Below, piece after piece: positions 1-64,000 of a DNA stretch of 64,000 nucleotides (the stretch's first letter is position 1; each line of letters begins with the position of its first letter). The translations under genes and the position numbers were made by a program. Below the pieces are notes generated by a model, which saw only the letters and a list, made by a program, of their open reading frames with translations, searched no databases and had not been told where the DNA came from. Source of the DNA: Prosopocoilus inquinatus (Eukaryota > Arthropoda > Insecta > Coleoptera > Lucanidae); the NCBI GenBank assembly GCA_036172665.1, contig CM069877.1, positions 20,485,001 to 20,549,000 of the forward strand, given 5' to 3'.

Positions 1-109
1 GAAAAAAACACAATTTTGTTTTGTAGGTAAACGACGTATATTCTGTGAAACTTAAACAACTTGTAGGCCATTAAATTAAAACATTTTTTCAATAACGTGT
101 GTTACCCTC

Positions 110-490
110 ACGTGCCCGAATTATTGCTTGAATTCTTCTTGGCTTGTCTAAAATCAAGTGTCAAATAGTATTTAAGAAAAATTTTCCCTTTCCTCTAAAA
201 GAGCTAACTCTAGTTCAAATCGGGAACACGATTTCGAATTCTACACCCAAATATGTCTCAAACATGTTCCATTGGATCAAGACTTGTCGCTGGCCTTTTC
301 ATAACAGGGATATTAACTTCGTTTAAATACTGTCGAGTAATTCCAGCGGTGTGATGTCTTGCAATATCGTGCATCAGTAGAAAGTTATCTCCAACAAAAG
401 AAGCATATGGGACGGGACAACAACATTTTGCAGGTCTTCTTCGATGTACCTAACAGCTGTTAAAGACCCTCTTAGAACGATGTATAGGTG
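110..490 (-). pseudogene. Tc1-like transposase, C-terminal remnant
   Basis: Minus-strand translation gives blocks typical of the end of a Tc1-like (DD34E) transposase: FLLMHDIARHHTAGI, which holds the second catalytic aspartate, then YLNEVNIPVM, then SLDPMEHVWDIFGCRIRNR, which holds the catalytic glutamate in the EHVWD block. The reading frame is broken by stops and shifts, and no N-terminal helix-turn-helix part is visible because the fragment runs out at about 490. The enzyme family excises and inserts DNA transposons at TA sites. This copy cannot encode an active protein. Confidence 0.75.
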
Positions 491-1160
491 TCCTACTTTC
501 GATTGTATTCCATACTCCGTTAATAATGGAAATAATAAAAAAACTAAGCACGCAATATTGAGTCAACTTTTTATGCCAATTTCAATGGTTAAATAAAAAA
601 AAATTGACTTTTAACATAGATCATGGTTTCTTAATTAAATTACATGAGAAGTTTATAATAGTCGAGATACAAACACAACGTTTGTTTTTTTTTAATGGAA
701 GTCATAGTTGGCTTTGACATCGTTAAAAGAGTATTTTTCAAGCTTTTGAAAAATATATATGTTGCATGTTGCTATTATTTTCGAAAATGGCCGAGCAGTA
801 AGCAAATTAATCTATTTGTTACTTTTATGCGAAATATAAGTAGGCATTCATGTAAAAGTATTCATGTAAAACAATAAAATATTCATTAAACTGCAATCTT
901 TTAATAAATGATAAATTAGTACACCGACAGAATTGATATTCCATTACCGATGAGCTAGAAACAATTTTAAACAGTAATGTACGTTTAAACATAAGCAATT
1001 TTAAATATAAACTATATAATGGATTTTGAACAATAATATAAACTAATTCAGTCGCCAGACGTAACCAAAATTTGGATTCAATGTGTGGTGCTGTTTAAAA
1101 AACAATGTAATGTTTTATTACATATTTGATGGAAATCTAACTGCCGTCCCTTATTTAGAA
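491..1160. other. AT-rich spacer, nothing recognised
   Basis: Non-coding AT-rich DNA between the Tc1 remnant and the solo LTR. A 60-codon open frame at 695-877 has no recognisable motif and is probably chance. Confidence 0.5.
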
Positions 1161-1164
1161 ATAT

Positions 1165-2057
1165 TGTCACGATAAGGATTTAATTTTTAGCCTAAAATTA
1201 ATAATTATAAAATGTAAAGGAGTCGCGACGAAATATTTCCGCGAGGAATAAAGTAGAACAATTAAGACAGCAATCTTGCGAAATCTAAGCTACAAGCGGT
1301 TCACGTTTCATAACAAAACATCGGTGGCACGCGCTATATGTGGGACAAATTAATACAACAGGTGACGAAAGGAGAACACAGAAACATGTCATAACAGTCG
1401 AATAGACAGATTTTCGCCTATATAACGTACGGAAGAAGATGGGAAGGCAGTCGAACCCGACTCCGGTAGGCTTAGTGCCTACTGTAAGAAGAGCAGCCGC
1501 CCTCGCAGTCGAACCAGCCGTCGACTCAAGTAGGCCTAGTGCCAACTTCCCCAGGTGGACCTTCCTCACCGACGCCGTGCAACCGCCACCCGCGTCGGGA
1601 CGCTGCCGTTCCACGGAGGCATCCTCACCGACGCCTTGCCGCCGCCACCCTCATCAGGACGCTGCCGTTTCCAAGAAGGATCATCATCACCGACGCCTTG
1701 TTGCCGCCACCCTCATCGGGACGCTGCCCGTTCTACGGAGGCATCTTCACCGACGCCTTGCTGCCGCCACCCTCATCAGGACATCTCATCGCAATTGCTG
1801 CAGCCCTCGAGATTGCCCTGGATCCGGTTAGCCGAATCGTCGGGTCTCTTCAACCCCAGCACAGAGGGATTCCTCATCCTCGCTGTCGCAGCCGACCCGT
1901 CGCGATTACGAGAATCACGAAAACGCACCCCCGCACATTTAAAGATCGTCCGCCGATAGATAATAATATTCATTATATAAAGGTATACATTGTTTGGTAA
2001 ACTGTGTTTTCAAGCTCTACCACTGAGAACCCGCTACCTACCCCTAACCACGTGACA
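1165..2057. mobile_element. Solo LTR (893 bp) with ATAT target duplication
   Basis: The segment starts TGTCACG and ends CGTGACA, an inverted terminal heptamer with TG...CA ends. It is flanked on both sides by ATAT (1161-1164 and 2058-2061), as expected for a 4-bp target site duplication. No coding region lies inside, so it reads as a solo LTR left by LTR-LTR recombination. It is much more GC-rich in its middle (about 1430-1960) than its surroundings. A TATA-like tatataaag at about 1973 would suit an LTR promoter. The strand cannot be fixed. The 4-bp ATAT target resembles Ty3/gypsy elements of the 17.6/297 kind, but the family is not identified. Confidence 0.82.
1569..1795. repeat. Four-unit ~60-bp minisatellite inside the solo LTR
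   Basis: Units beginning ccgacgcc start at 1569, 1628, 1690 and 1750 (periods 59, 62, 60). Each carries the shared core cgccaccctcatc.ggacgctgcc or a variant of it. The overlapping GC-rich open frames here are by-products of the repeat rather than genes. Confidence 0.85.
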
Positions 2058-2160
2058 ATATTAGAAAACCATCTTGCACAATATTTGGATATCATGCCAC
2101 TGGATCAGAGAAGATAAGTCTATTATTATTATTATTATTATTATTATCTGTTTTATTTCA

Positions 2161-2335
2161 GCAAGACGAAGCGCCGACGCACAATGCCTTAATAATTAGA
2201 GATTATCTAAATCAAAAATTTCCTTTGAGGTGGTTAGGAACTTTCTGACCAATAAAGTGGCCACCAAGGTCTCCGAAACTGTCGTCCTTAGATTATTTCC
2301 TTTGGGGAAATTTGAAATATAAAATTTATAAAAAA
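2161..2335 (+). pseudogene. Mariner-like transposase fragment
   Basis: Plus-strand translation contains QQDEAPTHNALIIRDYL, then PPRSPKLSSLDYFLWG, then a short LKYKIY tail. These are the second and third acidic blocks of a mariner-related DDE/D transposase (the QDxAPxH and LDYFLWG motifs). One stop interrupts it, and only about 58 codons remain. It abuts a Tc1 remnant that runs in the opposite direction, so this is a composite of debris. Confidence 0.7.
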
Positions 2336-2373
2336 AAAATTATAGTTCTGTACATATCTCTGTATGCTTCTGG

Positions 2374-2735
2374 GGAAATTCCAATCCACACAATAGCTGA
2401 CTCTAGGGTTAAAAGTACATTCAGCAAATCGTTCTCCTTGCCTATGCCATACTCTTTCATGATCGTCCAGAGAACTCAAGCAAAACCTGGACTCATCTGC
2501 AAACAAAACGCACCCCCATTCGTTTTCTTTCCAGTGCTCATGGTTTCTAGCAAACTGAAATAATCGGGCTACACGATGGCGTCTAAGAAATTCTGAGCCT
2601 GTTGCAGGTCTGCGATTTTTGAAATTTGCTTCATCAAGTTTTCCGTTCGCTTACGTTAATATTCCGGATGTGGTGAAGACGAATTCTGATTTTTACAGTT
2701 GTAATACGATGATCTCGCAAACTTTGTACCATCTG
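2374..2735 (-). pseudogene. Tc1-like transposase remnant, central part
   Basis: The minus strand encodes, in pieces, RPATGSEFLRRHRVARLF, then FARNHEHWKENEWGCVLF, then FADESRFCLSSLDDHERVW and RQGERFAECTF. This is the first catalytic aspartate block (F-x-DESRF) and the following WRRxGERF region of Tc1-like transposases. The N-terminal DNA-binding part is only weakly visible (RITTVKIRIRLHHIRN near 2700), and the C-terminal catalytic block is missing. Frameshifts separate the pieces, so it is not functional. Confidence 0.75.
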
Positions 2736-2739
2736 TGTT

Positions 2740-3725
2740 CAGATCATCTACTGTTACTTCCGGTTTTCAAAAAGCATGGAAAAATATGGTGGTCTATATT
2801 GTTGGATACTCCATGTTGTCGGGCAACAATTCGCTCACTTCTTTCATTTTGAAGTAATGCAACCATAGCAGCTGCTGTTTCAAAATTTACATGAAGATTT
2901 ACAGGTACAATTTCTGATACCAAACGGACGTTGATACGACTTGTTTATTTACTCAAAACAAAGGAATATCTCTAGTTAAGTTTGCAGTTTCCATTGCCTG
3001 GATTTGGATTATTTGTGCACTTTTATTTTTTTACCTTTAATTTAGTTCAATAATATTAGAAATACTTAAAATATATAAATTGTTTTGTTTAGATTTGAAC
3101 CATAATTATAGTCGCATAGTATCGAATATAAGATTTTTTTTTAATGCAGGTGCTTCGTTTTTCGCGCCAGTGAGTTTAGATTAAATTATAATTATTTGTC
3201 AGATAAGAAGAAACTGACACGACTAAGAATGAATATATTGATAAAATTTAAATAAAAAATTCCAATTCTATCTCAAAAATTCCAACAAATTTGTATTTTT
3301 AAATTTATTTTTCTCATTACTTATTGTTTCTGATTTTACATTGTTTTATATCGTTTTGCTCGAAAGTTATATCGTGATTCTCTAGAAAGTTTTTATGAAA
3401 ACTTTCAAGTATGTTTTTATTATTTTCCCTAAGCCTGATATTATAGATAGGCAAGCACAGTAAAGTAATTTTGTGATGAATTTTAAAGGAGGATAATGGA
3501 AGGAGTGTAGGAACAGAAATAGCCAGAATATTTAAAGGGATCCTCAGGGAATCAAAAGCAACAACAGTAATCACCTACGATACAAGCCGGTCAGGACTAA
3601 CAAAACAGGGAAAGGAGAATTCAATCAAATACAATCCACATCACTTAACCGAAACCCTCAACCAATAAACCTTTGTATTCTATATTATTCGAAGAAGTAC
3701 ATTTTGCTCTAAGTACATACTCGTA
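2740..3725. other. AT-rich spacer, nothing recognised
   Basis: Low-complexity AT-rich DNA. An 85-codon open frame on the minus strand (3317-3574) shows no motif. Nothing else is supported. Confidence 0.45.
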
Positions 3726-3727
3726 TT

Positions 3728-3835
3728 TATTTACTCAAGCACGCTCCTTGACTAGCTAAAGGTATATTTTAGAAAAATCTATTATTTACTCAAGCACGCT
3801 CCTTGACTAGCTAAAGGTATATTTTAGAAAAATCT
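3728..3835. repeat. 53-bp tandem duplication
   Basis: A 53-bp unit beginning tatttactcaagcacgctcc and ending gaaaaatct occurs at 3728-3780 and again at 3783-3835, with no differences seen. A local recent duplication in non-coding DNA. Confidence 0.9.
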
Positions 3836-4232
3836 TTCGTTCGGAAATTTCGGTTTTAAAGGAACACTAAAAATTTGGAAATATTGAAAATTTACAGTAA
3901 ATAGAAAAATGATAGGCATGATTAATAGGAATTTCCACCTTGAAATGGGATTTCCACGCACGTGGAAGCGACTAAATCGATAATAACTTCACCGCATAAA
4001 GGCCTGAGCTATTTTCCTAGGCTAATTGAATACGCCTACACATGCTCCTGTACAGAACAGAACCAAAACAAATTAAAAATTCCATTACCGAAATAGATTA
4101 TAGCAATGTTATTATTATATACTTACCTATTTGTTACTGGGATTTTTGTTACTTCTTCAGTAACTGATTGAGTGATTGGTAACTTTAATTACATCAAAGG
4201 AATATACAGGGTACTGCATTGGTAGCTCAATA

Positions 4233-4745
4233 TAAGAAATCCCATGTTAATTTAAAAGTGCTCGAATATTGGCTTCCCTAATCTTCCCTAATTTTACAGG
4301 AAGATTCTATTTGGATTTTTTATGAATCGACCTGCGCAGCCTGAGAATTTTTCATTTACTCAGTTTCAAGATATTTATAACATATTAGACAGCAAATTCG
4401 ACTTATACTAAACTATCTATCAGCACGATCTTGATCAAGCATTGTGAAAACTCAACAGATAATTAATAAATGTAATTGTTCTGAAAAAGATAGAGAGAAA
4501 AAGCTGTTCCAGAAATTTATTTTAATATTCACTTATCAAGGCCATGTCGATAGTTTGGCATAAATTGAATTTCGTTAGTGATTTTTTTTTAAATATCTTG
4601 AAACTCAGCAAATGAAAAATTCTCAAACTGTACTCACAGATTCATCTTGAAAAGTACCTTAGAAATTCTAAATGAAATTTTTCTGTAAAATAATTAGGGA
4701 AACCAACATTTGAGCATCTTTAAATTAATATGGGATTTCCTATTT
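4233..4745. repeat. Foldback element with ~150-bp imperfect arms
   Basis: The left arm (gaaatcccatgttaatttaaaa onward to about 4378) is the reverse complement of the right arm (about 4595-4740, ending ...attaatatgggatttcc). Both arms carry the sequence gagaatttttcattt.ctcagtttcaagatattt. There is no coding capacity. A half copy recurs at 28036-28165, so this is a dispersed non-autonomous family. Target duplications were not resolved. Confidence 0.75.
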
Positions 4746-6834
4746 TGCGTTCATGAATGCTATTGCAAGCGTTTATGAGTTTATGCGTATATTTGTGCAT
4801 ACACAGCATTATATATTTATTCTATTTATCCAAAAATCTCGAGACATAGAGATTTGAGGTGGAGAAATAGAAATTTAATAATTTATACGAATTTTTAGGA
4901 TACAATCGGAAAGACTCTAAAATTTAAAACATTTTAATGTCAAATTTGCTAAATTTTACGAGTAGCTGTTAATTATTTATAAATTTAAAAAAAAAGTAAT
5001 AATTTTTTTTTAACTTAATAAAGCATTTTAAGGAAATAATAGATTATTATCGTGATCAAGTGGTGAAGCTTTGATTTCTTAAGTCAGCGGTCCCGTAATG
5101 TAACGGCGGAAAAAGATCGTGAGTGACGTAATAAAGCGTTAAAAATGACGTACAATGACGTAAAGTAAACAAAGAAAAGGTTACGATGTAGATTTATTTA
5201 ACATATTTAACAATTTTCAACTCGATTTGACATAGAGAGAAAGAAAAAGAAAATTCTTACGTTAACTTACGTGACGATGACGTTTACCACTTTCTATCAA
5301 AACATGCGATCTTAGCACTTTTTGTAACGTTATTCACCATCAATTTGCGCCTACCATTTTATGGTACCGATACCCTATGAAATTAAAGTATCGTACATTA
5401 TCGTATGACATAACTGCAGGTTATGGGATCAAACCCAAACCAAAACTTTTATTTCACAATTTTTTTTTAACTTGAAGTAGTTTTTAAAAATGAGTCAGAA
5501 CATTTTTTTTCTTTCATCCTTTTCAGATGTCTTATTTAATTAGAAAAATATCACAATCAAAAATTAAGAAAAATTTTATTTGCTTCAGTGAACAATAATA
5601 TCAAATTAGGTCAACCATAATATAAAATCTGAAATTACTAACAAAAATGACAAATCCTTTCTGAATCCTATCAAGTAGGATACATGTCAATCAAGGCTAG
5701 GAACCCTTCGTGACACCAACGAGAAGAAAACATGATCGACTAGAATATAAAAAAATTGTGCATGAATAAATATCAGTACAGTTACTGAATACGTTGATGA
5801 TAAGGTATCGGTGAATCGAGGACTAGAGTAAATAAAAAGTAATGAATCAACAATTAATTCATACAAAATAAACGAATAGATAATGATAACAATTAACTGT
5901 TGTCGAATTACTGAACTTTCAGACTAGACCGGAATGTGAGAAAAAAGTGAAAGTTTTTGTAAATCTTTTCTACATAGTCACGTTTCAAATGTTACCCATC
6001 ATTCCACTGAAAAAATACACAAAATTACTGAAGGGTATTAGAACTGCGAGGCATTAGTAATCCAAATGAGACAGTAATTATCAGTTTAATTTGCTTTTCG
6101 GGAAATGTTTCATTATAAATGAATTCCGGTTCAAAATTAACGCACCACTGCAAAAATCGTCTATAGGTTTGCATTTTTGCAACCATTATTCAATAACAAT
6201 TTATCTTAATGTGAAAGCTAACAATTGGATAAGATTACAGTAATACATCGATTCATGTAAAGCTTTTTCGCTGGATCTTTGCAGTTACGTCATAAAATAT
6301 TCGTAAATGAATCAAATCTATACTTCATGGTCAACTTAGAAACAATATTAGGCATTTACGATAATTGGAGCAATATATACCGGTTAATCTATTCTCTCAC
6401 TCTTACTTGCATTAAACGCATTCAATCTATTTTATCCATGGGGATAGAAAAGTAAGATAGATAGATGGGCAAAATCAAGAAATCGCAACCTAACCACAAC
6501 CTTCTGTGTGACTGTCGGTTAAAAAACCGGAACCGGATATTTTGTGTGCGGCAGAATCTAAATATTCATAACGTAGCGTATGAATATTCAGACAAATTAC
6601 GTTTTATCTCTTTTAATTTTACACGCAGCAGAGTAAACGTATGTAGTAACTCAAAATTACAAACTTATAGATTCTTTTATTGGTTTACCATAAGTGTCAA
6701 ACAATGATAAATGAAGGTGTTGATTCTTTACTTGGATCAGGACACTATAACGTAACAGCAAAGATTCAGCGAAAAATCTATACAATAATAGTCACCATAC
6801 ACAAAGAAAAACTGATTACCATAACAAAATAACA
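4746..6834. other. ~2.1 kb AT-rich spacer, nothing recognised
   Basis: No protein motif, RNA gene or repeat could be supported. A cluster of tgacgt/tgacgta words at about 5120-5290 is visible but has no clear meaning. Open frames here are short and motif-free. Confidence 0.45.
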
Positions 6835-7480
6835 TGTAGCACCGCCTCTAGCTCTGATGATTACCTGAATTCATCTTGGTAAGCTGCTTACCAAATTCTG
6901 TATAGTTTGTGAAATGTTACCCCATTGGCAAGAGCGAGATGTTTTAGTTCATGCAGACTTCTGGAAGCAATTACATGACACCTGACAGCTTTTTTTCGAA
7001 AATCCCAGTACTCGATGAGGTTCAAGTGTGGACAGCGAGGTGGTCAGTCCAATACTTGAATATTGTTCTCATTTAAGTAATTAAACAAAATGAAAGTGAA
7101 ATTATTGCCTATGAATGGCGCAAAAGGCACGACATAATCCAGAATAATGTTCACTAGGTAAAACTGAGCATTAATTGACCTTACTTGAATGGGAACTGAG
7201 TCTGTACGTGCGTCGAAACAGATTCCTCACCAGAACATTCTAGACCTTCCACCAAATGGTTCCCTTACAGAGATATTGCAAGCAGCAAATCTTTCTCCAA
7301 GCCTGCATCATACTCGTTCCCGACCATCTGGTGATTTTAAGCTCACTCTGATTTAATCAGTAAACAAGACTCGCTTCCAATCGTCTACGCACCAATGTTC
7401 AGGTACTCTCGCAAATCTTAATCTGGCCATTCGGTGTGCTGTGGTACACTGAGAAAAGTATTAAGGATCATTTTCTTTTA
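6835..7480 (-). pseudogene. Tc1-like transposase remnant, catalytic part
   Basis: The minus strand encodes DGRERVWCRLGERFAACN and REPFGGRSRMFW (the region after the first aspartate), then NNIQVLDWPPRCPHLNLIEY followed by WDFRKKAVR, then HELKHLALANGVTFHKLYRIW. These correspond to the DWPxxSPDLNPIE block and the C-terminal tail of Tc1 transposases. Stops and frameshifts are frequent. The matching N-terminal helix-turn-helix piece lies at 10113-10290, with a copia remnant between, so the gene was probably split by that insertion. Confidence 0.75.
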
Positions 7481-7809
7481 AAAACCAATTCAACGTACTA
7501 AACTGACTTTTCTCAACGTACTACCTACTGCAAAACTAAGAGTTTAGAATTATTTTTCTTATGTATATCACTGAGAAAAATATTTTTGTACTGTTAATTT
7601 TGCAGATCAGTACACTCAGTCGTTTTTTAATAAGAATCCGAATAGAACGTTCGCACATTCTTCTCAGTATGAGCAGCGGTACAATTGCAGGTCTTCTACT
7701 AGCTCTGATTCTCTTCTCTGACTGTTATAATTTCGTTACTAAGCTCCTAACTTGTACAACTCCTGTTTCTTAAAATCTCTTTCCAAGGAATAAGCTCATT
7801 CTTTAAACT

Positions 7810-7927
7810 TGTTATTGGAAATATGAATTTGCTCCATCCTAAACAAGCAATCACTGGTTTTATCTCGTTTGAGTGATTAATTCTTCATTAGTCGACACTA
7901 CAACTCTCACATAACTCTAACAGTTTA
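7810..7927 (+). mobile_element. Copia LTR remnant (left copy, internally shortened)
   Basis: Starts TGTTATTGGAAATATG and contains tttgctccatcctaaac, then ttttatctcgtttgagtgatt and tagtcgacactacaactctcacata. The first part is repeated at 8347-8390 and the second part at 10052-10108, the two ends of the right-hand LTR. The fragment runs directly into late pol sequence, so the provirus has lost everything from the primer binding site to RNase H. Confidence 0.7.
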
Positions 7928-8340
7928 TTCGGCCACTTCGTGGGAGTCACGGAAACAACGAACCGTTGCCTTATTGTCAACAAAGGCAGAATACATGACG
8001 ATTAGTGATGCTAGTAGAGAAGCAATTTTTCTTATTGACTTTTTAAAGGAATTAGGTTTCAGCGAACTGTGTCAGGTCAAAATGTTCAATGACAATAAAG
8101 ACGCAGGAAGACTAGCCGAATATCTCATCTACCATTCACGCTCCAAACACATAGATATAAAATACCATTTCATTTGAGAAGTATTGAAAAATCATCCCGT
8201 AACACTTGAATATTTGCCATCAGAACAAAGTCAGAACAAATGGTCGCCGACATTCTTACGAAACCTTTAACAAAGATTAACCATGAAGGATGTCTGATTG
8301 GACTTGGTGTGCACGCCCTGCAATGATGCAAATTGAGAGG
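7927..8340 (+). pseudogene. Copia pol, RNase H C-terminal remnant
   Basis: Plus-strand translation gives SWESRKQRTVALLSTKAEYM, which is the copia RNase H signature (S-x-K-Q-x-T-V-A-x-S-S-x-E-A-E-Y, with lysine replacing the usual glutamate here). It continues ISDASREAIFLIDFLKELGF, then a D-N-x-x-A-like MFNDNKDAG, HSRSKHIDIKYHFI, and MVADILTKPLTKINHEG, the standard copia C-terminus. One stop lies after YHFI, and a small repeat (gtcagaacaaa) shifts the frame. The purine tract ttgagagggag at 8333-8344 just before the LTR is the expected polypurine tract. The remainder of pol and gag is absent. Confidence 0.85.
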
Positions 8341-8344
8341 GAGT

Positions 8345-8424
8345 ATTGGAAATAAGCAATTTGCTCCATCCTAAACCAGCAACCACTGAACCAATTAGAA
8401 AATCTAGTGTGTGTATGTAACAAA
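8345..8424 (+). mobile_element. Copia 3' LTR, first part
   Basis: tattggaaataagcaatttgctccatcctaaaccagcaaccactg matches the start of the LTR copy at 7810. It is cut off at 8424 by a 1550-bp MITE and resumes at 9979. Confidence 0.7.
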
Positions 8425-8426
8425 TA

Positions 8427-9976
8427 CAGAGTGGGCCAATAGTGCGTATTCGGTGGACAGCGCCTATATTAAAGCAGATTTTGAAAATCTGTTTTTGCTA
8501 TTACTTACCTGTGATATAAATGCATGATGATGATGATGATTTATGACATCACAAACGAAATGCATACTTAATTTTTTTTTTAATTTTATTTTACCTACAT
8601 TGCCTGATTATTTTAAGTGAGATTAAGCAACGCTAAGGAACTCAACAAATGACAATAACAATAGCAATGAAAATGTCTATTAAATTATAACCATAATAAT
8701 AATAATAACAATTGATTTAACATTAATAACAATATAGAAAATTTTCAAAATGATAACCATGGTCCTCTTCACATAATTATTTTCTACGACAAGGAGATTG
8801 ATTCACATTTAAATCACATGTTATAGTTATTTGTATTATTACTTTATTTTTTATTGGTATCTTTATTCTTTATAGATATTGTTGTTGTTGGGTGTTGTTT
8901 TATTTAAAATAATCAGATAGTGTTGATAAAATTAAAATTAAAATTTTAGTAGTTAAGCATTAGTTTCGCATGTAACGCAACTGACACTTGGAGGGGGGGG
9001 GGGGGGAGGCATCTTCAGGCGTGGATTCGATCCCTACTTCCAGTGCATGTTCTATGTGAGAGATGGATTTTTTGTCGGTTATTATTTGGCGGAATTTGCT
9101 TCGAATTGGTGTTTCTGTATTTCCCTGGTTTGTATGGTAAAGAAGGTAAACATGTAGTAAGACGGTCGCAGTCACAGTTAATGATCATAATTACCAACCA
9201 TTACAACTCTGCGATAAACCAGAAAGCTTGGAGCTAGGGTGGTATTAAATAAAAGTATGCATACAGTTCGTTATGTTTCAGATGAAATAAATATAAATTT
9301 TTAACAGACTAAAAGTACAAAGAGTCTCAATACAGATTTTTTAATTAAAATCTTCCATTGGAAGATGGAATAATTGCTGATTTATGAATCTACGAATTTG
9401 ACGTCTTACTGTGTGTAGGCTTGTTATTTAACACATACTAAACTCTATATCATTGTAAAGCTTAATCAAAGACCTATTAAATTCAGCAATAAAAAATATG
9501 CTGTTCCATTTAAACTAACCGAGTAAAATGAACATAGGAGTTATGAATCGCCTGTGTAAAATAAGAGGAATATGTTCGAGATGGAAATTGTTTTCTATTC
9601 CGTAGAGGTTATGTAATGTTACTGTAAAATTTAAAAGCCGAATTTAAATAAACATCTAATCTGTAAAACAAATTATAGCATTTCTTTTACATTGAAATGT
9701 CAATATCTCAAAAACTATTAAGTTTAGGTACATAACATCCTTATAATAAATTTATCTACTCTTAAAGACGAATCGAAATAAACCATAATATACAGTACGT
9801 TCCATTTAAAAAAACAAAACTTTGGTCTGGCACAGCTACAGGGAACACGCTGTATCATTGTAACTAATTTTAAATCATACATCTTATATCACTGGTAAGT
9901 AATAGCGGAAACAGATTTTCAAAATCTGCATTATTACAGGCGATATCCACCGAATACGCACTATTGGCCCACCCTG
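8427..9976. mobile_element. TA-flanked non-autonomous DNA transposon (1550 bp) inserted in the copia LTR
   Basis: Imperfect ~100-bp terminal inverted repeats begin CAGAGTGGGCCAATAGTGCG on the left. On the right they end ...cgcactattggcccaccctg. TA dinucleotides flank both ends (8425-8426 and 9977-9978), and copia LTR sequence continues on each side. The inverted repeats also share gcagattttgaaaatctg. The interior is AT-rich, carries a run of 14 G (8993-9006) and has no transposase. TA duplication suggests Tc1/mariner mobilisation. Confidence 0.85.
8993..9006. repeat. G14 homopolymer
   Basis: Fourteen consecutive G within an otherwise AT-rich MITE interior. The exact length should be treated as uncertain, because such runs are error-prone. 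Confidence 0.8.
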
Positions 9977-9978
9977 TA

Positions 9979-10108
9979 TAATCAATAGTTACTGCTATAA
10001 TTGCCGGAGTGTGTTTTTGTAACTATTTTACAATTTGCTGAAAATATGGTTTTATCTCGTTTGCGTGATTAATTTTTCAGTAGTCGACACTGCACCTCTC
10101 ACATAACA
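9979..10108 (+). mobile_element. Copia 3' LTR, second part
   Basis: Contains gttttatctcgtttgcgtgat and tagtcgacactgcacctctcacataaca, matching 7857-7916. Ends ACATAACA, a plausible LTR 3' end. It continues the LTR interrupted at 8424. Confidence 0.65.
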
Positions 10109-10112
10109 CTGG

Positions 10113-10290
10113 TAGACCTTTTCCTACCATGTCCACGTCTTCTTGCATCTGTTTGAGTTTCTCTGCATGTTCTAAACAACTAACTAACTGATGAATGGTC
10201 AACACCTAGCAAATTAATTATATCGCATACTTCGTCCTTCGTTTAACAAAGTTGATGCTCTTACGCAATCCTCAGTAGTTAAATACCGTA
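10113..10290 (-). pseudogene. Tc1-like transposase N-terminal remnant
   Basis: Minus-strand fragments read RYLTTEDCVRASTLLNEGRS, then RTCRETQTDARRR and GHGRKRSTS, with frame breaks. This is the N-terminal helix-turn-helix and the basic GRKR linker of a Tc1-like transposase. It lies upstream, in transposase direction, of the catalytic remnant at 6835-7480. The copia remnant lies between them. Confidence 0.65.
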
Positions 10291-10299
10291 GTCGATTTA

Positions 10300-11095
10300 T
10301 GTTTTGGGGATGCAAGAATATAAACTGATATTCTGTTTACTATTCACTAGTTTTCAAAACTTATTACGTGAGGAGACCACATATGTTAAACTTGAATTTA
10401 AATTTAAACTTAAAATCGTTTCTTAAAAAAAACAACTTCATCTAACGAACACAAAATTTATTTATTTTGAAGCAAGTGACCTATGATTTAGTATAAAACA
10501 TCAGCAACTTCGCCTATTAATAAAATAAAATAAAAAAAGTAACTAGTGCACTAATCTTGAACAGGAGTTTATATCAACAATAGAATAAGTCTCAATTGGT
10601 CAATTTTGACAGTGTAGAATTTAATGAAGTAATACAAAAATACAAATAAAACCTCATTGTAAGATTCGATTTCGCCAGCCCATATAAAATTTACGCGAAC
10701 GGAAAAGAGGCCGCAGTCATTAGCTATTTATCTGATAAAATATAAAAAGCGAATTGACCTACCTACTGTTAACGCAGCAAAACATGGAAAGGTCTAAACA
10801 AAATCGATACATTGAGCAATAAAACAACACAACAATGTTTACATTCCCACTGTCGTGTTCTCTTGTATTCTTAATTGTTCTACCTTCCCAATTCCTACGT
10901 CGATTATTTCATTTTATTTATTACAGATTTTACGTTTGTTTTTTTAGTAGGTGCATTTTAAATCATTCATTTATATCAATAGATTTTTTAGATTTCCCTA
11001 ACGCCGAAAAAAATTTAGGAAATAATACGTTTTTATTAAAAAAGTAGTACTTGTGATCACATTTTTTCTTTGGTGGCAAAACAAATACCTTTTAA
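10300..11095. other. AT-rich spacer, nothing recognised
   Basis: No supported features. The 70-codon open frame at 10835-11047 is hydrophobic but has no motif or homologous context. Confidence 0.4.
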
Positions 11096-11096
11096 T

Positions 11097-11244
11097 AATC
11101 ACCTTTCATTTAATCCTATTGATTAACAATATGATAGCATGCTCGGTTTTATAATTTGCAGCCAACAGGAAGCAAAGTGCACTAATTTATCTGTAAATCA
11201 CCTTTCATTTAATCTTATTGATTAACAATATGATAGCATGCTCG
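11097..11244. repeat. 49-bp direct repeat, period 99
   Basis: aatcacctttcatttaatc.tattgattaacaatatgatagcatgctcg occurs at 11097-11145 and again at 11196-11244 with one difference. The second copy runs straight into BEL/Pao coding sequence. Confidence 0.85.
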
Positions 11245-13260
11245 AAAGATTTTGGAATCTTCAAAAACTTCCTAATGTTGCACGTCCTTTAACTTATGAC
11301 GAGAAACACTGTGAATCAATTTTCAAATCAACTACTGCTAGGTTACCTAGTGTAAGGTTTTGTGACAAACTTCCTTTTCGTAAAAAGAGACCAAAGTTAG
11401 GAGCGTCTCATTAATTAGCTCTCCGACGTTTTTTTTGTTTCTCGAGAAAAAAACTTGCCTATGAATCTCTGGGTCATTTGGAAAAAGCTCTGATCAATCC
11501 CAGTTCATTGAACTTTGAATATTATATTATACCTCATCATGGCATCTGGCAACAGGGTCCTAATAACAAGAAACTACGCGTTGTTTACGACGCTTCAGCT
11601 AAAAGTGACAACGGAGTTTCTTTAAATGAAATCCTCCACATCGGCGCTTCTCTTCAAAATGATATTAGGTACACAGGTGTTCAATAAGTTCAAACTTAAT
11701 CGCTATGTACTGACGGCTGACATCGAAAAAATGTACCGTCCTCCAGATCATCGTAAGTATCAAATGATCTGAAAATTTTGTTGCAAATCGTTTTTGATTG
11801 CAGTGCTTTGACAGCAAGCATGGCCGCCTTGCATGGGCGACTTATTATGTAGCAAACCCGCTTCAATTTATCTATCCTACTGCAATGTCAGGTCAAAAAG
11901 CGATCGTAAGATATAGCTGTTTTATTGTTTATCAAATGATCATTTGGCGAAAATCACAGAGTGAACCAATTAAGTTGTATTCCTATTATTTGAAAACTGT
12001 GACATACGGAGAATCTTGGTCTTCATATTTTGCTCTCCGAACAATTCAAGGATTAGTGCATCTTGAAGGAGCAAATGACCCAAAAGCTTTTAACAACAGA
12101 TACGTCAATGATATAATATTCGGTCATAATGACATCAAAAAGCTTTCTCTGATTCAATCCGAGATCATCGAATTATTCAAACTCGGTGGTTTTGAATTAA
12201 AAAAGTGGTCATCCAATGAACAATTTCTTGTCATTCTCACACAATTCTCTCACACTGATCTAGTAAATCCTCTTCTCTTTTCCGATAAAGCTGATCTTAC
12301 CGTAAAAATACTAGGTATCGCTTGCCATCCAGTCAATATATTTTCATATCATTTCTTTATTCCCCAAATGTCTTCTTGGACGAAACGTAGTTTTCTTTCC
12401 GAATCGGCTCGGTTATATGGCCCTCTTGGATGGATTTCACCTGTCATTCTCAAATTTATATCAAGATCTCAAGAAACTTGGGTAAGACAACTTGATTAGT
12501 TAATAATTTTCTCAATGAATGGAAAATTCTTCAAAGTGAAATCGAATTACTTCAGAATTTACAAATTCTTCGCTACTTAAACAATCCTACTGATACAGCT
12601 TCTCAAAGACTTTCGCCTTCTCAAATAATTAATTGTTATCTATGGTGGTCCGGTCCTGAATTTAAAAAAAAAAAACCTGAATTTACTCTTCCATTAAATA
12701 AATCTTTTACTACTGCTGATGAAGAAATTCCCTGCCATTTGCATACCACATCCTTTGAGTCTAGTTTTTGAATTAGTTTTATAGAAAGGTTCTCTAATTT
12801 TAATCGCATAGTTAGGACTGCTACTTACATATTTCGTTTCAAACATCTCTTTCGCAATAAGCATTTTATTCATCTGTTGTTCTCAGTACTGAAGAAATCA
12901 AGAAATCTTTTGATTTCTTGATAATTCAATTCCAGTCTTATTAATTCGGTAAGAAAATTGCACAAATCAAATCTAATCAACCTCTATTAAAATTCAGCAA
13001 CATTCACACTCTTTCCCTTCTTACAATTAGGAACTTAGTCCTAGAATTCTGGCATAAGTGGCGTGATGTATACTTGGATATTTTAATGTCCAAATCAAAA
13101 ATTCCTAATGTAGGTGCTATCGTTCTCATCAAACGCTCATTTGATTCTCCCCGTTTTTGGCAAATAGGCAAAAAACAATGCGAGTTGTTGAGATTAAAAC
13201 TGCAGGAGTAGACGAGATTCATACGTAACTTAATACCCTTTTTATACGAGCATCAACGGC
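11240..13260 (+). pseudogene. BEL/Pao retrotransposon pol remnant
   Basis: Plus-strand pieces, in order: LERFWNLQKLPNVARPLTYD and FRKKRPKLGAS (region before RT); HLEKALINPSSLNFEYYIIP then HHGIWQQG (11478 onward) and KLRVVYDASAKSDNGVSLNE (the BEL RT start, with VVYDASA); YVLTADIEKMYRPPDHRKYQ (RT palm aspartate). After a 160-bp insertion come LVHLEGANDPKAFNNRYVND and GGFELKKWSSNEQFL (RT end); SESARLYGPLGWISPVILKF (the BEL-typical LGWxxP segment); then, much degraded, DILMSKSKIPNVGAIVLIKR (DUF5641-like C-terminus). The usual YVDD box reads YVND. The integrase core is missing between about 12900 and 13020. Many stops are present, so this is an old, deleted copy. Confidence 0.85.
11770..11929. mobile_element. 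160-bp retrozyme/Penelope-related insertion with 12-bp target duplication
   Basis: TATCAAATGATC occurs at 11758-11769 and 11930-11941, and the BEL/Pao RT reading continues across the two copies. The insert contains, in reverse orientation, the tail seen after the hammerhead motif at 15419 (ttgcaaatcgtttttgattgcagtg). It also contains, in forward orientation, ctttgacagcaagcatg.ccgcc and the conserved core atcctactgcaatgtcaggtcaaaaagcgatcgta. The perfect 12-bp duplication is typical of retroposition rather than cut-and-paste. Confidence 0.85.
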
Positions 13261-14530
13261 AGTATGAAGTATGAAGTATGAAAAAATGTAAATACAGATT
13301 TTCAAACTTGGCTCTAAGGTTGTTGAGTTGAACCTAGTTGTTATAAATTGTTATCAAAATCTAGCATGTGCGAACTGATATAAAACAGTTGAAAACAACA
13401 AACCTGTTAAGTGGAGTGTAAAGCATGTTGGAATATAATCAATTATGAAGCCAATCGTTATAAATCTCTAAAAGTTGAGAGTTCCTTAGCATCCGATAAT
13501 TTCGTTATTTTCTTCAGTAATATTGCAGGAAAGATTATTAAATATCTCCCCGATTGTTCTTATAATGCCATCGATTCTTTTGCCTAAGAATGTGGACCAT
13601 AAGTCGTCCTTTTTCTTACATCCCGTCTGTAAAAATCAGGTTCTAAATGTCACTATAAATTTGAAAAAGTCTTCGACATATGACTACTTTTTTATTAGCA
13701 GTAGAATTGTGCAGAAAACATACAATTTACTCGTAAGGCCTTTGACAATACTCATCAATAAGGACAGGATTTTAGGTAAAATGCCTTTCTTCAGTTTTTA
13801 AGGTTTTAAAGATTTTTTTGCATATCTTTTCGTTTCATCAAAAATAAAATAATCATTTGACCAAATTTTATTTCCGTAAATTGTTTCTTTTTCAATTTTT
13901 TTCACCTATTGCAACTTTCTCCACCTAATTTGTCTTTTCTTTTCCCCTAAATAATACCTTTTCTTTGGAAAAGTAGAAATTTTTGTTTGCAAACGGGATT
14001 TTTTCTTACTATCGATACCTTCGAACATAAATTATCATTACCCTGAATGTGACTAATAAAATGACCCTAAAACTGTTTTATAAAAAAAATAAGCCGAAAG
14101 TTAAAATCTCTGAAAGAAAGGTATTCTCGGTAGTTGAAGCAAATAAGCGACTAAATGTATTCAACGTTTTAAATGGTAGTTATAGTTCTGCAGAGTTTGT
14201 GATAAGTCAATGAATTTGCTGATTAAAACATTAAATTTTATAGCAAAAAATAAGTAAAATATGTAATATTTTTTGCCTTTTTGCATTTACAATGAATTAA
14301 TAATTTCATTATTAAGTCACCTAAATTAGTCCAGTCTTTAGTTATACCACTTCAAATATTTAAAGTTAAAAGTTGACAATCCAAAAATATTTTCTTTAAC
14401 TTACAAGTTCAAAAAGAATTTTAGATTGTTAACTTTTATTGTTAAATATTTGAAATATTATAAGTACTGGTCTAATTTAGGTCTTATAACTTTAGATGAT
14501 TTAGAAATTAATAATAGTCGATCTTCATTA
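13261..14530. other. AT-rich spacer, nothing recognised
   Basis: A short triplication of agtatga occurs near 13263. Otherwise no coding motif or repeat could be supported. Confidence 0.4.
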
Positions 14531-14534
14531 TTAG

Positions 14535-14945
14535 CAGCTGAATTTGGAGTGCCTCAAGGCCTCAAGGCTCAGTCCTAGCTCTCTTATTATTTTATATTTA
14601 TATTAACGATTTAGCCGATTTTATGCATAATAGATGTATAATATATGCAGATCAATTTGTTTATACATAGTGGTTCAAATATTGATGATTTAATAAATTT
14701 AATTAATATTATTTTCAACCAAGCCTAAAAATGGTTTCTTGCAAATTGCCTTAAATTAAATAATGAAAAAGTTGAAAAATTATTAATTAGTAGTGATAAA
14801 AAGATAACGTCTGGTAATTCGTGTAAAATTTTAGGGATTATAGTTGATGACAGGTTAACTTAGACCAATCATATTTATATGTTGGCTAAGCGTTTATCGT
14901 CTAGGTATATTTGTAATACGAAAAATGTTAATTTTTTTAACGCGT
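14535..14945 (+). pseudogene. Non-LTR retrotransposon (jockey/CR1-like) RT fragment
   Basis: Fragments in several frames: GVPQG, a small duplication (cctcaaggc twice), FYIYINDLADFMHNRCIIYA followed by D (the RT block before the catalytic YADD), WFLANCLKLN, and SCKILGIIVDDRL. The motif order matches RT blocks of jockey/CR1-type LINEs. Stops and indels throughout. Confidence 0.75.
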
Positions 14946-15410
14946 GAAATATAATTTGCCAGTTGACAGTTTCGGTTTTTTTTTAAATGTTTATTTGGTA
15001 TGATATGCAGTATCAGCTGGATCCTGGGAACCGCACTGCGTTGGAAGATTTCTCGACGTTATCTTCTTGATGTCAGCATTTTTATTTTATAGTATTTCTT
15101 GAGCGCTGACATAATTCGTGCATCTCTAATTAACTTATATTTTCCTTTCTTCCACAGTCTAATTTCTTATGGTGTCCTGTTGTGAGGAAATGCATCATCA
15201 GCAATCAAAATTTTGTAACAACTGTGACACTGTAAACTTTTTTTAAAACTTTTTAAAATCTATGATTTTATATTCATAACACTGGTGCGCCATAAGACTT
15301 TTTATGTAATCAGTATGGTAAAGGAAAGTATTATTGTTATTATTAAGCTTAGGATAATTGTGCATTAAAAAATATAAATGAATTATAATTATAATGAATG
15401 ATGAAAATTT
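14946..15410. other. Spacer, nothing recognised
   Basis: No supported features apart from AT-rich low-complexity DNA. Confidence 0.4.
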
Positions 15411-15418
15411 CGAGCTAC

Positions 15419-15467
15419 GTCTCTGCTGAAGAAGCCCCAAATAGGGCTGAAACAGCTGTGCAGAGGC
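15419..15467 (+). ncRNA. Hammerhead ribozyme-like motif, copy 1
   Basis: Stem I GTCTCTG (15419-15425) pairs with CAGAGGC (15461-15467). Core CTGAAGA (15426-15432) fits CUGANGA. Stem II AGCCC/GGGCT closes a CAAATA loop (15433-15448). GAAA follows at 15449-15452. Stem III is the self-complementary CAGCTG (15453-15458), then U. An outer helix CGAGC/GCTCG extends stem I across a small internal loop. The cleavage-site base, expected to be A, C or U, is G (15460), so this copy is probably not cleaving. The loopless palindromic stem III would favour dimers. Confidence 0.65.
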
Positions 15468-15727
15468 TGCTCGAGGTTTTCACTGCAATCAAAAGCGATT
15501 TGCAATATTTTTTTTAAACTTTCATTATGCTTTGACAGCAAGCATGACCGCCTTGCATATGGTAACTTATTACGTAGCAAACCCGCTTCAATTTGTTATC
15601 CTACTTCAATGTCAGGTCAAAAAGCGATCGTAGGATGTCGCTGTTTTATCTGTTCACCACTATTACATCGCATTTGCGAATAAATTGGTCAAGTCGTTTT
15701 TGGTTTGCAGTGAAAATTTCAAGCTAC

Positions 15728-15776
15728 GTCTCTGCTGAAGAAGCCTCAAATAGGGCTGAAACAGCTGTGCAGAGAC
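15728..15776 (+). ncRNA. Hammerhead ribozyme-like motif, copy 2
   Basis: Same architecture as copy 1: GTCTCTG pairs perfectly with CAGAGAC (15770-15776), core CTGAAGA at 15735-15741, stem II AGCCT/GGGCT with one wobble pair, GAAA, palindromic CAGCTG, U. The cleavage-site position (15769) is again G. The outer helix is weakened by one base change. Confidence 0.6.
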
Positions 15777-15903
15777 TGCTCGAGGTTTTCACTGCAATCA
15801 AAAGCGATTTGCAACAAATTTTTTGATTTATTTTTGTGTTAATACATGTTTATTTTTCTGTTAAAAAACACAAACATTTTTTTAAAATTTAAACTATTAA
15901 TGC

Positions 15904-16010
15904 CCGCTTAAAAAAATGTTATTATGTAACAAACCCGCTTCATTTTGTTTATCCTACTGCAATGTCAGGTCTAAAAGCGATCGTAGGATGTCGCTGTTTT
16001 ACTTATTCAT
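15904..16010 (+). mobile_element. 107-bp retrozyme-family insertion with 9-bp target duplication
   Basis: TATTAATGC occurs at 15895-15903 and 16011-16019. The insert holds the family core (tttgtttatcctactgcaat, then gtcaggtctaaaagcgatcg) and ends acttattca. It landed at the terminus of the MITE at 16016-16212. Confidence 0.75.
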
Positions 16011-16015
16011 TATTA

Positions 16016-16212
16016 ATGCTCGGTTTCTGAAACGATACGTAACTTTATGTAGAGATAAACTCATCATAACTTCTAAAAACGGTTTCTCAAAACTTAATCT
16101 GTGGATAAAGTGTATACGTAGCAACGTAAACAGTTTGTACTTTTCATAAAGTTATCTGTCAATAAAAAATTGTCTTTACATAAATTTATTTATCGTTTCA
16201 GAAACCGGGCAT
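16016..16212. mobile_element. 197-bp TA-flanked MITE
   Basis: Terminal inverted repeats of about 25 bp: left ATGCTCGGTTTCTGAAACGA, right TCGTTTCAGAAACCGGGCAT. Flanked by TA (16014-16015 and 16213-16214). No coding capacity. Mariner-type mobilisation is inferred. Confidence 0.8.
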
Positions 16213-16330
16213 TAGTCAAGTCATTACATATAGAAATAAACTATAATTCTGGACGAAACTCAGAACCTATGCGTATGGCGTGGGTATATTTCTGACTGCA
16301 AATTATATCGTTTTCTTTGTACATTTCTCA

Positions 16331-17069
16331 TTTTGAACTACAGATTGATCAGAAAAATGGCGGTTTGCGGAAACAATTTTTTTTAAATAGAACACCCTAT
16401 ATATTTTTAGATATTTGGCTGCGCCTCAGTGAGCTGATAACAACGGTATAAAGACATATTGATTTCACTGAACTACTTTCGTAAAATAATTTTTTTTTCT
16501 TGAAGAATTCTTCAAAAATTCAGTCAGTTTGAATATGAATTTCTGATTACTGAGATAACACAGACGAACGAAAATCTAACACGATATTTTTAGGACTTTG
16601 GCCTTAAAATGTGAAAAAATTAAGATATCTTTTTGCATTATACCGAGCTATCGATACTTACGAAACATTCCGTATTTTATTTTTTTAAATTGAACGGCCT
16701 GCTTTTTATTCTAGAAAATTTCCAGTGGCGAAATTATTAAAAATAAAGGTATATAACCTGCATTTCAGTGCTATCCATTTCTGAAATAAAAAGTAGGCCG
16801 TTCCATTAAAAAAATGTCCTAAAAAAACCGTGTTAGATTTTCGTTCGTCTGTGTTATCTCAGAAGTCAAGAATTCATATTCAAACTGACTGAATTTTTGA
16901 AGAATTCTTCAAGACAAAAAATTTATTCTACGAAAGTAGTTCAATGAAATCAAAAAAATCAGCTCACTGCGGCACATCAAATATATAAAAATATACAGGG
17001 TGTTCTATTTAAAAATAAAATAGTTTCCACGAATCGCCATTTTTCTGATTACTCTGTATAGTTCAAAAC
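16331..17069. repeat. ~740-bp palindromic (foldback) element
   Basis: The whole segment is an imperfect inverted repeat. The left end, gatcagaaaaatggcg, is mirrored by cgccatttttctgat at the right end. Matching inner blocks include tagaacaccctatata with tatacagggtgttctat, and gacgaacgaaaatctaacacg with its complement. The centre is near 16700. It would form a hairpin of roughly 350-bp arms. No coding region. Confidence 0.8.
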
Positions 17070-17691
17070 AATTTTACAATATGCCGCGTATTGGCCAGTA
17101 CAAAATTGTTATATACGCATCGTTGGGCCACCATGTACAAACAGAATGAAGAAATTTAAATTTACGCAATTTTTAATTCTCACATCTGTTACCATTAAAA
17201 CAAAAAATAAATAAATAAATGAGAACAGGTTGCTTCGCAAATGGACCGAAATAATTTCGGTGACTCCTACACACACACATTCGGTTGATGGTTTTGAAAG
17301 CCTTAGCTTTTAACGTACGCTGACGACTTCTATTGATTAAGTAGACGCTTCCAACCCATTGGACTGTAAGGGACAGAAATCTCTGTCACGGTCGATCTGG
17401 TACCCAAAAAAATACATCTGTCCCATGGACGAGAAATTGAGTGTAACCAGTGTTTTCTAAGAAAGTAATGGAACTTTTCCTATTTCAATGTGGAATAATT
17501 TAAGGCGTTCTTTTTCTTTACTTAAACTGTCAGTACATTTAAAATTTAATTAAGAAAGTTTTTCATTATGAATAGTTTGCAGGAATTAAGTATTAATTTA
17601 GAAGGTTATGGAAAGTTTTACCAAAATGAGTTTTATATTTCCTGATAGTGTTATGGGGAAAGAATATATTGATTCGCTTGTACTTAACACT
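17070..17691. other. Spacer, nothing recognised
   Basis: A short acacacaca tract near 17270. No supported coding or repeat features. Confidence 0.4.
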
Positions 17692-17818
17692 TGTATGTGC
17701 TACGATGTTCAACTTAAATGATACCCCTCTATGCGACCCACACCATTAAGAACATTCAGCGTAAGGACTTCGAAATTGTCAAATGGTATAATTTAAGTTG
17801 AACATCGTAGTACATACT
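17692..17818. mobile_element. ~125-bp MITE, copy 1
   Basis: Inverted ends: gctacgatgttcaacttaaa on the left, and tttaagttgaacatcgtagt on the right. A second copy with the same ends and interior (gcgaaccacaccctta-like segment) is at 44837-44967, next to the broken protease exon. Confidence 0.8.
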
Positions 17819-18740
17819 ACAATAACCAAGGCCAATGCGATGTAATTATTAAGCGCAACGCTAACTAAAGTCGCAACACATAGTTATCACAATATTTGCT
17901 CCTATTTGTACAACACACTGTACATTTAATACGTGATTCAGAAATTTGTAATATTCTGTTCAGTTCATCCTAAAGAAATCTGTTTTAATGAAACTCTTTG
18001 TATTCTCGAATAACCCAAGATGTACTGATCTTTGTGAGTGTCGTTTTTATTAAAAAAAATATGTTAGTGGTCCTTTGAGGATGCTAGCAGAATTCCCAGA
18101 TCTCAGGAAATCTTTAATGCCATTTAACTTCACTGGTTCTATCATAAAATCATTTCCTTTTCATATATATGTGTCCTTTCAACAACAAACCTTTCCTTGA
18201 GTTTAAATCGAAATATTTATTTCTTTGCTTTGTATCAAATATAACGCAGAAGGAAACTAATAAATGAATACACCTAATACGCTTCGGATCTTCAGGATAC
18301 ACAGCGCATACAATTATTGCGATTCTGATAGAATTTATTCATTTTTGATAATTTCTTTTTTTGAAAAATTTTATCTTTTTCCTTTTTTTCTTTAACTAGT
18401 CTATGTTATATGTTTATTTTTTAGCTATAAAAGCAGCCAATATCTAATACACAGTTGTTATTGTATAAACGATTCATTAGTCCAGTGATAAAATACATAT
18501 ATTTGGCGCTTATGAATAAATTAGATTGCGAACAACTGCGGTAAATTAATAACAAAATATGCACCAGAGCAACCTGTGAAACATACAAAGAGCTGTTAGA
18601 AATGCAGTAATTCCACAATCAGAAAAATGAGGAACATTTCAACGTCTACTGTGTCCAATGACAATCATTTTTTTATTGAAGTTAAATAAAAATTATTGTA
18701 CATACGACTAGATTTTAAAAAAATGTAAAAAAATGTTAAG
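17819..18740. other. AT-rich spacer, nothing recognised
   Basis: No supported features. Confidence 0.4.
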
Positions 18741-18744
18741 AACG

Positions 18745-18875
18745 CTTTGCATCGATGAGCATGCGCGCAATAAAAATTGCGTATGGTTGCAACATGTTAA
18801 GGACGCTTTACATGATACAATTTGTTTGTAGCAAAACGCAATTTCTATTGAGCGCATGCTCATCCATAAACGTGT
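18745..18875. repeat. Hairpin-forming inverted repeat
   Basis: gcatcgatgagcatgcgcgc followed by aataaaaattgcgt is mirrored by acgcaatttctattgagcgc followed by atgctcatcc. A second partial direct repeat, atgttaaggacgcttt, lies inside. Probably a short MITE. Ends not resolved. Confidence 0.6.
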
Positions 18876-18889
18876 GTAAATTTTTAAGT

Positions 18890-19771
18890 AACTTCGACAA
18901 AGCCAGTGAAATATAAAGACAGGTATATACATACCTGCATACTTAGACTTTAAATTAAATTAATTAAATTTTACCATTCGTTGCAATGACACAGAAATAA
19001 TTTTAATATAGAGACGGAAGTAAGGTTAAGTATTCTATACAATTTTTATTGCGCTATGTGCATATAAACGACTTTAATACATTTTAAGTAAAATTCAAAC
19101 CAACAAATTCGAATTTCTGCAACTTTTGGTTTCTTACTTACACGACGAAAGTTAATGAGACCTGCAACTCAAAAAATCCCACAAGTCATTTTTATAAGTT
19201 GCTTTTAAGCAGCAGTAGCAATAAATAACTGCAGTGATTTGTATTACAGGCATGGTCAGTATGTATATTTTGATCAGTTATGGCAATTTTTACTACAATT
19301 TCGGAAAACAGTAATAAAAATACTCCTAGTAATTTATGGAATACCAACTTTATTAGAGAACAAATAACGTATTATATAAGAACGACGTAATTGTAGTTCG
19401 ATTCGTCTTATGTGTTGTAGAGAAAATTACGGTAACATTATACTTGAAACGTGTGGGATCCAAACGTGCAAGCTCTACTCTTCATTGTTCTTGATTAATT
19501 GCAGAAAACTGCTTTTTTTATTTCTATCTGCCGTACAAGCAGGGTCCTAGCCAGACCAAATATTCAGGGGAGTCTCGTCGTAGTGTAGGGCAAGTTTTTA
19601 TTCTAATGCTTTTTACGAATTTAACGAATTTACAAACACACAACAAAGATAAATTATTCATGCATCAAATAGTGACATTCAAAATAATTACAGTTTTTGT
19701 CATTTGAAACATTCTTTTTTTTACTTTTATACATTTAAATTATTCCTTAGATATTTTAATCATATAACACA
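18890..19771. other. AT-rich spacer, nothing recognised
   Basis: No supported features. Confidence 0.4.
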
Positions 19772-20118
19772 CAAGGTGTTTGAAAATTGCTAGTACAAAA
19801 AAAACTGTGGCTCCGGAAGTCCTAAGAAATACAAGAATTAATTTTTTTATTTTCATTTTTTATATAAAATAGCATTATGTCCGTCAACTCATTATTTATT
19901 TAAGCGGCATTCATCTCGGCAGTAACAACGTACAGAGTTGTGACTGTTGTGACAGCTTCTTACCTTAACTCAGTAGCGCAACAACAATTTTGGCCAAATT
20001 TTTAGTAATTTTTATCTCAAACACTGAAGGACTTTTATTAGAATATTTTTTTGACGATGACTTCAACTCACCATCACCAACTACCATTTTTTTTGTACTA
20101 GCAATTTCCAAACACCTG
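19772..20118. mobile_element. ~347-bp MITE, copy 1
   Basis: Inverted ends: aggtgtttgaaaattgctag then tacaaaa on the left, and ttttttgtactagcaatttc then caaacacctg on the right. An inverted second copy is at 38487-38795 and shares the interior (acaacgtacagagttgtgac/cagcttcttaccttaactca blocks). No coding capacity. Confidence 0.8.
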
Positions 20119-20135
20119 GTATTATAATCATAATA

Positions 20136-21961
20136 CAGGGAGATTCAGGCAACTCATTTATTAAAAGTTTACGGACTTCCTCTTTGAATCTCTATTTCAA
20201 ATTTTGCGGTTATAAGTTAGCGATAATGATCTATTAAAATATAATATTTCCAACTTTCGGACACTTCCGCTTGTACCGGAAGTTGCTGTCAACTTTCTTA
20301 TTTTAAATGGAATACCCCATCTTTTATTCCATTTTTGAAATCTTCATGAAATTCTAAAAATATTTTTTGTAACAAGTGATACAAGAAAAATTAGCCATTT
20401 TAGAGATATTTCCAATTATTTAAAAAAGTTCAAAGTTGCAGTACCTTGTTTATGATGCTGCCATTTTTGTGTAACAAAAGCCATAATTTCAATTTTTGGC
20501 CTATAATAGGCTATGCTCATAAGCTTTCAGATCATACCCAATTTTACATAAAATCGTTTACGGGGTGGTTCAAAAGTAACTTCTATTCGAACTGATTTCA
20601 ACTGTCGAAAAGTCATATTTTTTAAATAGAACACCCAGTATTTTTTTATACTATAAGAATCAGAATTAAACATTCTTTCGAACTGTATTAGCATTCCCTA
20701 TACCCATCTCTTACCTTTCTCTTTCTATTCATGATTTTCTCTTTGACACATCAATTTTTTCACTTTTCAGTATTATTCCTGAATGGTTGTGCTATGAAAA
20801 TTTAACAAACTGAGGTTTTTTAAATTAATTTCTGACTGTAATTTCAATTTCATTTTAAAAACCGACAAATAACATTTAAATACACATTTATCATCTGAAC
20901 TTTTTGTTTACATATGCCGCATGTATTAGAATTCTTGGTATGACTATTTACATTTACAAGGAGTAATTTACACTTACAATAGAAAATTTTATGAAAACTA
21001 ATAAATAAATCAGAAACATTAAAAATAATACATAAATTGTTGGTCATAATATTGGCTCTAAGTTGTCCTCGGCTATTATATATTAGTAATAACTTTCTAT
21101 TGTATCTAAGTAATAACGCATTTTCCTCGATATAACCACTTTTTTTTATTAACTTCTTGAATTCTCGATTTTTTTATCATTAAATATCTTTAATATGTCT
21201 GTGTTTGATTATTCATTTTTTGGTTCTTCGTAGCGATTAAATTGTTTTTTTTAATTCCTACTAGACAGATGATTTCAAAATTATAATTTCTCTAGTTTTC
21301 ATAGCCCACTATTTAAAAATAATACCGATAAATGGAAAAAAAAATTACGTGTTAAAAAGAAATCATCGATAACGAGTGAACTATAAGAGATAGGTATAGG
21401 GAATGCTAATACAGGACGACAGAATATTTAATCCTGAGTCACATGGTATAAAAATATACTAGGCGTTCCATTTAAAAAACATGACTTTTCGACAGTTGAA
21501 ATTAGTTCGAATAGAAGATACTTTTCAACCACCCTGTAAGCAATCAAGTGGAAAACTGGACATGATCTGAAAGAATGTTACTGTAGCCTACTACAGGCCA
21601 AAAATGGGCATCATGGTTTTTGTTGCACAAAGTTGGCAGTATCATAACCAAAGATCTGCAAGTCTGAGTTATTTTTAAAAAATTAAAATGTCTCGGAAAC
21701 GGTTAATTTTTCTTGTATGACATGTTGCACAAAATATTTTTAGATTTTTATGATGATTTCAAAAATGCATTAAAAATTGGGGTAATCCATTTAAAATAAG
21801 AAAGTTGACAGCAACTTCCGGTATAAGCGGAAGTGTGCGAAATTTGAAAATATTATATTTTGATAGATCCATATCGTTAACTTATAACTGCAAAATATGA
21901 AACAGAAATTCAAAGGAGAAGTCCGTAAACTTTTAATGAAAGGGTTGCCTGAATCTCCCTG
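20136..21961. mobile_element. 1.8-kb palindromic TA-flanked element
   Basis: Starts CAGGGAGATTCAGGCAAC and ends ...TTGCCTGAATCTCCCTG, with TA on each side (20134-20135 and 21962-21963). Matching inverted blocks run the whole length, for example cacttccgcttgtaccggaa with ttccggtataagcggaagtg, and gctaatacaggacg near the centre with cgaactgtattagc. The arms are about 850-900 bp and diverged, so it is old. No transposase. Confidence 0.85.
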
Positions 21962-22390
21962 TATACAAAATAAAAGACCACTGCCAGCGTTACCTTGCGA
22001 AAGATTAAACTGGCAATAGTGTCCTAGCTGGAAATTTGACGACAAAAATGCCAAGTGTGTGTAATAAATGGCAAGATTATGAGTTCTGAATATGTTATAA
22101 TTATAGTAGGTTAATGACTGATGAATTCTTCTTTCATCTTAACATTTGAAATGTTTCTGCTCACGAGCAGCCCATAATTTTGAGTTAGTAGGTTGAGACA
22201 ATTCAAATCAGACTAAACGTGTTGTCAAGTTTCAACTTTAAGAAATGTCCAGTTTTATCTACAGAGGACAAGTGATTCATTGGACATAATAGAAGATATG
22301 TTCTGTCGTTTTTAGGCTGCAAAATTAGCAAATTTCCGTCTGCTGATTGTTTATTGTCACTTAACCGCTGGTTAGCGTTTATGTTTCCCA
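21962..22390. other. Spacer, nothing recognised
   Basis: No supported features. Confidence 0.4.
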
Positions 22391-22510
22391 ACAAAGCAAA
22401 TTGCTTTTTGCTTTATTTGGTGGTGTTTGTGTTGTGGTGAAAATGTTTAAACAAAGCAAATTGCTTTTTGCTTTATTTGGTGGTGTTTGTGTTGTGGTGA
22501 AAATGTTTAA
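22391..22510. repeat. Perfect 60-bp tandem duplication
   Basis: Two identical 60-bp units (22391-22450, 22451-22510) beginning acaaagcaaattgctttttg. Sequence identity is complete by eye, so the duplication is recent or an assembly effect. Confidence 0.9.
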
Positions 22511-24150
22511 AACTAATTTTCCTCTAACGGACGCAATTGCAGTATGTGAAAAATCAATCAGTTGATGTTCGTTAATTGTATTTGCATGTTTTTTCAAATT
22601 TTGGCGCTAAAAACTAACTTTGTCATTGATAGCTGGCCGGAATTGACCAATCACAAAGCTCATTGTAGCGCTAAAATTTCAAAATACTCATCTGAATTAA
22701 AAAAAAAAAAAAACAAAGTGTAGTACATATTAATAAGTAGTAAATGTTCATTTTTTATTTTTCAAAAGTCATTGATCAATCATTTATAACAAGTATGCAG
22801 TAGGTTACCGCTCTAGGTGAGCTCGCTATGAAAAGAAAATATTGCAACATTGCCTAAAATTTAATTACAAACTCGAATACCAAATTCTTTCTAGATTCTC
22901 ACCGCATCCTGCGATGGTAAATATTGAATGAATAGAATGTATAATGTATGTATCATTTAATGTCAGATTGGACCATCGTAGGACAGGTTCAAAACTTTCC
23001 AGGGCAGGCTCAGTCTCCCTTGGCGCCCCCTTAGCTATGGGACTGCGTACAAATACGGGAATGTGGGGTAAGTTGATAGTGTTCATAATTTTTGCTAATA
23101 TCGAAGATTTATGAAAAATACTATATACAGTGAGTCCCAAATAACATTTTCAGCATGGGGTTCTCGCTTATTACAAGCGATACGCACTCGGTTAAATTAG
23201 ATAAATTATTCCTAAACATTTAAAGAGTTACGAACTACTTTGAGGTAGCGAAAATTCCAAACCAAAATTTCCAATTTCTTTTTTCTGTGATAAATTTTTC
23301 ATCGGAATAGATACCTTACTTCTGTTTGCAGTTTCTTAAGGCACTTTTTGATGTAGAATTTAAATATCCTTTTAGATTTTATTTTTACCTTTGCCTTTTT
23401 GAGTTGTACCCTCTAAATTCAATTTTTCTTATAGAACATCAAGTAGCCTTTGACGTTGACACATTTGAACACAATTAACATTTATTCGATAAATAACATA
23501 AGAAAATTGTTTTTATTACTATTAATAAACGTAAAAAAACGTATTCTTGAAATTACAGTTACGAGCAAAAGTCATAGATAAAAAGACATAATTTGGCCTT
23601 TACCCCACGTTCCCCTGCGCCAAAGCGATCGATGTAATTAACATACATGTCGATGCTGACTGTTGGAGCTTGCAGGTTTGTTTCGAATTGGTGGAAAACA
23701 TTGGTACTTTAGCTTTTCTTACTTTTTCAGCTATAAATAAATTTAATTCTCTGCATTATAATAGTATAAAGCAAAAAAAATAATAAAAACATGTTGATAG
23801 CAAAAACATTCAAACTATTTTCAGTACTACTACCATTCAAGTTATTTTGTATTTTATTTTGTTAGTGCATCGTATTATGTCTGAACAAACAGGGCGATCT
23901 TAACGAAGCCGATAGCGCATCTAAGCCCAGTTGAAAGGTAAATAAATATAATAAATAGGTTGTTAACTTGTCAATAACATTTGCTGTCAACATTCTTTGA
24001 TCTAGACCGCCCCAGACAGACGGAAAAAAACATTTTTTATACATCACCTGTTTATTATGAAGTCATAATAATGCCAATTTTGAATATATATTGTAAGGTC
24101 TATAAAACACCAGTGGAATTACGTAACTGTTATTCAAAATCGGCATTATT
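22511..24150. other. 1.6-kb spacer, nothing recognised
   Basis: A GC-richer patch at 22975-23055 (ggcgcccccttagctatggg) has no identifiable product. Open frames are short and motif-free. Confidence 0.4.
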
Positions 24151-24154
24151 ATCT

Positions 24155-24299
24155 ATTATTATTATTAGAAAAATTTTGTGCAAATCGCTTTTGATTGCAG
24201 CGAGAACCTCGAGCAGCCTCTGGACAGCTGTTTCAGCCCTGCTTGGGGCTTCTTTAGCAGAGACAAAAAGCGATAGTAAAATGTCGCTATTTTATCTGT

Positions 24300-24330
<31 letters not shown>

Positions 24331-24340
24331 AGCCGACTTA
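24155..24340. mobile_element. Retrozyme-family copy with hammerhead-like motif, inserted in an (ATT)n tract
   Basis: Contains ttgtgcaaatcgcttttgat then tgcag, the hammerhead-like motif in reverse orientation, and then the forward core tail aaaaagcgatagtaaaatgt with cgctattttatctgttca. It ends in (att)n. ATT repeats also precede it at about 24150-24166, so the target was probably an ATT microsatellite. Confidence 0.7.
24216..24264 (-). ncRNA. Hammerhead ribozyme-like motif, copy 3
   Basis: On the minus strand: stem I GTCTCTG/CAGAGGC, stem II AGCCC/GGGCT with an altered loop, GAAA, palindromic CAGCTG, then U and C at the cleavage site, as a working hammerhead needs. The core reads CTAAAGA, so the invariant G of CUGANGA is A here. 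The defect differs from the one in the two copies at 15.4-15.8 kb. Confidence 0.65.
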
Positions 24341-25680
24341 ATAATGACATGAAATGCAGAATATCCGTAAAGAAAACATAAATCAAAATTATTAAGAGTG
24401 GATAAATTAAACATGCCTGTAGCTATTTCGTACACAATCACACAGGACACGAACAAACACTTAAAATACCTCGCTATAGACAATTTTAATACGAAATTAA
24501 TTTTTATTTTCATATTATTTATAAAGCTGAAAATTATAAAACCAAGAAGTAATAACTACCACAACAATTTACTAATTCAAGAAAACAGAAAATGAAGCAA
24601 ATTAGAGTAAATATAACTCTAGTAATTTATTTCCTGCTGTTGCTGTTCTATTTTTATGACATGAACCTTATTACTGGATTAATTTTCTGAATTTTCTGTC
24701 GTCAAAATAATTATATCCGCTGTCAAGAGTACATTTCATTTCATTTTTTTTTCTAATAACATACTCGTAAATTAAGAAAATTAAATAGTGTAATTAATGA
24801 ACTACAATCAGTAATTAAACATGATGGTTTTGTTTTTACACTAAACTCCAAAAAAAAACACTTCACAACAGAGAGGAAAAAAGGACGCAATTTAAGTTAA
24901 GAAGCGACAAAAAGTTCAAAAGCTTTGTGGCATTTTCCGCAAGCTTCCGCACACATCAAGGATGTGATAAAAGCAACAATAGAATCCCGAGCTTTTGAGG
25001 TCGAAAAACCTAGACCCGTAAGCGTCCTTATTTTAAAAATTCGTCAAAGGTTTCAATATTATATAAACTTGATATATTTAAAATTGCAAAAAGGTAGCCC
25101 AAACGAAAAAATAAATTAGGACAATTAAAAAAGTTTGATGTTGTAGTTACTTACTTTTCGAAATTGTGCTGAAACGAGTCGCGACGCGACGTCTACACAT
25201 ACTCGTTCGAAAAGCACGACTGACGCTACCGACGCCGTATGAAAAACCATCGCCGTCGCCGCCGTCCGCAAGAAGACGCGCGCAACTTTCCTAGCACTAT
25301 CATTGTTGTAATAAACTTTACAACTTTCTGTTTTTTTGTTAATTGGACGTTCTGCAATCGTACTCCGGTAAATGAACTCGGATTTATTTTCGTTTTTCCG
25401 TAGGCTGTTTGATAAATGTCCAACTCATTTTAGAAATTGTAAACGCGTTACAATTTTTTTTAATTACGTACAGAGCTTCAAATTAATATATTCTCAAATA
25501 AAATGTCAATATACCGGGTGAGTCGGGAGGAATAAGTGAGTTAGGACCAGTTGTAGTCCCCGCTTAGATTATGACGTATGCATTGTCGTGTAATCTTCAA
25601 TATCACATTATAAGCAATCCTTAAATTTATGCTGTTTAGTGCAACTAGAGACCCTCTAGTTAGAATCTGGCAGAATCAGC
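24341..25680. other. Spacer, nothing recognised
   Basis: A CpG-rich stretch at 25165-25300 (gagtcgcgacgcgacgtc, cgccgtcgccgccgtccgc) stands out, but no product is recognised. A related cgagtcgcgtcgcgtcacg word occurs at 38185. Confidence 0.4.
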
Positions 25681-25682
25681 CA

Positions 25683-25795
25683 TTTTTCAGCAAAAAAGTT
25701 CCGTCAATGTCAAATTGACAAAATTACCTAATCTTTTTTCAGCAAAAAGTTTCGTCATTGTCAAATTGACGACATTTCCTAACCTTTCTTGCTTA
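25683..25795. repeat. Diverged ~54-bp tandem duplication
   Basis: ttttcagcaaaaaagttccg then tcaatgtcaaattgac is followed by a diverged second unit (tttcagcaaaaagtttcgtc then attgtcaaattgac), each ending cctaa.c. Confidence 0.75.
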
Positions 25796-25973
25796 TTTTT
25801 AATGTAAAATTCAAGTGTTAGCGAGAAACTGCAATTCCATTCTTTCTTATGGTTGGCTGGCATTTTTGCTGAAATATGGCGGAACCAAGCAGACGTTCCA
25901 CCTATATTCACTTTTATGTACCCCATCAAATCGAAGATTGGCTACAACTAAACTAGGTGTCACTGGCGTCAGT

Positions 25974-26734
25974 TGTAGAAACAGTAAGCCTGTGAAGTAG
26001 TCAAGTCTTTATTTAATAATAATTGTTTTGAGGTTGCTGTGCGTAGGCATGAACAACTGCTGTCTCGTAGTAATGGAAACACCAACACTGAGTGTAAGAA
26101 CTATTTAATAACTCCAACAACTATTTACAAAACTCTTACAATTAAAAATAAATTTTAAATATGACTTGAATTGAAAGAGGAGTCTCTGCGCTGATCTCAT
26201 CTAATGGTTTAGATGAAAGATCAATCGGTACTCACTTTGGGGTGTCGTTTTCTCCTCGAAGAAAATTATTTTCGCGCCTTACGGGAAGGGTTGAACCAAT
26301 CAGAAGGTCTTGCATTTCCTTCTGGTAAATTGTTATTGGTTGGCATTGAAGTAGAACGTTACTAGGAAATCATAAATTGGGAAATTTTGTGTAGTTAGAA
26401 ATCCAAAATCCAAAGGGTAAATTGTACATTAAAAACGGCACGTACTGCACCGCGGGTGCCAATCCTTAACGACTCTAAATGCCGTGTCACAAAGAACGGA
26501 AGATAAGTGGTAAAACCCGGCATTCAGGAGCTAAATTTCTAAGCGCATTTTCTAAGAACAATTTCGTGAATAATACATTAATATTTAAATAATTGACTTT
26601 CAAACAAGTGCGGACTAAAATTATTTGAATTACTAAAAGTTATTGTATGACAAACTAAGATAATAGCACTATAATATACAAGAAAAATTTAAATCGAATA
26701 AATTATTTACAACTGTACATATTGAGAGCGAACA
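25974..26734 (-). mobile_element. BEL/Pao LTR
   Basis: On the minus strand the segment begins TGTTCGCTC, directly after GCGGGCGGCA that closes the BEL/Pao pol region. It ends ...TTTCTACA. A poly(A) signal AATAAA lies about 45 bp before that end, as in an R-U5 region. Outside the end the sequence continues ACTGACGCCAGTGACACC, which looks like the primer binding region that normally follows a 5' LTR. No second LTR was found in the window to confirm the ends. Confidence 0.6.
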
Positions 26735-26769
26735 TGCCGCCCGCGTTGAAAGGATTTCCTTTCAAATCA

Positions 26770-27560
26770 ATCAGAACATTTTACTTGAACTACTCGTTGT
26801 CCTTGATCGGTAGCAAACATAACTTATTAATGGCTCGCTTCGTCACTCCCGAACTAGTTTGCACTGTTGCTGCACGTATCGCACCATCTGATCCTGGATG
26901 AACCTCCACGACACGGGCTGAGATCCAGAGATGCGGTGGAGTACCATCCTCCTTGATAATGACCAAGTTGCCAGGTTGTAGAATTGGTCCAGGGTTTTTC
27001 TGCCATTTCCTCCTTTCTTGTAGCTGGCTGAGGTATTCCTTTGACCACCTGGTCCAGAAGTGCTGCTTCAATTGCTGAACATGTTGCCATCGAGATAGCC
27101 GGTTTAACCTTAGCCCTGTTAATTTTGGCTCCAAAATTTCAGTGAGGGGTTCACCAATGAGAAAGTGACCAGGAGTGAGGAAGGATGGATCGTTAGGATC
27201 ATATGACATTGGAGTAAGAGGACGGGAGTTTAATACTGCCTCTATTTGAACAAGAAATGTATACAATTCTTCAAAGGACAAGTGGGCATTGCCCGCGATA
27301 CGTTTTAGATGGTTTTTGACTGACTTTACCGCCGCTTCCCACAAGCCTCCGAAATGTGGAGATCGCGCCGGTATGAAGTGCCACTGAATGTTTCGCTCAG
27401 ATAAGTAGTTGAGGATCATTTCTTGCTCAGTATCTTCAAACAACTTCTGCAACCGTTGTAGTTCCTTATTCGCCCCAGTAAAGTTGGTGGCATTGTCTGA
27501 ATAGATGTGTGATGGGTAAAGGATGGAGGAAAATAGCCCGTCCAGTCTCCCACATACCGA
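26770..27560 (-). pseudogene. BEL/Pao pol remnant: integrase C-terminal half plus DUF5641
   Basis: Minus-strand translation is open for about 250 codons. It starts SSILYPSHIYSDNATNFTG (second catalytic aspartate, DNATNF). It continues IQWHFIPARSPHFGGLWEAA, with the integrase glutamate in GLWEAA. Then come AVLNSRPLTPMSYDPND and the DUF5641-like end (LSRWQHVQQLKQHFWTRWSK, PGNLVIIKEDG, APVVQT-like tail). Upstream, a stop at about 27565 and loss of RT show that the element is truncated at its 5' side. Compared with the copy at 11240 this one is younger and lacks the parts kept there. It is followed by the LTR at 25974-26734. Confidence 0.88.
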
Positions 27561-27565
27561 TTACG

Positions 27566-28030
27566 GATCGTAACACCCCCGGTGTAGCGCAGATCTGAAT
27601 CGTTCGATTGCCCGATTTAACAGAGACGCACGTTGTTGAGTATTCTCAGGTATTCGAAATTCGAATAGGGAAGAAAATACTAAAATTTCTTAGCTATTAA
27701 TTGTTATTAAAATTAATTATTAAATAACGTTCCAAATTTTCGTTCGTTTCGATTTGCCGTGAGAATGTCTTGTCTTTTAAAGCGAGAAAATGATCTCTCA
27801 ACATAACAGATTGTGAGAGACGCTTTCTCTAGGTAAATTTTGAACTCTTCAATATTTACGGACAGACTCAGCAGTCAAATAAATGTCTAATCGTCAAATT
27901 CAAAATTAATGAAACCCAGAATTCGAACGTAGAATACCCGTGCCTATCGGAAATGCAGCGAGAAATCGAGCCCCGCCGCGCGCGGAATACAACGCCTCTG
28001 AGTTTGGACCCTCAGATTCGAGGCCTTAGT
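27566..28030. other. Spacer, nothing recognised
   Basis: Sequence upstream of the BEL remnant. No supported feature. Confidence 0.4.
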
Positions 28031-28035
28031 GATGG

Positions 28036-28165
28036 GCCATACTGATAGTTTGGTATAAATTGAATATCGTTACAGATCTTAAATATCTCGAAACTGAGCG
28101 AATGAAAAATTCTCAAAGTTCACAGACAGATTCATCTTGAAGAGCACTTTAAAAAACCTAAAATG
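28036..28165. repeat. Half copy of the 4.2-kb foldback family
   Basis: ctgatagtttggtataaatt, aaatatctcgaaactgagcg, aatgaaaaattctcaaag and cagattcatcttgaagagca all match 4548-4670. Only one arm is present. Confidence 0.7.
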
Positions 28166-28407
28166 AGAGCAAACCACACCCACACGCCGCAAGTTAAGAG
28201 CACTTTAGGAAAATTTTATCTCGGAGAGTCCTCTCGTTATGAAATATCCAGTGCAAATGCGCTTAGCTGCCTCTAACACCACTTTATATATGATTTAGGT
28301 AGCGACATCTAGCGGATGATTTCTGACATACAAGTACGACATCTAGCGGCCAATTTTTGACTTAAGATATATATATCTAAATACGTACCATCAAATAACA
28401 ACCTACA

Positions 28408-28745
28408 AATTAGAGTAAATCAAATAATACGGAATTAGGTATTGGTCGGTTGTCTGAATTCATTAAATTGTTTTTATTTATCCGAATAAAAATACTTTTG
28501 TAAGCATTTAATTCCCTATTATTTGAAACTTCCTTAATGAGTTTTAAATTATCCTTAATAATACTGTGTCCTGTATTGTAAATATGTTGTGCAACACTAG
28601 ATTTCTCAAACATATTATGCCTGTAGTGACTTAAATGTTCTTTAAAGCGTGTCAATATATTTCTTTTTGTTTGTCCAATATATTCACTAGTACATTCGTT
28701 ATACTTAATTTCATAAATTCCAGATTTCTGTTGGGTTTCCCAATA
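28408..28745 (-). pseudogene. Penelope-like element ORF, GIY-YIG endonuclease end
   Basis: The minus strand reads ETQQKSGIYEIKYNECTSEY then IGQTKRNILTRFKEHL, then SVAQHIYNTGHSI. This gives GIY and YIG spaced as in GIY-YIG nucleases, the following arginine (TRFKEH) and a histidine-rich segment. This is the C-terminal endonuclease of Penelope-like retroelements. The reading ends in a normal stop at 28407-28409. Upstream of the GIY the frame is lost and no RT is visible. A retrozyme-family fragment lies 40 bp away at 28784. Confidence 0.82.
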
Positions 28746-28783
28746 AATTCTTTAAAAATCCAATCGTAAGTTTTGGGTTTTGG

Positions 28784-28858
28784 CTTCAATTTGTTTATCC
28801 TACTGCAATGTCAGGTCCAAAAGCGATCATAGGATGTCACTGTTTTATCTGTTTGAAA
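28784..28858 (+). mobile_element. Retrozyme-family fragment
   Basis: cttcaatttgtttatcctac then tgcaatgtcaggtccaaaag and cgatcataggatgtcactgt match the family core at 15590-15650. No hammerhead part. Target duplication not resolved. Confidence 0.75.
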
Positions 28859-28869
28859 CATTCATTCGA

Positions 28870-29840
28870 AAAGTTCTCTCAGAAGTGAGCCATTGTTATT
28901 TTGTGTTAATTGTAGTGTGAACTTGCTCCAGTTCGAGTAGAAGTTCCTTCAGCGACTTTTGGTCCGACTTAATCCACGGTCACTTTGGCAATAATTGTTG
29001 TTCTTTGATCCCCAGTGGACAGGTGAGTTAACGTTTATTGGAGTTAGTTCGTTTCAGGTGTCATATGTGCGTTTTCCTTTCCCTTATAGGCTTTTGGTTT
29101 CGTTCCTTTCTCTCGTACATCGCCGCCACTTTGTTTTTTCCTCTTGCCCTGCTACCTTCGGGATACCTCAGCGCCGGTGGCGCGGCTTCAGCGAGGCAAA
29201 AGGAGGCGGATGTGTTTCAACCCTGTTCACGGTCGTCGAGTAGTTACCTGTCGAACGCAAGTCTAGCGGTTGGTCACGCCAGCCGTCGCCTAGAAGCAGA
29301 TGACACGTGGAGGACGGCAATCAACAAAAGGTCGGACTTGATTTTTTCCTTTTGTTTATATGGCAATACTTTCGGATTTCCGTATTAATTATTACTGTGC
29401 GTTTTTGCAGTATTGCGCGCAGCTAATTTTCCCATTTAGTTAAGGTCCCTTCTGGACGCGTAGATAGGTCGATCTTGCGTGATTGATTGTTGTTCAAAGG
29501 GAGTGTTACGTCGTTTGAGATAATTGTGTAAAGTTAATACTTTAATATTGATATTTATGCGTTGTGTTAAGAAATAGTAAAAGCTATTTGCGTTTTTCAT
29601 TTATTTTTGGTAATACGGCTTTCCGTTTATATTGAATAAAGTTATTAATTCTGAAATATTTTGGATGAGTCGCATTTTCTTAATTCTCCCCGCGGTTCCT
29701 TTTGCTAAAAAAATTAAGTGGTGCCTTAGCTTTCCATTTCGCGTAAAGATTGATAATTCCCACCCCATCCCTGGCTGGTCGGCGACACCGAAACGTCCGT
29801 CACGGAGTTAACTTGTTGTCACCTGAGCAGGTGTAAAAAG
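28870..29840. other. GC-richer LTR- or promoter-like segment, family unknown
   Basis: About 1 kb with clearly higher GC than its surroundings at 29080-29300. It has a gaataaag poly(A)-like signal at 29635 and no coding frame with a motif. The composition resembles an LTR or a leader region, but no terminal repeat or target duplication could be defined. Overlapping open frames (28995-29388) are proline/serine/arginine-rich and motif-free. Confidence 0.3.
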
Positions 29841-29903
29841 TTCAAATTAATCTAACCTAGAATTTCTGCGTGTTTTATTGAAGTATTGATAGCGCTCAAT
29901 CTA

Positions 29904-30635
29904 CAGTGACCAGCAGAACGTTGGCTACATATGGAAAAATTCTTTATTATTGATTTCTCAGAAAAAAATTGTTCTTTATGAAAGCTCCTGCATCTTTCCA
30001 AACTTAAGGTGCACATATCAAAGTTTGAATACCTCCTGTCATATACCGAGGAATTCAAAGTATTTGAAACTTAAGAGTAAAGTACCTTTATTTTCAATTT
30101 TAAATTTTATTTGGAAAAGTGACTCAGAATTATTATGGTATTTCAAATGTGAAATCATGGCTGCCTACGATGAAAAAGAAATCACGTATTTTTCAATTTT
30201 TCTCGTACCAACTTGAGCGTCGTAGAATTTTGAATGTGTAGAGCTGGACGTTTCTTCAAGTGTGACATGAACATTCTCTGAGATTTGTCTTTTGCTCAAC
30301 TATCATCTAGAAGTTATGATTAATAACATTGATACCCTAAAAATTACAATTTTTTGTAGCCAAATTATTTTTTTTCCATTGTAGGTAGCTATGATTTCAT
30401 ATTTGAGATCTTATAATAATTCTGAGTAACTTTTCCAAATAAAATAAATAAATAAATAAAAGTATTTTACTCTTGTGTCGATTTCAAACGTTTTGATTTC
30501 CTCGGTGTGTGATAAGCGGTTCTCAAATTTTGATATATGCATCTTGAATTTGGGAAGATGCAGGAGTTTTCATAAAGAATAATTTTTTCTGAGAAATCAA
30601 TAGTAAATATGTAGCCAACTTTCTGCCGGTCACTG
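29904..30635. mobile_element. 732-bp foldback element
   Basis: Begins CAGTGACCAGCAGAACGTTG and ends ...ctttctgccggtcactg. Long inverted arms share ctcagaaaaaaattgttctt/aagaataattttttctgag and tcctgcatctttccaaa/tttgggaagatgcagga. TA precedes the left end; the right flank is AA. No coding region. Confidence 0.8.
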
Positions 30636-30802
30636 AATGTACGCAGTACGTCGGAAAATTCTATTTTTATTAAATTTACTGTTTCCAAATTCCAAAAACA
30701 AAGTAAAGACGCTAGAACAGTGAACACATGGTGTGGGACACCTGGTATATCGAGAAAGATAAAACTTTTGGAAAAATTTATAATACTGCAGATATTATCT
30801 AT

Positions 30803-31022
30803 CTTACGTTGATGATGCACTGAACGATTTTTAATTTCAAATACGTTTCCTACGCTGACTAACTGTTATTAATAATCCCATTTTAGTAATTCTAAAACTA
30901 AGTAAGACTAGGTTATAAATGCTACTCCTTACGTTGATGATGCACTGAACGATTTTTAATTTCAAATACGTTTCCTACGCTGACTAACTGTTATTAATAA
31001 TCCGATTTTAGTAATTCTATAA
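30803..31022. repeat. ~95-bp direct repeat, period 125
   Basis: cttacgttgatgatgcactg followed by aacgatttttaatttcaaat and the rest of the unit occurs at 30803-30897 and again at 30928-31022 with very few differences. The second copy abuts the errantivirus remnant. Confidence 0.88.
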
Positions 31023-31029
31023 CTAGATA

Positions 31030-31345
31030 GTTGGAAGAGACGTTATGCTTCAAGAACACTCAGTGAAACTGAAAAGAAGTATTCAACAATTGAAAAATTG
31101 AAAAGGAATTACTAGCCGTAATTTGGTCAACGAAGTATTTTAGACCATACTTATATCGACGTAAATTTACTTTATATACCGATCACTGACCTTTGGTTTG
31201 GTTAAACTCTTTAAAAGAGCCTAACTCAAAACTTTCAAGGTGGAAAATTAAATTAGCCGAATATAACTTCGAAATAAAATATAAATGAGGAAAATATAAT
31301 TGCAACGCAGACGCATTGTCAAAAATAAAAATCAACGCCATAGAA
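31030..31345 (+). pseudogene. Errantivirus (Ty3/gypsy) RNase H remnant
   Basis: Fragments: YASRTLSETEKKYSTIEK, then [42 protein letters not shown] and CNADALSKI. These are the RNase H glutamate and aspartate blocks and the NADALS tether typical of gypsy-type pol. One frameshift and two in-frame stops are visible. Protease, RT and gag are absent, so the provirus is truncated on its left side. Confidence 0.82.
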
Positions 31346-32548
31346 ACGGAATCTATGGCAAATAACATCAGTGATGACAGTGAAGAACTTTTAAGAAATA
31401 TTATGGAAACGGGACAAACAGAAGTTCCTCAAGAAACTCTGGGCGCAGGACAAAGCCAAACAGAAAATGGGAATAACGAATTGCAGGATACAATTCATTC
31501 AAACGAAAATAAAGAACCAAAAACTACAATACCTACAATGGACGAAGCAATTGATATTAAAAATCCTCAATATTTTATTGAATATGCTTATTTAAATGAA
31601 GTGAAAGTGTTGTTCCGCTTAGATCAAAATTAAAAAAAATTAGGAAGTTCACATACCTCGCGAAAATAACACTCAACAAATATTTGAATTTATGCGTGAA
31701 TATATGACAACCGGTAAACATTATCTTTATTTTGAACAGGATTCACTCTATAAAGAATTTTGCCAAGTTTATTTAGAAAATTTTAATGATAATAGTCCGA
31801 AATTATACCGTTGTTTAAGAAAAAGAACTATCACGAAAGGAAGACGAACCATCGTGGGATAAAAGAAACATTATCGCAGTTACAACGTCGTTATTACTGG
31901 CCGAAAATGAAAGAAACGGTAACGATTTACATAAAGAGATGTGAAAATTGCAACAGAAGCAAATATGATAGGCAAATGCCTCACCCGGAATTAAACATCA
32001 GTGAAGAAAAAAAAGATAAACCCTTCCAAAAAGTACATTTAGATACGTTTGTTATAGGGGGTAAAATTTAGTTGACAGCCATTGATGCTTTCACCAAGTT
32101 TGCACAAGCAATTTCAATAAAAGTAAAAATGCAGTTGAATTAGTGGAGGCACTAATAACGTATTTTTCGCTTTACGGAGTTCCGGAAGAAATTGTGATGG
32201 AGGGACTGAATTTACCAATGATTTAGTCACGGAATTATTAGATAAACATAAAGTCAAAACTCATATAGCAACGCCATATAACCCAAATTCAAACGGTAAT
32301 GTTGAACGATTACACTCGACTTTACTAGAACAAATGAGGTCACTAAAAAACAATACAAGGACGACGATACTGAAAAATTAATGAAATTGGCGATTATAGC
32401 ATATAATAGTATAACACACACAACCACAGGGTTAACTCCACTTGAATTAATTTTAGGGCACACTAAAACACGTGATCCTTTTGATGTTTGTTACGATAAA
32501 CAATTTTACAATAATTATTTAACTAAACATGTTAATCGATTAAAAATT

Positions 32549-32984
32549 AATCACAAAGCAACACAAAACCTGTGGCTGTAATCCAAATAAATAGTGAGAA
32601 AACCCCTCGACCACATTAATTCACTGAAAGCGAATACGTATTTCGGTAACGAAGTTACCATCTTCAGCGCTAAACTGATATTAAACTTTAAAACAACAAA
32701 TAAACTAAACTAGACTAGCCGCACTCCCCCCCTCACTTTCTTTGTACCGTATTATGCATGCAAAGCAAACCGGGATTCTTCGAAAATCTAAAGGTCGAAG
32801 AGGCAAGAAGCGGTCGGCCCGGACTTCTCAAAATTCATTAATCTATTCCTATTTTTGTGAATCTCCAAGCTTTCGAAAGAATCTAGGTTTGTTTTGTTTG
32901 TTGTGAAGATGGTAACTTCGTTACCGAAATACGTATTCGCTTTCAGTGAATTAATGTGGTCGAGGGGTTTTCTCACTATTTATT
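32549..32984. mobile_element. 436-bp Penelope-type foldback with 13-bp target duplication
   Basis: TCGATTAAAAATT occurs at 32536-32548 and 32985-32997, and the integrase reading resumes in frame after the second copy. Inside, about 80 bp at 32585-32665 (aaataaatagtgagaaaacc ... aagttaccatcttc) is repeated in inverted form at 32906-32984. The long, perfect duplication and inverted partial copies of one terminal sequence are typical of Penelope-like insertions. No protein is encoded. Confidence 0.82.
32629..32671 (-). ncRNA. Hammerhead-like motif in the Penelope-type foldback
   Basis: On the minus strand: stem I AGCG (32671-32668) pairs with CGCT (32632-32629); core CTGAAGA; one extra U; stem II GGTAAC/GTTACC with a TTC loop; GAAA; self-complementary TACGTA as stem III; then U and U at the cleavage position. 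The layout matches a type I hammerhead with a loopless stem III. The unpaired U after the core is a deviation. The inverted copy at 32906-32945 keeps stem II, GAAA and stem III but has lost the CUGA part. Confidence 0.5.
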
Positions 32985-33329
32985 TCGATTAAAAATTCTC
33001 TATGAAAGATTGGGAGATGAAATCCAAAGTCAAAAAGAAAAGGTAATTACAAAACGCAACGAAAAATTGGGATCAAAACCAGGCTGGACAAGAAATATAC
33101 GTAAAACGTCTGGCTAAACATAAAAATAAAATGACACCAAAGTGTTCAGGTCCGTTTGAAATTAAGAAATTATTTGCTAATGGAACTGCTATAATAATTG
33201 ATAAGAAAAATAAAGATAGGAAAATACATGTCAGAAATCTGAGATATGGTATTTTTCCAGATTTCTCAGTGAAAATGTCGACCGATCAGCCGGGTACATT
33301 GAACTAAACAAAATACAATCTACAAGAGG

Positions 33330-34470
33330 CTTATTACCCTTTAGATTAGGCACTGCATGGAATGTCGATACGTATCAAAAGCTAGTAGAATAGAAAATAA
33401 ATATGATCATTTAATCCATATAATTATGCAAGCAGAAGACTACAAAGAATTAATCAATTATCAAGAAATTTTAAAATTTAACATAAAATTAATGAATTAT
33501 AATGTTAAACAGCTTTCACCTGGAAACAGAACTAGGCGAGGGGCTGTAAATTTTGCAGAAAGTATTATTAAAGCAATAACGGGAAATCTTGATAACGAAG
33601 AAGCAGAAAGATATGATGCTGCTATTAATGATTTAATTAATAATCAAAATAAAATAAAAACTATTATTGAAAAACAAATAACTTTAACAAGGGATGCGAT
33701 AAAAACATTTAATAACACTACTGAAATGATACAATATAATCAAATTTCGTTACTTTCTAGATTAAGATATGTTGAACGCAAAATGAGCGAGGTAAACGAT
33801 AAATTAGCAAAACAAGAATTGCAATTGCAAACTCACGCGATTTTTAATCAAATGATATTTATAACGAACACAATCAATAATTTATTAGAAACAATAACAG
33901 TAACTACATTCGCAAAAATGCAAATATTCCATTCATCTATAATTAATCTTAATGATCGATGAACAGATTATTTCTAATAAAGTACCAGTAAAGTACTTGG
34001 CATTGAATGTTCATCAACTAAGTAACTTATTAAAGATAGAAGCTTATATTAAAAATCACATCATTACTTTTGTGATCCTCGTTCCTTTAGTTGAACCCGA
34101 ACCCTATAATTATTATCAATTACATTCCTTGTTAATACCTGTCAATAATTCCTATTTCAAGTCAATAATACCTTCTTCTAAATATTTAGCGATCAATGAG
34201 TTAAAATTTGTACAATCAGACAATAAGTGTCACGAAATAAATTTAAAAGAATACATCCACAAGGAAAGCAGACTAATAAGTGAAAATTCGCCTTGCGAAT
34301 TTCAATCACTTACTTATTCACTCACTTATTCCAATAAATATGAAACTTGTTTTCAAATTGCTGAAGGTTTAAAAGAAATAAAAATCACAAAATTAGTTGA
34401 TAAACAATGGAGGTACCAAGTGGTACCAAAAAACAGCAAAATTCATAAAAGATGTCAAAAGGAACAAGAA
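33330..34470 (+). pseudogene. Errantivirus env remnant, first part
   Basis: Open frame 33357-33962 contains NRTRRGAV, a furin-type R-x-R-R cleavage site followed by a hydrophobic-leaning helix (NFAESIIKAITGNL). It also has long helical stretches (VERKMSEVNDKLAKQELQL) like the F-type envelope proteins of errantiviruses. A frameshift at about 33955 moves the reading to the frame 33952-34491, which carries KYLALNVHQLSNLLKIEAYI and cysteines at CHEIN, PCEFQ and TCFQI. The reading is then cut by a LINE insertion and resumes at about 35464. Envelope proteins of this group mediate cell entry in infectious members; this copy is broken. Confidence 0.82.
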
Positions 34471-35460
34471 GTTCCTTGGTATAATTTTTGATTCAAAACT
34501 TCGTTTTAAAGAACATGTATCAATGCTTATTAAGCGTGCATATAGTAAACTTAAATTACTGTTTCCCAGCAGACACTTATTCAATCGTAAATTGAAAACA
34601 ATGTTATGCGAAACATTAGTCTTATCTGCATTTAATTATTGTGACTCCTTGTATGGACCCTGCTTGGACAGCATTGATAAAAGTAGAATTCAAAGAGTTC
34701 AAAATTCTTGCCTACGTTATATATTCGGTATTCGTAAATTCGAACACATATCACACACTTTCCACGAAGCAGGCTGGTTAAACATGGAAAATAGGCGACA
34801 CTTACATGCTGCATGTTTGTTTTATAAAATTTTAAAATCACAAAAGCCACCATATTTGTTTCTGAAACTTCGTTTTAGAACCGACGTCCATAATGTCAAC
34901 ATTCGTAGGAAAGACTTACTCACGCTTCCACGTCATAGAACCGTATTTTTTGAGAGATCTTTTTCATATAATGTTGTAAATGTTGTAAATCGTCATTTTA
35001 CATTATTTAAGAGAAGCTCATTATTAAATTTCAAAATTGCACTGCATGCTAAGCTTATGAGGGCGCAATCGTTGATGTGAGTAACAATTACAACCTTAGT
35101 CAATCAAGCGACTCTTTGTATATATGTCTGTATATTGACTTTGTATATATGTCTATATTTTCTGCTACAATTTAACGTTAATTAGGTACGTTACTGCAAT
35201 TTAAAGTGAAAAGTCGTGGTCCGGAATGAAAACCAGACAATAGGTCTGATTCCGCACCAATTGGTTCTCTATCTTACTTTATTATTATTATTATCATTAC
35301 TGTTATCATTATTATTATTTTCTTTAATGTTTTTACTTAAATATTGATACCTGTTTTGATATATACATATATATGTTACCTTATTAATTACTTTTGTCGT
35401 TATTGTATGGAGTTGAGAACCAATAAAGACACTTTATTATTTATTATTATTATTATTATT
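34465..35460 (+). mobile_element. 5'-truncated LINE inserted in env
   Basis: Frame 34397-35080 reads, from about 34465, NKKFLGIIFDSKLRFKEHVS, then MLCETLVLSAFNYCDSLYGP, IQRVQNSCLRYIFGIRK and HEAGWLNMENRRHLHAACLF. This is the region after the RT catalytic blocks plus the C-terminal domain of jockey/CR1/RTE-type LINEs, ending in a stop at 35078-35080. About 380 bp of 3' UTR follow and end in a (tta)n tract at 35440-35460. The N-terminal 70 aa of this open frame are env sequence, so the ORF is a chimera. Target duplications could not be identified. Confidence 0.85.
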
Positions 35461-35463
35461 AAG

Positions 35464-35969
35464 TAGAAAATATTCGAAAATCATTCATGTTAAAATTAAC
35501 AAATAGCTGCTCTATAGAAATCAATAAATTAATGTTAAGGTCGTATGAATCCAAGCAAACATTGAAGTTTCCTCAAATACCGCAGCTAGAAAATGATAAC
35601 AATGTTAAAATAAAAGAAGAAATCAATTTCGAAACTAAGAAGGTAGAAGAGGTCAACTTCAACACCCTAACAGCTATTCATACTCACCTTCAAGATTTAA
35701 ATGAAGAAGTAAATAAAATCAATAACGTAAAAATTCATGAAAGACCAATCAGTATTTGGATAGTAATTATAATTTTCATCATTAGTTTGTTGTTTTTATG
35801 GAAAATACTTAAATATTTTTGCAAAATTTGGAAAACCTCAACAAAAGAAGAAAGAAGTAATTCAAAGCAAGTTAAGGAAGAAAGAAAAATGAATCTCAAG
35901 AAAAGAGAAAACATCCCTTGCGTTGAATCCCCAAGAAGATGTTTCCATCTAGGGCCGGAGGAGTTATGA
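35464..35969 (+). pseudogene. Errantivirus env remnant, C-terminal part with membrane anchor
   Basis: Reading resumes as VENIRKSFMLKLTN, then NTLTAIHTHLQDLNEEVNKI, and ISIWIVIIIFIISLLFLW, a clear membrane-spanning helix, followed by a basic cytoplasmic tail (KILKYFCKIWK). The stop is at 35967-35969, next to a purine-rich tract. Together with 33330-34470 this is one env gene split by a LINE. Confidence 0.8.
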
Positions 35970-36095
35970 TATGATAACAAACATTGCATAAAATGAACAG
36001 ATTATGCACTTTTCCCACACAACACCGGAGATGAAGATCTGCTGCTTTGTTTTATGTGTAATCCAGTTTTGATACAGTAAAGTTGTTTTATAACT
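35951..36095 (+). mobile_element. Candidate polypurine tract and short LTR of the errantivirus
   Basis: agggccggagg (35951-35961) is followed by AGTTATGATATG. Some gypsy-group LTRs begin AGTTA and end TAACT, and TTATAACT occurs at 36088-36095, giving a 134-bp candidate. No second LTR exists in the window for comparison, so the right end is a guess. Confidence 0.35.
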
Positions 36096-36099
36096 CCAG

Positions 36100-38486
36100 T
36101 ATTTTCTTTAAATCTCAAAATCGATTTGAAAACACTAACTCACGTCCAGAAACATTTTTGCGAGTATTCGCACACAAACCGTGCTCATACTCGCAAAAGT
36201 ACAGTTTCTGGTCTAGTGATACAAATAACTATTTTAGTTATTTTACTGTTGACATTGTACGGGATCCTAAATAAAGTTAAAGAATAGATTTAAATTTTTT
36301 ATTACTTACCCTCAAGAATATTCAATGTCATAGCGAAATGTCAACTTCTAAATCGATTTTATATGAGATGGAACCTTATATGTTCTTTAGCCTGGTTCAT
36401 TTTTTTATATCAATGTAATTTTTTTAAATTTTTATCATCTCTTGCCATGAAATTTGGCAACTTAACTGAAAAATTGCCCGTCTTGAGAATTATATTTTTC
36501 TTGTTTAATCTCTATATTACCTACCTAAGTGTGCACAGTTTTCTTATAAACAGCCTGGATAACCTAGTGTCGGAAGATAATGATTACTTTTACACACATT
36601 TCTGACAACAACATTAATTATAGCCGTGTGCGTTCAAAATGTCATCATTCGCTTGTTAATAATTTTTTGTCTGTTTCGCCAATATTAAGGTGCTTTTACA
36701 GTCTTTAACAAGTAATAATTAATTTCCAACCCTAGGTTAAACAAAAGTGGCTTATTTCGATCTCATCTTAGCAATTTGGCAAACGATTTTTCAACACCTT
36801 ATGAATTAAAATAATATGCCCAATGTGCTTATTCATTATTAGTTTATTTTTTCTTTGTAGTTTACCTGTTCGTTTTTTGGCCACCTGTTATATTTACATT
36901 TTTCGTATTTGTTTGTACAGATTACAAATCAACACAAGAACGATCGTTTTCTTTTATTCCCAGTTTTACCTTAAGAAAAACTTGATCCGAATGAAACACA
37001 AACGGAACAGTTTATTAATACAAAATTAACGCTAAAGTAACAATAAAGAAGCGGCTGTGATTCCCAGGCCGACGATCGTGCGAGCGTGACTGTGTGGGTA
37101 CTTCCCTCCCTCGCCGTCGATACGGACAGGCAGCAGCAACGTTGCTTCCTGAGCGCGCCACTTTCAAATTCAAATTAAGCGCTAACACCAGGAAAGCTGC
37201 CACTATTTTTCTTTATGTTTAGAATAGAATAGAATGGAAATTTCGATCAAAAAGTCGAATCAATCATAATGTGTGATACATTATTGGAATCGGAGAAAAA
37301 AATCTTTATTTAGAAATATGAAAAATTTTGACAGCTCGGGTAAATGTAATGACAGATTTAGATTCTCCGTAAAGAAGTGCGTTAATAAAGTGTAAATTAT
37401 AAATGTTTTCGTTCTTTTTCAATATCTTCAAAACAAAAAGGAATAATTTAAGTTGCTTTTCAGATTATTAATTAGCATAAAAATACGCAACTTTGGCCTA
37501 AATTAACCGACCTCCTATCTCTTAAGATAAGTGAGATCCCCATGCTTGGGCTCGAAAAATGGACAGTCTGTATATACAATGTGCTCGGATTTCCTAGGAA
37601 CAGCATGGGTAACTTCTGTATTTGAAGAGATAGAGAGATGATTAAATTAGCAAATAGGTGCAGGTTCGAGTGCTCATTAAGAATCCATTTTCAAATATTA
37701 CTTGTCATGGCCAACTTGGTTAAAATTTTACAAAAACCAAAAATTTCTAATTTCTTTTATTTGCCGTAACTTTTTTGTTACTTAAGATATTGAGATGAGG
37801 TTTGAACTAATTTGCATGATAATTTAAGTACTTTTATGGGCACTCTTTTAAGAAAGATTTTTTTCTGAATGCAATGATGTATCACATGATATGGAAATTT
37901 CTTCAAAATTAAAACATTTTTGAAATACTTACAGATCAATATTGATTTTACAACTCATCGTAAATTTTAATACAATTTCTGAGAATTTCAAGCGCGAATC
38001 ATAAATCATGACCAACTTTTTTGCGGACGATTACAATTCCGCGGTTACCTAGACGAACAGCGTCAATTTTTAAATTGTTCAACTTATTAACGACAGCTGA
38101 TGTTTGGCAGTAGCGCAAACGTAGCGTTATGCGTACGGGCGTCAATCTATAAATCGGCCTTAAGGCTCAATTCTCACACGGCAGCGAGTCGCGTCGCGTC
38201 ACGTCGCGTTATTTTGCTGCCTCTAAAAGTTGCCATGGTTTTAAATGAAGTAATTCTCACTCAACAGCATTTTATGTCAAAAAATTACAGGTAAAAACTG
38301 GTAACTGAAAAACTATCAATTATCTCATCTCATGATTAGTGTCGGCTCTAACTAAAGCCGTGAGTAAAATGAACATAAACGGTATAGCTTTATGTGAATT
38401 TCATGAGGAAAAGAGTGAGAGAGAATTTAATCACGGTGTTGCTAAATTAAATACGAGGTGAGAATACGGGCCTATGTAACAAAATA
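36100..38486. other. 2.4-kb spacer, nothing recognised
   Basis: An inverted repeat (tttgcgagtattcgcacac then gtgctcatactcgcaaa) lies at about 36159-36200. A GC-richer patch lies at 37060-37200. No coding motif was found. Short open frames here are hydrophobic or basic without family features. Confidence 0.4.
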
Positions 38487-38795
38487 TCGGATGTTTGAAA
38501 ATTACTAGTACAAAAAAAATTGGTAGTTGGTGATGGCGAGTTAAAGTCATCGGCAAAAGAGATTGTTGTTGCACCACTGAGTTAAGGTAACAAGCTGTCA
38601 CAAAAGTCACAACTCAGTACGTTGCTATTACTGAAATGAATGCCGCTTATACAAATAATGGGTTGACGGATATGGTGCTTTTTTATGGAAAAAAAATAAA
38701 AAGATATATAATAAAAAAAAATTAATGGATTTTTTTGATTTTATAGGACTTCCAGATGCCACAGTTTTTTGTACTAGCAATTTCATAACACCCTG
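38487..38795. mobile_element. ~310-bp MITE, copy 2 (inverted relative to 19772-20118)
   Basis: Left end ggatgtttgaaaattactag, right end ttttttgtactagcaatttc followed by ataacaccctg, then TA. The interior (ccactgagttaaggtaacaa, gcggcattcat-like block) is the reverse complement of the copy at 19772. Confidence 0.8.
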
Positions 38796-38979
38796 TATAA
38801 TTTCAAATAAATGTTAATCTGTAGCAGCAATTAATTTTGTTGTGTTTAAATTCCGGAAAACAATCCTTATTTACTTAGCATAGAAAGTAAACAGCAAAGA
38901 AATGATTTTTTGTTTCTTTTTTAATTCTGTCCTTTAAAGCTTTAATAAAACAGTTAAATGATTTTGTTTGTACTTTCTA

Positions 38980-39585
38980 CAGTGTGTCCACGGATAGGTG
39001 ATACAAGAGGAGAAACTTTTTTATTACTGATGCTCAGAAAATTTTATTCTTTATAATAATTTTGACCCTATTTGAAAATCTTAATTATCATATTACTTTT
39101 CCTGTACGTAGTTATTTAACACAAATATCCACATTTCTGATTTTTTTTTAATCAGGTCCAGTAGACACAAAAACACATCTGACGTACTTGTCATTTCCAT
39201 TTCTTGTTAAACTTTTGAATATTTTCTATACCATATCGCAAAGAAACATCCCCCACACCATAATACTGAAGTAGGTATACTTTTTGAGGAAGGGTTAACT
39301 AGTTTTTATCATTGATAATGCAAAATGAGATTAAGCTTAACATGAAATAGAAGTGAAAATACGTCTCATCTGTTTTGTGATCCGATTAAAAATATTTGAA
39401 ATTTTTTCAAAGTCCAAAACTGTGGACTTTTGTGAATGTAAGTGTTAAATGACTACATGCAGGAAAAGTAAGATGAGAATTAACATTTTCAAATATGGCA
39501 AAAATTATTATAAAGAATAAAATTCCCTGAGAAATCACTAATAAAAATGTGTTTCCTCTTGTATCACCTATCAACGGACACACTG
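38980..39585. mobile_element. 606-bp foldback element
   Basis: Begins CAGTGTGTCCACGGATAGGT followed by gatacaagagg, and ends cctcttgtatcacctatcaa followed by CGGACACACTG. Inner inverted block: ttattctttataataatttt with its complement. TA precedes the left end. No coding region. Confidence 0.85.
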
Positions 39586-41815
39586 AATATTGTAATAATT
39601 AAAGGCGCTGGTAAACGCCGGCGACTTGATCTCTAGTTATCCCACTGCATTAGCTCCGCTTTAGTATGTTTTTACAAATCCGGAAATATGCTGTTTTTAA
39701 AAACAAACTGAGCACATCAACAAAAATGCCGAAAAGTCCTTTATTCGTGAAGTAAAATTGCTTTTTAATTTTTTTATTGATTGAATCACATCCATTTCAG
39801 CAATTTCAAAGAATGGTTTAAGGGCATATTGATAAAAGATGTATGAGTGTTATCAAAAGTTTCGGAAAAATCATTACAAATTTGAAAGGTGTTAGTAAAC
39901 GATCCTGCGAAATTTTCTGTTATTGTTCGTTAAAATGAACGGGCGCTTTTTATCGCATCATTGTGGAAGAAGAAACTGCTTCGTCCCCTACTTGAATTTA
40001 TATAAAAACCTTTAAGCCTTCTGTCCTGTGGATGCCGTAGGACGAAGGGTTTCAGCTCCATACAGCTCTTCTTGTGACGGACAAGAACTATTGAACAGTG
40101 AAGTACTGTACCGTTGAGTTTCCAAAATTTTATTTGGTAAATTTTCACTTTGCCCATTTTTCGGTTAATAAACGAACCATGCCACATATTTTTCTTTTAC
40201 TTTCGATACAGGGAACCGAAATAAGTTAATGTACAGCATGACTAGAAGTAACCTGTCAACAAATACGCTGGTATAAGCTTGTAGGACTTTTATTCGCGGG
40301 TCTCCAAATGACGTAAGGCCAACAAGTTATAAAAGTGATACTAGACGTCAGGTATACCCTACATATTTTTACAAATTTAAATATCCGGTAATTAGACTAC
40401 ACTGACAGCGAGACGTATTTTGTAAAAAGGAATATCAAACACAGCCATACATTCAAGCACGAGTGACGAAAGTGAAAATCTTCCGATGAAGAAGTAATAA
40501 CTTCTCTAATAATAGGTATAATTTAGAAGATTGATAGATTTCAACTAATCATAAATCATGTTTAGTATTGGAACGATAAACAATTGGACCAAAACTAGAT
40601 ATTGCATGAAATTTTAATTCTTGTACTAGTCAAGTGTGGAATTTTCTTGTAAGGTACACCACCGGCAGAAGGCGGTAAGCAAGTTAAAGCAAGGCACGAG
40701 AGCGCCGATATAAAAGGGGCGCCAAAACGATGAATAACACATTTTTGTTATATTAAGAATGTTAATTAATGCGACTTGATTCATAATTTCTAAAAAAATA
40801 AGGAAATATAAACGTAAACACTATGCCCACTGATCGACTTGACAAGAGAAAAAGCTTTTCTGGCTCAAATTAGAATTTTTTAATAGGTACATTTTTTGTC
40901 TAAAGTCAATAATAAACACGTTACTTAAATTAATTTATACAACAAGAAAGTGAGAAATGTTTTAGACATTGAAAATTTAAGCGTTGTTTGTGAAGTTTCT
41001 TGACAAACAGAATTTTTTTGTAAAGAATATTTTTTAAGTCAACTTTTCTCCAATGAAATTTATAAGTAATGTTAGACTCATGGTAATTCAGGAATTTAAA
41101 CAACATAAATTTATTGATAAAAGAGGACGTAAAAACTCTACAATAGCTGATTCAGAACTATCCGTAAAAAACTTTAACTGGAGGCCGTTTAAATTAGAAA
41201 GAACACTCAACTTTCACTATCGCTTGATAGCTTCATTAGGAGTGAAAAAAATACACGCTTTTCTTTTTGTCAAGTTGATCCGTGGACACTGTGCAGGGTG
41301 GATCAATTTCAATGTCTCATATGGGTAGGTATACCGGGTGTCCCCCGCCATGTTCACGCTTCTAGAATCTTTATTTATTAATCGATTTACCTGAATTTGA
41401 AGACAATAAATTAAACAGAAAATGGAATTTTCCGACATACAAACCGTGGGAAGAGTTATGGTGCGGGCCGAAGTAATGCTCGGTTGTCTGCCATCCAAGG
41501 TACGATCATATCAAAACACGCACCGTAGGAAGGCAACTTAAAGCATAATTTATAAATTCTTCCCATAGATAACTTGCCCAAGGTTTCGATTTACAGACCG
41601 GGTAAGATGATTACATCAAGGCAAATTCAGTCTGATGTGATGCAGAAATCTAAACCACAAAAATGAAGCTAGTTTACCTCGAAATTGTAGTTTCAGTTGT
41701 GGTATACAATTTATATACAGGGTGTTCTTTTACTATGTGCAAATATTTAAACCTGCAATATATCACCATGAATTGCAACGATTGAACTCATATGTTCTTA
41801 ACATAAATGTAATAG
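39586..41815. other. 2.2-kb spacer with repeat fragments
   Basis: A TATA-like tataaaaggggcgcc at 40710 stands out, but no gene follows. Fragments at 41330-41420 (ataccgggtgtcccccgccatg then tgttcacgcttctagaatct) resemble in inverted form the centre of the foldback at 42680-43885. No coding gene is supported. Confidence 0.4.
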
Positions 41816-41896
41816 ATGAAACAGCGACATCCTACGATCGCTTTTTGACCTAACATTGCAGTAGGATAACAAAAACGATTTGCAATAATTTTTTTT
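41816..41896 (-). mobile_element. 81-bp retrozyme-family insertion with 13-bp target duplication
   Basis: ATAAATGTAATAG occurs at 41803-41815 and 41897-41909, identical. The insert, on the minus strand, is ttgcaaatcgtttttgttat followed by cctactgcaatgttaggtca and aaaagcgatcgtaggatgtc, the family core. It is the smallest complete insertion of the family here. Confidence 0.85.
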
Positions 41897-41909
41897 ATAA
41901 ATGTAATAG

Positions 41910-42675
41910 TTTTCGAGAAAAATGCAGTGGCAGATTTTCACTAAACCGTTTGAGAACTGCTGGCATAGCTAAAAGTGGAACGTGGCCACCTCTTGAATTA
42001 ATACCCGAAGCCGAAATCGGTCAGGGTCAGTGCCTTATCGGAACTCGAGGAAGAACCACGTAACTCGCGCCGCTGCGATCAGCTGGTCCGTCAAAAATTT
42101 ACAATTTAAATTAATTTCACTGCAAGTAATTACAAGTTTAAGTATTAAATTAAAATCTAGTGCAATTCAAGAAGCTGCGGTTCGTAATTGCCGAACAAAT
42201 TAAAACCGGTACAAACAAATTGTAATTTCTCATTCCATATTATTTTTAAAAGACTTATAAAAATTTAATTTTACTTTGTTTCCAATGACCGTAAGTAGTA
42301 ATACTTTTATTATTAGCAGCGAGATTGCAGCAAAAGTTTATTTACGTAAAAGGGTGAAGGAAGAACTTTTTAACTGTATTGTAAAACTTATTACTTCGCT
42401 CAGTGAATTAAAATTTTAAATAAAATAATTAATAAACGATATCAGTGATTGTTATTGCAAAACTGTGCGTTGAACATCGAGTGCGGTATCGGTGGGCGTG
42501 TTCACACCGAGAGGAAGGCGAAGTTAACCTTTCTATCTTTCTCGCACATTTCAACAGTTCCAAACAAGTGGTCTGTCCGAAATTTTTTGGCTATGATACG
42601 GTAGCCACCAAAAATCACCCGCAGACGGTAGCATTTCGCGTACTTATACTGAAGTTTTTTTATTTGCACACAGTA
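41910..42675. other. Spacer, nothing recognised
   Basis: GC-richer patches at 41960-42090 and 42470-42540. No motif recognised. Confidence 0.4.
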
Positions 42676-42679
42676 AAAG

Positions 42680-43885
42680 AACACCCTGTATTTTAAATTA
42701 TTTTCGAAGAAAATACGATCTATTTGATATCAGTGTATTCAAAAAAAAATGTTCTGTTAAAGTAAGCTAAGAAACATATGAGGTTTTATCGAAAAAAATG
42801 AGTAAAGACCTAATGAAAATTTCAAATACCGTAAAAATGTTAAAAATGAAAATACCATCAAAGGAGTGATTTTCTCGAAACACTTGATCGCATTAGATAG
42901 AAAATATGCGATTCATAGCTTTCTAGATTGAAAAATGAAAAAGTTTTTTTTAGTTGTCTTGGAAACCAAAATTAACAATACGTATTGGGACTCATATTGA
43001 TCCTTAAATTTCAAATATGTAAAAATATATGTATAGGGTGTTCCATTTAAAATAAGAAAGTTGATGTCATTTCCAGCGAAACCGGAAGTCCTACATACGA
43101 CTAGCGGTATGTCGGAAAATACCATATTTTGTTTAATTTATTGTCTCCAAGATTTAGGTTAATCGATTAATAAATAAAGATTCTAGAAGAGTGAGCACAT
43201 GGCGCGGGACACTCGGTATACGTATCATCTTTAATTTACAAACGCTATAATTAAATTCTCTCACTCTCTTACTCATAAAATTCGCGTAAAGCTATATCCT
43301 TTATGTTTATTTTAATCACGGCTTTAGTTAGAGACGACTTTAATCATGAGGGGAGAATATGGCGCATTGTTAATTGTTACTAATTCGACTGCAGGGACGC
43401 GTCTGAAACTGTATCACGATAGCACTTTTGGAAAGCACTTACAAGAGAGAAAAAGAATATTGCCCAAAACGCATTTATATACAGGTGTTCTTTTACTGTG
43501 TGCAAATATTTCGGAATTTTCCGATATACTGCTAGTCGTTTTAGGACTGCCGGTTTCGCCGGAAGTGATATGAATTTTAAACGGAATACCCTATATATTT
43601 TTACATATTTAAAATCTACGGATCATTATGAGTCCGAATACGAATCAATTGATAATTTTGATTTCCATAACAACGAAAAAAAAACTTTTTTATTTTTTAA
43701 TCTAGGAAACTACGAATCATATTTTTTCGATCTAATGCAATCAAGTGTTTCAAGAAAATCACTCCTTTGATTTTTAACATTTTTACAGCATTTGAATTTT
43801 CATAAGGTCGTAATTCATTTTTTTAATACAAACTCTGTTTCTTAGCTTTGTTCAACAGAACATTTTTTTCTGAGTATGTTGCTAC
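42680..43885. repeat. ~1.2-kb foldback element
   Basis: Left-arm blocks aaagaacaccctgtatttt, tttctcgaaacacttgatcg and ccggaagtcc are mirrored by ggtgttcttttactgtgtgc, tcaagtgtttcaagaaaatc and gccggaagtgat. The mirrored blocks are partly rearranged. The centre (43255-43350) matches 38330-38460 in inverted form. Non-coding, probably two nested palindromic elements. Confidence 0.65.
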
Positions 43886-43969
43886 CAAATACATCATAAT
43901 TGCTTTGAAAGTTACTTGAAATAAAGTGAGTGTAAAATTTCAATAAGACATGCTCTAGTATAACGGGTA

Positions 43970-44068
43970 AAGCGAGGATTAAAAAGTCCCTGCCTCAGTT
44001 TAGGACTTTTTTCTTCTTTCGTAAACTACGCAAGTTGCCCCTAAGCGAGGATTAAAAAGTCCCTGCCT
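43970..44068. repeat. 26-bp direct repeat
   Basis: aagcgaggattaaaaagtcc followed by ctgcct occurs at 43970-43995 and 44043-44068. The first copy also forms a short hairpin with aggactttttt. Confidence 0.85.
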
Positions 44069-44245
44069 TATTTTATCAGCAACTTCGCCACACAATAAAT
44101 TTAAGCTCTAGACGACCACGTGGTAACGGAAACCCTCCCTGCGACGGTACTAATTCTTCCTTGCTGTAATAATGAGCTTGACGTTTTTCTTGCATAAGCC
44201 AAAGAGTTACTTTTGGCGTTTCTAACTTTTTACTTTTTATTTCAG

Positions 44246-44371
44246 GGTGACTCTGGTGGACCTTTGCAGGTGAAGGTGTCTTCGTATCCAGTTGTCTATA
44301 ACATAATAGGCATTACGTTATTCGGAAAGGCGTGCGGAGCAGCTGACATTCCGGGAGTTTACACTATAGTA
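44246..44371 (+). pseudogene. Orphan last exon of a trypsin-like serine protease, truncated by a MITE
   Basis: A splice acceptor (tttttatttcag, ending 44245) precedes [15 protein letters not shown], then [20 protein letters not shown]. These are the catalytic serine block and the C-terminal beta-barrel strands of an S1A protease. The exon start is at the same codon as the last exon of the gene at 62246-63624 (acceptor just before GDSGG). Coding sequence stops matching after VYTIV, exactly where a TA-flanked MITE begins (44372); translation would run into it and stop at 44402-44404. No upstream exons (His or Asp blocks) were found nearby, so this is a partial gene or a dead paralogue. Neighbouring MITEs make loss of function likely. 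Confidence 0.8.
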
Positions 44372-44820
44372 CACTGTAAAAAGAAATATGTAAATTTACA
44401 CTAAAAATAAATGGCTACCCAGTAACCACTTATTTATAGTGTAATATTACTCATAATTGTGTAATTATTTTTAGGATTGTAATTTCACACTGTAAATTGT
44501 AAAATTACATGAAGCTGTAGTAATTTAATTTTTTCTTACAAAATGATTATGTAATATTACATGTAGCTCTGGAATATTCCATCAAATTGTGTACTTCAAT
44601 TACAATGCAATGTGTGTAATTACAGTTTACATTTGAAATATTACATAACCATGTTGTAAAAAAATTAAATTACTACAGCTTCATGTAATTTTACAATTTA
44701 CTTTGTGAAATTACAACCCTAAAAATAATTACACAATTATAAGTAATATTACACTATAAATAAGTGGTTACTGGGTAGCCATTTATTTTTTGTGTAAATT
44801 TACAAAAAAAATTTACAGTG
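44372..44820. mobile_element. 449-bp palindromic MITE inside the protease exon
   Basis: Starts CACTGTAAA and ends TTTACAGTG, flanked by TA (44370-44371 and 44821-44822). Long inverted arms share taaatggctacccagtaacc then acttattta, and attaaattactacagcttca then tgtaattttacaattta. No coding capacity. Confidence 0.88.
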
Positions 44821-44836
44821 TACATATTTTTGATGT

Positions 44837-44967
44837 AATGTACTACGATGCTCAACTTAAATGATACTCCTGCATGCGAACCACACCCTTAGTAACATTC
44901 AGCATAAAGGCTACGAAACTGTCAAATGGTATCATTTAAGGTGAGCATCGTTGTACATGTTACAATG
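44837..44967. mobile_element. ~130-bp MITE, copy 2
   Basis: Ends tactacgatgctcaacttaa and tttaaggtgagcatcgttgt, with an interior like 17692-17818. It lies 16 bp beyond the MITE that disrupts the protease exon. Confidence 0.8.
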
Positions 44968-44969
44968 TA

Positions 44970-45875
44970 ATAAATTACATATTTTATTTATGTTTTAATA
45001 CCATTCATGTATGCAATAATCGGGAATTGAAATTTTATATTTTGTTCAGGCAATTTCAAATAAGGCAATGTGCGTTTCTTGGTGGTAGCATCGTTGCTGC
45101 CTTATTTGTAATTAATCGAACAAAATATAAAATTCCGGTTCCTAATAGTTATTACACATTATTAATTTACTATAAGCCCCGTCAGGAAGCAAGCGTAATA
45201 CGTCTCAACTAGTAATGACGTCAAAGTAGGTAGATGTTGCCACGAGCAGTGGCATTGCCATCTTGACATTACATCAGGCCGTTAGACAGAAATTAACATA
45301 TGACGATAAAGGGGTTTTGACGTTTCTCGAAATGTGATAAGCGTATTTAATAGTTTTTATCAAAAAACATGCCCATGGAGACTAGTAATTAGCAGAATAC
45401 AAAAAAACCGCTACCAGATTTGACAGGTATTTTAATTTCTTCTACAGTCTCATATTTTCATATTATACTAGAAAACACTATTAAACTTGTTGTTAAAGCG
45501 CAAATCAATAAAACAACGTAAATCTCGTTGGTTCAACTGATTGAATCTAAGCATAAGGGGACGGGATGCTCTCGTGAAGAATATGAGAAGTTATTACTAC
45601 AGTTATTTTACTTTGGCTAAATTACTATCTACACAACGAAGAACTACTATTTCATTTTTTGTCCATTGGAGAACATTACCTGTGTCTGTAATGATTGCTG
45701 CCCAAAGGCCTGGATATGTATTGAGATGGCAATGGTAGTGGCGCCAAACAGAAATTTAAATGAAACGTCATGCAGTAAAAACGGTAAAATGTTCTTTTAT
45801 TTAGTTTCTTAAAAATTACTTTTCAGATTGCTAGAATTAAATTAGAAAGTAATTGAACTTAGAGTACGACCCACT
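44970..45875. other. Spacer, nothing recognised
   Basis: Two copies of aaaattttatattttgttc-like sequence in inverted form (45029 and 45118) form a local inverted repeat. No gene recognised. Confidence 0.4.
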
Positions 45876-45878
45876 TTA

Positions 45879-46229
45879 CAGTAGGGATACCGATAGCCGA
45901 TAAGTTTACTACCCGGGTACCCGTTACTGATACCCCGTTACCGGATAAGTACCCGATATCCGACAACTACTTGGCTATCCGATAAGTATCAACTAACAAT
46001 TTAAAAAATCAGTATAGAATTATCTGAAGTAATTGATGCTCATTCGAGTAAAATGTTAATGTAGGTCACATCAGGCAAAATGAAATGAAGACTACTTGGT
46101 TGTTCGGCAGTTTCGGAATATCAAGTAACGTAATTATCGGGTATCGGGTATCGGGTAACGGGTATTCAAAAGTAGAAATAAGTTCCATCTAAATAAACGG
46201 GTACCCAGGTACCCGTTGTCATTCCTACT
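45879..46229. repeat. ~350-bp element rich in gtacccg/cgggtaac words
   Basis: Left end cagtagggataccgatagcc, right end ...gtacccgttgtcattcctact, imperfectly inverted. The interior has repeated ccggataagtacccgatatc and tcgggtatcgggtatcgggt motifs. The ends CAGTAGG resemble hAT-type termini, but no 8-bp target duplication could be confirmed. Confidence 0.5.
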
Positions 46230-48660
46230 TTATAGTCAACATAATTACATTGATATACAACTGTCAGACACACGAAACACGAAACAAATTACTGAGGTTA
46301 TGTACGAATGTTTACATCTAAAAATTATTATTTTCTCAATAACTCGTCGAATATCAGAATTGGAGCCTACAAACTGTATATCATTGAAAAGCTTGTCAAA
46401 AAGCTATGGAATGGTGTGAAAATATACAAGGTGTTCTATTTGAAAAAATTGAGTTTTTGTTATTTATAGTTATTCATATTCAAAAAGTCGTAGCAAGCCT
46501 TGGAACATCCCTTCACGACTTGGCTTGATCTCGAATGATTGGCCACAGCCCTGGCATTGACTGAAAAAAATCGATTGCGTTATCTTTGGTGGTTTAGGAG
46601 TTACGAATTTTTGAATAGAACCTTGCAACCGGGAATTTTCAATAAAAAATTGACTCATCCGAAAGTATGATTCATACGTAAAAATAAATAAATTTAACGC
46701 AGAATTTAGTGTAGAATCCAAAAATGAAGTCAAAATTGGGTGTTTCAATTAAAAAAAAAAACGTAACTTTAATATTTGTATACTTGGACACCTGTATACA
46801 AACGAAAATAATTTTAGAATGTGCAATGGAAGCGCTTCTACTATACAAAAAAAATTTGAGTCGATACCTGGAATGGCAAGAAAGTTATGGTACTTTTATG
46901 CAGCTCTGGGACACCTGTATTTATTCTAAGTAAAACTCGAACCTCTTTATTTCATTAATTCAATTAATATTTACTTTACTTACCACAATATAAAATACCT
47001 CATCTTATCTTTCTCTACAGTATTTTTAATTATTTTATAAGATAGTATTACTTACCTATAATTTCTACTTCCTTAGAAATTTATAGTTATTTTTTGTACA
47101 GGTTTTTGAAGCTCGGTAATAATCTAATAAACTTGCCCTCTTATGTACAATTCCTTCAGGATAGTGATTTAAAATGTAATAAGTATTAACGGGCAAGAAA
47201 ATGCTTCAAGTTTTACTTACCGTTACAATTTACTTATAGTGTATCTGCATTGCAATTACTGCTAACCTGCATACAGTAATGCAAGAGCGTAAACAGCTCC
47301 CGTACACAACCATCCACATAACAAGTAGTGTGCACGTTAATATTCACTTCTGAGCACAGTTTTCTATTAAAAATGTTTCTGCTTTGTGTCATTTGAAGAG
47401 CGTTTCTTCAAGCGTTTCTAAAATTTATATTTCCCAAGAAATTATAATATTACGCAATAATTTTCCTCAAGTACATAAATTTTTTACAGTGTATCCAGCT
47501 ACGTGGAATGAATCGTTTAGCCTAATTCACGCGCCCAGAAACTTTAATGTAGGCTGCCCGTGCATTTACTTTATTTACTGTGTTGCCTAGCCTTTCGTAA
47601 GATTGAAATGAAAGTATTTCATAAAATAAATAGCATTTTTTTAATTAAAGAAAACTGATTTTTCTGTGGAAAACTCTTCAATTTTCTTTTTCATTCTGCC
47701 TGGAATTTTAAGTGACGTTTCTTCAGGTTATGACCGGCAACGTCTAATTTCCTGAAGCAACTTGACGTTTATTAAAAAGAAGTGTAAATGATACAAGAAA
47801 AATGTTTGTTTGCGTTTGTAGATGACTGGAGTGATTCATTCTTTCAAATCAAATCAAAACTTTGCTTTCAAAAAAAAAAAATTCCGTGAGTCGCTTGTCG
47901 ATATTAGTAACAGAAATTATTGTCACAAAATAGATACGGAGGGTGTGTGTAAGAGAGAAATATAACAGCAGGAAAGAGGGAAAATGAAAAAGAATAGAAA
48001 GCGTTCCTTCCTTCTGAAACTTCTTACATCTATAATTACCTTCACCTAAAAACAGTTGCTTAATAAGTTCTAAAAATAACAGGCAAGAGTGACGAGTGTT
48101 ACGGTTTGAAAAACCGATTTTCACGGGTCACCTGTATATACGCAAATTATCCCGGAGAAGTGCAAAACCCGGTTTATCTCTCCTGTATTCGTTATCTATA
48201 TTTTCGTTTCGCATTCAAATAGTCGTCATTCTATGTATTCATTTTGTTGTGGTTAAACATTGTGGCGGCTAGTGGCTAATGATCCAATTTAGGCGACACA
48301 GTGAAGAAGAAATAATTAAAGGTACAATCGCGAGCCATAATTTTTGGTCGTTATTGGTTGTCAAAACAGGACGTTTAATTCTTTTACTTTGCAGAAATTA
48401 ACGTTTTGATTGACATTGACGACCAAAATTTAATGCTCACGAATGTATATACTTAAGTCTTATAAATTAATTTCTTTTAACAAAATTTCTAGCACTAAAC
48501 CTTTTACTTTCATCTCCATCTCGAAATGAGAACATCTCCATCTCGAAATGAGAACGCTTGTTTTGCCAAAGTTACTCTTACGTCTATTAAGCATGTTAAG
48601 AGCCTACGATTTCACCCCCACTTCCCCGCAAAGATATACGTGGCGCTAGTTTCGTGCGTT
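46230..48660. other. 2.4-kb spacer, nothing recognised
   Basis: Repeat-like words near 46435 (caaggtgttctatttgaaaa) suggest MITE debris. No coding motif. Confidence 0.4.
48511..48554. repeat. Perfect 22-bp tandem duplication
   Basis: catctccatctcgaaatgag followed by aa occurs at 48511-48532 and again at 48533-48554, about 110 bp upstream of the Ty3/gypsy insertion. Confidence 0.9.
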
Positions 48661-48665
48661 CATAT

Positions 48666-48991
48666 TGTGGCGCGCCAACTGACTTAGCGCAAGGCGTCAA
48701 GAAGTCGGTTCGCTGTTATGTGTCATCGGCCGTCACGCGACCGGGGCCTACATCGAACAAACTAGAATCTTCCAGCGTACAGACTTCCAGACGGCAGCAA
48801 ATGATATAAAATGGCCCGGAGTTGACTCACCAGGCAGTCGAATTCGAACAGCGAACGTCGAAGTTAGATTTTAGTGTGAAAATAAATTATTACAAATAAA
48901 TTAGTTTTTAAGCTTTATTAAATTACGGTTAAGTTTTTATCGAGTGTTTTATTCGTTTAAATAAATAAACTCAAACCCTAGAAACGTAACA
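48666..48991 (+). mobile_element. 5' LTR of the Ty3/gypsy element
   Basis: 326 bp, TGTGGCGCGCC ... AACGTAACA. A TATA-like atgatataaaatggc at about 48801-48815 and AT-rich aataaattattacaaataaa at about 48880 suggest promoter and poly(A) signals. Only base 48833 differs from the 3' LTR. Confidence 0.95.
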
Positions 48992-48992
48992 G

Positions 48993-49010
48993 TGGTGTCG
49001 GTGTGCGGGT
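48993..49010 (+). promoter_or_regulatory. Primer binding site candidate
   Basis: TGGTGTCGGTGTGCGGGT begins one base after the 5' LTR with TGG, as expected for pairing to the CCA end of a tRNA. The tRNA identity was not determined; TGGTGTC would fit a tRNA ending GACACCA, such as some leucine tRNAs. Confidence 0.6.
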
Positions 49011-49091
49011 TTGTGCAAATAAATAAACAATTTAAAGTAAATTAAATTTAATCAGATTATTAAATAAGTACAGTATCGGAAAAAAAAAACA

Positions 49092-50726
49092 ATGGCTACG
49101 AGAAAAGTGTTGTTGAAAGACTTAAAAGTGGCCGAATTAAAAACCGAATTGGAAGAACGAGAGTTAGAAACCTGTGGTTTGGAAGGCGCACTTCAACAGC
49201 GTCTCCGATCCGATTTGTTGACAGCTGGCGAAGATCCAGAGACCTTCCTTTTCGAAATTTCGTGTGGTCCCGCCGATTTTAATAAAATCCTGAAAGATGA
49301 ACTTCGAGAACAATCCAGAAATTTAGAGCAAAAGCTTCTAGAACAATCTGGAAATTTCAAGGACGAACTTCGAGAACAATCCAGAAATTTGGACGAGAAG
49401 TTTCAAGAACAGTCTGGAAATTTAGAGAAGAAACTTCTAGAACAATCTGGAAATTTCAAGGACGAACTTCGAGAACAATCTGTAAACTTCAAAGACGAGT
49501 TGCGAACTAAATTAATGGAACAATCCAGAAATTTAGAGGAGAAACTTCTAGAACAAGCTGGAAATTTCGACAAATTACAGAATAAATTGTTGGAACAATC
49601 TAGAGACTTAGACGAGAAATTTCGAGAGCAATCCAGAAATTTCGACGAGAAATTTCTAGAACAAACAAAAGGACTTGAAGATCAACTAGTGGTAAAAATA
49701 TCGGAAGAAACAAGGAACTTGCAAGAAAATGTGGAAGAAATAATATTCCAGCAGGATAATAAAATCAAAAATCTGGAACAAATCATGGCGGGGTTGCGAG
49801 TGTTCGGGGATCAGCCACCAGTAGAAACACTAGAAAATAATGAAACCCGAATTGTGGAAGGACCAACAGAAAATTCGAAATTTAAAGTAAAACCACCAAC
49901 GTTCGATGGAAAGTCTTCTTGGCCCAACTACTTCAAACAGTTCGAAGCGGCAGCAAAGGCGAACAGATGGACGGCCAGCGAAAAAGCCACTTCGTTAATT
50001 GTGGCCTTGAGAGGGGACGCAATCGATGTGCTACAGACGATGCCGCAAGAGGAACAAGAAGACTTCGACAAGCTTGTGAATAGGATGGAAATGCGTTACG
50101 GACAGGCCCATCTGACCGAGGTACACCATGCGCAGTTGAGGAATCGCTGTCAGAAATCCGGAGAAAGTCTTCAGGAATTCGAAGCGGACGTAGCGCGGCT
50201 GGCCCAGTTGGCATATCCCACAGCTCCTGTTGAATTCCTCAAATGTTTGACGGTGCAGACCTTCATAGATGGAATCCGTGACCCAGACAACCAGCAGGCA
50301 TTGAGAATGACCCATCCGAAGACGTCCAAGAACGCATTGGCTTATGCCTTGGAATTTGAAGCGGCGAGACGAGTTTCAAGAGGGCATGTCAAGGTGCGAG
50401 CGGCTACGGACTTCCAAGAGAAAGAATCCGCTAACTCCAAGGTGGGATCTGCTATAAAGGAGCGACCCAGGGAATATACCACCGCCGAGGATGTTCGCCG
50501 CATTGTGGAACAGGTCTTCAAGCAGAAGAAGCCCCTGGTGTGGCCAGGAGGAAGGACATGTTCGCAGGCGATGTCCAAAGCCCAGACAGGACCCAAGGAA
50601 GCCACAGTTAAACTAAGCCGGGTCGGTACAGAGGGGCGAACGTCGACCCGTATTCAAAGGCCCCCAAAGACAAGTAATATCCCTACGGCAGTTAACCAGC
50701 AGTGTCTTCGTGGATGTTACCATTGA
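49092..50726 (+). CDS. Gag-like protein with SAP-like domain and 11-residue coiled-coil repeats
   Basis: 544 codons. Residues about 8-42 (LKDLKVAELKTELEERELET ...) fit a SAP DNA-binding helix-extended-helix. Residues about 70-197 are eleven or so hendecads built on ELREQSRNLDE and KLLEQSGNFKD, encoded by 33-bp repeats, which predict a long coiled coil. Residues about 262-400 (PPTFDGKSSWPNYFKQFEAA, MEMRYGQAHLTEVHHAQL, SGESLQEFEADVARLAQLAY) are the retrotransposon Gag capsid region that forms the particle. The frame has no CCHC zinc knuckle; a knuckle-like stretch sits in the +1 frame at about 50530-50580. The tail from about 50540 on (VWPGGRTCSQAMS...) therefore may be out of the original frame. 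The chosen ATG follows an A-rich leader. Confidence 0.85.
   Translation: MATRKVLLKDLKVAELKTELEERELETCGLEGALQQRLRSDLLTAGEDPETFLFEISCGPADFNKILKDELREQSRNLEQKLLEQSGNFKDELREQSRNLDEKFQEQSGNLEKKLLEQSGNFKDELREQSVNFKDELRTKLMEQSRNLEEKLLEQAGNFDKLQNKLLEQSRDLDEKFREQSRNFDEKFLEQTKGLEDQLVVKISEETRNLQENVEEIIFQQDNKIKNLEQIMAGLRVFGDQPPVETLENNETRIVEGPTENSKFKVKPPTFDGKSSWPNYFKQFEAAAKANRWTASEKATSLIVALRGDAIDVLQTMPQEEQEDFDKLVNRMEMRYGQAHLTEVHHAQLRNRCQKSGESLQEFEADVARLAQLAYPTAPVEFLKCLTVQTFIDGIRDPDNQQALRMTHPKTSKNALAYALEFEAARRVSRGHVKVRAATDFQEKESANSKVGSAIKERPREYTTAEDVRRIVEQVFKQKKPLVWPGGRTCSQAMSKAQTGPKEATVKLSRVGTEGRTSTRIQRPPKTSNIPTAVNQQCLRGCYH
49299..49682 (+). repeat. 33-bp tandem repeats in gag
   Basis: Diverged 33-bp units (for example gaacttcgagaacaatccag with aaatttagac, and aagcttctagaacaatctgg with aaatttcaag) encode the hendecad repeats. 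Two units were lengthened by 3-4 residues (RTKLMEQ, DKLQNKLLEQ). Confidence 0.85.
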
Positions 50727-52701
50727 TGACATTCCTCACACCATGTTGTTGGATACGGGTGCGACGAAGACCATCCTAAGACCCGACGTAATTAAGTCAT
50801 CTGGACGCACCGAGCCGACCAAGTGGAGACTGAAAACTGCAACTGGAACATCAGCAACTGTCCACGGTGAAGTAGAAGTTATCATCACCATTGGTTCAAC
50901 TACAATAAAACACCGTGCACTGGTAGCAGACATAGAGGACGAGGCAATTTTGGGCATGGACGTCATGTGTGCCCACGGGTTTCAATTGGACTTAAAGCGT
51001 GGCGTGATGGCGGTCAATAATGAGGAGTTGGTTCTACATCAACGAGGAGACGTGGCCGCTCGAGTAGTCCTCTCTGAAGACGTTGTATTACCCAGCAGGA
51101 CTGAGGTTATCGTCGACGCAAAACTGAACGGTGTTTTTCAAGATGGGCAGGTCGTTATGGTTGAACCTAATACAGATGATCAGAAGATTGGAAGAGGAGT
51201 CCTCGTTGGGAAAATGTTGTTGACGGCGAAGAAGGAAGTACCTGTCCGCCTGATGAACGTCAATTGTTTCTCCGTTAATATCAAGAAAGGAACCATCTTG
51301 GGAAGCTGCACCATGGTGTCCTCCATCTCCCGCCACCTTGAAGCAAAAGTGCCAGAAGCGAAAGTCCCAAGGAAATTATGGGAAATGGTTATGTCAACAG
51401 CCCAGGAATTGACTCCAGACCAGAAGACAAAAGCGAAGAACCTGATCGGCCGCTATCAAGATGTATTTGAGATAGAAAATGGATCCAAGGGAAGAACTGA
51501 TGTCGTGAAACACAAAATAGAGACTGGAGAAGAAAGACCTATCCGTCAAGCTCCAAGGCGATTACCGTTGGCGAAGCGTGAGGAAGCGGAACGCATTATT
51601 CGCGAGATGGAAAAGGATAATGTAATAGAACCATCAAGCAGCCCGTGGGCGTCACCAGTAGTGCTTGTGAAGAAGAAGGATGGGTCCACCAGGTTCTGTG
51701 TAGACTACCGGTTACTCAATAATGTCACCAAGAAGGACAGCTATCCCCTGCCACGGATTGATGATACCCTGGACACCCTGGCCGGCTCAAAGATCTTCTC
51801 AACTTTGGACTTAAAGAGTGGATATTGGCAAGTGGAGCTGGCGCCCGAAGATCGAGAAAAGACGGCGTTTTCCATTGGTATGGGTCTGTGGCAGTTCACA
51901 GTGATGCCATTCGGATTATGTAATGCCCCAGCGACATTCGAGAGGTTAATGGAGACGGTTCTGAAAGGTCTGTCCTGGACAACGTGCATGGTGTACCTTG
52001 ACGACATAATTGTCGTGGGAAAGACGTTCGACGACCCCCTAAGGAACCTGGAAGGAGTGTTCCAGCGGCTTCGCGGAGCTGGACTAAAGCTTAGCCTCAA
52101 GAAGTGTCACCTGTTCCAGAAGGAAGTGAATTACCTGGGGCACATTGTTAATGGAAATGGAATCGCCGTGGACCCTGTGAAGATTCAGGTGGTGAAAGAC
52201 TGGCCAACTCCCAGAAATAAACACCAAATAAGGAGTTTCCTTGGCCTGTGCACTTACTATCGGCGCTACGTTCCTGGATTTGCAGACATTGCTAAGCCGT
52301 TAACAAAACTCACTGAAGAAGGTCGTCCATTTGAATGGGACCAACAGTGTCAAATTGGCTTTGAACAACTAAAGCAGTACTTGATTAGTGCTCCTATTTT
52401 GAATTATCCTCTCCCGGAAGGCAAATTCGTCGTGGACACAGATGCTAGCAACGTTGGGATTGGTGGCGTACTCTCCCAGATACAAGAGGGGCAAGAGAAG
52501 GTGATCGGCTACTTCAGTAAAGTCCTATCAAAGCCGGAACGAAACTATTGCGTCACAAGAAGGGAATTGCTAGCCGTCGTAAAAACGATAGAACACTTCT
52601 ACAAGTACTTGTATGGTAGACGCTTCCTGCTGAGGACCGACCACGCCACTCTAAAATGGCTTCTCCGTTTCAAGAACCCAGAAGGGCAAGTTGCACGATG
52701 A
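50617..52701 (+). CDS. Pol, first part: protease, reverse transcriptase, RNase H (ends at an in-frame TGA)
   Basis: The frame is open from 50617, directly after TAA at 50614-50616; the first ATG is at 50710. It overlaps the gag frame by 110 nt and is in the +1 frame relative to gag, as in Ty3. Numbering from the ATG at 50710: protease LLDTGATKT (DTGA at residues 15-18); RT with DYRLLNNVTKKDSYPLPRID, LDLKSGYWQVEL, MPFGLCNAPATFERLM and catalytic YLDDIIVV at about 429; RNase H with VVDTDASNVGIGG at about 574, TRRELLAVVK and RTDHATLKWL. The products would cut the polyprotein and copy the RNA into DNA. Translation stops at TGA 52699-52701, where gypsy-type Pol normally has tryptophan, and continues in the same frame into integrase. 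Confidence 0.93.
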   Translation, partial: AGSVQRGERRPVFKGPQRQVISLRQLTSSVFVDVTIDDIPHTMLLDTGATKTILRPDVIKSSGRTEPTKWRLKTATGTSATVHGEVEVIITIGSTTIKHRALVADIEDEAILGMDVMCAHGFQLDLKRGVMAVNNEELVLHQRGDVAARVVLSEDVVLPSRTEVIVDAKLNGVFQDGQVVMVEPNTDDQKIGRGVLVGKMLLTAKKEVPVRLMNVNCFSVNIKKGTILGSCTMVSSISRHLEAKVPEAKVPRKLWEMVMSTAQELTPDQKTKAKNLIGRYQDVFEIENGSKGRTDVVKHKIETGEERPIRQAPRRLPLAKREEAERIIREMEKDNVIEPSSSPWASPVVLVKKKDGSTRFCVDYRLLNNVTKKDSYPLPRIDDTLDTLAGSKIFSTLDLKSGYWQVELAPEDREKTAFSIGMGLWQFTVMPFGLCNAPATFERLMETVLKGLSWTTCMVYLDDIIVVGKTFDDPLRNLEGVFQRLRGAGLKLSLKKCHLFQKEVNYLGHIVNGNGIAVDPVKIQVVKDWPTPRNKHQIRSFLGLCTYYRRYVPGFADIAKPLTKLTEEGRPFEWDQQCQIGFEQLKQYLISAPILNYPLPEGKFVVDTDASNVGIGGVLSQIQEGQEKVIGYFSKVLSKPERNYCVTRRELLAVVKTIEHFYKYLYGRRFLLRTDHATLKWLLRFKNPEGQVAR

Positions 52702-54990
52702 ATCGAACGACTTCAGGAGTACGATTTTGAAATTCAGCATCGGGCAGGAACTAGCCATCGAAATGCCGATGCTCTGTCGAGAAGACCCTGTGCCGAAGAC
52801 TGTAAGCACTGTAGTCGTTTGGACGAGAAAGTAGCCACGACTGCGAGGACAGCCATTGTTGATGACAAATGGCAAGGCGAAGAACTGCGAAGAGACCAGG
52901 AGAACGACCCGGATTTGAAATTAGTGCTAGAATGGAAAAGCAGGGACGCGAGGCCTACCTGGGAAGAGGTAGCACCATGTGCACCGTCCGTAAAATCATA
53001 CTGGGCGCAGTGGGACTCCATAGTGTTGGATCGTGGTCTTCTGAGACGAAGCATAGAGAATCAGGAAGGCATGGAACAGAAGACACAGTTACTGATCCTC
53101 AAGAATAGGGTGCCAGAAGTTCTGAGGGAACTTCACGATGGAACTTCCGGAGGGCATCTGGGAGTTAAGAAGACTATGGAGAAGGTGCGCGAAAGATTTT
53201 ACTGGGTGAACTGCAAGGAAGACGTGAAGGATTGGTGCAGAAAGTGTACAGTCTGCGCAGCCAGTAACGGTCCCCACAGGCGGGGTAAGGCTCCCATGAG
53301 ACAGTACAACGTTGGAAGTCCTTTTGAGAGAGTTGCCATCGATGTAGCCGGCCCGTTTCCAGAAACGAATGGTGGAAACAAGTACATCGTCGTGGTAATG
53401 GACTACTTTAGTAAGTGGGTTGAAGCTTACGCCCTACCTAACCAAGAGGCGGTCACTATTGCGGAAGTCCTTGTCAGGGAATGGATCAGTCGGTATGGTG
53501 CACCTATGGAACTGCATTCAGACCAAGGAAGGAACTTTGAATCGGCCTTGTTCAAGAACGTGTGTACTCTGCTCGGCGTACGAAAAACTAGAACAACTGC
53601 ACTCCACCCACAGTCGGACGGAATGGTGGAAAGGTTCAATAGAACCATCAACCGACATTTGTCCAAGGTCGTTTCCAATCATCAGAGGGACTGGGACACG
53701 TACATCCCCCTGTTTCTAATGGCATACCGCTCATCTGTTCATGAGACAACAGGGGAGACGCCCGCGAAAGTGGTATTCGGGCGAGAGCCGAGACTGCCCT
53801 GTGACCTGAAGTTTGGTGTGAAGCCTGGCGAAGTCTCTGCCGACGAAGATTACGTGAGGAAATTACGCAGGAAAATGGATGATATCCACAACCAAGTGCG
53901 TCACAATATACAGACGGCCAGCGATCGGATGAAGGAGCACTATGACATCATCGCTCAACACGGGGGATACCAACCTGGAACACTGGTCTGGCTTTATAAC
54001 CCCCAAAGACGTCGAGGCCTCTCCCCAAAATTACAGACCTCTTGGGAAGGTCCTTACAAAGTGATGAAACGGATCAACGACGTCGTTTACCGCATCAAGA
54101 AGGTCCCCCATGGCAAACCCAAAGTAATCCACTTCAACCGGATAGCCCCTTACCATGGAGAAGCAGATGAAGGGACAGTACAAAGGGCGCAAGTTTCCGA
54201 AGTGAACTTCGAAACCTTCATGTCTCATCACGCCAAAGGAAGCAAGGCACGGTTTGGAGTGACCACGGAGAAGCAACAAGATCTCTTTAAAGTGCCACTG
54301 GAGTACAGTCTGGCCCACTGCGTAGCAGAAGACCTGAAAATGTCCAAAGGAATCGCTCAGGTGTTTAGGAAGAAATTTGGCCAAATCGAGGAGCTACGAA
54401 GACAGGATCCCGTGGTAGGCAAGAGCTTGCAGATCATTGATTCGACGGCAGATCGAAGGCGCCACGTGCATTATTTAGTCACTAAGAAGACATCAAGCGG
54501 TAAACCTGACTATGTGACTATGTGGAGAGCCCTATATAGCCTGAGGAGACAGCTAATAGAGAACCATCAGATGAAGTTAGCCATCCCCAAATTGGGCTGC
54601 GGATTGGACGGACTAGACTGGAGAGTAATCCGAAGCATGCTGGAAGTCATCTTCCACAGAACGGGAATTGAAGTCCTAGTCTGCAGCCACCACCCACAGG
54701 CAACAGTCAGCAACAGCAAAACCGTAGACTGTTACTTCTTCCAGACGGGAAGTTGCAAGAATGGGCCAGCATGTAGATTCCGACACCCTCCTTCAAGACT
54801 ATCACCAGGAACATTTCGAGACGAAACGTTTTTAAGAAGGGGGCAGTGTGGCGCGCCAACTGACTTAGCGCAAGGCGTCAAGAAGTCGGTTCGCTGTTAT
54901 GTGTCATCGGCCGTCACGCGACCGGGGCCTACATCGAACAAACTAGAATCTTCCAGCGTACAGACTTCCAGACGGCAGCAAATGATATAA
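52702..54990 (+). CDS. Pol, second part: integrase, TARG1-like macrodomain, CCCH zinc finger
   Basis: Same frame as the upstream part. It starts with the tether IERLQEYDFEIQHRAGTSH and NADALSRRP; the first ATG is at 52819 (numbering below). Integrase: HHCC region with LHDGTSGGHLGVKKT and CRKCTVC; D175 (IDVAGPFPE), D235 (HSDQGRNFES) and E271 (VERFNRT), giving D-x35-E; GPY motif in TSWEGPYKVM at about 409. After it, residues about 488-624 form a macrodomain: LAHCVAEDLKMSKGIAQVF, FRKKFG, HYLVTKKTSSGKPDY (Lys556 or 557) and IPKLGCGLDGLDW (Asp597). Then C638-x7-C646-x5-C652-x3-H656, a CCCH finger. The final 48 codons run into the 3' LTR. The macrodomain is not part of a standard Ty3/gypsy Pol. Confidence 0.92.
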   Translation: MERLQEYDFEIQHRAGTSHRNADALSRRPCAEDCKHCSRLDEKVATTARTAIVDDKWQGEELRRDQENDPDLKLVLEWKSRDARPTWEEVAPCAPSVKSYWAQWDSIVLDRGLLRRSIENQEGMEQKTQLLILKNRVPEVLRELHDGTSGGHLGVKKTMEKVRERFYWVNCKEDVKDWCRKCTVCAASNGPHRRGKAPMRQYNVGSPFERVAIDVAGPFPETNGGNKYIVVVMDYFSKWVEAYALPNQEAVTIAEVLVREWISRYGAPMELHSDQGRNFESALFKNVCTLLGVRKTRTTALHPQSDGMVERFNRTINRHLSKVVSNHQRDWDTYIPLFLMAYRSSVHETTGETPAKVVFGREPRLPCDLKFGVKPGEVSADEDYVRKLRRKMDDIHNQVRHNIQTASDRMKEHYDIIAQHGGYQPGTLVWLYNPQRRRGLSPKLQTSWEGPYKVMKRINDVVYRIKKVPHGKPKVIHFNRIAPYHGEADEGTVQRAQVSEVNFETFMSHHAKGSKARFGVTTEKQQDLFKVPLEYSLAHCVAEDLKMSKGIAQVFRKKFGQIEELRRQDPVVGKSLQIIDSTADRRRHVHYLVTKKTSSGKPDYVTMWRALYSLRRQLIENHQMKLAIPKLGCGLDGLDWRVIRSMLEVIFHRTGIEVLVCSHHPQATVSNSKTVDCYFFQTGSCKNGPACRFRHPPSRLSPGTFRDETFLRRGQCGAPTDLAQGVKKSVRCYVSSAVTRPGPTSNKLESSSVQTSRRQQMI
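54280..54690 (+). other. Domain: OARD1/TARG1-like macrodomain in Pol
   Basis: Family knowledge: macrodomains of the TARG1 (OARD1) type bind ADP-ribose and remove mono-ADP-ribose from acidic residues or deacylate O-acetyl-ADP-ribose, using a lysine and an aspartate. Here the ADP-ribose loop region AEDLKMSKGIAQVFRKKFG, the lysine block YLVTKK and the aspartate block GCGLDGLDW are all intact and in the expected order and spacing. The rest is inference: the protein could reverse host ADP-ribosylation or bind an ADP-ribose compound during replication. Confidence 0.85.
54730..54786 (+). other. Domain: CCCH zinc finger after the macrodomain
   Basis: CYFFQTGSCKNGPACRFRH has C-x7-C-x5-C-x3-H spacing, the pattern of RNA-binding CCCH fingers. 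The KNGPACRFRHP segment is very close to the usual signature. It may replace the missing Gag zinc knuckle as nucleic acid binder, but this is inference. Confidence 0.85.
54834..54846 (+). promoter_or_regulatory. Polypurine tract
   Basis: aagaagggggcag directly precedes the 3' LTR and would prime plus-strand DNA synthesis. Confidence 0.8.
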
Positions 54991-55172
54991 AATGGCCCGG
55001 AGTTGACTCACCAAGCAGTCGAATTCGAACAGCGAACGTCGAAGTTAGATTTTAGTGTGAAAATAAATTATTACAAATAAATTAGTTTTTAAGCTTTATT
55101 AAATTACGGTTAAGTTTTTATCGAGTGTTTTATTCGTTTAAATAAATAAACTCAAACCCTAGAAACGTAACA
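54847..55172 (+). mobile_element. 3' LTR of the Ty3/gypsy element
   Basis: 326 bp, identical to the 5' LTR except A at 55014. The pol reading frame extends 144 nt into it. Confidence 0.95.
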
Positions 55173-55176
55173 ATAT

Positions 55177-56610
55177 TTTTATGTCGATTTACCTCCCCGT
55201 CGAACAACCACTTTGCAGGAACACCGTAATGTTAGATGACTTAAATATGTCGCATCTAGAGGGCACCAAAATATTACGATTTAAGTTAATACTGGACATC
55301 CCTCATCAGTGCTGTTTGTATGGAATCTTTGAGTGGAAGTAGAATGCCTTTAGGAAATAAGTAAACTAAATACATCGGTTTCAAGCGGGAAATTTTCAAG
55401 GGCGGTAAAATGAGGTGCAACTTTTCAATGTATTGCAAACGTCCAGTTGAAAAAGCGTCGAATTCATTTTCTAAATAAAGTAAAATCAAATTGATATAGT
55501 TCACAAAAAATATTCATAAAGTAATTTGTTATCCATTTCATTGATGTAATACTTTCTAAATAATTACAATGATTTTAATATTTATTTCTTGGCAAGCCTA
55601 ATATAGAAAACTGTGCTTCGATAATAGTAAAAAAATCTTTATACCATGTTGAATGAGGGTGTGATCTGAAAACTCTTTTAGCAGAAAAGAGCATAATGTG
55701 CACCGACAAATGTAACCAAAAGAAAAATATGCTTCTTTGCAATATGGTCAGGAGAAAATAAAAATATGAAAGTTGAATATATTCACCGCGATAATATATA
55801 TTTTAGAATAAGTATATAATGAGCATGTGTATCGACCACATTTTATCAAAATTAGTTGACATACAAGAAATATGCCAATTACACAACCAATACAAAGTCA
55901 AACAAAAAAGCGGAAACGAACCTATATCACGACCAACGACCACTCTACAGTTCTAGATAAAGTAACTAAAATCGTAGTGTAAAGGTTCTGGCACATTACA
56001 GCGCGGCGAAGAGCGGCGACTTTTTTTTTTAGCTGTACTTAGATACGTTGGGTAGCTTCGCCGCGCTTTGCATAAGTGTGCCCACTCTCATAAGAATACA
56101 GCAAAAGAAATTTTCGGCACCGCGGTTCGCCGCGCTATGTGTGCGATAACTCTTAGTGTTGAAGCGTAACAGCATTTTACAAACAATACTTTATTCGTTT
56201 TTATACGTTGTGTTCCCAGATTGACTTCGTGATTCATATACCTAACGAGTGGACAAAAAATTTTTGAATTCAGATTTTATATTTCTTGTTTTTATGTTTT
56301 TGTTTTGCTGAAGTCTGCTTGGCGCAAAATAAATTTGTATTTGTCGCAAAAGATTTCAAGCTCGCGGAATTAGCACAAGAAGAAACAAAATCTATGTAGG
56401 CAAAGTGGCCTTCTTTTTGAATTTAGGAGAAAAGATTAGTAAAAAAATGATTCCCATTTTCATTCTCGAATTTCAATATTCTCGGAAGATTGAAATACGG
56501 AAAACTACTGTCTAATACATATATATTTCAGTAAAGTTGTAAGACGGTAATGCTATCCATATTTATTTAAACTGCACCCATATTAGCGCTTAACACTGTG
56601 ATGATTCATC
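55177..56610. other. 1.4-kb spacer; GC-rich inverted words at 55977-56160
   Basis: Mostly AT-rich with no gene. At 55977-56160, cattacagcgcggcgaagag, gtagcttcgccgcgctttgc and ggttcgccgcgctatgtgtg are three copies, in both orientations, of a gcgcggcgaa word. This is consistent with a short MITE with nested termini. Confidence 0.45.
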
Positions 56611-56616
56611 GACATT

Positions 56617-56897
56617 TGTCGGAACCTACACGCATCAGAGCTTGGCGTAACAGGATCTCGAAGCATTAAGGAACGTCTATCTGCTTGCGCGACAGAACTT
56701 TCTGGGTCACGTCGGCTACAAACGGGCGCTGAATGGCAAGCAGTTCTCGCGAGACCGATCAGTCTCGCAAACTAACCCGGCATATTTAAATAGTCGGCCG
56801 GGAAAAAAAGGACCGTTCGAATTAGAATTTATACCTAACTGATGGTTCGGCTTACGGTAAAATAAATAAGTTTATAGTCTGCATTAAATAAATGTCA
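56617..56897 (+). mobile_element. Candidate solo LTR, 281 bp
   Basis: TGTCGGAACC ... aataaatgtca with TG...CA ends. Left flank acatt and right flank acgtt form a 5-bp duplication with one mismatch. It contains a TATA-like catatttaaatag at about 56780 and aataaa signals near its end. No partner LTR is known in the window. Confidence 0.45.
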
Positions 56898-56899
56898 AC

Positions 56900-57945
56900 G
56901 TTTTGCTGTATGTTAACATTCTTTCAAGATAAAAAATAATAAATAGTAAACTAAAAAAGAGGAAGATTCGACTTCTTCATTGCTGAAGACGTCAGAGAAT
57001 CATTAAAAATTATAATCTAACGATATAAATTAATTTACAGGCATATTTTTTTTATCAAAAATCGTACTTCTACATTTTTTAGTACTCAATAAAAAAATAA
57101 AATATTTAGTAAAATCTTTTAGTTTTTCAGCAATATCTAATAAAATTGTGATTTTAATCGACTTTATGGCATTAAAATATATATAATAAAATATGAATTT
57201 AATGCGATATTTCAAAGTCATGGTGTCCCAAATTGTTTTTTTACGAATATGCGTCAGAAACGTTGTGGCCCTGCTCATCAATATGTGCCCGTATTGTGAC
57301 ACCCCTGCAGCACCTTAGTCTATCGTAGTTGCAAACCGACGTTCTATCTTGCGCATAGAAAAGGTTATGTAAGCCAGGGAAGCAACATGCATGCTCCTCC
57401 CTCGAACGTCAGCGAAAGACTCATAAACAAGGAAGGAAATAGACTGCTGACTCTTGCATATAAAAGACCGTGTCGAGATTTCACGCCATCTGTATTTGCC
57501 TGACATAAGTACATTAATAATAATGCAGAACCCTGTTAAAGGAAAAGACCGGGAAATTTAAATAAATCCCCACACATCCATAAAAAATTTTATTTATAAG
57601 TACAGGTGAATTATTCAGTGAAAGAACAATAAGTGACTACTTTGCATTTACGTAATCACTTACTATCCTTTCAAAAATTCACGTGTACTATATATGAAGT
57701 TTGATCAAATCAATGAAATAAAAGAGATATATAAATTACGATACGATTTATTAACGTGTAGCTTACAAAAAGTAATAAGAAGAAATTAAAAAATGGTACA
57801 AAATTATTTATTTAACAAAAATAGTCTTAAGAGTAACAATTCAAAACATATTAAGATTAATCTCAATCTAAACTTGGTTCAAAAACTAAATTGACTGGGA
57901 AATATTGTTCTAATATGTGAACTCCCTCCTGGCCTCGAATACGAC
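56900..57945. other. Spacer with a TATA-containing segment
   Basis: gcatataaaagaccgtgtcg at 57455-57475 is followed by gccatctgtatttgcc. The latter word recurs at 59151-59166, so both belong to an unknown repeat, possibly an LTR or SINE. No gene recognised. Confidence 0.35.
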
Positions 57946-57949
57946 AAAC

Positions 57950-58240
57950 AAAAACTGTTAGAGGTTTTGTAGATTTTAGTGGATTTTAGGACCTAGTATT
58001 TACTGATCACGCATTGACATTTATTGTGAAGGAAATTCACAGAAGGTGGAAAGAAACTGTATGTTCGCTTTTGTCAAGGAACTATGTCAACTATTGAATT
58101 ATTATTATTCGCTGCTGACTGATTGTGGTTTACATGTGGCAGCCATAATTTCAGATGAAGGTTCAGCTAATCAAGCTGCTGTTATTAGATTAATTTCCGA
58201 AACCAACCTTTATTTCGCATAATAAAATTTTTTTATCACT
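57950..58240 (+). pseudogene. P-element-like transposase fragment
   Basis: Fragments in different frames: TDHALTFIVKEIHRRWKETV, FCQGTMSTIELLLFAA and DCGLHVAAIISDEGSANQAA followed by VIRLISET. The order (HAL...F...IHKRWK, then a CGL-x-V-A...D-x-G-x-x-N block) matches P-element/THAP9-type transposases. At least one stop and two frameshifts. Ends unknown. Confidence 0.55.
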
Positions 58241-58249
58241 ATCAGGTGC

Positions 58250-60295
58250 AATTGCGAAACTAATTCCTGTTGAATAATTTATTCCCCGAGAAGTTGATGG
58301 GAACACTTCAACAAATGCCTCATAGATTATTATTTTGTCTGCTTCTAAATCAGCACCGCACCATATTTCAGAGAAATAACTAAATCAACTAAATTCTGCT
58401 GTGTACTGTCACTTACATATTCAATAAGTAAACTGTCTGCTCCAAACAATTACCATGTCATGAAGATAAACTTTCTGGTGCGGTTCTTGTGTTAATGACA
58501 AATGCTCAAGAGATGATTGCACTGTGCAATGCATCTATAATAATTGACTTAAATATTTACACTTCTAATAAAGCAAGTACACGGACCTCCTTGTTTCTCT
58601 CAGGTGTAACAGGTTATTGTTGATGTGGTGACTGCCAGAAACAATTTTCCAGTGTTGGGGACTCCTTGAATCCTACATAAAATTTCCACATTTAATTTTC
58701 TTGTTTTGTATACGTAAACTATTATTCTTACCTGGTAAATATAATATAGGAAATGCATATTTCTAACTCATTTTCTTTCGACGCAATGATAATTAATTAT
58801 ACTAAAGTAAGTATTTTATAACAGTAATTGTTAATAGATTATTGTTACCAGTTAAAAAATAATGTCCACATGTGAAATATTTAATCAAGCATACACAATC
58901 CACTAATTCAACAAATGCCTAAACATAAAATTAGCAGTTTCTTTCTTTATCACTCAGAATTCGTCAGTATAATTTTGAAAGATGAATGAAAGCAAAACTT
59001 AACCATGATGACAAAGAAATCCACTATGGCGAAAAGACGGACATGATTGGTGGATATGGTATTCACATGATATTTTCTACCAATTCTACCAACCTCAGGT
59101 GTACAATCCCGAGTCTTGTGTCTGCCAACATCAAAAATTCACGAGTTTGGCTGCCATCTGTATTTGCCAGACGGAAGTAAAACTTAGTACCACCTTGTCG
59201 TATAAAAGATCTACCTCCCTGAGACTGACGATTTGGACAGCGGGGAAAGGGATACTACGTTTACTCACCCACATTCAATACCATTTCAATTAATAGGTAT
59301 TTTTAAATAAAGTATCAAAAATTTAAAAAAAGAAAACAGCAATTGTTTAGATAATTATAAAGTAACCAGTTTAGTATTTTTTTCAACTTCAAATGATGCA
59401 TATTCACTAAGTAAAAGTTATTCTTAAAAACTTTTAGTGCTCCTATCAGAAATTTTTTTCAGTAAGAAAAATTAGATTAATCATAATTCTAAAACAATAG
59501 TCGTTTAGTAAAACTTTCTTTCTTCAACATATATTTTTTTTGGTAATTTATAATCATCCCTGAACGAGTACAATTAATTTAAAAAATCGCTTCTGAGGTA
59601 GATCTGGCTCTTAAGAGAATTCTATTATTTTTGTTAACTTCATCGTTATCCAAGCATTTTGTCTGACATTTGATAAAAGAATATTTTTTATGCCAACAAA
59701 AAAAGTGCCTTTTTAAAACTGTTTCCATACAACTCTTTTCATACCAAGCTGTCTTAAATGAACGATGAAATAATTGAACTCTTTTATAGGCATTAAAATA
59801 TTAATTTTGTCTACCCGAAGAAAAATATTTCTGTGAAAAGGACATTTCTAAAAAAAAGTAGCTATAGTTTCATACGGGACATGCATAATCCATAACGATA
59901 ATAATAAATTATAATAATACTCACAACATTTAAACTGATTCAAACGTAAATTATAGAATAACCAAACTTAAACGTTTCTTGAACGAATAAATCCGAATAG
60001 CCCGAGGCGACACGATCTGTCGCCTAACATCGTACTTATTCATTTTACCACACGTCAGTCTAACACTGGGATAGACAGAGATAAACATATTAATCGCGTG
60101 ATACTTTCATGAGGATTTAAGGCGAAAAATTATTTCGCCTATTCTACCTCTACCGACCAACCACATCATATGCAACGGAGGAACCGTTCAGAAATGCAAC
60201 TTAGGATTCGTCCAGAAATGGACCGCCATTATCTGTTTGATAAAAATATCAACATAAAAATACGTAATAGTTAATTCTTTATAAAATGTTAGGGT
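58250..60295. other. 2-kb spacer, nothing recognised
   Basis: No supported coding or RNA gene. 59099-59293 contains a motif-free open frame and the gccatctgtatttgcc repeat word. Confidence 0.4.
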
Positions 60296-60342
60296 AGGCG
60301 ACGCCTACCTTGCCTACCCTGAAAAGCCGCCACTGGTTAAAC
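60296..60342. repeat. Candidate hAT-type terminus
   Basis: gtaggcgacgcctaccttgc then ctaccctgaaaagccgccactg; read on the minus strand it begins CAGTGGCGGC, like many hAT ends, and contains a gtaggcgacgcctac palindrome. A clear opposite end was not located. Confidence 0.35.
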
Positions 60343-60344
60343 AT

Positions 60345-61670
60345 CAAAGATGTTGGGAAATTCCAAAGTGACGTTTATTTTACGACTTTCTATCGGAACA
60401 CCTTAAGATTGGATTCGTCGCCTGCCGCTGGCGAATATTATTGAAATTGCCGGAGGAGGTTGTGACTTCTTCTTAAAGTGCACGTTTGTTTCTGCGTTTT
60501 GTAAGATCAAAGGATACCGCAAGTCGGAAAAATGTCATCATATTTTCGGCGTTGTAGACACATTTTGTTCTTTAAATGGACACCTACATCAACTTCACTT
60601 AACGACACCACGTCTATTCTGATCGGTTTGTTTACATTCCTAATTTTATTGCTATTTCCAGTTCTAAGAATTACAACTTACGACAGAGAGTTTAACTTGC
60701 GTTTACCCTTGACCTTTCATACCATTGATCCCCCGCCCTTATACTTTATTAATTCACGAAGTTTTCGATTCGTGCAAATTTTTCCCTCGTACTTTAAGGG
60801 TAGGGCCGGTTTTGGCTTTATTCATTCTTAATGTAGGTTTTGGTCTTTGTGGTTAAGCGTTGGCTTCGAGTTGGTTGTAACAATACAAAGCAATTTAATG
60901 AAATTTAGGTTGAATCAAAATTCAATCGTCACACACCGAAGATGACAGCTTAACTGTTGAAATATGTTGCAGATAAAATTTGTTGTTTTAAATTTTAACT
61001 ACTAATTAGTTTTCGATGATTTTGAAAGGTGTCACGTGCTCTGCTCAAAATTCAAAGTCGTATGCCGCATCATTATGATAGAAACAGCTGTGTTTTACGT
61101 CGGCGACTTTGATTGAGAGTGAAGGTAAATTACATCACAATCTTTACATTAAATTTGCTCTTGCAACTCGTTTTAATTATATTTGCTTACTCCGTTACAC
61201 GAGTTGTTTGTATGTACGTACGTACCACTTGAACTGCAAACGCTAGGGCTTTAGCTCTCTTTGGATATATTTAGGTGTGACGTCAGGTGTATTAACTATT
61301 TCAAATAAAATTCGTTTTACTTTATATAGGCTGATTCCGAATAAGTGTCCGACCCGTTAAGAGCGTATTCACTAAGGTCATGCAAGTGTGAAATTGCAAG
61401 AAATAATTCTGTCAGAGGCATTTCAGAAATCGACCACCTTTGAATCCAAAATGGAAATTATGATTCATATCTTACCTATACGTACCCAAGTCCGAAATTC
61501 GAATGAAAGAATTGCGTATTATAATTTTGTTTCCGCAGAAAGCCATAAATAAAAACGTTTTATAGTTCCATTTCAAGGTAAATGCTAATGATAAATAAAA
61601 AATCTTGAATTTCTGGGTCAATTTTTTATTCTGGTAGCAAAATATTTTCAAACCCGGCCGGGTTCGTCCT
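60345..61670. other. 1.3-kb spacer, nothing recognised
   Basis: A 99-codon open frame at 60532-60831 has one possible membrane segment (SILIGLFTFLILLLFPVL) but no family features. A tgtatgtacgtacgtac repeat occurs at 61209. Confidence 0.35.
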
Positions 61671-61672
61671 CA

Positions 61673-61780
61673 GTGCAAAAAAATAAGTGAGTCTAGGCCC
61701 GCCAAGGATTGGGAGTAGACTGTCTAGTGCAAAAACAATAAGTGAGTCTAGGCTCGCCGAGGATTGGGAGTAGACAGAAA
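61673..61780. repeat. ~54-bp tandem duplication
   Basis: gtgcaaaaaaataagtgagt followed by ctaggcccgccaaggattgg and gagtagac is repeated immediately with a few changes (ctaggctcgccgaggattgg). Confidence 0.85.
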
Positions 61781-62245
61781 TCGTGGCTATAGATTTTTAT
61801 ATACAGAAAAAAATAAAAGAAGATCCATCGAAGAGGATGTGGCGGTGGGGGGAGAGAAAAACAGAGATAGATTAACGATTGCGACTGAAAAAAGAAAATA
61901 AGATAATAAATTTTCATGATGACATTTTGTAATAATTAATTTTTTTTGGAAAAAACGAGGAAGGAAAAGTGCGTTAGAACAATCACATTCAAGTTCTCAC
62001 AAGTGTCAATTAAGTCTCTAATACACCTGTGCATTTAAATTCAGAACATCCCGTATGCGGTGTTCTTTTTAAATTGAATTAATTTTTAATCGTGTGGGGG
62101 TAAATTTTGTTGACTTTACAGAATGCAATGAATACCACAAACTGGATCACCCTACAGCAAATTTTTCTCCCTTAGTAAGAACAAACAACTTCACCCCATG
62201 ATAAATTTAATAATTTACGGAAAACTTATGTATATTAGATAACAG
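61781..62245. other. Spacer/intron upstream of the protease exons
   Basis: No further exon of the protease gene could be recognised. Signal peptide and any clip domain must lie in exons not identified here. Confidence 0.4.
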
Positions 62246-63624
<1,379 letters not shown>

Positions 63625-64000
63625 TAGATGACTGAATTAAAGGAAGAAGAAGGAGTTACAAAAGTGTTACGGTTTGAAAAATCGCGTTCCGAGTCGCCTT
63701 ATATATGGCGAGTTCTGTGTCGCATTTATTTCTGTTAACGCAGTTATCATAGATACTACGTCAATGTCTGGTTTTGTTCGTTTATTACACTGGAAATATT
63801 TTTTATTGCAACCTCTGTCGTAGCACAGATGTGTATTTTATAACGCTAATTACTTTATAACGTTAATTACTTCCCTCGTCTTCGATCTATGTATCTTGTG
63901 TTGCGTGAAGTAAATCTTCACGCCCGTCACGATTGAGCTACGCACTGGCAGTGCTGTAAGTTAATTTCTACGGCACAATCTTATAGCCGCGTACAGACTT
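63625..64000. other. 3' flank, nothing recognised
   Basis: gtgttacggtttgaaaaatcg at 63665 also occurs, with one change, at 48099, which suggests a dispersed repeat. No gene visible. Confidence 0.4.

What the first reader, a model, noticed from the sequence alone, without database searches (positions are those of the whole stretch)
54280..54690. Ty3/gypsy Pol carrying an intact TARG1/OARD1-like macrodomain after integrase
The reading frame runs from the integrase GPY region into LAHCVAED...KMSKGIAQVF...FRKKFG...YLVTKK...GCGLDGLDW. That is the motif order of an ADP-ribosyl hydrolase macrodomain of the TARG1 type, with the catalytic Lys and Asp kept. Viral macrodomains counter host ADP-ribosylation; a retrotransposon with a captured cellular macrodomain could do the same. 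I know of no standard description of this in Ty3/gypsy elements, but I could not search.
Basis: partly seen in the sequence, partly recalled or inferred. Interest (0 to 1): 0.93.

Follow-up and report, generated by a model that had tools for sequence, protein, structure and literature searches.

The report
Retrotransposons carrying a stolen TARG1 macrodomain
A jumping gene in this insect genome carries, fused to its integrase, a copy of an insect enzyme that removes ADP-ribose tags, and other jumping-gene families in the same genome carry the same kind of enzyme at another place, which suggests that they use it against or within the host cell.

Summary
The window holds a Ty3/gypsy LTR retrotransposon (48666-55172; LTRs 326 bp, one mismatch). 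Among solved structures human TARG1 is the best match by sequence (E 4.5e-29) and predicted fold (TM 0.93). Catalytic Lys and Asp are kept. The own genome has at least 150 such places (147 of 150 without a stop, this copy included); Aromia and Molorchus beetles share the full arrangement, three other beetle genera parts of it. Copies ranked by integrase show pN/pS 0.31 in the macrodomain. The nearest cellular relatives are beetle TARG1 domains; the host's has an intron that the element lacks, so capture from spliced mRNA is likely. The own genome also holds Ty3/gypsy types with the domain after the protease (two types) and another after integrase; the seven domains read keep Lys and Asp. One origin for all is not rejected (AU p 0.145). 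The window's copy is damaged. Function is inferred: most likely a mono-ADP-ribosyl hydrolase. I saw no report of this in the open-access library; fish retroviruses with macro-domain ORFs are in print.

The parts
48666..48991 (+). 5' LTR, TG...CA, 326 bp; flanked by target duplication ATAT
   Evidence: 1 mismatch of 326 to the 3' LTR; 5' flank ends ATAT, 3' flank begins ATAT
49092..50726 (+). gag ORF: SAP-like start and PNMA-like part (both below Pfam cut-off), 33-nt repeats of coiled-coil look; this copy's frame holds no CCHC knuckle
50713..50967 (+). aspartyl protease
   Evidence: PF13650, PF13975 above cut-off
51667..52149 (+). reverse transcriptase
   Evidence: PF00078, E 1.7e-36
52336..52698 (+). 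RNase H; an in-frame TGA follows at 52699-52701 in this copy
53104..54150 (+). integrase: H2C2, rve core, p58_C/GPY
   Evidence: PF17921, PF00665, PF22938 above cut-off
54208..54231 (+). short helix before the macrodomain; beetle TARG1 P0141 aligns across it
54259..54681 (+). TARG1/OARD1-type macrodomain
54484..54486 (+). catalytic Lys (human position 84)
   Evidence: 16 of 16 element rows, 42 of 42 cellular rows
54607..54609 (+). catalytic Asp (human position 125)
   Evidence: 16 of 16 and 42 of 42
54730..54786 (+). CCCH zinc finger, C-x7-C-x5-C-x3-H
54834..54846 (+). polypurine tract AAGAAGGGGGCAG before the 3' LTR
   Evidence: sequence
54847..55172 (+). 3' LTR; the open frame ends inside it at 54990

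Best explanation
A Ty3/gypsy retrotransposon lineage of beetles took up a spliced copy of a beetle-type TARG1 gene and now makes it as the C-terminal part of Pol, joined to integrase and mostly followed by a CCCH finger. The domain is kept by selection as a mono-ADP-ribosyl hydrolase of the Lys/Asp type. Carried with integrase, it most likely strips ADP-ribose that host PARPs put on element or chromatin proteins, or on nucleic-acid ends, during reverse transcription and integration. Shown here: identity, fusion, conserved catalytic pair, spread, constraint, beetle TARG1 as nearest cellular relative. Inferred: enzyme activity (about 0.75), action with integrase in the particle or nucleus (about 0.6), counter-PARP purpose (about 0.45).
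For: Sequence and fold match to human TARG1. Lys and Asp kept in 16 of 16 divergent element rows and, by motif, in 137 and 136 of 137 element proteins (the one miss, P0120, lacks the stretch matched). Columns invariant in cellular TARG1 (35) are 86% identical within elements against 47% for the other 108, 0 of 10000 shuffles. Own genome, copies ranked by integrase: 18 of 20 used; macrodomain 18 nonsynonymous changes (one a stop) to 16 synonymous, pN/pS 0.31, binomial p 8e-4; Lys 18 of 18, Asp 17 of 18. Beetle TARG1 domains (Aromia P0141, host L121) lie next to types A+B: the joint set has 100/91* and 99/95*. The host domain has a GT...AG intron that the element lacks. Four element types keep a TARG1 macrodomain, after integrase or after protease.
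Against: No assay. The macrodomain evolves faster than integrase (47-60% against 63-78% identity to the window, the latter where at least 70 integrase residues align). Substrate unknown. The window's copy is damaged. The pN/pS test ignores transition bias, which makes it look stronger than it is; for finger and tail it is not significant (0.40, p 0.08); shared and singleton variants did not differ. With a prokaryotic outgroup the join with P0141 has SH-aLRT 94, just short of a star; searches are midpoint-rooted. A listed chikungunya preprint (PMC12632316, listing only) says binding, not hydrolysis, matters in mosquitoes, so hydrolysis need not be the selected activity.
Confidence: 0.6

Rival explanations
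1. The macrodomain is a reader, not an eraser: like the chromodomain of chromoviruses it binds ADP-ribosylated chromatin or broken DNA and steers integrase there.
For: It sits C-terminal to the integrase GPY module in types A and D, the place that the chromodomain takes in chromoviruses (recalled). TARG1 binds ADP-ribose (PDB complexes 4j5s, 2l8r).
Against: Both catalytic residues are kept, which reading alone would not need. Types B and C carry the domain after the protease, ahead of reverse transcriptase in the one locus where that was read (L127), not on integrase.
Confidence: 0.18
2. It clears ADP-ribose from the element's own nucleic-acid ends (RNA phosphates or cDNA ends) rather than from proteins.
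For: Human TARG1 and viral macrodomains remove ADP-ribose from RNA and DNA ends (PMC6582358, PMC7050489, passages read). The CCCH finger resembles fingers of the RNA-processing proteins CPSF30 and RBM22.
Against: The finger's origin is not resolved (best single finger 22 bits). It is not found by motif in 7 of 137 element proteins, and by eye none is in the stretches read of types B, C and D.
Confidence: 0.17
3. The domain is a passenger: a transduced host sequence that spread with the element and has no function.
For: The macrodomain is less conserved than integrase.
Against: Constraint within the own genome and across element lineages; open frames at 47-60% identity to the window's macrodomain; presence in several element types.
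Confidence: 0.04
4. A host TARG1 gene next to a retrotransposon, or an assembly error, gives a false fusion.
For: None found.
Against: Same extension in 150 scored places of the genome and integrase tail, macrodomain and finger together in Aromia and Molorchus proteins and in unnamed entries such as P0001 and P0008. The host TARG1 lies elsewhere (C5:3752700).
Confidence: 0.01

Closest known systems
TARG1/OARD1/C6orf130 (ALC1-like macrodomain hydrolase)
   Same: Fold, Lys84 and position-125 Asp equivalents, GIA loop, GCGLD loop
   Different: Fused to Pol. Gly19 is replaced in all 16 element rows (Gln 9, Arg 4, Lys 2, Leu 1); 41 of 42 cellular rows keep Gly, the exception being Gln, which is what beetle TARG1 P0141 has
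Chromoviruses (Ty3/gypsy with a chromodomain after integrase; recalled)
   Same: Extra domain appended to integrase
   Different: Different fold; here an enzyme-type domain plus CCCH finger
Fish epsilon-like endogenous retroviruses with macro-domain ORFs (Basta et al. 2009, as cited in PMC4977317; one passage read)
   Same: A retroelement that carries a macro domain
   Different: Vertebrate retrovirus, described there as an additional ORF; macrodomain class not stated in the passage
TARG1-like and other macrodomains of viruses
   Same: A survey reports TARG1-like homologues in numerous viral genomes (PMC4245714, passage read); alphavirus and coronavirus macrodomains are distant fold matches
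   Different: That survey says only a few viral TARG1-like proteins keep all residues essential for TARG1 activity; VEEV and SARS hydrolases are called MACROD-like. Here the TARG1 pair is kept and fused to retrotransposon Pol
DarG antitoxin and phage or bacterial TARG1-like proteins
   Same: ALC1-like class; weak family hit (42 bits against a cut-off of 250)
   Different: 0 of 90 such loci fetched here has a tblastn match to the window's integrase or PR-RT-RH

Membership tests
TARG1/OARD1 family | Closest by sequence and fold to TARG1 among solved macrodomains | tested here: met
TARG1/OARD1 family | Catalytic Lys and Asp | tested here: met
   16 of 16 rows each; copies ranked by integrase 18 of 18 and 17 of 18; 60 of 60 loci each when ranked by the domain itself, which is biased and counts some places twice (48 distinct sequences)
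TARG1/OARD1 family | Hydrolysis of ADP-ribosyl-Glu/Asp or O-acetyl-ADP-ribose | not testable with these tools
   needs purified protein
TARG1/OARD1 family | Groups with eukaryotic TARG1 apart from bacterial and phage relatives | tested here: met
   (quick tree): 99* between 12 of 13 prokaryotic rows and the rest; the long bacterial row L084 fell among the eukaryotic rows
Ty3/gypsy LTR retrotransposon | LTRs, target duplication, gag, order PR-RT-RH-IN | tested here: met
   clade within Ty3/gypsy not assigned
Viral counter-ADP-ribosylation factor | Opposes a host ADP-ribosylation defence | not tested
CCCH zinc finger of CPSF30 type | Finger specifically related to one CPSF30 finger | tested here: inconclusive
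   best single finger 22 bits, i-E 1.2e-3; the family profile also hits KIAA1064 and RBM22

The most novel reading that the evidence does not exclude
ADP-ribosylation is a working defence of insects against LTR retrotransposons, and several Ty3/gypsy families have answered by acquiring TARG1 more than once and fitting it at two different sites of Pol as an eraser of that mark. The free tree separates types A+B, C and D; a single origin followed by exchange between elements is not excluded.
Probability: 0.38. Interest if true: 0.94.

Novelty: new variant of a known kind. Interest (0 to 1): 0.87.

Why it matters
Viral macrodomains have pointed to PARPs as antiviral factors in vertebrates. A retained TARG1 in abundant insect retrotransposons, at two places in Pol, would be an independent line of evidence that ADP-ribosylation bears on retrotransposons, in animals without interferon (recalled). 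It offers a natural set of TARG1 variants, a host TARG1 in the same genome for comparison, and a test of whether an accessory domain on integrase acts as eraser or as targeting reader. It also warns that predicted beetle proteins named C3H1-type, Macro domain-containing or cleavage and polyadenylation factor may be retrotransposon Pol.

Tried and rejected
Pfam Macro and NCBIfam alone are weak (below cut-off); PDB sequence search and fold settled it. IMG/VR with the single protein: 12 pattern matches, none confirmed; with alignment A1: 63 viral and 27 bacterial loci, none of the 90 with integrase or PR-RT-RH of the window's kind. A CPSF30 origin for the finger looked strong (59 bits) but that was a sum over five fingers; not proven. 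A first motif count for the finger used a wrong spacing (0 of 137) and was redone (130 of 137). A first pN/pS run mixed strands and is void. The second (macrodomain 0.32; finger 0.21 with 92 of 1128 pairs dropped; integrase 0.39 with 609 of 1431 dropped) is biased for macrodomain and finger because copies were ranked by those domains, and some loci are the same place twice. One search replaces it; of its 20 copies one (L176, frame shifted) and one (L177, breaking off in the finger) were set aside. In one search singletons and shared variants did not differ. A single origin of all macrodomain types was tested and not rejected (AU p 0.145), nor was A with D (p 0.105). All ten paper searches; those aimed at a macrodomain in retrotransposons were 14 (20 of 638 listed), 15 (none), (20 of 4177; 20 of 31; 15 of 23; 4 of 4; 1 of 1; 15 of 320); no listing showed a Ty3/gypsy macrodomain. 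The library is open-access only.

Full report
The element. Two LTRs of 326 bp (48666-48991 and 54847-55172) differ at one position, begin TG and end CA, and are flanked by ATAT; a polypurine tract lies before the 3' LTR. Between them lie a gag ORF (49092-50726) and a Pol frame with protease, reverse transcriptase and RNase H (50710-52701), an in-frame TGA at 52699-52701, and, in the same frame, integrase and what follows (52702-54990). The gag frame of this copy lacks the CCHC knuckle that 10 of 137 listed element proteins show by motif. This copy is therefore young but damaged.

The extension. After the integrase p58_C/GPY module the frame continues into a macrodomain whose five best PDB sequence matches are all human TARG1 (2eee, E 4.5e-29), with an RNase III inhibitor entry next (5m3i, 3.9e-6), which names as a DarG macrodomain. 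The AlphaFold2 model (31-row alignment A3, mean pLDDT 85) matches TARG1 4j5s with TM 0.93 by target and E 1.5e-16. A CCCH finger follows (PF00642 above cut-off). It is poorly modelled (blocks at pLDDT 51-60), and its nearest kin among CPSF30, KIAA1064 and RBM22 fingers is unresolved.

Active site. TARG1 uses a Lys84/residue-125 pair (PMC7050489, passages read; that review prints Glu125, the sequences here have Asp). In an alignment of 16 element and 42 cellular rows both are invariant, as are the Gly-Ile-Ala loop and Gly123. By motif, LVTK is in 137 of 137 and the Asp loop in 136 of 137 element proteins; the finger is in 130 of 137 (missing in P0117, P0121, P0122, P0127, P0138, P0139, P0166, some of them short or odd gene models).

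Spread. Searching the pol C-terminus found 180 proteins, 120 listed; three are unnamed (P0001, P0008, P0115) and the rest are named Aromia moschata or Molorchus minor. Integrase tail, macrodomain and finger stand together in proteins of these two species and in unnamed entries. Gonioctena P0124 shows macrodomain and finger without integrase in the listed protein; Brassicogethes P0139 the same with one finger Cys changed; Pyrocoelia P0122 a macrodomain with 13 matched residues of integrase tail and no finger. These are beetles of Cerambycidae, Chrysomelidae, Nitidulidae and Lampyridae. The window's domain groups with the Pyrocoelia one and an unnamed one (97/85*) and the host's TARG1 with that of Aromia (100/86*), so a beetle is likely.

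Own genome. The assembly has 650 Mb; macrodomain plus finger gave 1487 first-look candidates, 150 scored, all 98-100% identical, 147 of 150 without a stop, the window's copy included. Copies ranked by integrase instead (116 scored) and read in the macrodomain (20 fetched, 18 used) gave 18 nonsynonymous changes (one a stop) to 16 synonymous, pN/pS 0.31, p 8e-4, without transition correction; finger and tail 8 to 6, 0.40, p 0.08. Across element lineages, columns invariant in cellular TARG1 are 86% identical within elements against 47% for other columns, 0 of 10000 shuffles.

Origin. The host's own TARG1 lies at C5:3752700 (L121) as two domains in tandem, largely in one open frame; the second domain has a GT...AG intron. 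Trees of 65, 72, 61 and 56 rows put the element macrodomains of the window's type in one clade (100/99*, SH-aLRT 99*, 99/97*, 100/98*). The nearest cellular rows are Aromia P0141 (100/96*; 94) and then P0141 plus the host domains (joint set 100/91*; 99/95*). Searches are midpoint-rooted; one search has a prokaryotic outgroup. P0141 also aligns across the short helix ahead of the domain and has the Gly19 to Gln change. The element has no intron there. Capture from a spliced beetle TARG1 transcript is the simplest reading.

Other families. Searching the own genome with P0141 and with a type C stretch brought up more macrodomain elements. Type B (L127, L160, L169): aspartyl protease and macrodomain in one frame, with reverse transcriptase read after it in L127; Pfam Macro is below cut-off in these three, as in the window, and their identity rests on alignment to TARG1 (43% to P0141 for L127 and for L160's place; L169 and the tree). 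RT of L127 is 54% identical to the window's over 158 residues. Type C (L161, L162, L164-L167): gag knuckles and protease before the domain, Pfam Macro above cut-off in L161, L166 and L167, and a linker of protease-RT type after it (by eye); RT itself was not read there. Type D (L168): integrase p58_C, then macrodomain (both above cut-off) and an acidic tail; integrase 42% identical to the window's over 187 residues. The seven B, C and D macrodomains used in the tree keep the Lys and the Asp (by eye); a type B copy, L128, has Gly123 changed to Arg, and a decayed type C copy, L170, has stops and no Asp loop. A and B are sister (99/92*, 97/82*). C and D fall among other TARG1 rows, but one common origin is not rejected (AU p 0.145). 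So four element types and two positions in Pol are shown; the number of captures is not.

Mechanism. Human TARG1 cleaves ADP-ribose from Glu/Asp and from nucleic-acid ends, and viral macrodomains reverse RNA ADP-ribosylation (PMC7050489, PMC6582358, passages read). A survey lists PARG and TARG1 in Drosophila and PARP7/11/12/13-like proteins in Tribolium (PMC4245714, passages read), so marks and erasers exist in insects. The retained catalytic pair favours an eraser over a pure reader. Placement on integrase in types A and D but after protease in B and C argues against a role tied to integration targeting alone. Against this, a listed preprint states that macrodomain binding, not hydrolysis, matters for chikungunya virus in mosquitoes (PMC12632316, listing only). 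Substrate and benefit are inference.

Known or new. Extra domains on Ty3/gypsy integrase (chromodomain) are recalled knowledge. Macro-domain ORFs in fish epsilon-like retroviruses are in print (PMC4977317, one passage), and TARG1-like homologues in viruses are reported, few with all essential residues (PMC4245714). In the searches named in Tried and rejected I saw no TARG1 macrodomain in a Ty3/gypsy element. I rate it a new variant of a known kind, unusual for the enzyme class, the abundance and the several element types.

Noticed in passing
window 31103-34488 (+): Remains of another retroelement: tblastn matches to RNase H and integrase parts of P0001 at 31103-32119 and two ORFs with Baculovirus F protein similarity (errantivirus-like env), only the second above cut-off.
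   Followed up: partly
window 26793-27560 (-) and 11798-12496 (+): BEL/Pao-type pieces: DUF5641 (E 1.1e-36) and a Peptidase_A17 end just below cut-off.
   Followed up: partly
window 62692-63336 (+): Trypsin-like serine protease exon, probably a host gene (PF00089).
   Followed up: partly
window 28413-28751 (-): GIY-YIG nuclease-like ORF just below cut-off, possibly a Penelope-like element end.
   Followed up: no
window 49303-49686: Eight overlapping copies of a repeat with mostly 33-nt spacing in gag, of coiled-coil look.
   Followed up: no
L121 418-2166: Host TARG1: two domains joined in frame by a long low-complexity linker, with a 57-nt intron inside the second.
   Followed up: partly
P0141 (Aromia moschata), residues 200-343: Second half of this beetle TARG1 protein has no Pfam match; by eye it might be a decayed second macrodomain.
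   Followed up: no
P0128, P0130, P0131, P0135, P0214: Near-copies of another TARG1-like domain in short unnamed contigs, some with shared odd tails; may be a further mobile family. Rows tested did not join the window's type.
   Followed up: no
L001-L063: 63 viral-collection contigs encode TARG1-like macrodomains (29-45% identity), without retroelement genes of this kind.
   Followed up: partly
L170: A decayed type C macrodomain copy with several stops.
   Followed up: partly
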